25,595 nt of DNA from a virus. The notes beneath the pieces were generated by a model that saw only the letters and a program-made list of their open reading frames with translations, did not search any database and was not told the origin of the DNA. Shown here in pieces: positions 1 to 25,595 of this stretch. Positions within the stretch are counted from its first letter, which is position 1, and each line of letters opens with the position of its first letter. The stretch is taken from the IMG/VR virus record IMGVR_UViG_3300018023_000122, positions 1-25,595 of that record, one strand, 5' to 3'. A program made the translations under genes and the position numbers.

Positions 1-1104
1 GATGCCTGTGCTGCCTGAAACAATACTAGCATTTGAGTTATTCGCCACGATCTGCTCGATCTCATCCCCGGAGTAGCAATTCTCGCAAACCAGACCGTGC
101 CCGCTCCCGCCTTGAGTAACCGAAACGCGCTTGAGGTTCGACACTCCGTTCCCCTGCCACCACACTACGGCTGAGGAGTTGGCGGCGTAGATGTTCATAT
201 CCTCAATCGACATGGCGCTATACTGCCAGGGCCAGTCGTTGGTGTTGCCGTCCCAGGTGACTCCATAAAGCATTTGCAGTGCCGGAACTGTAGTGCTAGT
301 CGAAACAATGTTGGTTCCGTAGGCCGAGACCGTAGGCGTCAGAGCATGAACACTATGTCCGTCGCCGTAGAATTTGAAGCCGCCGCCTTGCGCGAAAGTG
401 CTTGTCACTGGGTTGCAGAATCCGGGATTGTTCGTAGCGTCGTAGTTGAAGTAGAGCGTAGATACCTTGTAGCACTTGCCAACCGCGGTAGCGGGCGCAT
501 AGACATTGTGCAGAGTACAGGAACCGGCGTTGATTGCCGCCTGAATCGCCGCCGTGTCGTCTGTCGAGCAATCGCCGACAGCGCCAAAGGAACGCACATC
601 GATTGCAGGGATGCTGCTGGTTCCTGTGCTGATGGTGAAGAAGTAGTTATAGCTATTCCCCTGCGCCGTGATAGTCGCCATGTACTGCCCCGGCTGAAAC
701 CAGCCTCCCATATTCCCATAAGGGTCAGCGCTCAAAACGCAGGTAGATGAGCCGTTCAAAACAACCTGCATCGGCGTGGGCGATGTCGGGCAAGTTGTTG
801 CGCTTGTGGCTGAAATGTAGGTCGTCGCCAGCGTCGTGCAAGTCGATCCAGAGCACGAATAGAACGTCACGCCCGCGCCGGGAATGGCGTAGACAGGAAG
901 CAGATTGCCGCCCTGCGCCTGTACTGTCGTGATGGGAAGATCCCAGCGGATATTCTGCGCGGCGAGCGATGGGAGTATAATGGCAACGATGCTGATAATC
1001 ATCGCAGCCATTTGCATCTTTCTCGCGCTCGCCCTCCCGATCATCGAAGTGTGGCAGGAGCGAGATTGGCCCCGCGCTACGCTTTTCGGTTCTATCTGTC
1101 TCAT
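1..1104 (-). CDS. Tailspike / pectate-lyase-like beta-helix protein, partial (C-terminus outside window)
   Basis: Open frame that enters at the left edge without a stop, so only the N-terminal ~368 residues are visible. About 190 residues in is the hallmark start of phage pectate-lyase-3 beta-helix tailspikes: DVRSFGAVGDCSTDDTAAIQ, followed by Gly/Asn/Ser/Thr-rich text typical of a right-handed beta-helix. Such proteins bind, and often cleave, host surface polysaccharide. The region before the helix (Thr/Ser/Cys-rich) would be the virion-binding or linker part. The ATG at 1104 overlaps the upstream stop (ATGA) and has AGGAG ten bases ahead. An internal ATG at 1017 is followed by a hydrophobic run, IISIVAIILPSLAA, resembling a secretion signal, so the real start could be 1017 or 1011. 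It lies last in the late operon, where T7 gp17 lies. The family call is confident; the start is not. Confidence 0.85.
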   Translation of the reverse strand, partial: MRQIEPKSVARGQSRSCHTSMIGRASARKMQMAAMIISIVAIILPSLAAQNIRWDLPITTVQAQGGNLLPVYAIPGAGVTFYSCSGSTCTTLATTYISATSATTCPTSPTPMQVVLNGSSTCVLSADPYGNMGGWFQPGQYMATITAQGNSYNYFFTISTGTSSIPAIDVRSFGAVGDCSTDDTAAIQAAINAGSCTLHNVYAPATAVGKCYKVSTLYFNYDATNNPGFCNPVTSTFAQGGGFKFYGDGHSVHALTPTVSAYGTNIVSTSTTVPALQMLYGVTWDGNTNDWPWQYSAMSIEDMNIYAANSSAVVWWQGNGVSNLKRVSVTQGGSGHGLVCENCYSGDEIEQIVANNSNASIVSGSTGI

Positions 1105-1135
1105 TGCTCTTGCTCTCCTGTGCGTTTTTGTCTGA
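980..1135 (+). CDS. Candidate 51-residue two-TM membrane protein (holin-like?), antisense to the late operon
   Basis: Short plus-strand frame starting at ATG 980, preceded by GGGAG four bases upstream. The peptide has two clean hydrophobic segments (about residues 3-22 and 34-51) separated by a charged loop, IEVWQERDWPRA, the shape of a small holin or inner-membrane protein. Its position between the internal-protein genes and the tailspike is where T7-like phages keep lysis genes. It is antisense to both neighbours: it overlaps the end of the 582-residue gene and the first ~125 bases of the tailspike frame, whose own hydrophobic N-terminus is encoded opposite it. One of the two hydrophobic stretches may simply be a by-product of the other. 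No function is assigned. Confidence 0.3.
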   Translation: MATMLIIIAAICIFLALALPIIEVWQERDWPRATLFGSICLIALALLCVFV

Positions 1136-2849
1136 GATACTCCATCAGATGATCGATTGCCGGGGTTGCTATCGCTCTTCCGATCAGCGGCGTAACCGGC
1201 GAATACAACGCTCTCGCCATTGCGATCTTAGCAGCGGGCGCGCTGGCAATTTCCGGCGCAAGCAATCCGGCCGCCCCACCGGCGATCATGCCCGGCAAGC
1301 CCGCCGATCTCGCACCGCCAGCCGCACCCATCGCCGCGCTGGTCAACGCTCCGGTTCTTGCCCCTACGCGCCCCATGACATTACCTGCCACTGACGGATC
1401 ATCACGGACGAGGGTACGCAGGCCAGTTCGAGCGGGGATGAGATTGTGCATCATTTCATCCGCTTCTACCGCGCCGGGAACTTTTGCATGGAGTTCGGAA
1501 GTCAGTCCGCCATATCCTTCTTTTGCAGCCGCAAGCGGCGCGCTGTTGACGACCTGGGTCCATTGCCTATTGGATACAAAGTTCTTCCCGAACCCGCGGC
1601 GTGCGTCAAGCGCCTCTTGGGGGGTTAGCATCTCTGGACGCTCGGGTCCGTAGTCGCCATGCCCGCGCAGAAAATCTACAAGATTCTGAATTTGATCTAC
1701 ATCACCGGGAACACGCTGTCGAGAAGCGGTGCTCAGCGCCGTTTCCGCTGGCCTCAGAGCCGCAGCGGTAGAAACGATGCGATTGGGTTCTGTGGAAGGC
1801 GGGATTGATGCGCTCATTTCTGGACGACGCAGCATTGTTCCCATCCGAGTAGTAACCTGTTCTGGGTTCTGGAGCGGCGTGACACGCCCAGATAACTCCG
1901 GATGTTCCGACCCGCTCAGATAGTGCGGATTGATTCCGGGATACTCGGAAACGTCCGCCATCGGGTTTCCGGAACGCGGTTCGTTGGGTTCCTCTGGGTT
2001 CACTGTCGCGTCAAACGCCATCGGGTGCATCCTCGGATTGCGCGGTGCAGGTGCGGGAGCGAGCGGAATTTCTTCTTGAGGAGGCATCAAGAATCCCGCG
2101 ATGCGTGGAGCGGGCCGCACATTAACGTTATTCACAGAAGTGTCTAAGTCCCTTCCAGCCTGCCCGATTCTTTCCTCTGTATTCCTGAGAACCGTTGACG
2201 GGCGGATTCCCCGCGTTTCGTTAAGCAGTGCGTTGGCAGTATCGCTGCTGATTTTTCCGGGGATCGCAGAGCGCATGAGCGGGTTAGCCAGCAATCTTCC
2301 GCCTTCCCCGAACGCACTCATGCCGGCGCCAACCGCCGCGCCAGTGCCGACAGGCTCACGGTTCATCCCGCTTATTGCCGCGTTGCTGACTGCGGACGTT
2401 CCGATACGGGCCAATGGGCGAAGTAGGCCGGGAAGATGCTCCGCGCCCTCAGCCGCCATCGATTCAGCCTTGGCGGGAAGCAGATAAGACGCCATCTCGC
2501 CGCCTGTGCGTCCCATCGCTTCGCCCAGATTCGCAGGCTTTGCAAGTTCGTCAAGTTGCGCCTGATGGCGCTGCATCGCTTGATCGAATTGGGAACCGCT
2601 CACGCCAGGAATCATCTCAAGCGCCTTGCGCCCGAAGGCGTGAGCACCTGAGAGCAAGTTGGCTCCTTCGCGCAGTACGCCTGTGCCGATCTGTCCGGCG
2701 GTGGGATTAACTACTTCGGTTCCGGCTGGGTAATTTGGGGACGAGCCTTGGCCTTCGCCAGCGGAGGTGTATTTGCTCCATGGCCCTTCGCTCGCAGCCG
2801 GGGCTGCCTGTGCCGCGTACTTCGACCATGGCATCGCCGGGGTGCTCAT
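1101..2849 (-). CDS. Putative internal virion / DNA-ejection protein (582 aa)
   Basis: No enzymatic motif recognised. The N-terminus carries a duplicated short motif, MPWSKYAAQ then GPWSKYTSA about 17 residues later. The body is Ala/Gly/Pro-rich, with amphipathic and Gly-Ala hydrophobic stretches, especially around residues 500-540 (SAAMGAAGGARSAGLPGMIA), that could insert in or cross a membrane; the C-terminus is basic and polar (YLRQKRTGEQEQ). It is the third of three consecutive genes between a gp13-like GNAT protein and the tailspike, the place where T7-like phages encode the ejected proteins gp14-gp16. Start and upstream stop overlap as ATGA, indicating coupled translation. The role is inferred from position and composition. 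Unlike T7 gp16 it is short and I see no transglycosylase motif. Confidence 0.6.
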   Translation of the reverse strand: MSTPAMPWSKYAAQAAPAASEGPWSKYTSAGEGQGSSPNYPAGTEVVNPTAGQIGTGVLREGANLLSGAHAFGRKALEMIPGVSGSQFDQAMQRHQAQLDELAKPANLGEAMGRTGGEMASYLLPAKAESMAAEGAEHLPGLLRPLARIGTSAVSNAAISGMNREPVGTGAAVGAGMSAFGEGGRLLANPLMRSAIPGKISSDTANALLNETRGIRPSTVLRNTEERIGQAGRDLDTSVNNVNVRPAPRIAGFLMPPQEEIPLAPAPAPRNPRMHPMAFDATVNPEEPNEPRSGNPMADVSEYPGINPHYLSGSEHPELSGRVTPLQNPEQVTTRMGTMLRRPEMSASIPPSTEPNRIVSTAAALRPAETALSTASRQRVPGDVDQIQNLVDFLRGHGDYGPERPEMLTPQEALDARRGFGKNFVSNRQWTQVVNSAPLAAAKEGYGGLTSELHAKVPGAVEADEMMHNLIPARTGLRTLVRDDPSVAGNVMGRVGARTGALTSAAMGAAGGARSAGLPGMIAGGAAGLLAPEIASAPAAKIAMARALYSPVTPLIGRAIATPAIDHLMEYLRQKRTGEQEQ

Positions 2850-4303
2850 TGTTTCACCCAGTTTTCCTGCTTGCCCGGATCGCCCCCTTTGAAGCGGTAG
2901 CCGTTTTCCACCGTTCCGGGCGTCGGGCCGCTAGAATTATCGCCGGGAACCTGAATCCCCTTCGACTTTCCAAGGTCGTTCATCGTCTGCACGATTTCCT
3001 TGCGCTGTTCTGGAGAAAACCATGTGCCAGTCTGCGCATGGTAAGCGGCTCCTTTTGCGCTGTTAACCCAGCTTTGCATACGGTGCAACTGGTCAATCTG
3101 CGCCTGATTCATGCGGAAGCCGGTTGAGGGCTTTGCCATCTGAAAAAATTGGTCCTGCAACGCCTCGTCAGACGGTCCTGTGTACTGACCGCCTTTCAAA
3201 TAATCGTTTGCGAACTTGAGCGCAGAGATTGTCGGCGCATCGGCGCTTCCCTCTTTCGAGTTCTGCTGACTCTGGCCGGCAAGCGATACGGCGCCAGAAG
3301 GTATCTTGTCGCCGGGATGAAGCTCTACAACCTTTTTCGAGCCATCTGGTTGCGGCACGGACCACAGGTTCTTCTCTCCCGCGTTTACGTTCACAGCGGG
3401 CCGCTCGTAGTGCTTTCCGAGGTCTACGACCTTTTGGCCCTGCTCGTTGACGCCGTAAACGTGAGGCCCATCTGCCGCATCCACTGTCTGATAGGTGAGC
3501 TTTATGGGCGCGCCGATTGGCTTGCCATCCACCGTGACATGCTGTGCGGTGCCGTCCGGGTGAATCATCATCGGGCCAGCGGGTGTTTCCTCGAACTTCG
3601 CAGGCGGGTTCTGGAGGTTGGCAGTCTCTGCGTTCTCATGTCCAGCGGTTGCATTTTCCTGCCCAATCCGCGCCTCTGCTTCCGGCACAACCTCCGGCGT
3701 CTCCGCTTCGGTTTTCTGCGCCGTCGCGTTCTCGCTGGCAGTCTGCGCCTCTTTCTGCGCGTTGCCTACATCCTGCGTGAGCGCGGTGTTGGCTTGCCCC
3801 AAGAGCATGTTGTGATTCAGGGTTGTGCCGGGAATCTCGCGCCCAATGCCGGGAGCAGCATTTGCCAGCGTATTGCCGAGAAAGCCGCCTACTTCCGCCG
3901 CTCCGCCGAGCAATTTTCCAGCAAGAGGATGTGCCTGGCCGAGACGGGAATTAGTCACGTCGGAGTAAAGATTCTCCCACCCCGGTTTTTTCCCCAGTAG
4001 CGCACCCCGCGCGTTCGTGTCGCCCTCGATTGTTCCGCGTGGAGCAGTCACGTTAGGTTGCTGTGCCGGCATCAATGCGGGTGCGCTCTCTGGCATGACG
4101 ATGTTTCCCGGAGGCGGACCGGCGTCAGGATGAGGCAAGAGCATCCCCGGAGGCAATACAGACGGAGCCGTGGCCGCTGCGTTCGCTTCAGGCGAAGGTA
4201 ACGACGGATTCGCCATCTTTACCGCAGCCTGAGCGCCCGGACTCATCGCAGCCATATGCGACTGAATCTCGCTGAGAATCGGATTGAAGTTGAAGCTGCC
4301 CAT
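2846..4303 (-). CDS. Putative internal virion / ejection protein (485 aa)
   Basis: Unrecognised protein with three visible zones. Residues 1-100 are Pro/Ala-rich and low in complexity. Residues ~100-230 contain Gly/Ala-rich helix-forming text (LLGGAAEVGGFLGNTLANA) and then a Glu/Ala/Thr/Asn-rich stretch with repeated GQENAT/GHENAET-like units and coiled-coil character. Residues ~235-330 read as short beta strands (MMIHPDGTAQHVTVDGKPIG). The C-terminal third is helical, with FSPEQRKEIVQTMNDL and a polar end. It starts immediately before the stop of the preceding gene's successor chain: its ATG directly precedes 4304 on the minus strand and its stop overlaps the next start (ATGA at 2846-2849). 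Position, composition and tight coupling suggest a virion-internal or ejected protein in the gp15/gp16 slot. Confidence 0.55.
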   Translation of the reverse strand: MGSFNFNPILSEIQSHMAAMSPGAQAAVKMANPSLPSPEANAAATAPSVLPPGMLLPHPDAGPPPGNIVMPESAPALMPAQQPNVTAPRGTIEGDTNARGALLGKKPGWENLYSDVTNSRLGQAHPLAGKLLGGAAEVGGFLGNTLANAAPGIGREIPGTTLNHNMLLGQANTALTQDVGNAQKEAQTASENATAQKTEAETPEVVPEAEARIGQENATAGHENAETANLQNPPAKFEETPAGPMMIHPDGTAQHVTVDGKPIGAPIKLTYQTVDAADGPHVYGVNEQGQKVVDLGKHYERPAVNVNAGEKNLWSVPQPDGSKKVVELHPGDKIPSGAVSLAGQSQQNSKEGSADAPTISALKFANDYLKGGQYTGPSDEALQDQFFQMAKPSTGFRMNQAQIDQLHRMQSWVNSAKGAAYHAQTGTWFSPEQRKEIVQTMNDLGKSKGIQVPGDNSSGPTPGTVENGYRFKGGDPGKQENWVKQ

Positions 4304-4897
4304 TTACCACCCGATGTCGCCAGAACCGATCTTGCTTACGGCGGTCCCAGCCTGACCGACTATATTGTTCATTGCGCCCTCGCCAAGGCTCTGCAAATAC
4401 TTCTGCCAGAACGATTGCGGAGCCGTGGCCTCGTTCTTGAGCGCCGTATTCGACGCCTCCAAACCGCCCAGAGCCTCGCGGCTATTGGCCCCGTAGAGCG
4501 AGTTCAAGCCTTGCAATCCCTCTTGCTGCTGTTTCTGCTTGAGGTTCACGTTCTCATTCTGGGCCTGGAGATTGGCCTTCGAGAGATTCTGGCTTGCCGC
4601 TTCGCCGCTCTTCGCAATCGCCGCGTCTGCCGTTCCAGCGTTCTTTGTGCGCGCCGAGAGAAGCGAACCTTGCCCGACAGCGCCAGCGTTGGCACCTCCG
4701 GCCGTCTGCATATTAGATGTCTGGATTTTCGCCATGTCCGCTGGATTGATGCCCTGCGGGTTGGTCGCCATCGTGGAGAGCGTAGGGCTCAGAGTTCCAT
4801 AAAGGGAATTGGCGTTATTGATCCCTGTCTGCGCGATGGATTGGCCTGTGCCGGAATTGGCGAGGTCACCGTTCTTCGCTGCCGTTCCCATCGTCAT
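4304..4897 (-). CDS. Putative internal virion protein, gp14-position (197 aa)
   Basis: Small Ala/Gln/Asn/Ser-rich protein with little hydrophobic core, predicted to be mostly helical; residues ~85-150 (QNLSKANLQAQNENVNLKQK and following Q-rich text) look like a coiled coil. The C-terminus is Gly-rich (NNIVGQAGTAVSKIGSG) and could be membrane-active. The ATG at 4897 has GGAGG five to six bases upstream; a second ATG two codons later is possible. It overlaps the end of the GNAT gene by 32 bases. In T7-like phages the gene after gp13 is gp14, a small ejected protein of similar size; the match here is by position and composition only. Confidence 0.55.
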   Translation of the reverse strand: MTMGTAAKNGDLANSGTGQSIAQTGINNANSLYGTLSPTLSTMATNPQGINPADMAKIQTSNMQTAGGANAGAVGQGSLLSARTKNAGTADAAIAKSGEAASQNLSKANLQAQNENVNLKQKQQQEGLQGLNSLYGANSREALGGLEASNTALKNEATAPQSFWQKYLQSLGEGAMNNIVGQAGTAVSKIGSGDIGW

Positions 4898-5252
4898 GTG
4901 CGTCCTCCGCGAGAAAGACGGCTGATTGGTAGCCCTCTTTCCATCCCAAAGACTTCAGCCTCCGTAAAAAGGCTCTTTCTATCTTCGGCGCGACGAGAGC
5001 AATGATCCTCTTGAAGCCCGTTTCGTTCACGTATCGTAATAATTCCCCTTGTAGTATTCGAAGACGCCTCATTCTGGCGGCTGGATGCCCAGGTGCAATC
5101 ACCAAAACCGCCTCCGGAACCATCCTGATTCCTGCATGGGCTACAATCTGCCCATCCTCCACCATAACCCGTTCATACGCAAGCGTTGGAACTTCCCCAC
5201 CATACAACTTTGCTAGTTCGGCCCGATCAGAATCCTGCCGGGTCCGGATCAA
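4866..5252 (-). CDS. GNAT-fold protein, T7 gp13-like (TTG start)
   Basis: The 128-residue product reads as a compact GNAT N-acetyltransferase fold: MIRTRQDSDRAEL at the N-terminus, a central strand pair (VEDGQIVAHAGIRMVPEAVL), an arginine-rich Q/R-x-x-G/A-like turn (AARMRRLRILQGELLRYV) where acetyl-CoA would bind, and the closing ALVAPKIERAFLRRLKSLGW-KEG segment. In T7-like phages the gp13 gene next to the tail and ejection genes also encodes a small GNAT-fold protein, so the context supports a virion-assembly role rather than metabolism. The chosen TTG at 5252 overlaps the stop of the HNH gene (TTGA) with AAGGG as ribosome site; an in-frame TTG at 5297 is also open but would embed more of the HNH gene. 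Substrate unknown, and enzymatic activity may be lost. Confidence 0.7.
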   Translation of the reverse strand: MIRTRQDSDRAELAKLYGGEVPTLAYERVMVEDGQIVAHAGIRMVPEAVLVIAPGHPAARMRRLRILQGELLRYVNETGFKRIIALVAPKIERAFLRRLKSLGWKEGYQSAVFLAEDAHDDGNGSEER

Positions 5253-5548
5253 AGCGCACCCTTGTGGCGCCGGAGATGGCACCCGCGACAGAGCCAAATA
5301 ACATCCAAGGGTTTGGAATAGTCCTCGTGATGCTTTTCAGCTTCCCTGCTTCCATAATCCATACACGGCAACCGCGTTAGTTTTCCGCGCCGTTGATACA
5401 CATTCGCATAAGACCGGCAATTCATCTTTTTGCGTTGATCTACAGTCAAAGGATGAGTTCTCCGGAAATTTCGCATGGCAGCCGCATGATGCTGTTTGCA
5501 GTAACGCCCAGACTTTCTTCGAGGGTTTGAACAAAGTGAGCAATTCAT
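5249..5548 (-). CDS. HNH endonuclease (small, free-standing, homing-type)
   Basis: A 99-residue basic protein. Residues 3-20 hold a Cys/His cluster (CSLCSNPRRKSGRYCKQH). The C-terminal 40 residues carry the HNH core: KHHEDYSKPLDVIWLCRGCH with His 73/74, Cys 87, Cys 90 and a final His around 95. This form of the motif (HHxDYxKPLxVxWLCxxCH) is common in small phage HNH nucleases that cut double-stranded DNA and spread as free-standing homing genes. It sits between an FnIII-type structural gene and the GNAT gene, whose TTG start is buried in its stop codon. There is no Shine-Dalgarno before ATG 5548; instead TGG-TACACT lies exactly six bases upstream, suggesting its own leaderless transcript. 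A TTG at 5572 is the alternative start. Confidence 0.85.
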   Translation of the reverse strand: MNCSLCSNPRRKSGRYCKQHHAAAMRNFRRTHPLTVDQRKKMNCRSYANVYQRRGKLTRLPCMDYGSREAEKHHEDYSKPLDVIWLCRGCHLRRHKGAL

Positions 5549-5554
5549 ATTCGA

Positions 5555-5563
5555 AGTGTACCA
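5555..5563 (-). promoter_or_regulatory. Extended -10 promoter (leaderless) for the HNH gene
   Basis: On the minus strand TGG-TACACT (extended -10, 4/6 match to TATAAT) is followed by six bases (TCGAAT) and then the ATG at 5548, which would make the A of ATG the transcription start. No good -35 is visible. Inference from sequence only. Confidence 0.4.
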
Positions 5564-5584
5564 CCGAAACAAACGTGGAACATT

Positions 5585-6166
5585 TTATCTCACTGGCGGC
5601 TGTCCTGTTGAGCTTCTAAATGGTACAGGGCCTGGTCCAGAGACGGCCCCGGCCGCTGGCCCCGTTCCTGTGCCCTGCGGCGATAGAAACAGCGGCCCCG
5701 TGATGCTACCCCCTCCCTGCACTGCAATCGGCGTTGCTCCGCCGTGAATGACAGGCTCGCTTGGCCCTGACGCCGCATAGGACTTGTACGCCCGAAAGTA
5801 ACGAGTTTGGTTCCCGATGAACTCGGTGTGATTCCGTAGTTCTGTACCAGACGCCTGCGTGTGGATCGCGTCCGTAAAGTTCGGATTGGAGGCGTGCTGC
5901 ACCCAATACTGGACGCCCCGGTAAAGTGGTCCTTGATCGTTCAATGCAATGTGTGCGTAACCGTCGCGGGCCGTCACCTGAATGCCCATCGGCGACGGCG
6001 GAGGCTGTGGTTCTCCGGTCGCATTTCCGTTGGTCTGCTGCAAATGGTTCGACACGGCGGAATTCAAGTCCTGCATCGCTTCGTACAACCGCCCACCGTA
6101 CTCCTTCCCAGCCGTAGAAGGGTCGGTTGTTCGGAGATAGTCGAGATTGCGAATTTTCAGTGGCAT
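5585..6166 (-). CDS. Virion protein with fibronectin-III-like domain (193 aa)
   Basis: Residues 1-45 are a helical head (LDYLRTTDPSTAGKEYGGRL and on) with the look of a virion-attachment segment. Residues ~60-145 resemble a single Ig/FnIII beta-sandwich: GIQVTARDGYAHIALNDQ, RGVQYWVQHASNPNF and TRYFRAYKSYAASGPSEPV match the strand pattern WYxV..S.....YFRVRA..S..GPS of such modules. The C-terminal 45 residues are Gly/Pro/Thr-rich and probably disordered (GTGTGPAAGAVSGPGPVP). Ig-type domains on phage tails are generally accessory surface-binding or structural modules. Its start overlaps the preceding gene by ten bases; the ribosome site is weak, so translation is probably coupled. Confidence 0.6.
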   Translation of the reverse strand: MPLKIRNLDYLRTTDPSTAGKEYGGRLYEAMQDLNSAVSNHLQQTNGNATGEPQPPPSPMGIQVTARDGYAHIALNDQGPLYRGVQYWVQHASNPNFTDAIHTQASGTELRNHTEFIGNQTRYFRAYKSYAASGPSEPVIHGGATPIAVQGGGSITGPLFLSPQGTGTGPAAGAVSGPGPVPFRSSTGQPPVR

Positions 6167-6483
6167 ACTTCGATCAGCTTTTCAATCGGAGGAATTGACT
6201 GCTCGTACATCAGCACATCTCCAGTTCGGATGTTTTTCGGCAGAGGTTCTGTGAAGATCAATTCGTTCGTCGTAAATCCACGTCGATCTTCCGGAATCTC
6301 GGCAATGGTAAGCTCGGCTAGTTTTTCCCAACCGCGGGGTTTAGGGTGAATTCGATATGCTGTGACCTTCATACCGGGCAAAAATGCCTTGGATACGTTG
6401 ACCATCGCTCTTTTCTTTGTCCGCGTGAATGAATCCAGAATTCCTGCACCGTGATTTTTCATTCCGAAATCGACAATGTTCAT
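6157..6483 (-). CDS. Hypothetical protein, 108 aa, tail-region
   Basis: Unrecognised. The protein is mixed alpha/beta and basic in its first half (DSFTRTKKRAMVNVSKAFL), with a strand-rich second half, including TTNELIFTEPLPKNIRTGDV, that could be a small beta-barrel. The ATG at 6483 overlaps the stop of the giant tail protein as ATGA and has GAGGGGTG upstream, so it is co-translated with it. Its own stop overlaps the start of the FnIII-type protein. Neighbours imply a tail or virion accessory role; no function is proposed. Confidence 0.5.
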   Translation of the reverse strand: MNIVDFGMKNHGAGILDSFTRTKKRAMVNVSKAFLPGMKVTAYRIHPKPRGWEKLAELTIAEIPEDRRGFTTNELIFTEPLPKNIRTGDVLMYEQSIPPIEKLIEVCH

Positions 6484-9400
6484 TGTGCTGCACCCCTCGT
6501 CTTTAGTCTAGTCGGAATCAAAGCCACTGTCACCATCTGCAAATAGTACGCATTGTCTGTCTGTTCGGCCAAGGGCACGGACGAGAACTTGAGGAAGAAA
6601 CGGCTTCCCCGTGCAATAATCATTCCACCGCCGCCCCACTGCAAATCGATGTTCGGTTGGCTCACCGTGCGCTCGCAGGAAAGCGGCCAGATATTCGCGG
6701 GGTTGTTCGGCGCGACTTGCACGAGCATTGTCCCCGCCGGCCACGTCACCGTCGCCAGAACTCCGAAGAAGCCTTTTTGATGGCTGCCGACCTGCAATTG
6801 CTGCTCACTGCCCCTATTGACGAACCCGTAGGTGTAGTAATAGCTCGACACCAGCCCATAGTCGTCGTCGGTATATTTGCTCGGATTGAGCGTATACACA
6901 TTTCCATAGCCGCCCACGCCGGGAGTTACGCCGTTGCCGCCGCCGAGCACAAGGGACAGATTCCCAGCCTCCCGGTACATCAGCGCCGCGCCATTCATGC
7001 TCATGTTCCAGAGCGACCATTTGCGGTTATTGTCGGTGACGATGAGCCTTCCCGAAAATCCCACCCGGATGGGCGGTGCTCCCGCGATTGCCGCCGCCGA
7101 ATCGAGGTTCCGGTAGGACATGAACAGGAGCTTGCTCGGAGCCGTTGCAACGCCCATCGGCACGCCAAAGTATAGCGCTCTCTCGACAGGATCGTTCACG
7201 CACCAGACCGTCTGAGCCGCCGCTTGGTTGATTTGCTCCCAATCGGGCTGAATCTCCTGCGAAATCTTGTCTGGATAGGCCCCGCCGAAGATACGCGCCC
7301 CGGATAGCGACGCCCAGGCCATCCATTCTTCACCGCCTGAAGCCGCTGTGTCATCCGCCTGCGACTTGGTAAGGGAAAATGCCGAAAGCGCCCCGCAGTT
7401 CGCTCCTACCTCGTTCACCGTCCATCCAGAGGGTACCGTGGTGCCGTTGTCGGTCGTCTCGTGCAGCCTGCCCGAAGGCTCTTGCGTCAGCATGTAGAGC
7501 GTCTCTCGCATGACGCCAAAATCCATCACTTTGCGCGTGTCCGTGACCGGCCCGAACTTGCTCGTTACGCCGTCGATGCCCTCTGGATTGTTTCCGTAGG
7601 AGCCGAAAAGAACCCCATCGAGATAGGGCGTTTGAACCGGGATCACGGAAACTTCATCGGCGACGATATTTGCCGGCGCGCCGACAAGCACACTTCCTGC
7701 CATGCCAATTTGCAGGTTAACCGGAATTGCTGCGGGCGTCTTGGCGGCGAAAGTCGCTTCAAGATAAGAACCATTCACGTTCATCGCGGAATTTGGGAAC
7801 GTAGCTATCGTGCTAAATCCGCCCAAACTCGTGAAAAGTGAGACAACAGCCCCCGGAAACCCCAATCCTATTCCGTCAGGCTTGAACCATGCCCGGACCT
7901 TGTAAAGCGTGTTTGGCTGAAGAATTGGGTTTCCGTAGGCGTCGAGATAGGCTGACTGCGAGATAAAGCCACCATCTTGATGAGTGCCGGATGTCATTTG
8001 CCACTGCGTGTTAGGACGCCCAGCAAGACTAACCGTTACCCCTATATTCGTTCCCACAGAAGGAGTCGCCAGTGTCCATCCCTGCGGCGTAGTGGCACCC
8101 GCCGGATCGGCGTCGAATCCCATGTTGAGGAAATTCTGGACGCGGTTGCGCTGCCCATAGGTAATAAGGCGTGTAGTAAGGCGTGTAGCGTACTGTCCAA
8201 ATCCCACAGCGCCATCCAAAATAATCTGCGAGATCAGGTCGTTGCCGGGAATCGAAGTTGCCAAGCCCCCAAAAAGCGAGTTGTCTGAGAAATCCAAAAG
8301 CACTGATGTGGTCGTGTTGTCGTTGATCTGTGTTGCTTTGCCGACTACCTGCCCATTGACCTGCGGTGCCACGGGGAGATAGAAGAAGAAGGCTCCGTCC
8401 GCACCGGTGAACTCCAAAATCCGCGCTACGATATTCGTCGGTCCCTTGGGGATATCCGTGATCTGGAGATACTGGCCGCCGTTGGCAATGAATTTCACAT
8501 AGGGGCTCGGTTTCAGCACGGAGCCCTGACGGGTAACATAGTTCACGCGCATCAGGTGAAAACCGGGCGCAGCCTGCCCGAACGGGGTCGCAGTCCCAAC
8601 GGCCGTCGTTGCCCCATTTGGCCCGTACTGCTGATATTGGAACTGCGTCGGGCTCAGCACCGCGGTGACGTAGAAGGTTCCTTCCCAAATAAAGCCCACG
8701 GTTCCGGTCGACCAAGTACCATCGCAGTAGTTGATAGGGACATAGAAAGTGGTTGGGCTGGGAGCCGATTCAACCTGAAAATAGCTCGGTGTCGGAGTAT
8801 CGGGAACCGGCCATGAAAGTACGATATTGCCAGTGCTGGCCGTGGCGTTGATCACGTCCGGGTCCGTAGCGGTAATGGGAACCTGGCCATAGGAAATCTG
8901 ATCGGGCGAAGGAACCGAGACAACAGAGAAAGTTCCATTAAAGCTGAAAGTCGTCCCAGAGGTGGAAGTCGCTACCGAGGCAACCTGCACCACAGAGCCG
9001 GGAGTTAGATTGTGATTCGTCTTGGTCGTGATCGTCGTGATGCCTGCCGACCATTCCGCCGCAGCGATATCGGCTACTGTCCCTGGCTCTACTCCCACAA
9101 TTGAGACGTACTCTTCCGGTGCCAGACCATGAGGCTCTGTCGTAGTTACCAGAGCCAGCCCAGGGGCAGTTTCATTATCGATTACGATGGATTCAACAAT
9201 GGCGACAGTGCCCGAACCGGAGAGCGTGTAATACACAACGATGGTATAGGGCGTGTTTTCGGGAAACAGGAACACGCGATTGCCGAGAGCGGCTGAAAAC
9301 GCAAAGCCGAATGTCGGGTCATTGACAATCGAAGGTGTGAGCGATGCGCCCCAAAGATCGGCTGCCCCTCCGTAAGAAAAATTGGTTGGGGATTCAGGAA

Positions 9401-10328
9401 TCGGTGCGCCCGGCGTCTTGGCTGTGCCGATTTGACCGCTACTATTCCAGAGGGCGACGCCAGCCACGGTCGAAGCCGATGCGCCCTGGGTTCCAGCTTG
9501 AAACTCCACTTCCACGCCTAAAATGGTTGCATCGGAGGGAATAGTGAAGCCGTATCCAAATGATGTCCATGCAGACAACGGTGTAGTTCCAGTAAACACA
9601 TCCGTGCGCCACTGCGATCCATCCCACGACCAGTAAGGTGACGCTCCAGTCTGCCCGGAAGGGGCAGGAGACGTGCTGGTCTGATTCACGGTTGTCGAGT
9701 TGGAGTCCGGCACGTTGGAAATCTGCACCTGATAGCCAACCTGCAGCGGAGGGTTGACTGGAGTCGCGGTGTTGGCTGTGACGGTATTGTTGTTCCGCGT
9801 TAGAGTATTGGGGGACGCCGCCAACTGCGCTGGCGTGGGCGCAAGAGATTGCACCGTTGGCACAGCGCCGGGGCCGTCCTGCGTTACCCTGTCGAGGAAT
9901 GTGCCATCCCACTGTAGGGGCATCTCCTGCCCATGCAGACCGTCTGAGATAGCGATATATTCGCGCCCGAACGCAGTGGCTGACTTGGCGTAGCTGCCCG
10001 GCGTCGAGGTAAACAGCAGATTGCCGATTCCCGGTGCATTGATCGGGTCTTCCCAGAACAGTTGGCCGTTAGAGAATAGATATAGGTTCCTGATCAACCC
10101 CGTAGGCAGAACGAAGGATTTCTGATAAGTGCAGGTGGTATTGGCAGGAGCGTTCGACAATACTCGTTCGAGGCAGGGACGAGTCAGAACGGCGCCCGGG
10201 ATGTAAGTGTTGTCCTGCTCGTCGGGAGACACGCCTTCGGGGAGATCGGTGGGAGCCATCTCCGTGACGCGCCCACCGAAAGTTTCTAGCGGGACTTCAA
10301 TGATGCCCTTCGTCTGAAACCCCGGCAT
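6480..10328 (-). CDS. Giant tail hub / nozzle-type protein (1282 aa)
   Basis: The largest gene here, most likely the structural tail hub beneath the connector. Residues 1-170 contain VPLETFGGRVTEMAPTDLPE and a series of short strands with turn motifs (LFSNGQLFWED, ISDGLHGQEMPLQWDG). Residues ~390-570 hold two or three copies of a beta module, H-x-L-x-PG-x-x-V with FNGTFSVVSV-type strands (near 396, 440-465 and 554), as seen in phage virion proteins. Residues ~740-895 look like a carbohydrate-binding jelly-roll (LYKVRAWFKPDG). The C-terminal 380 residues have repeated strand-turn blades (GARIFGGAYPDKISQEIQPD; WCVNDPVERALYFGVP), suggesting a beta-propeller like those in P22 gp10/T7 gp12-class tail proteins. 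The start at ATG 10328 is chosen because GAGGGGG lies five bases upstream. The exact tail-component name is inferred. Confidence 0.7.
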   Translation of the reverse strand: MPGFQTKGIIEVPLETFGGRVTEMAPTDLPEGVSPDEQDNTYIPGAVLTRPCLERVLSNAPANTTCTYQKSFVLPTGLIRNLYLFSNGQLFWEDPINAPGIGNLLFTSTPGSYAKSATAFGREYIAISDGLHGQEMPLQWDGTFLDRVTQDGPGAVPTVQSLAPTPAQLAASPNTLTRNNNTVTANTATPVNPPLQVGYQVQISNVPDSNSTTVNQTSTSPAPSGQTGASPYWSWDGSQWRTDVFTGTTPLSAWTSFGYGFTIPSDATILGVEVEFQAGTQGASASTVAGVALWNSSGQIGTAKTPGAPIPESPTNFSYGGAADLWGASLTPSIVNDPTFGFAFSAALGNRVFLFPENTPYTIVVYYTLSGSGTVAIVESIVIDNETAPGLALVTTTEPHGLAPEEYVSIVGVEPGTVADIAAAEWSAGITTITTKTNHNLTPGSVVQVASVATSTSGTTFSFNGTFSVVSVPSPDQISYGQVPITATDPDVINATASTGNIVLSWPVPDTPTPSYFQVESAPSPTTFYVPINYCDGTWSTGTVGFIWEGTFYVTAVLSPTQFQYQQYGPNGATTAVGTATPFGQAAPGFHLMRVNYVTRQGSVLKPSPYVKFIANGGQYLQITDIPKGPTNIVARILEFTGADGAFFFYLPVAPQVNGQVVGKATQINDNTTTSVLLDFSDNSLFGGLATSIPGNDLISQIILDGAVGFGQYATRLTTRLITYGQRNRVQNFLNMGFDADPAGATTPQGWTLATPSVGTNIGVTVSLAGRPNTQWQMTSGTHQDGGFISQSAYLDAYGNPILQPNTLYKVRAWFKPDGIGLGFPGAVVSLFTSLGGFSTIATFPNSAMNVNGSYLEATFAAKTPAAIPVNLQIGMAGSVLVGAPANIVADEVSVIPVQTPYLDGVLFGSYGNNPEGIDGVTSKFGPVTDTRKVMDFGVMRETLYMLTQEPSGRLHETTDNGTTVPSGWTVNEVGANCGALSAFSLTKSQADDTAASGGEEWMAWASLSGARIFGGAYPDKISQEIQPDWEQINQAAAQTVWCVNDPVERALYFGVPMGVATAPSKLLFMSYRNLDSAAAIAGAPPIRVGFSGRLIVTDNNRKWSLWNMSMNGAALMYREAGNLSLVLGGGNGVTPGVGGYGNVYTLNPSKYTDDDYGLVSSYYYTYGFVNRGSEQQLQVGSHQKGFFGVLATVTWPAGTMLVQVAPNNPANIWPLSCERTVSQPNIDLQWGGGGMIIARGSRFFLKFSSVPLAEQTDNAYYLQMVTVALIPTRLKTRGAAQ

Positions 10329-10338
10329 GTACGCCCCC

Positions 10339-10716
10339 TCAGATTTCAGACGGGAACCAGGCCCGGCCACGGATCACAGCCGCCAGTAGAGGGGATGAGT
10401 ATGCGCTTGCCTCGGTGTACTCGGTCAGGTTGTTCATGATCGTGAGCACGCCATTGGCCTGAGTCGTTCCGACAGCGTAGCCGAATAGATATCCACTTGG
10501 GGCAGTTCCAGATGCCGGGAATTCCTCGAACTCCACCCAATTCGGCAGAGCGGTTGATTTCAGAGCATCCCCAAGCGCCGTGAGGTCGAGGGTATCCCCA
10601 TGCGTGTTCGCGCCGCCGTAATTTCCGGTCAACGCAACGGTGAAGTCGATGAAAAGCTGCTTCTGCGTGGTATCCGGCGTGGAAATGACGCCTGAGATCG
10701 TTGCCTTTGCTGACAT
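10339..10716 (-). CDS. Hypothetical virion protein, 125 aa, connector/tail region
   Basis: Small beta-rich protein beginning SAKATISGVISTPDTTQKQL, with alternating strands (QLFIDFTVALTGNY, WVEFEEFPASG, GYLFGYAVGTTQANGVLTIM) that suggest a single beta-sandwich or barrel. The ATG at 10716 is preceded by a near-perfect AGGAGGAATC. Its stop lies 10 bases before the tail hub gene. Being between the connector gene and the tail hub it is probably a virion component (decoration, stopper or tail-completion protein); I do not recognise the family. The longer frame on the same strand (to 10789) is an overlapping shadow without a ribosome site. Confidence 0.55.
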   Translation of the reverse strand: MSAKATISGVISTPDTTQKQLFIDFTVALTGNYGGANTHGDTLDLTALGDALKSTALPNWVEFEEFPASGTAPSGYLFGYAVGTTQANGVLTIMNNLTEYTEASAYSSPLLAAVIRGRAWFPSEI

Positions 10717-10724
10717 GATTCCTC

Positions 10725-11519
10725 CTAGTACCCGTAATCGCCAAAAGCGTATGAGTTGCGTGGGCCAGAGCGCGGATGCCTGCGCACATTCGACCGCTGT
10801 TTCAGCCTGACATCCCGATTGAAAATCAGTTTTGCTTCCTTCTCGGCGCGCGTCTTGAAAGTCTGCGAATCAACGTCGTCCCTGCCATCGCAGGCTTCTA
10901 CGCAGATATAATCGGCCAGCGCATCAAGACAACGCGCAATCGGCACCGGCTGCTGATACCACTGCGTAGCGCCTTGAGTCGTGAAATCCGGGAAGAACTG
11001 CGCAAACCGAATCCGCAAATCCATAGAATTCTGCGAGCCTGGCATGTACAGCCGGTCGTTGCGCCACTCGAAGAAGCCGTTACGCCAGCCCTTCGGGCCG
11101 TCCGGCAAGCCATCCATGCGGCAAACCAGCGGACAAAAGTAGGCATTCTGGCCCGTGATTCTTTCCCAGAGCTTGAGCGGCGAATAGAACTGCTGCGGCA
11201 GAGCAAACGCCGTCCAAAGTTGCGTGCCGTCGAAGTAACCCGTCCAATCCAGCCAGCATTGCGAAGCCGGATCGAGCGTTGCCACGGGAGGAAGGCCTGT
11301 GATGGTGTACTCGTCGATGCCCCGCGTGTGCCCGAAGTTGGCGAGATACTCCTGAAGCCTCCGCCACGCCGCATTGCACATAGCCTGCGAAAACGGCTGC
11401 ACATTCTGCAGGATATCGCCCCCGAGAGACTGAATAGCGTCATTTAGACGAGTCCTAGCGACGTTCATAACGTCGTTCACGGAGTCATAAGGGGCAGAAT
11501 TAACTGGCGCAAATGGCAT
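10725..11519 (-). CDS. Head-to-tail connector/adaptor protein (264 aa)
   Basis: The N-terminal ~50 residues are helical (VNDVMNVARTRLNDAIQSLG, FSQAMCNAAWRRLQEYLAN). A central beta part contains the motif RNDRLYMPGSQNSMDLRIRF, which matches the strand-turn-strand seen in connector/adaptor proteins of podoviruses (N-D-x-(I/L)-x-M-x-G-(A/S)...DLRIRY), and a helical segment, ARCLDALADYICVEACDGRD, follows. The C-terminus is basic and Tyr-rich. The role expected is joining the portal ring to the tail hub, like P22 gp4 or T7 gp11. ATG 11519 is chosen over GTG 11543 because AAGGGGGA lies directly upstream; it starts 20 bases inside the GIY-YIG gene, which therefore supplies its ribosome site. The call is by motif and position. 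Confidence 0.65.
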   Translation of the reverse strand: MPFAPVNSAPYDSVNDVMNVARTRLNDAIQSLGGDILQNVQPFSQAMCNAAWRRLQEYLANFGHTRGIDEYTITGLPPVATLDPASQCWLDWTGYFDGTQLWTAFALPQQFYSPLKLWERITGQNAYFCPLVCRMDGLPDGPKGWRNGFFEWRNDRLYMPGSQNSMDLRIRFAQFFPDFTTQGATQWYQQPVPIARCLDALADYICVEACDGRDDVDSQTFKTRAEKEAKLIFNRDVRLKQRSNVRRHPRSGPRNSYAFGDYGY

Positions 11520-12144
11520 CAGATCCCCCTTTCCGAGTCGCACGAAATGCTTCCCATCTCTTCTTTGCGGCGGCAGATACTTTTGCCTTATGGTCCTCGG
11601 ACATGGACAAGTTTTTGGCTCGAAGTGTCGTCGAAATCTTCGCTCTTGTTTCCTCCGAGATAATATGGCCCTTCAAGGACTCGGAGAGCCTTCTGCGCGT
11701 TTCCGCACTTTTGGGACGGCCCTTCATGCGGAGCGAATGTTCTGGAAATTTTCTGCCCCTCATCGACTCAGCAGCCCTACGACGGGATTCGGGAAGCTGA
11801 GGAGGACGCAATTTACAGGCCGCTCGCATCCTCTCTCGTGTCTCTTCATTGAATGATGCAACACTTCCGCCCAGCCGAAGATTATATCCAACAGTTTTAT
11901 CGGTTGCGTTCGATAGACAGATCCACAACCGTTCCAGATCGTCCAATTCTTCGCCTACCGGAGCTTCCCCCAGCACATAGAATTCAAAGTTCTGCGCTCC
12001 ATACTTGCGAATGGCGCGGTTTATTGGATAGGCATGGTCGCCCCTCGCACGCAAGTGCTGTCGTTTCCTTTTAGCAAAATCCCGCGTCTGGCCGATGTAA
12101 TACCGGCCAGTGACGAGATTCGTCAGTAGGTAGATGACGCCCAT
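11500..12144 (-). CDS. GIY-YIG homing endonuclease with NUMOD-type repeats (214 aa)
   Basis: N-terminal GIY-YIG nuclease: GVIYLLTN (Tyr5), RYYIGQT (Tyr16, Gly18), an Arg-rich helix ending in His30 (FAKRKRQH) and the catalytic Glu71 in DDLERLWI, at the spacing of the I-TevI catalytic domain. Residues ~100-200 contain four DNA-binding NUMOD3-like repeats (TRERMRAACK, RRAAESMRGRKF, TRRRLSESLKGH, TRAKISTTLRAK, DHKAKVSAAAKKRW). Such free-standing genes home into intron-less or marker sites in phage genomes. The start codon overlaps the stop of the 268-residue gene (TAATG) with AAGGGGAACTA upstream, and the 3' end overlaps the adaptor gene by 20 bases, so the element is neatly threaded into the late operon. 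Confidence 0.93.
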   Translation of the reverse strand: MGVIYLLTNLVTGRYYIGQTRDFAKRKRQHLRARGDHAYPINRAIRKYGAQNFEFYVLGEAPVGEELDDLERLWICLSNATDKTVGYNLRLGGSVASFNEETRERMRAACKLRPPQLPESRRRAAESMRGRKFPEHSLRMKGRPKSAETRRRLSESLKGHIISEETRAKISTTLRAKNLSMSEDHKAKVSAAAKKRWEAFRATRKGGSDAICAS

Positions 12145-12950
12145 TAGTTCCCCTTCAACGCTTCCTGTTCGGCCATGAATTCACGATAAAGTTGAGCATC
12201 CATGATGTGACCGTTCGGGCAAGTGGCAATGCCAGGATCGACCAAAGCGCCGCATCCCTTGCACTTCAACCGCTGTTCCGGGTTGCGCCGAACGAGCCAG
12301 TCCTCATCCTCAAGATTCAGCCAGCGGGCGGAAACGTGGTGCGTCTCCGGCTGGATGAAGTCGGCGTACTTCGGCCCCTGAGCGTGATACATGCGGGCTT
12401 CTTTGACGTATTCGAGCATGGTGATCCGAAGAAGATCCCGTGCGTCCTCAAGTTCCTTCTTGGTCGGAATCGGCCCCGCGGCCCGGAAACAGCCGATGCG
12501 CTTCAGAGAGTTCTGGGGAGAATGCCCGATGCCAACGCCAAGAATCTGATCTGCGACGTAGGTTCCCTCTTCCTCGTCCGACCACCTCATCCGTTTGGAC
12601 TCGTCCACCTTGAGCGGTTCACGCACGATGCCAGGCTGGGGCTCCATTGCGGCGTAGCTCTCTTTTAGGTCTGCGCCCTCCTCGATGAATTCGGTCGGGA
12701 TCCAGCGATGGTTCTCGTCCTGCTCCCATGCCATCGGAGAACCGACCGCCACGCCAGGGATGAACTTGCGGCCCAGCGAGCCCATGAACACCGTTCTTGC
12801 CCAAGGTCCCACGTTGAAGATGTACACCGTGTTTTCGAGGATCAGCCGCTCAATACTGGGAATCGTCACTGGAGCCGCCAGTTTTTCGCCGCGCTGTACC
12901 TCGGCCACTCTCTTTGCCGCCTCGTCTGCCCGAATGATGCGTCTCGCCAT
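12144..12950 (-). CDS. Conserved-looking phage protein with C-terminal zinc ribbon (268 aa)
   Basis: Not recognised as a named family. The N-terminus is basic/helical (RRIIRADEAAKRVAEVQRG). The middle contains beta-rich text resembling a virion or binding domain (TVYIFNVGPWARTVFMGSLG; KFIPGVAVGSPMAW). Near the C-terminus, roughly residues 228-247, is a clear four-ligand zinc ribbon, KCKGCGALVDPGIATCPNGH. It is preceded by AAGGAGACTTT and followed by the GIY-YIG gene with TAATG overlap. Lying between the capsid and connector genes, with the 212-residue neighbour, it is probably a virion or assembly protein. Confidence 0.6.
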   Translation of the reverse strand: MARRIIRADEAAKRVAEVQRGEKLAAPVTIPSIERLILENTVYIFNVGPWARTVFMGSLGRKFIPGVAVGSPMAWEQDENHRWIPTEFIEEGADLKESYAAMEPQPGIVREPLKVDESKRMRWSDEEEGTYVADQILGVGIGHSPQNSLKRIGCFRAAGPIPTKKELEDARDLLRITMLEYVKEARMYHAQGPKYADFIQPETHHVSARWLNLEDEDWLVRRNPEQRLKCKGCGALVDPGIATCPNGHIMDAQLYREFMAEQEALKGN

Positions 12951-12988
12951 AAAGTCTCCTTACAGTGCCAGTGCCAGTTTGCGATTCC

Positions 12989-13627
12989 TTACACCGCTGC
13001 TGTCTGCCCGAATCCCAAATCCGATGGGAGCCGGTTGCCGAACTTCTGTGCCGGAGATAACTTGATCTGCCGGCGCTTCTTAATCATCATCGAGCCGCAT
13101 GGATTGGGCTGAATGTCGATCATCTTGTCGATGTTCTGCGCCGATTCTGACTTTTCCTGATACTCGGCCGCTTCCTTGCGGAGCCTGTGCCTTTCAGCGA
13201 ATCCCATACCCTGCTGGTGATTCGACCAATCGATGATTCGGGCGATATTCACTTCGTCCGGTGAGCCGGTGAAGACCCAAACCTCTTCGTAATCCCCGCG
13301 GTAGGGATAAGGGCCGTTGATGAGCAGTTCCGATCCGGGAGCCTTGAATTGCGCGTTGTACATCTCCGGCGTGCATTGCGTCAATTCAAAAGCTGACCGC
13401 CATCTTTCGAGCACCCAACGACCCTTGGCTTCCGGCCCGACGTACACCTTTTTCCAGCGGTACTCGTCATGTCCGTCCGGCCATTTGCCGCCGATCATGC
13501 GGCGCACCGAATCGGTATAGACGATGCGCCACAGGTTCTCGCCGAAGTCGTTCTTGCCGAAGCGGGCCATCGGTGTCGGATGGTGCTGCACCTGACCCGC
13601 TCCGCCGTTGATTTCAACCAGGCCCAT
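12989..13627 (-). CDS. Hypothetical protein, 212 aa, head/connector region
   Basis: Unrecognised. It is rich in Trp/Tyr/Arg (GKWPDGHDEYRWKKVYVGP, ALERWRS-like and PYPYRGDYEEVWVFTG), with an acidic/helical stretch (RHRLRKEAAEYQEKSESAQN) and a basic C-terminus (MMIKKRRQIKLSPAQKF). The ATG at 13627 has GTGAGG upstream. It lies between the endonuclease VII gene and the zinc-ribbon gene in the capsid-to-connector interval. A structural role is likely from context; none can be named. Confidence 0.5.
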   Translation of the reverse strand: MGLVEINGGAGQVQHHPTPMARFGKNDFGENLWRIVYTDSVRRMIGGKWPDGHDEYRWKKVYVGPEAKGRWVLERWRSAFELTQCTPEMYNAQFKAPGSELLINGPYPYRGDYEEVWVFTGSPDEVNIARIIDWSNHQQGMGFAERHRLRKEAAEYQEKSESAQNIDKMIDIQPNPCGSMMIKKRRQIKLSPAQKFGNRLPSDLGFGQTAAV

Positions 13628-13636
13628 TATCGTGCC

Positions 13637-14227
13637 TCACTTTGCAAGATAGGCCAGAGCGCGATCCTGCCACGTTGGATCAGCTTCGAGAATTCCGAGA
13701 TGCGTGTTGCACTTCGCACAAAGCATGCCGCGAGCTTTGCCGGTTTTGTGGCAGTGATCGACAAAAAGCAATTTTTCTGAACCTTGATGCGCCCAAATAG
13801 ATGGACAAAGAGCACAATGGCCACCTTGCGCTGCAAGCGTTTCATCGTACCATTCAAGGGTGACGTTGTATTTTCGCGCAAGATCGAATCGGCGCTGTTC
13901 GAGCGTTCTAGTTGACCGCCAATTACGCGCATATTCATTCTGCTTTTGACGTTTCGCGTCTTCCTGTTTGGCGCGACTCTGCTCTGAAACCACCCGGATA
14001 CATGAAAGACACCTAACCTTGACCATCCCGAAATCTGATGGATGAAGGAATTGTTTACAGACTCGGCACCATTGCAGACCAGCGACCAAGGCAGCATCAT
14101 ACGATTCGCGAGTGATGCCGTACCGGCCAATGATTGCGGATTGTTGCCTACTGCGAGCATCTCTAATCCTTGCTCTAGACTCTTCGGTTTGCCGCGTTCC
14201 TTTTTGCATTTCAGACTTACCCTCCAT
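13637..14227 (-). CDS. Recombination endonuclease VII-type HNH nuclease (196 aa)
   Basis: The C-terminal ~80 residues match the endonuclease VII family (T4 gp49 type and related homing nucleases): YNVTLEWYDETLAAQGGHCA, then zinc Cys138/141, the catalytic-type LFVDHCHKTGKARGML (Asp157, His158) and Cys170/173 in LCAKCNTHLG, finishing with the usual AL-x-YL-x-K tail. The N-terminal half contains an extra Cys4 cluster (C54, C57, C73, C76) preceded by YGITRESYDAAL, a decayed copy of the same YGITxExYD unit, so the protein looks internally duplicated. It could resolve branched DNA during packaging or act as a homing nuclease. It separates the capsid gene from the next structural genes. ATG 14227 has a -10 box six bases upstream; an internal ATG (codon 7) has GGAGGG ahead of it. 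Confidence 0.9.
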   Translation of the reverse strand: MEGKSEMQKGTRQTEESRARIRDARSRQQSAIIGRYGITRESYDAALVAGLQWCRVCKQFLHPSDFGMVKVRCLSCIRVVSEQSRAKQEDAKRQKQNEYARNWRSTRTLEQRRFDLARKYNVTLEWYDETLAAQGGHCALCPSIWAHQGSEKLLFVDHCHKTGKARGMLCAKCNTHLGILEADPTWQDRALAYLAK

Positions 14228-14233
14228 ACCAAA

Positions 14234-14263
14234 ATACTACACTGATATAGAGAGTAAGTCCAA
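14234..14263 (-). promoter_or_regulatory. Sigma70-like promoter (leaderless) for the endonuclease VII gene
   Basis: On the minus strand TTGGAC, an 18-base spacer and TAGTAT are followed by six bases (TTTGGT) and ATG 14227. Transcription would start at, or next to, the A of ATG. The 41-base gap after the capsid gene is unusually AT-rich for this window, fitting a promoter brought in with the nuclease gene. Confidence 0.5.
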
Positions 14264-14268
14264 CAAAA

Positions 14269-15531
14269 TCAATGCCCAAAGAAATTGCGAGGAATGGTGA
14301 CGTTGGGGATGTAAGCTCCGAGCCTCGGTTGCCCGTTGCCGATCTGCGCGCCCATGACCAGCCAGAACATCGACTTGGTTGCGACAGAACCATCAGCCGC
14401 ATACGCCGGGAAGACTGTTTGGCCGTCCACGTCGTAAAGGTCAAGAGCTTTGGCTTCGAGCCGGAACCAGTGCTTGAGGGCAAGGAAGTCGATCAAGCCC
14501 GGAAGAGCGCGGGGATTGAGCAGCTTTTCGTAACCGGCCACGGTTCCAGGAGCACGTTTCGCCAGCATGTCTGCCGACTCGCCGCGCTTGCCGCCTTCGA
14601 TGTCCACACGCTGCACCAGAAGCGCGTTGTTTTCCCACGCGGCGTCCATGTCCACGTTCATGTGAACAACCAGGTCGGACTCCTCAGCCTCATCCTCGCC
14701 CTTCGCCAGAATGATCTGGCCCAGCATGGCGCGAACGATGGAGGGTGTCAGAGCACCGTTGGCGGGAATGTAGGGCGTCGAGAACATGCCAGGGAAGGAA
14801 CTCCGCAGGATGTTCATGTAGTTGCCCGCGTTGCCGCCTTGCTGGTAGTAGCGCAGCCCGAGCAGGCCGGAATTTGCGAGGCCAGCCGAGCCGGTCACCA
14901 GAAGGAAGTAGTTCTGGTTCACGCCCGCCGGTACCGCGGCGGTCAGCCAGAGCGTAGTGTTGGCAATGTCCACCGTCTGAATCTGGACGGTCGCCACAAA
15001 CCCAGCCACGCCAGTCAGGGCAGAGTAAATATCGATTTTCTGTTGAGACTGGAAGAAGTTGGCATTGTTGACGACCAGATAGTTCGTGCCGACGGTGACG
15101 ATGGTATCCAGCGTATTCGATCCGTCGCCTTGTGCCACGGCGTCCATGAATCCCGCGAAAGTGCGGGAAACCATGTCCTGCGTATAGGCGACAAACCTCT
15201 TGATGGCCTTTTCGTCCGAATCGGTTGCCCAGTCCGACTGAGCGGTGTAGGCTCCGCCCTGCCGGAAGTAGACGCAGGACAGAGCGCCAGGAACTTCAAT
15301 CGGGGCGTTGCCCACGCCGAGGCCGCCGCCGTCCGGGTCCATCTGGCCGAAGTCGCCAGCCTGAATCGGAGTGAACGGAATGCGGCTGGTACGAGACGAA
15401 ACGGGTTTAATATCGGTGCGCTGCTGAATGCGCGACCACAATTTCGCCGAGACGAGGAACGATTCCTCAAGTTCTGGGCGAACATATTCAAGTTGCGACG
15501 CAATTGTTTGCGCGTTATTACCGGCTGCCAT
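14269..15531 (-). CDS. Major capsid protein (HK97-fold type, 420 aa)
   Basis: Located directly downstream of the scaffold/cold-shock pair, with the size of a major capsid protein. The N-terminal arm (NAQTIASQLEYVRPELEESF and LWSRIQQRTD) and the body (RFVAYTQDMVSRTFAGFMDA; LDTIVTVGTNYLVVNNANFF) read like the long-helix/P-domain text of HK97-fold capsids. The central Ala/Gly/Thr-rich block is the A-domain type (TPSIVRAMLGQIILAKGEDE), and the C-terminus ends LGAYIPNVTIPRNFFGH. The start is ATG 15531 with GAGGTG nine bases upstream; a TTG five codons earlier overlaps that ribosome site. The gene has a ~200-base upstream leader and its own candidate promoter inside the cold-shock gene, as suits the most abundant virion protein. 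The family is assigned by context and general sequence character, not by a diagnostic motif. Confidence 0.8.
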   Translation of the reverse strand: MAAGNNAQTIASQLEYVRPELEESFLVSAKLWSRIQQRTDIKPVSSRTSRIPFTPIQAGDFGQMDPDGGGLGVGNAPIEVPGALSCVYFRQGGAYTAQSDWATDSDEKAIKRFVAYTQDMVSRTFAGFMDAVAQGDGSNTLDTIVTVGTNYLVVNNANFFQSQQKIDIYSALTGVAGFVATVQIQTVDIANTTLWLTAAVPAGVNQNYFLLVTGSAGLANSGLLGLRYYQQGGNAGNYMNILRSSFPGMFSTPYIPANGALTPSIVRAMLGQIILAKGEDEAEESDLVVHMNVDMDAAWENNALLVQRVDIEGGKRGESADMLAKRAPGTVAGYEKLLNPRALPGLIDFLALKHWFRLEAKALDLYDVDGQTVFPAYAADGSVATKSMFWLVMGAQIGNGQPRLGAYIPNVTIPRNFFGH

Positions 15532-15730
15532 AGCGATACACCTCAAGTGAAATGAGTTGCTGTCGCCATTCCGTCGCCGGTTTATCGCTACGTTTTTTGG
15601 TGGGAGTCACGCGCTCCGGGCGATCACGCTGCAAACTTCATGGTGATACTTTCAATTGTGCCGTCCGCGCTCAGCTACCGTTTTAGGAGTTCGGTTGTCC
15701 TCATGCCTCGCGCATCAAGCTATTTCGATA
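15532..15730. other. Noncoding leader between cold-shock and capsid genes
   Basis: The only gap near 200 bases inside the otherwise gapless late operon. Minus-strand ATGs in it open only mini-frames (for example MRTTELLKR). It contains a weak GGAG-N7-CTCC stem followed by an A-run and, at its 3' end, the capsid ribosome site (GAGGTG). It probably forms the 5' leader of the capsid mRNA. I see no convincing terminator or small RNA. Confidence 0.5.
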
Positions 15731-15943
15731 CTATGATACCACAACCTCTTCGGCTTGTAGACCCTTCGCGCCGCGAGCTGCGGAGAATGTCACCCTTTGG
15801 CCTTCTTTTAGCGCCTTGTAGCCGTCCATCAAAATTGCGGTGTGGTGAACGAAAATATCCTTTCCGCCGCCGTCGGGAGCGATGAAGCCGTATCCAAGCT
15901 CAGGCTTGAACCACTTCACTGTGCCTTGCTGCTTACCGTCCAT
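15731..15943 (-). CDS. csp: Cold-shock-domain protein (CspA family, 70 aa)
   Basis: Complete single cold-shock domain: GTVKWFKPELGYGFI holds RNP1 (K-x-x-x-GYGFI) and KDIFVHHTAI holds RNP2; the rest (LKEGQRVTFSAARGAKGLQA followed by EEVVVS) matches the usual end of bacterial CspA-type proteins. These 65-75-residue beta-barrels bind single-stranded RNA and DNA and act as RNA chaperones or antiterminators. Length is normal and the RNA-binding aromatics are kept, with an extra His in RNP2 (VHH instead of VHF). It overlaps the scaffold gene by 11 bases and has AGCAGG upstream, so it is translated as part of the head-assembly operon, and a promoter for the capsid gene lies in its 3' end. Family identity is certain; why a phage places it here is open. 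Confidence 0.95.
   Translation of the reverse strand: MDGKQQGTVKWFKPELGYGFIAPDGGGKDIFVHHTAILMDGYKALKEGQRVTFSAARGAKGLQAEEVVVS
15733..15761 (-). promoter_or_regulatory. Candidate promoter for the major capsid gene
   Basis: Within the 3' end of the cold-shock gene, minus strand: TCTACA (4/6 of TTGACA), a 17-base spacer ending in TGG, then TATCAT (5/6 of TATAAT; extended -10). Transcription would start near 15726 and give a ~195-base leader before the capsid ATG. Inference from sequence. Confidence 0.45.
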
Positions 15944-17204
15944 TGAAAATTACCTGCTTTCCGTCCCGCAGAATGTACTTGCCGTCGTCGAGCATCTTTT
16001 TCGTCATTTTCCAGTGCGCGATGGTGTCCTTCGCGGGCTTGGTTGCCACGCGCGTCCAGCCGGTTGTGTCCGCAGGCTTCGCTCCCGGCACTACAGGCTT
16101 GGCCACGGCCTTGGCTCGGGGGCCGGGTTTGCCGGGGAGGATCGCATTCACCTCTGCATCCATCGCAATCTTGCCCTTAAGCTCATACGCGGCCTTCATG
16201 TGCTTGGCGTAACCCTGTTTGTCCTTCGCGGCCAAGAATCGATCAACGGCATCCGTGTGCTTCTTGTCCGAACGCAGCATCCTATCAAGCCGCGTCTCGT
16301 AAAGCTCCCGAATGGCCGAAACCTGCGATTCGCTCGGCTTGCGAGTGCCGATGGCAGCCTTGAATGCCGATTCAGTCACGGAATCCAGAATGCGGGCGCG
16401 CTCGAATCCGAACTCCCGAATAGTCTGCGCCTGCTCGCGCTGTTCCAGTTCCGAGTTGGCGGTTGGGTTAGTTGCCGTCGGTTTCGTCTCCTGCTTAGGA
16501 GCCTGACGCGCCAGTCCATTCACCCGGTCCACATAGGCCGCAAGCGCATTCCACAACTGCTGTACCGGCCCGCGATTGGCCTCAGGCAAAGCAGCAATCT
16601 CCCGCTGCAAGAGCCTCATATTCAGCGCAACATCATTTGCCGCCATGTCTGCCGCGAAGACCTTGGAAACCTCGTGCGAATAGACTTCCGGGGCCATCTC
16701 CGCAAACTTCGCCATGACAACCGGAGCGAGCTTCGTGAACGCCTCCGGGTTACCCGCCGCAATATCGTTCACGAACTCAGGCTTCGCGGCCTGAAAATCA
16801 GCGTCCAGCCCCTTCCATGCTTCCAGCTCGCCCTTGATCTCTTGAACCGCCTCGGAGCCGCCCTCGGCCTCATACGCTTCGATGGTCGCCAGGGCTTCTT
16901 TGACGCCACCGGGTACTTTCGATAGCAGAGTCTGCCGGTCGAACAGGGCTGCCCGCATCTCGCGCGCCAGTTTGGGATTCTCGGCCTTAATCTTATTTAG
17001 TTCCGCTTTGGCTTTCTCGGAGAGCTTCAGTTGGCCGTTGGCATCAGCGATGACCGGGGCGGTGTCGTCCTGCGGTTGAGTCTGGTCGGCGGTCTGGGTA
17101 GTGGAATCATCGGTTGCGGTAGAATCCACGCTCGTATCGGTCGTTTGATCCGTGCTGGTGTCCACTGCATCGTCTACCGCGTCTAGCAACGCGTCTTCTG
17201 GCAT
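15933..17204 (-). CDS. Capsid scaffolding protein (423 aa)
   Basis: Position between portal and capsid, and the typical scaffold make-up: an acidic, Thr/Asp-rich disordered N-terminus (DTSVDSTATDDSTTQTADQT), a long charged helical middle (LSEKAKAELNKIKAENPKLA; QEIKGELEAWKGLDADFQAA; ELEQREQAQTIREFGFERAR), and a basic Lys/Pro-rich C-terminus (GKPGPRAKAVAKPVVPGAKP, then AHWKMTKKMLDDGKYILRDG), the part that binds coat protein in P22-type scaffolds. It would guide procapsid assembly and then leave. No serine-protease motif is seen, so it is scaffold rather than a protease fusion. The ATG at 17204 has GGGAG five bases upstream; the stop overlaps the cold-shock gene. Confidence 0.8.
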   Translation of the reverse strand: MPEDALLDAVDDAVDTSTDQTTDTSVDSTATDDSTTQTADQTQPQDDTAPVIADANGQLKLSEKAKAELNKIKAENPKLAREMRAALFDRQTLLSKVPGGVKEALATIEAYEAEGGSEAVQEIKGELEAWKGLDADFQAAKPEFVNDIAAGNPEAFTKLAPVVMAKFAEMAPEVYSHEVSKVFAADMAANDVALNMRLLQREIAALPEANRGPVQQLWNALAAYVDRVNGLARQAPKQETKPTATNPTANSELEQREQAQTIREFGFERARILDSVTESAFKAAIGTRKPSESQVSAIRELYETRLDRMLRSDKKHTDAVDRFLAAKDKQGYAKHMKAAYELKGKIAMDAEVNAILPGKPGPRAKAVAKPVVPGAKPADTTGWTRVATKPAKDTIAHWKMTKKMLDDGKYILRDGKQVIFNGR

Positions 17205-17234
17205 ACGTTCTCCCTACGCTATATTTTTCTTTCC

Positions 17235-19640
17235 TTACATTGTTGCCGTACCGATTGGCCCTGGCGGAGCGCCTATCGGTGGTTGTGCGCCGGGTTGCGG
17301 CGGTTTCGTGGTCATCGGCGCTGCCGTCGGAAGCGGAGGAATCAGCGCCAGGTGTGCTTTCGTGTGCAGTTTCACATTCAAGACGCCCAGAGCGTTCGGA
17401 ACGACTTCTCCTGTCGTGTCCGGCCGCCCTACATTCAATTCGCGCCAGCAAGCCTCGGTTGAGAGCCATGCCTGCCCCGCCGGTCCCTCATACTGATGGT
17501 AATCAAGTTCGTCAACAGGGATTGAGGGCTGCAAAAGCTCTTCGGGGTACTGAGTGCCATTGAAATCGGTTAGCTCGGGAGCAGGCGGAGCCGGAGGCAT
17601 AGGCTGTCCAGCCGCCTGAGCCTGCAAAGCGAGAGCTGCGTGCTGCTGGAGGGCCTGTTGCTGCTGCAACTGCCATGCCTGAAGCTCTTGAGGGCTCGGC
17701 GGAAGCGGCTGCTGGTCCAAAAGCAGTTCGATTTCGCGCATCTGCTTCGCTGCAGATGTTGCTTCCTGCATCTGCATCTCGGAAAACCCGAATACCTGCT
17801 TGAAAATCTCCCAGTTGTAGGGATTCCCGAGCAATTGAAGCGCAACATCGGGGTTCTGTGCTGCGATGGTGAGCAATTGCTGCAAGAGCGCCCGTTTTGC
17901 CGCCGTGGACTCAGGGAAACTCGAATCTTCATCGGGAAAAGCGCCAAAATGACCCTTACGCAGCCTTTCCAGTTTCAGCGACTTCGCGCCGTCCTGTTTT
18001 GATGGTACCAGAATCTCTTCCGAGTGATCGGGATTCTTGGAAGCACACAGCGCAGCCATGTAATACATGCGCGCCATGAGCCATTGGACCGATTGCCACG
18101 GAATTCCCTTGACGCCCATCGCTTGGGCTCTTGCCTGTGCATAGCCATTCGCTGTTTTCTGGTCCTCCATGCCGCCGCCGAACAGAGCCGGAGGTGTTCC
18201 AAGCACGAACTGGAGAAATGGGCCGGCCAGGTACTCAAGTCTCTGCACAACGGACTGGGGAAGCACCAAATCGGGTTCGCGGAAGAAATTCTGTTCAAGA
18301 GGCATCCCTTGGCGAGCCTTCATCGGAGAGAAAGCGTACGGCTCTGACTTCTGATCCTGAATCGCGTCGAACTCGTCGTCCTCGCAATTGATATATGTGC
18401 GCGGCCAGCCAAGATCGGTAGCCTCCCGCATCGCGTTCATCGAGTCGTTGAAGTCGTCCTGGATCACAATGGCATCGTCCATCATCGCTTCCCGCGCCAT
18501 TCCGTCGCCGGCGTAAGGGAATCCGATGGCAATGGCGTCATCCATCGATTCGTTCCACGACTCGGCGTACACGTCACCCAGGTAGACAGCATGACAGCCT
18601 TCCGGGAAAAGCTGATCCAACTTCTCCCGCACCGTCATCGGCTCGCCGTCTTCGTTTACATCGCCCTCCTCGGCTTCATCGAATGGATCGTCGTAGAAGT
18701 CGCCAGTGAAATTCGCCGGACGCAGGAAGGCATTGGCTCTCGTGACAAGATGACTGAGAGCCTCTCCGACCTGCGAATAACGTCTTGTCCCCTGCAAGAT
18801 TCCCAAACGGGCGATGCGCTCATAGGCATTCTCGCAGATCCCTGAGGCTGACGATTTTATCTTCGATTCGATGTGCGGATACTCGCGCTTGGCGACCTTG
18901 ACGGGCGGATCGTCGAACAGAACACAGGCCAGCAGATCATCCTGGGACTTTGCCGTGAGGGGCACTACTCTGGATTCGAGCGTCCCATGAACCGTGCAGA
19001 CTTCCATCTGCCGTGCATTGCCGTCGTCGTTCACGCCCCAAAGTTGCTTATTGGCCTCCGTGCGCACCCAGACAATCGTCCTACCTGAGTTGCCCATCAT
19101 CTCGCAGATGTCGAGCTGGATGCCCTTGACGTTGTTCGAGCGGTCGAAGTAGAGCCGGTAGGTTTCCGCCGTGTCCGCAGCTTCCAAGTCCTCAGTCTTC
19201 TGCGTCTTGGGCCGGAAGTCGATGCCCGGGGGGTTCTGCGTGAGCACCGACTCAATCACCATCAGCGTCGGCCGGTAGATGTTGTAATCGCCGATGTACT
19301 GCGAGCACTCGAAAGAGCCTTCCGCGGTAGTGATCGTCTCACCAGCCACACCAACCGCAAACCCCCCACCGCGCTGCTCGTAGATGTGCTGAAATCCCCT
19401 GCGGTAGTAACGGTTTCTGCGGTCCCGCATAACCTCTCGGCGCCGGTCGAACATCTCCTGCTTGCCGATGTCCTTGAGAGCTTGGGTCAGAGCGCGTTTG
19501 AGTTGCTCAGGCAGATCGCGGTTGCGCTCGCCGTAGGTGGGAACTTCATCGGAAGCCGGCACTTCTTCAGGATGCGTCTCGACGACTTCCTGTCCATCGT
19601 TCGGAGCATCCTGTTCGTCGATGGTTGCGTTAGTGGACAA
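17235..19640 (-). CDS. Portal protein (801 aa, TTG start)
   Basis: Large portal of the P22-like size class. An acidic N-terminus is followed by a helical clip/stem-type region (LKRALTQALKDIGKQEMFDR with many Arg), then YIGDYNIYRPTLMVIESVLT, a wing-like domain, and the helical crown-side segment LAGPFLQFVLGTPPALFGGG with MEDQKTANGYAQARAQAMGV, a pattern common in podovirus portals. The last ~150 residues are Gln/Ala/Pro-rich (LQAWQLQQQQALQQHAALAL) and likely form a helical barrel plus a disordered Pro tail. It forms the dodecameric DNA gate at one capsid vertex. TTG at 19640 is used with GGGAG six bases upstream and overlaps the preceding gene by 11 bases. Confidence 0.88.
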   Translation of the reverse strand: MSTNATIDEQDAPNDGQEVVETHPEEVPASDEVPTYGERNRDLPEQLKRALTQALKDIGKQEMFDRRREVMRDRRNRYYRRGFQHIYEQRGGGFAVGVAGETITTAEGSFECSQYIGDYNIYRPTLMVIESVLTQNPPGIDFRPKTQKTEDLEAADTAETYRLYFDRSNNVKGIQLDICEMMGNSGRTIVWVRTEANKQLWGVNDDGNARQMEVCTVHGTLESRVVPLTAKSQDDLLACVLFDDPPVKVAKREYPHIESKIKSSASGICENAYERIARLGILQGTRRYSQVGEALSHLVTRANAFLRPANFTGDFYDDPFDEAEEGDVNEDGEPMTVREKLDQLFPEGCHAVYLGDVYAESWNESMDDAIAIGFPYAGDGMAREAMMDDAIVIQDDFNDSMNAMREATDLGWPRTYINCEDDEFDAIQDQKSEPYAFSPMKARQGMPLEQNFFREPDLVLPQSVVQRLEYLAGPFLQFVLGTPPALFGGGMEDQKTANGYAQARAQAMGVKGIPWQSVQWLMARMYYMAALCASKNPDHSEEILVPSKQDGAKSLKLERLRKGHFGAFPDEDSSFPESTAAKRALLQQLLTIAAQNPDVALQLLGNPYNWEIFKQVFGFSEMQMQEATSAAKQMREIELLLDQQPLPPSPQELQAWQLQQQQALQQHAALALQAQAAGQPMPPAPPAPELTDFNGTQYPEELLQPSIPVDELDYHQYEGPAGQAWLSTEACWRELNVGRPDTTGEVVPNALGVLNVKLHTKAHLALIPPLPTAAPMTTKPPQPGAQPPIGAPPGPIGTATM

Positions 19641-19884
19641 GCTGGCTCCCTTGTGTGCGATCCATGACGCGATTCACAAAAGCAATCGTGTCAGCGGCCT
19701 CAAACCGCTCCAGAACGGCATTCATCGCCTTACCGTAGGCCGGGCAGCACAGCGGCATCAATGGTGTGTTCTTGCCCCCGCAATACGGGCAGGTAATCTG
19801 AGCGCCTTTACCTGCGCGGACGGCTACCACCTGCATCGCCAGAAATTCCAGCTTTTCCTTGGGATCAAGCTCTTCCGCTTCCAT
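19630..19884 (-). CDS. Small zinc-ribbon protein (84 aa)
   Basis: Acidic helical N-terminus (MEAEELDPKEKLEFLAMQVV), then a zinc-binding motif ITCPYCGGKNTPLMPLCCPA (two Cys pairs), then a helical end. The start at ATG 19884 is chosen because GAGGAC lies directly upstream; a GTG start at 19932 would add 16 residues of unlikely sequence. The end overlaps the portal TTG start by 11 bases, pointing to coupled translation with portal. A DNA- or protein-binding assembly factor is possible; unrecognised otherwise. Confidence 0.6.
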   Translation of the reverse strand: MEAEELDPKEKLEFLAMQVVAVRAGKGAQITCPYCGGKNTPLMPLCCPAYGKAMNAVLERFEAADTIAFVNRVMDRTQGSQLVH

Positions 19885-19916
19885 GCCGTCCTCAGATCTT
19901 GTGCTTGATGAAACGC

Positions 19917-19994
19917 TCACCCAGCAATCCACGCCCGCGCAAGCGGTGCCTCTGTCCGTAAGTTCTTCGGCTTGCGTGCGCCCAACATGCTCAT
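19917..19994 (-). CDS. Candidate 25-residue basic micro-protein
   Basis: ATG overlaps the stop of the preceding 33-codon gene (ATGA). The peptide MSMLGARKPKNLRTEAPLAR (plus five residues) is basic. GGGG-type ribosome site about ten bases upstream. Very short; kept because it continues the chain of overlapping small frames, but it may be chance. Confidence 0.25.
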   Translation of the reverse strand: MSMLGARKPKNLRTEAPLARAWIAG

Positions 19995-20092
19995 ATCGAC
20001 CATCCCCACTTGAAGATGAACTCTCGCAGAGAAACCATCTTTGGGTGCTGCCAGCAGAAATTGCGATTGCAGCCCCGAGAACAACGAAGCAT
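19991..20092 (-). CDS. 33-residue Cys-rich micro-protein
   Basis: Starts in the stop codon of the 52-residue gene (TAATG) with a strong GGAGG nine bases upstream. The peptide begins MLRCSRGCNRNFCWQHP, a C-x3-C...C-x2-H pattern that could hold one zinc, followed by a Trp/Phe-rich tail (REFIFKWGWSI). The good ribosome site and exact coupling argue for a real gene; function unknown. Confidence 0.45.
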   Translation of the reverse strand: MLRCSRGCNRNFCWQHPKMVSLREFIFKWGWSI

Positions 20093-20250
20093 TACTTCTT
20101 CCTCCGCGCCGAAATCATGCTGCCCTTCCGCTCGGGCAGTTTCATGCCCTTGCTTGCGCTGTCCCACTCCTTCACGCCAGACGCCCCCAAGGCCTTCTTC
20201 CCTGAGGGCGAGTTGATCCAGCGCAACTGAGCAAGCGACTTAGCAGGCAT
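20092..20250 (-). CDS. Small basic phage protein (52 aa)
   Basis: Begins MPAKSLAQLRWINSPSGKKA and ends in basic text (KLPERKGSMISARRKK). AGAGGAATGG precedes ATG 20250, nine bases after the stop of the head-fibre-like gene. Strongly positively charged, suggesting nucleic-acid or scaffold contact. Several phage head operons have a similarly small Lys/Arg-rich gene near the portal; no named family recognised. Confidence 0.6.
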   Translation of the reverse strand: MPAKSLAQLRWINSPSGKKALGASGVKEWDSASKGMKLPERKGSMISARRKK

Positions 20251-20259
20251 CCATTCCTC

Positions 20260-21180
20260 TTACAGACCGCCGACTACGCGGTAGGTCGTGGTGACCTTGA
20301 GCGTTCCGGTGCCAGTGATGAAGGGTGCGCTTGCGTTTGAAATCGTAACCGCTGCATTGATGGCATCGGCCCCAAGATCGGAACTGTACGTGCCAGTTAG
20401 CACGTCGATTGCGGTGGCGGTCGGCGTAGTCAGGAAGGTAGCCGCGGCAGTTGTCGATGCTGGATAAGTCTCGCTGGTGCCGTAGAACAGACCAATCGCG
20501 CCGCCGTTGGCATAGGCAGTTCCGGTGTTCAGGTTCTCCAGGATCACCTGATTAATGATGATCGCAGTGTTGGCACCGCCGGCGGGAAGCAACTGAACCG
20601 GAGTGACCTGCATCCCAAGAACCTGCGCATTGGTCAAGGTCGTTACATTGGTCAGAATCGGATAGATTCCAGTTCCGCCCAGATGATTGTCTGTGACCGT
20701 CACGCCAGAGGGAACGGTTGCCGCTGCCAGAATGCCGGCCGTGCCGCCAGCCTTGTACCATTCCGCATCCACAATCACGATACCGCCGCCTGCCGCAGAA
20801 GCCGCATTGATGGCTTCCTGTAGGCCGACTGTGCCGCTCGAAACCCTGTCGCCTGTTCCGTGTGAATGGGAGAAGGTCGTGGCGGTGAGGCTGGCCGACT
20901 GGTATACGGTTGGCGTGTTGATCGATACAGCCGAAGGCGTTACAGTGTCGGCATTCGCGCCGGTTCCGACCACGACGGGGGCATTGGTGGCCAGCGGCGA
21001 GATGTACGTCCCGTCTTGGAGGGCCACGACGCCGGAAGCGAGGACGAGGGTTTGGGTTGCGCCGGAAGTGGCACCGCTCGGGCTATCCACGATCAACGGC
21101 TGAACGTCGGAAGTCACACCGTAAGCGTAGGAAACCGCGCGGTACTCGCCTGCAAAGAAACTCGGCTCTTTCAGTCCCAT
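20260..21180 (-). CDS. Head-fibre / decoration-like structural protein (306 aa)
   Basis: The sequence is almost free of charge and very rich in Thr, Ala, Gly, Val, Ser. After a short N-terminal piece (EPSFFAGEYRAVSYAYGVTS) come strand-turn repeats and, at ~105-165, VSSGTVGLQEAINAASAAGG with GIVIVDAEWYKAGG, the kind of text found in capsid-surface fibres and beta-helix starts. It ends in a beta-sandwich-like part (LKVTTTYRVVGGL). Its place beside the terminase and portal genes suggests a capsid decoration or fibre. AGGAG lies seven bases before ATG 21180. Confidence 0.6.
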   Translation of the reverse strand: MGLKEPSFFAGEYRAVSYAYGVTSDVQPLIVDSPSGATSGATQTLVLASGVVALQDGTYISPLATNAPVVVGTGANADTVTPSAVSINTPTVYQSASLTATTFSHSHGTGDRVSSGTVGLQEAINAASAAGGGIVIVDAEWYKAGGTAGILAAATVPSGVTVTDNHLGGTGIYPILTNVTTLTNAQVLGMQVTPVQLLPAGGANTAIIINQVILENLNTGTAYANGGAIGLFYGTSETYPASTTAAATFLTTPTATAIDVLTGTYSSDLGADAINAAVTISNASAPFITGTGTLKVTTTYRVVGGL

Positions 21181-21192
21181 GTCATTCTCCTG

Positions 21193-21585
21193 TTAGTACA
21201 GATTCTGATTTTCTTCCGGCTCTTCGCCGTCGCCGTGCTCGCCTTCTTGCTCTTCCTCGTTGAAGAACTTGCCCAGATGGGATTTCAGTTCTTCAATGTT
21301 TTCATGATCGTGCGCCCCGTGCTCCGGCTCGTGCCGGCCATCTTCATGGATGCCGTGCGACTTCATGCCGTAGCCGTCGTGGGAAACGATCATGTGCTTG
21401 GATTCCGGTTCGGCTTCGTGCAGATGCTCGGCAGCCTCGTGCATGTGATCGCCCTCACCCTCTTGTGGTTCGGGTTGCTCGCCGCCCTCCTGATGTTCAG
21501 CAGCGGCTGGCATTGCGCCCATGCGGTCGGCTTTGCGCGCCTGGAAGCCCGCGCGGTGGAAATTGCCTTTCATGTCCTTCGCCAT
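21193..21585 (-). CDS. Histidine/glutamate-rich acidic protein (130 aa)
   Basis: Low-complexity, very hydrophilic protein with 16 His residues and many Glu: EGDHMHEAAEHLHEAEPESK, GIHEDGRHEPEHGAHDHENI, EEEQEGEHGDGEEPEENQ. The N-terminal 20 residues are basic (KGNFHRAGFQARKADRMG). No family recognised; the composition suggests metal binding or an intrinsically disordered virion or assembly factor. GGAGG lies directly before the ATG. It shares a boundary of one base with the upstream coiled-coil gene. Confidence 0.55.
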   Translation of the reverse strand: MAKDMKGNFHRAGFQARKADRMGAMPAAAEHQEGGEQPEPQEGEGDHMHEAAEHLHEAEPESKHMIVSHDGYGMKSHGIHEDGRHEPEHGAHDHENIEELKSHLGKFFNEEEQEGEHGDGEEPEENQNLY

Positions 21586-21869
21586 CAGTCTTCCTCCGGT
21601 AACGATTCTGCCGCTGCCTTGAACTGGCGGAACGGCACGGTACGCGCCTTGGGTTTCGGTTCTGCTTTCGGTTCGCCTTCGATTGCCCGCAAGCGGGTTT
21701 CGTGATCTTTATACACCGTCTGGCAGTCCAAGGCAACTTCAAGGGTCTGTCGTGCATCGGCTTCTAGCCGCTCGCGGTATTCCCGCAGCTTCTGGACGGC
21801 CCTGACCAGGATCACATTCTCCCGTTCCAAGTCATCGATTCCAAGCCACCGCTTCAACGTGCCGACCAT
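21585..21869 (-). CDS. Small coiled-coil protein (94 aa)
   Basis: Residues ~10-60 form a heptad-like charged helix (DDLERENVILVRAVQKLREY, RERLEADARQTLEVALD), followed by a Lys/Pro/Glu-rich linker (EGEPKAEPKPKARTVPF) and a short acidic tail. It overlaps the large terminase stop by 16 bases, with GGAGG before its ATG. It could be a packaging accessory or head-fibre assembly factor; no family recognised. Confidence 0.55.
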   Translation of the reverse strand: MVGTLKRWLGIDDLERENVILVRAVQKLREYRERLEADARQTLEVALDCQTVYKDHETRLRAIEGEPKAEPKPKARTVPFRQFKAAAESLPEED

Positions 21870-23458
21870 CGCGTCCTCCGCTTGGTGTGTTTCCGCTGAT
21901 CCGACTCAAACTTACGCATTGCCATAGCAAGCTCTGTTGGCTCTACAATAACACCATCCTCAACAAATTGAGCCGCAACTTCTGCCCGGACAACAGAAAT
22001 CGGGGTTTTGGCCGATCTGAGATAGCTCTTGAGGCCGTACCTTGCAGCCTCAGAAACATCCTGTTCGAGCTTGGCCTGTCCCTTGTCTGTCTTGAGAACT
22101 ACATCTAAATCCTTGGGATCGCGCATCAGAACCGGCAACGCTTCGAGCAATTCCGGGCATTCCGCCGAGATCAGCCAGACCATATCCCCAGCCGTTCCCT
22201 TGCACTTTGTGTTCATCAGCAGCTCGTACATGAGCGTCCAGCCGCCGGGCCGGTCATTGTCTGCTGGTTCAGGCTCGGGCAACTCATGAGCCACAAGCTC
22301 TTTGCGCTGATTCAAGGCAATCGTGTTCGGAGAGTCCCGCTCGCCAAACGCATCAGGACTCAGGAAATACTGCTTGATGAGCTTGCGCTCGGATACCGGC
22401 GTCGCGTTGACGATCTCCTGCCCCACCTGCGTCGAATCCAGCTCAGACACGATCTTGCGCCGGTACGTCACCACCACCCGTAACGGTTTTGGTACATCCC
22501 ACCCCAAAATCTGCTTGACATCGCCTGGAGAAACGACCTGGACCCCATGCCAGAACGTAGCGCAGAAGTGGCTTTTGCCCCAGTCCTGACTCAGCCAGCG
22601 CGTGGACCACGGCTTGAGTATCTGCCCAGCCTGGGTGGCGTCGATCATGGTTGCCTGCCGGTCGTACGCCCTGCCAAAATAAGCCCCTTCGAGCGATTCC
22701 CACGAGCCGAGCAGATCGCGATTCCTCAAGGTAGGATCAAGCGAATTGAGAGATTTCCCGTAGTCCGAGCGCGTGATGAAATACTCGAACCGCTCTTCGT
22801 TCGTCCAGCCGTAGTAGTCCTCGTCCGTCAGCCCGTCCGCGGTAAGCGCGTCCCGCGACCACTCGACGTTATCCCAGGGGTAAACATGCAGAAACCTGAA
22901 ATCATTGGGATCTTCTTGCTCGTTGTATTCGTGCGTATGGAACCACTTGCGCAGCGTCTGAATGCCGGCGCCGCCCATGTTGAATAGCAGCAGCATCTTA
23001 GCTCCGCCACCCGGCCAGCGGCAGGCGTTCTTCATCTCCCGCAACTCCTGTTCGGTGAACTGCTCCGCCTGGTCGACAATGATGTACCTATAGTTCGCGG
23101 AGCGGAAGCGCCGCTCAACGTCGGCCAGGTTCTCCGCATAGGAATAGTCGATCTCGGAGCGCGTCGAAGGGATAACTAGTTTAGAATCTGTGACCCGAAA
23201 GCATGACTGTAGATGCGGCCATGTCCTGAGCGTGGGCTCAATATGGTATTTCCGCACTTGGTCGTAGTTGCGCATCACCACGCAGCTAACGATGCCCTTT
23301 TCCTCATGGGAGAGCGTGAGGATTACGCGATCAGCGCCGCCGGACTTGGCAGCCCCACGGCCGCCGCCCACGCCAATCCAGCCAGACCAGCGCGAGCCGA
23401 GCCATTCGAGGATTGTCCATTGTTTCGGCTGAAGCGCGATCTCTAGCGCGCTACCCAA
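21854..23458 (-). CDS. terL: Terminase large subunit (534 aa, TTG start)
   Basis: Packaging ATPase-nuclease. Walker A is GGGRGAAKS (residues 31-39). The Walker B strand is YIIVDQAEQF (Asp129-Gln130 where DE is usual), followed by the coupling-motif strand KMLLLFNMGG. The C-terminal nuclease half has the expected acidic sites: SQDWGKSHFCATFW (Asp ~292), SPDAFGERD (~369) and DVSEAARYGL (~464). The protein drives DNA into the portal and cuts concatemers. The start is TTG 23458, 16 bases inside the previous gene's 3' end, without a strong ribosome site, so it is probably coupled; no nearby in-frame ATG precedes Walker A. Family certain; start moderately so. Confidence 0.93.
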   Translation of the reverse strand: MGSALEIALQPKQWTILEWLGSRWSGWIGVGGGRGAAKSGGADRVILTLSHEEKGIVSCVVMRNYDQVRKYHIEPTLRTWPHLQSCFRVTDSKLVIPSTRSEIDYSYAENLADVERRFRSANYRYIIVDQAEQFTEQELREMKNACRWPGGGAKMLLLFNMGGAGIQTLRKWFHTHEYNEQEDPNDFRFLHVYPWDNVEWSRDALTADGLTDEDYYGWTNEERFEYFITRSDYGKSLNSLDPTLRNRDLLGSWESLEGAYFGRAYDRQATMIDATQAGQILKPWSTRWLSQDWGKSHFCATFWHGVQVVSPGDVKQILGWDVPKPLRVVVTYRRKIVSELDSTQVGQEIVNATPVSERKLIKQYFLSPDAFGERDSPNTIALNQRKELVAHELPEPEPADNDRPGGWTLMYELLMNTKCKGTAGDMVWLISAECPELLEALPVLMRDPKDLDVVLKTDKGQAKLEQDVSEAARYGLKSYLRSAKTPISVVRAEVAAQFVEDGVIVEPTELAMAMRKFESDQRKHTKRRTRWSAR

Positions 23459-23790
23459 ACCGCGCCGCCTGCTGGGATCTGGTTGGCATTCATGAGCCTA
23501 TAGTAGACGCCGGTGGCCGCAACGTAATCAGTCGCGGTAGCAGTCAGGAAAGAGATCGCTCCGCCCCCACCGTAGTTGACAGCCAACCACGTTACACCAT
23601 CTACGGACTTTTGCAGCGTCAGAGAAACGCCGGAATTGTTGAGGACAGAAATAACTACCTGCATCGGCTCGGGAGTGAACGAAAATCCCTGCAGGCCGAC
23701 ATTAGCAGCGATAGCCTCTGTGGTAGCTAAGACTTGCAGACTTTCGCCCGCCGATAAGCTCGTTTGTCCTGCTGCGCTCCAAGCTGGCAT
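23443..23790 (-). CDS. Small beta-rich virion-type protein between terminase subunits (115 aa)
   Basis: Begins MPAWSAAGQTSLSAGESLQV and continues with short strands (MQVVISVLNNSGVSLTLQKS, VDGVTWLAVNYGGGG, YYRLMNANQIPAGGAVWVAR), consistent with a single beta-sandwich like those of decoration proteins. GAGGTGATCT precedes the ATG 23790 (near ideal). It overlaps the large-terminase start by 16 bases. A structural gene between terS and terL is unusual; its role is not known. Confidence 0.55.
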   Translation of the reverse strand: MPAWSAAGQTSLSAGESLQVLATTEAIAANVGLQGFSFTPEPMQVVISVLNNSGVSLTLQKSVDGVTWLAVNYGGGGAISFLTATATDYVAATGVYYRLMNANQIPAGGAVWVAR

Positions 23791-23857
23791 AGATCACCTC
23801 ACGCAAAGCATATCACTTTGGCTTGCAGATCACACCTTTTCCCCTCGGATTGTACCA

Positions 23858-24292
23858 CTATTCTTTCGGCCCGATCCGCCGCACCACTACCTCTAGCGGC
23901 TGGTCGCTATCGCCAGCGTGCGTGATTTTCTCGCCCCACTTTTTCGGGTTCCACTTCGCCAAGAGCTTCAGTCTGGTATCCACGCGAAGCCGAGACCGGT
24001 TAATATGCTCTGCGTTGACTCGCGGACCAAACTCCGTTTCCTGCCAGTCATTCGAGCCATCATCCGCGATTGCAAGGCATTCCTGTGCGATCTGATCCTC
24101 GCCAGACTCACGCGCCTGCGCGAAGCGTATCTGAAATTCCTTGTCCTTCGCCAGCCAATCGTAAACGGCTGAATATGAAGGCGTTTCGGGTTGTCTACAA
24201 AAGTCGCGGAGCGTTTTGCCGTCCGCAATCCATGCAATTACTTTATCTGCAATATCCTGCGGGACTGGCGCCGTTGGTCTGCCTGCTGGCAT
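23858..24292 (-). CDS. terS: Terminase small subunit (Sf6-like, 144 aa)
   Basis: Recognised by the layout of Sf6/phage small terminases: an N-terminal helix-turn-helix (ADKVIAWIADGKTLRDFCRQ, SYSAVYDWLAKDKEFQIRFA), the central ECLAIADDGSNDW signature, then HINRSRLRVDTRLKLLAKWN and PKKWGEK. It binds the packaging site and loads the large subunit. The ATG at 24292 has GAGGG eight bases upstream and follows a TAA directly. The pac site it recognises is likely in or near this gene but no element is visible to me. Confidence 0.9.
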   Translation of the reverse strand: MPAGRPTAPVPQDIADKVIAWIADGKTLRDFCRQPETPSYSAVYDWLAKDKEFQIRFAQARESGEDQIAQECLAIADDGSNDWQETEFGPRVNAEHINRSRLRVDTRLKLLAKWNPKKWGEKITHAGDSDQPLEVVVRRIGPKE

Positions 24293-24439
24293 TTATGCAG
24301 CCCTCTTCTCGCGCCATTGCTGCCCGATGCGGGTCCAGCTAGTCCAGCCCAGGCGCGGGGTGATTACGCGCTAGGTGATGGTGGGCTTGCGGGTTGTGGT
24401 CGTGGTGGACATGATGAGCACCGGGTAATCATACAACAT
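24293..24439 (-). pseudogene. Amber-interrupted 48-codon frame before terS
   Basis: One continuous minus-strand frame from ATG 24439 to the TAA that directly precedes the terS ATG, interrupted by a single TAG (24371-24373). The first part reads MLYDYPVLIMSTTTTTRKP plus TIT; after TAG it reads RVITPRLGWTSWTRIGQQWR and ends EKRAA. The second part has protein-like Trp/Arg content and abuts terS. It may be a small gene broken by a nonsense mutation, a readthrough site, or chance. TAG is used as an ordinary stop elsewhere in this window. Confidence 0.25.
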
Positions 24440-24453
24440 CTACGCGGTGAAGC

Positions 24454-24621
24454 CTAGCATTTTGGCTCAGGCGTGTCAAATCGCGTTCGCTGTACATCCG
24501 CCTGCATTCGCTTTACACGCGCCTCGCATCCGATCTTAATCTCTTGCTTCTTAATGGACTTGCGGACTAGCGATGAATATCGCTCTCGCCAGCGTAAGCC
24601 TTTGGCCTTGGGTCCGATCAT
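24454..24621 (-). CDS. Small basic hypothetical protein (55 aa), divergent side
   Basis: Begins MIGPKAKGLRWRERYSSLVR and continues with basic helical text (KSIKKQEIKIGCEARVKRM). First minus-strand gene after the divergent promoter, upstream of terS. There is no Shine-Dalgarno; a TGG-TAAAAT box ends exactly six bases before ATG 24621, so it looks leaderless. Its charge suggests a nucleic-acid-binding protein; the family is unknown. It could be a regulator of the late operon or the first gene of it. Confidence 0.5.
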   Translation of the reverse strand: MIGPKAKGLRWRERYSSLVRKSIKKQEIKIGCEARVKRMQADVQRTRFDTPEPKC

Positions 24622-24627
24622 GGGTTG

Positions 24628-24636
24628 ATTTTACCA
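24628..24636 (-). promoter_or_regulatory. Extended -10 promoter for the minus-strand 55-aa gene
   Basis: TGG-TAAAAT on the minus strand, six bases (CAACCC) before ATG 24621. The -35 region is weak and would overlap the dyad at 24649-24661. It is back to back with the plus-strand promoter, whose -35 lies two bases away. Confidence 0.45.
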
Positions 24637-24637
24637 C

Positions 24638-24666
24638 TTGACGCCGTGAATACTTATGTATATGAT
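24638..24666 (+). promoter_or_regulatory. Strong sigma70 promoter P1 (divergent, plus strand)
   Basis: TTGACG (24638-24643), a 17-base spacer and TATGAT (24661-24666). The ATG at 24673 is exactly six bases after the -10, so the transcript would be leaderless. The spacer holds AATAC-TTAT-GTAT, also present in P2. Confidence 0.75.
24649..24661. promoter_or_regulatory. Putative operator O1 (AATAC-N4-GTAT)
   Basis: Imperfect dyad AATAC-TTAT-GTAT(A) lying between the -35 and -10 boxes of P1 and over the weak -35 area of the divergent minus promoter. The same element recurs at 24849-24862 at the same place inside P2. A repressor bound here could block both directions. Confidence 0.5.
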
Positions 24667-24672
24667 AGACGG

Positions 24673-24834
24673 ATGAGAAAGCTCCACGACCAATGCGCCC
24701 ACGGTCACCCATACGATAAGACGGTTATGCAGAATGGTGTACCGCGCCAGGTATGCTCGAAATGCCGCAAGGCTGCCTATAGCCGCTGGAAGTCAAAGAA
24801 AACAGGAAAGATAGATTGTGGAAAAAATAATTGA
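24673..24834 (+). CDS. Small zinc-finger protein, HNH-nuclease N-terminal-type (53 aa)
   Basis: Cys/His pattern C8-AHGH-...-C28-SKC31 (QCAHGHPYDKT and QVCSKCRKAAYSRWKSKK). This CxHGHxY...CxxC..R....K module is common in phages as a stand-alone small protein and as the N-terminal finger of HNH nucleases; no nuclease core follows, so it is a lone zinc-binding module, probably DNA-binding. It starts at ATG 24673 just after the P1 -10 box (leaderless). An in-frame upstream start at 24625 would read through the promoter and is rejected. Confidence 0.7.
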   Translation: MRKLHDQCAHGHPYDKTVMQNGVPRQVCSKCRKAAYSRWKSKKTGKIDCGKNN

Positions 24835-24842
24835 AATAAGTG

Positions 24843-24871
24843 TTGACGAATACAGATGTATTTGCTACTCT
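24843..24871 (+). promoter_or_regulatory. Sigma70 promoter P2 (plus strand)
   Basis: TTGACG (24843-24848), a 17-base spacer ending TTTGC, and TACTCT (24866-24871) with an extended TGC before it. Transcription would begin near 24878, seven bases before the hairpin leader repeat. Same -35 and same spacer dyad as P1. Confidence 0.6.
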
Positions 24872-24876
24872 GTATT
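24849..24876. promoter_or_regulatory. Putative operator O2 with three TGTATT half-sites
   Basis: AATAC-AGAT-GTATT is a perfect 14-base dyad (24849-24862) in the P2 spacer; a further TGTATT at 24871-24876 lies 14 bases after the one at 24857-24862, and the outer arms AATACAG and CTGTATT are complementary. Probable repressor or activator site, cognate protein not in the window. Confidence 0.5.
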
Positions 24877-24884
24877 TGTAAGTG

Positions 24885-24912
24885 AGAGGCAACCAGCCTC
24901 ATGGAGGAACGA
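24885..24912 (+). repeat. Leader repeat copy 1 (hairpin plus ribosome site)
   Basis: 28-base element identical to 25205-25232. It contains GAGGC-AACCA-GCCTC, a perfect five-pair stem, then GGAGG (24903-24907), six bases before ATG 24914. CCTC-ATG-GAGG inside it can form an alternative hairpin that would hide the ribosome site. Confidence 0.85.
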
Positions 24913-24913
24913 A

Positions 24914-25165
24914 ATGGAAAAGCTACTGGGTGAACTGACTTACGACCTTCCCGGAGCCCGCGGTGGTCACCGTTCTGAACCAATTTTCTTCGATGTTCCG
25001 CAGCCCGAACTGGACGAAGACGGCTATATGCTTCCGCAAGTTGCTGAAGCATATACGCTCGCTCAAGCGCAGCTCGAAGATCGTTTGGTGCTCTTGCGCG
25101 ATGATTCGGAAGCAACCAATATTCGCCTGCGCAGTGACGAACTGGTGCTGCGGTACGCTTTCTAA
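24914..25165 (+). CDS. Hypothetical acidic protein (83 aa)
   Basis: Begins MEKLLGELTYDLPGARGGHR; acidic with a helical second half (QVAEAYTLAQAQLEDRLVLL, RDDSEATNIRLRSDELVL). No family recognised. Start chosen at ATG 24914, six bases after GGAGG of the leader repeat and downstream of P2. The frame is open upstream to a GTG at 24818 whose translation, MEKIIEISVDEYRC and on, also looks protein-like, so a 115-residue form cannot be excluded, but it would span P2 and the leader repeat. Confidence 0.65.
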   Translation: MEKLLGELTYDLPGARGGHRSEPIFFDVPQPELDEDGYMLPQVAEAYTLAQAQLEDRLVLLRDDSEATNIRLRSDELVLRYAF

Positions 25166-25204
25166 CCTTCCCCGCGCCGTCTCCACGCACCATCAACCGA
25201 GATC

Positions 25205-25232
25205 AGAGGCAACCAGCCTCATGGAGGAACGA
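25205..25232 (+). repeat. Leader repeat copy 2 (hairpin plus ribosome site)
   Basis: Exact second copy of the 28-base element at 24885-24912, placed the same distance before the next gene: stem 25206-25220, GGAGG 25223-25227, ATG 25234. It lies in the 68-base gap after the 83-residue gene. Confidence 0.85.
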
Positions 25233-25233
25233 G

Positions 25234-25410
25234 ATGGAATGGATTAGCGTCAAAGAGAAGTTGCCGCCGTGTATGCTTACGGTAATCACCACCAACGGTC
25301 GAAAAGTCACGCAAGCCTATCGCACCTCCAACGATGCGAGCGCGTTCTCAGCCTGGGCTCCGAACCAGGTCACGCACTGGATGCCGCTCCCCGAGCCGCC
25401 GAAAGAGTAG
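25234..25410 (+). CDS. DUF551-family protein (58 aa)
   Basis: Starts MEWISVKEKLPPCMLTVITT and ends QVTHWMPLPEPPKE, the two signatures of the DUF551 family (WISVxxRLP... at the start, VTHWMPLPEPP at the end) found in many phage and prophage accessory regions. Family function is unknown. Slightly short: the middle part of the usual domain is condensed. ATG 25234 follows GGAGG of leader repeat copy 2 by six bases, implying the same translational control as the preceding gene. Confidence 0.88.
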   Translation: MEWISVKEKLPPCMLTVITTNGRKVTQAYRTSNDASAFSAWAPNQVTHWMPLPEPPKE

Positions 25411-25522
25411 CGTAGCACTAACCCGCTTGAAGCATGGGAGCGTAAACGATGGGAACGCTCTCGGTTTTGGGTTTACCAGGCAGTTCAATATGTTCGTAGT
25501 GTCACCAGCCCGCAGAAAGGAA

Positions 25523-25595
25523 ATGAGCCAAATGATACTCACAATCGAAGAAATTTATGCCATCCCAGTTAATGGCGATGGTTGGCGCTTAATGC
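25523..25595 (+). CDS. N-terminus of an unidentified protein (runs off right edge)
   Basis: AGAAAGGA precedes ATG 25523; the visible 24 codons read MSQMILTIEEIYAIPVNGDG, then WRLM. Too short to classify. The frame is also open upstream across 25412-25522, so an earlier start (for example TTG 25427) is possible. The 112 bases between this gene and DUF551 hold only a weak GGGAGCG/CGCTCTC stem and no other clear signal. Confidence 0.5.
   Translation, partial: MSQMILTIEEIYAIPVNGDGWRLM

Follow-up and report, generated by a model that had tools for sequence, protein, structure and literature searches.

The window analysed here, a 25.6-kb linear virus fragment (25,595 nucleotides in full), carries minus-strand genes that distantly match terminase, portal and head proteins. 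Divergent rightward genes are headed by two copies of a leader, AGAGGCAACCAGCCTCATGGAGGAACGA, at positions 24885-24912 and 25205-25232. The copies are identical at 28/28 bases and lie 320 nt apart from start to start, and the match extends to 34/35 bases through ATGGAA; by estimate, the chance expectation for a 28-base repeat in 25.6 kb is about 5e-9. Each copy is composed of the hairpin GAGGC-AACCA-GCCTC, the linker AT, the Shine-Dalgarno (SD) sequence GGAGG and an ATG 6 nt further on. On the plus strand, hairpin 1 occupies 24886-24900 (arms 24886-24890 and 24896-24900; 36.9 bits with model R1), GGAGG as read from the sequence follows 2 nt past it at 24903-24907, and the start codon lies at 24914. 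The intergenic hairpin 2 occupies 25206-25220 on the same strand (arms 25206-25210 and 25216-25220; 37.9 bits), with GGAGG again 2 nt past it at 25223-25227 and the start codon at 25234. The preliminary description of an identical 28-base hairpin/ribosome-site leader before two adjacent genes was thus confirmed in its repeat, stem, GGAGG and ATG spacing. Only these two copies were found when the whole 25.6-kb window was searched; viewed as a duplication, their borders are sharp. The near-identical contigs L003 and L004 contain the same leaders and added no variation.

The downstream proteins are unrelated, as had been proposed. ORF 1 (24914-25165, plus strand) encodes an 83-aa orphan with no Pfam or PHROG match, and ORF 2 (25234-25410, plus strand) encodes a 58-aa DUF551 protein (PF04448, E 4e-11). 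Upstream of copy 1 we located a putative sigma70 promoter (TTGACG, 17 nt, TACTCT; 24843-24871, plus strand) that matches 8/12 consensus positions and was sub-threshold in the promoter scan, but is supported by promoters of family members at the same distance from the hairpin. Its spacer contains a perfect operator-like inverted repeat, AATACA-GA-TGTATT (24849-24862). For copy 2, separated by 39 nt from the stop codon of gene 1, no promoter was visible by scan; because this copy lacks a promoter of its own, the leader is likely to act at the mRNA level rather than as a promoter component. Further upstream (24638-24834), a small HNH-like ORF has its ATG 6 nt past the end of a promoter, TTGACG-17-TATGAT, and its mRNA may for this reason be leaderless.

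Predicted folds of the window leader

Taken alone, the window hairpin is not unusually stable (z -0.35), and its significance derives from recurrence and covariation, not from energy. The leader was originally proposed to be a two-state translational switch, in which its 3' arm pairs either with the 5' arm or, as CCTC-ATG-GAGG, with the SD, masking the ribosome site. The alternative pairing can be formed in the window copies and in L019. However, the predicted SD-masking fold of the window leader (-3.7 kcal/mol) is 4.8 kcal/mol weaker than the SD-open fold (-8.5 kcal/mol), and masking is not conserved: among the 46 leaders described below, the 3' arm and the SD self-pair with -3 kcal/mol or better in L019 and in the window's two copies (scored from L003) alone, and this pairing is impossible in the GCGGC/GCCGC class and in members with GGAGA or GGAGC. 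We therefore regard such a switch as highly improbable. When longer stretches are folded, pairing between the coding region and the SD of copy 1 becomes possible. A loop-SD pseudoknot (CCA with UGG) was rejected as sterically unlikely, with just 1 nt available to span the 5-bp stem.

The small overlapping frames noted earlier, MEERNG and MEERDG, do exist, starting at 24901 and 25221, but they are not conserved elsewhere. These frames need the AT linker and are consequently missing where the linker is A, ATA or ATT, so an overlapping frame was rejected as a conserved feature of the leader.

A leader family in unrelated phages

A first family scan left the loop free, and a further scan of viral contigs, unconstrained at stem pair 2, at loop positions 1-2 and in the SD distance, matched at least 119 stretches. 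Among the matches listed, removal of coding and doubtful cases gave 46 curated leaders from 38 loci that fall into 34 DNA-similarity groups; most of the remaining matches of the free-loop and free-stem scans were chance or coding matches inside genes and were discarded. Because every search constrained part of the motif, the prevalence and diversity reported here are lower bounds; the scans fixed most of the stem and loop, true variability is therefore under-sampled, and many of the sequences may share descent.

The leader genes are small and mostly first-in-operon phage genes, and 44 translated ORFs fell into 39 blastp clusters (median length 84 aa). The family consensus is A-stem-HACCA-stem-A-N0-3-GGAG. 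AACCA is the loop in 32 of the 46 leaders, followed by TACCA (10), CACCA (3) and ATCCA (1), and a few further members have ACCC, AACCC or a 9-nt loop. An adenine precedes the hairpin in 44/46 cases, a position that the search did not demand, and another follows it in all 46. GGAG begins after 1-4 nt and is separated from the start codon mostly by 6-7 nt. A recognisable sigma70 promoter ends 10-14 nt upstream of 15/46 leaders, compared with 2.1 in shuffles.

An identical 22-mer including the loop is present in another phage (L019, L027, L028), where it precedes a different, 74-aa ORF and has TTGACA-17-CATAGT just upstream. No ORF match at E<1e-3 was found between the 25.6-kb window and the 42-kb L027 record, which nonetheless have the leader in common. 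The exact leader is mostly absent from terminase relatives of the window phage or the L027 phage. One relative (L013, 50% terminase identity) carries GCGGC-ATCCA-GCCGC-AGGAG behind a TTGACA box, such that the stem letters differ and the pairing is kept. When whole records were searched with a covariance model, up to six leaders were found per phage (G037), with three each in G019, G034 and G056, among others.

Several arrangements around the leaders were observed. At L216:20-54 the hairpin is doubled head to tail (GAGGCAACCAGCCTCA twice) with one SD behind. L276 (G019:28000-31500) contains tandem cassettes, with three leaders and two copies of the second RNA described below in about 1.1 kb, and its last two leaders have exactly the same 40 nt upstream. 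On contig 3300032770_000999 (L160/L277), two type-II hammerhead ribozymes on the minus strand (1625-1682 and 1142-1203) each lie just upstream of a leader; they match RF02276 with 39.7 bits (above the gathering score) and 32.7 bits (below it), and by cleaving themselves they could place the 5' end of the mRNA close to the leader hairpin. Genes or fragments of IS1595/ISXO2-type transposases occur a few kb from the leaders of L208, L013, L223, L178, L167, L144 and L229. In L027, the leader-bearing ORF is followed at 8440-9840 by a long protein with repeats of about 20 residues (SGCTSLTSLKADAAKTVYA), and a second copy of the start of this protein lies downstream.

Rfam gave no match at the window leaders, nor at the leaders or second RNAs of member loci, although short hairpins are hard for its models. 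Isolated phages yielded no convincing match to either RNA, and no description of the leader hairpin was found in the literature searched, most subscription journals being outside it. A host origin was rejected: an exact-pattern scan of 84,980 species genomes returned chance-like matches only. By model or pattern, no leader was found in about 195 Verrucomicrobiota, 301 Chloroflexota and 398 Pseudomonadota genomes, two matches being unconvincing; Acidobacteriota genomes were covered by exact-pattern scans alone.

Conservation of stem pairing and loop sequence

Stem pair 2, which the scan had left free, is Watson-Crick (A-T, C-G or T-A) at 29/29 non-coding leader sites with an NACCA loop, compared with 16/43 at sites with other loops. 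In the leader alignment 100% of stem cells pair and both sides have changed in 4/5 pairs, which 0/500 shuffles equalled; these covariation counts are inflated by related sequences. Even so, the distinct stems (GAGGC, GCGGC, GTGGC, GCCGA, CTCGC and GCCGC/GCGGT) point to several independent events. L160 has three leaders with three different stems on one contig, all with an AACCA loop. The predicted hairpin energy ranges from -7.2 to -10 kcal/mol across all 46 leaders.

The best independent case of stem and loop conservation is L083, a locus reached via the second RNA and not via the leader pattern. Its ORF is preceded by GTGCAT-AACCG-ATGCAC-CATAGGAG-CTACAAA-ATG, with the SD region ATAGGAG and the promoter TTGACA-18-TACTAT. 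Comparison of the predicted structures shows that the leader is conserved as an RNA structure, its loop as letters, and that its distance to the ribosome site is fixed. The earlier proposal that selection acts on the leader is supported, since unrelated genes in unrelated phages carry it and stem-preserving base changes are found (for example the GCGGC/GCCGC stem of L013); stems do not vary freely around a conserved ribosome site, and pairing is maintained.

A second structured RNA behind the stop codons

Both the window and L027 have CTTCCCCGnGCC(G)GTCTCCACG one base past the stop codon of a leader-bearing ORF. The window holds just the first ~21 nt of this second RNA (CTTCCCCGCGCCGTCTCCACG; 25167-25187, plus strand), a truncated 5' end that agrees with L027 in position and sequence, is complete in other members and is too short for model R2. 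The complete RNA, discovered by reading beyond the stop codons of other leader ORFs, spans ~75 nt and comprises TAAnCTCCGCCGCGCCGnTCCnACGGTAAGCGGAGCGTC, a hairpin with loop GUGGUA and a hairpin GCCGG-UACGUAAC-CCGGC; examples are found at L214, L216, L208, L235 and L083, among others. Compensatory changes were observed in 13/15 of its predicted pairs.

Of 41 leader-bearing records, 30 contain the second RNA; it shares the strand of the leader and usually lies 190-530 nt behind it. This count includes the 25 training sequences of the model, which match by construction but were gathered mainly by position after the ORF. By comparison, a full copy was found in 1 of about 99-100 other loci, namely L083, whose leader is divergent; L152 and L182, counted among these other loci, themselves carry leaders, which barely alters the contrast. 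The second RNA is apparently an undescribed conserved phage RNA in its own right.

Its loops UGGU and (U)CUCC are complementary, in antiparallel order, to the leader loop ACCA and the SD GGAG. As a real contact between the two RNAs this complementarity is suggestive only. Each match is four letters long, L013, with its ATCCA leader loop, keeps UGGUA in the second RNA with no compensation, and the window has just the first part of the second RNA.

Discussion

The nearest described phenomenon is the SAS/ESAS system of cluster K mycobacteriophages, in which the 13-bp SAS (GGGATAGGAGCCC) overlaps the SD in 11-19 copies per genome of one phage cluster, and the ESAS adds 17-bp imperfect inverted repeats upstream, with a 4-13 bp spacer (PMC3203893, PMC12699233). 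Both systems place short repeats, in one orientation, near the starts of many unrelated genes, which are non-structural in the SAS case and fall into the 39 clusters for the leader; they are rare outside phages, and the SAS too is suspected of a translation-initiation role and has inverted repeats upstream in its extended form. Unlike the SAS, the leader lacks the 13-bp sequence, and unlike the ESAS it forms a 5-bp perfect stem with a 5-nt loop upstream of the SD. It is also present in 1-6 copies per phage in many unrelated phages, so that sequence, structure and host range all differ.

Lambdoid boxB hairpins of the nut sites have a 5-bp stem and a 5-nt loop in early transcripts, with a purine-rich loop and an adjacent boxA. 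The leader shares the stem and loop size, but its loop is HACCA and it is tied to the SD; inspection by eye of the window revealed no boxA beside its hairpins. The second RNA can be compared with the put antitermination RNA of HK022, a structured RNA of an early operon that acts without a protein: size and early-operon location are similar, and hairpins and position differ. MS2-type coat operators are phage translational operators in which an RNA hairpin with a conserved loop lies at the ribosome site. The leader resembles these in having a conserved hairpin with a specific loop near the SD, but its SD lies outside the hairpin and its target genes are many and unrelated. Translational operators also feature in a review of post-transcriptional control in T4 (PMC3014915).

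We consider it probable, with moderate confidence, that the leader belongs to a phage-borne family of cis-acting translation-initiation RNA hairpins that are read through their HACC(A) loop. In such a model the ribosome site would be single-stranded in the default fold, with translation switched on, and the adjacent, exposed ACC(A) loop would act as a docking site that tunes initiation. Candidates for the docking factor are an RNA-binding protein, from the phage or its host, and the UGGU loop in the second RNA. Recurrence before unrelated ORFs, covariation, the near-fixed loop and the favoured SD-open fold support this model, while the few members with ACCC, AACCC or 9-nt loops count against an absolute loop requirement. 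Among the shared proteins no candidate for an RNA-binding regulator was found: those common to several member loci were terminase subunits and other ordinary phage genes. The IS1595-type transposase was rejected as a common trans factor, its distance to the leaders being variable.

The main rival is pure insulation, whereby a ligand-free mini-hairpin close to the 5' end of the mRNA prevents closure of the ribosome site and delays 5'-dependent decay, the loop letters being just inherited. A stable hairpin is predicted in every curated leader, and the fixed-distance promoters would place the RNA start a few nt before the stem. Insulation does not explain the loop, however, as HACCA is retained while stems change wholly (L160, L083, G037), and intergenic copies, of which window copy 2 is one, do not sit at a 5' end set by a promoter; we judge this explanation possible but not probable. 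Somewhat more doubtful is long-range pairing, in which the second RNA, lying at the 3' end of the ORF, would use its UGGU and CUCC loops to pair with the leader ACCA and the SD GGAG and so close the ribosome site. The co-occurrence of the two RNAs and the antiparallel order of their motifs are consistent with this, and the ACCG loop of L083, the one other locus with a full second RNA, still fits UGGU with a wobble. Against it stand the shortness of each match (four letters), the uncompensated L013, the lack of covariation at loop position 1 and the lack of a complete partner for the window copies and in 11 records.

On a DNA-level reading, the leader would have no RNA function and would mark the boundary of a cassette or of a recombination event, spread by copying from phage to phage. 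This would account for variable ORFs flanked by an unchanging leader on the 5' side and an unchanging element on the 3' side, for the tandem copies in G019 and for the sharp duplication borders in the window. Yet leaders are always on the sense strand and tied to an SD and start codon, their stems change in a compensatory manner and their conserved loop is asymmetric, making this origin improbable. A more elaborate reading would be a two-RNA expression cassette. Here an interchangeable small ORF would have an HACCA hairpin at its ribosome site and, starting one base past a stop codon, a three-hairpin RNA of ~75 nt; through loop-loop contacts (ACCA/UGGU and GGAG/CUCC) this 3' RNA might control how translation starts on that ORF or on its neighbours. 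We put this forward tentatively and think it unlikely.

The leader family is probably a portable translation-start control element and is absent from the RNA-family catalogues and literature searched. It would add an apparently undescribed class of RNA control elements that recurs across dozens of unrelated phages from the environment, with none found in the isolated phages searched. The leader marks small phage genes of no assigned function as controlled alike and provides a searchable signature for them, and so compact an element could double as a translation-start part. The paired 5' and 3' RNAs offer a testable model for how diverse small phage genes may be placed under one translational control.
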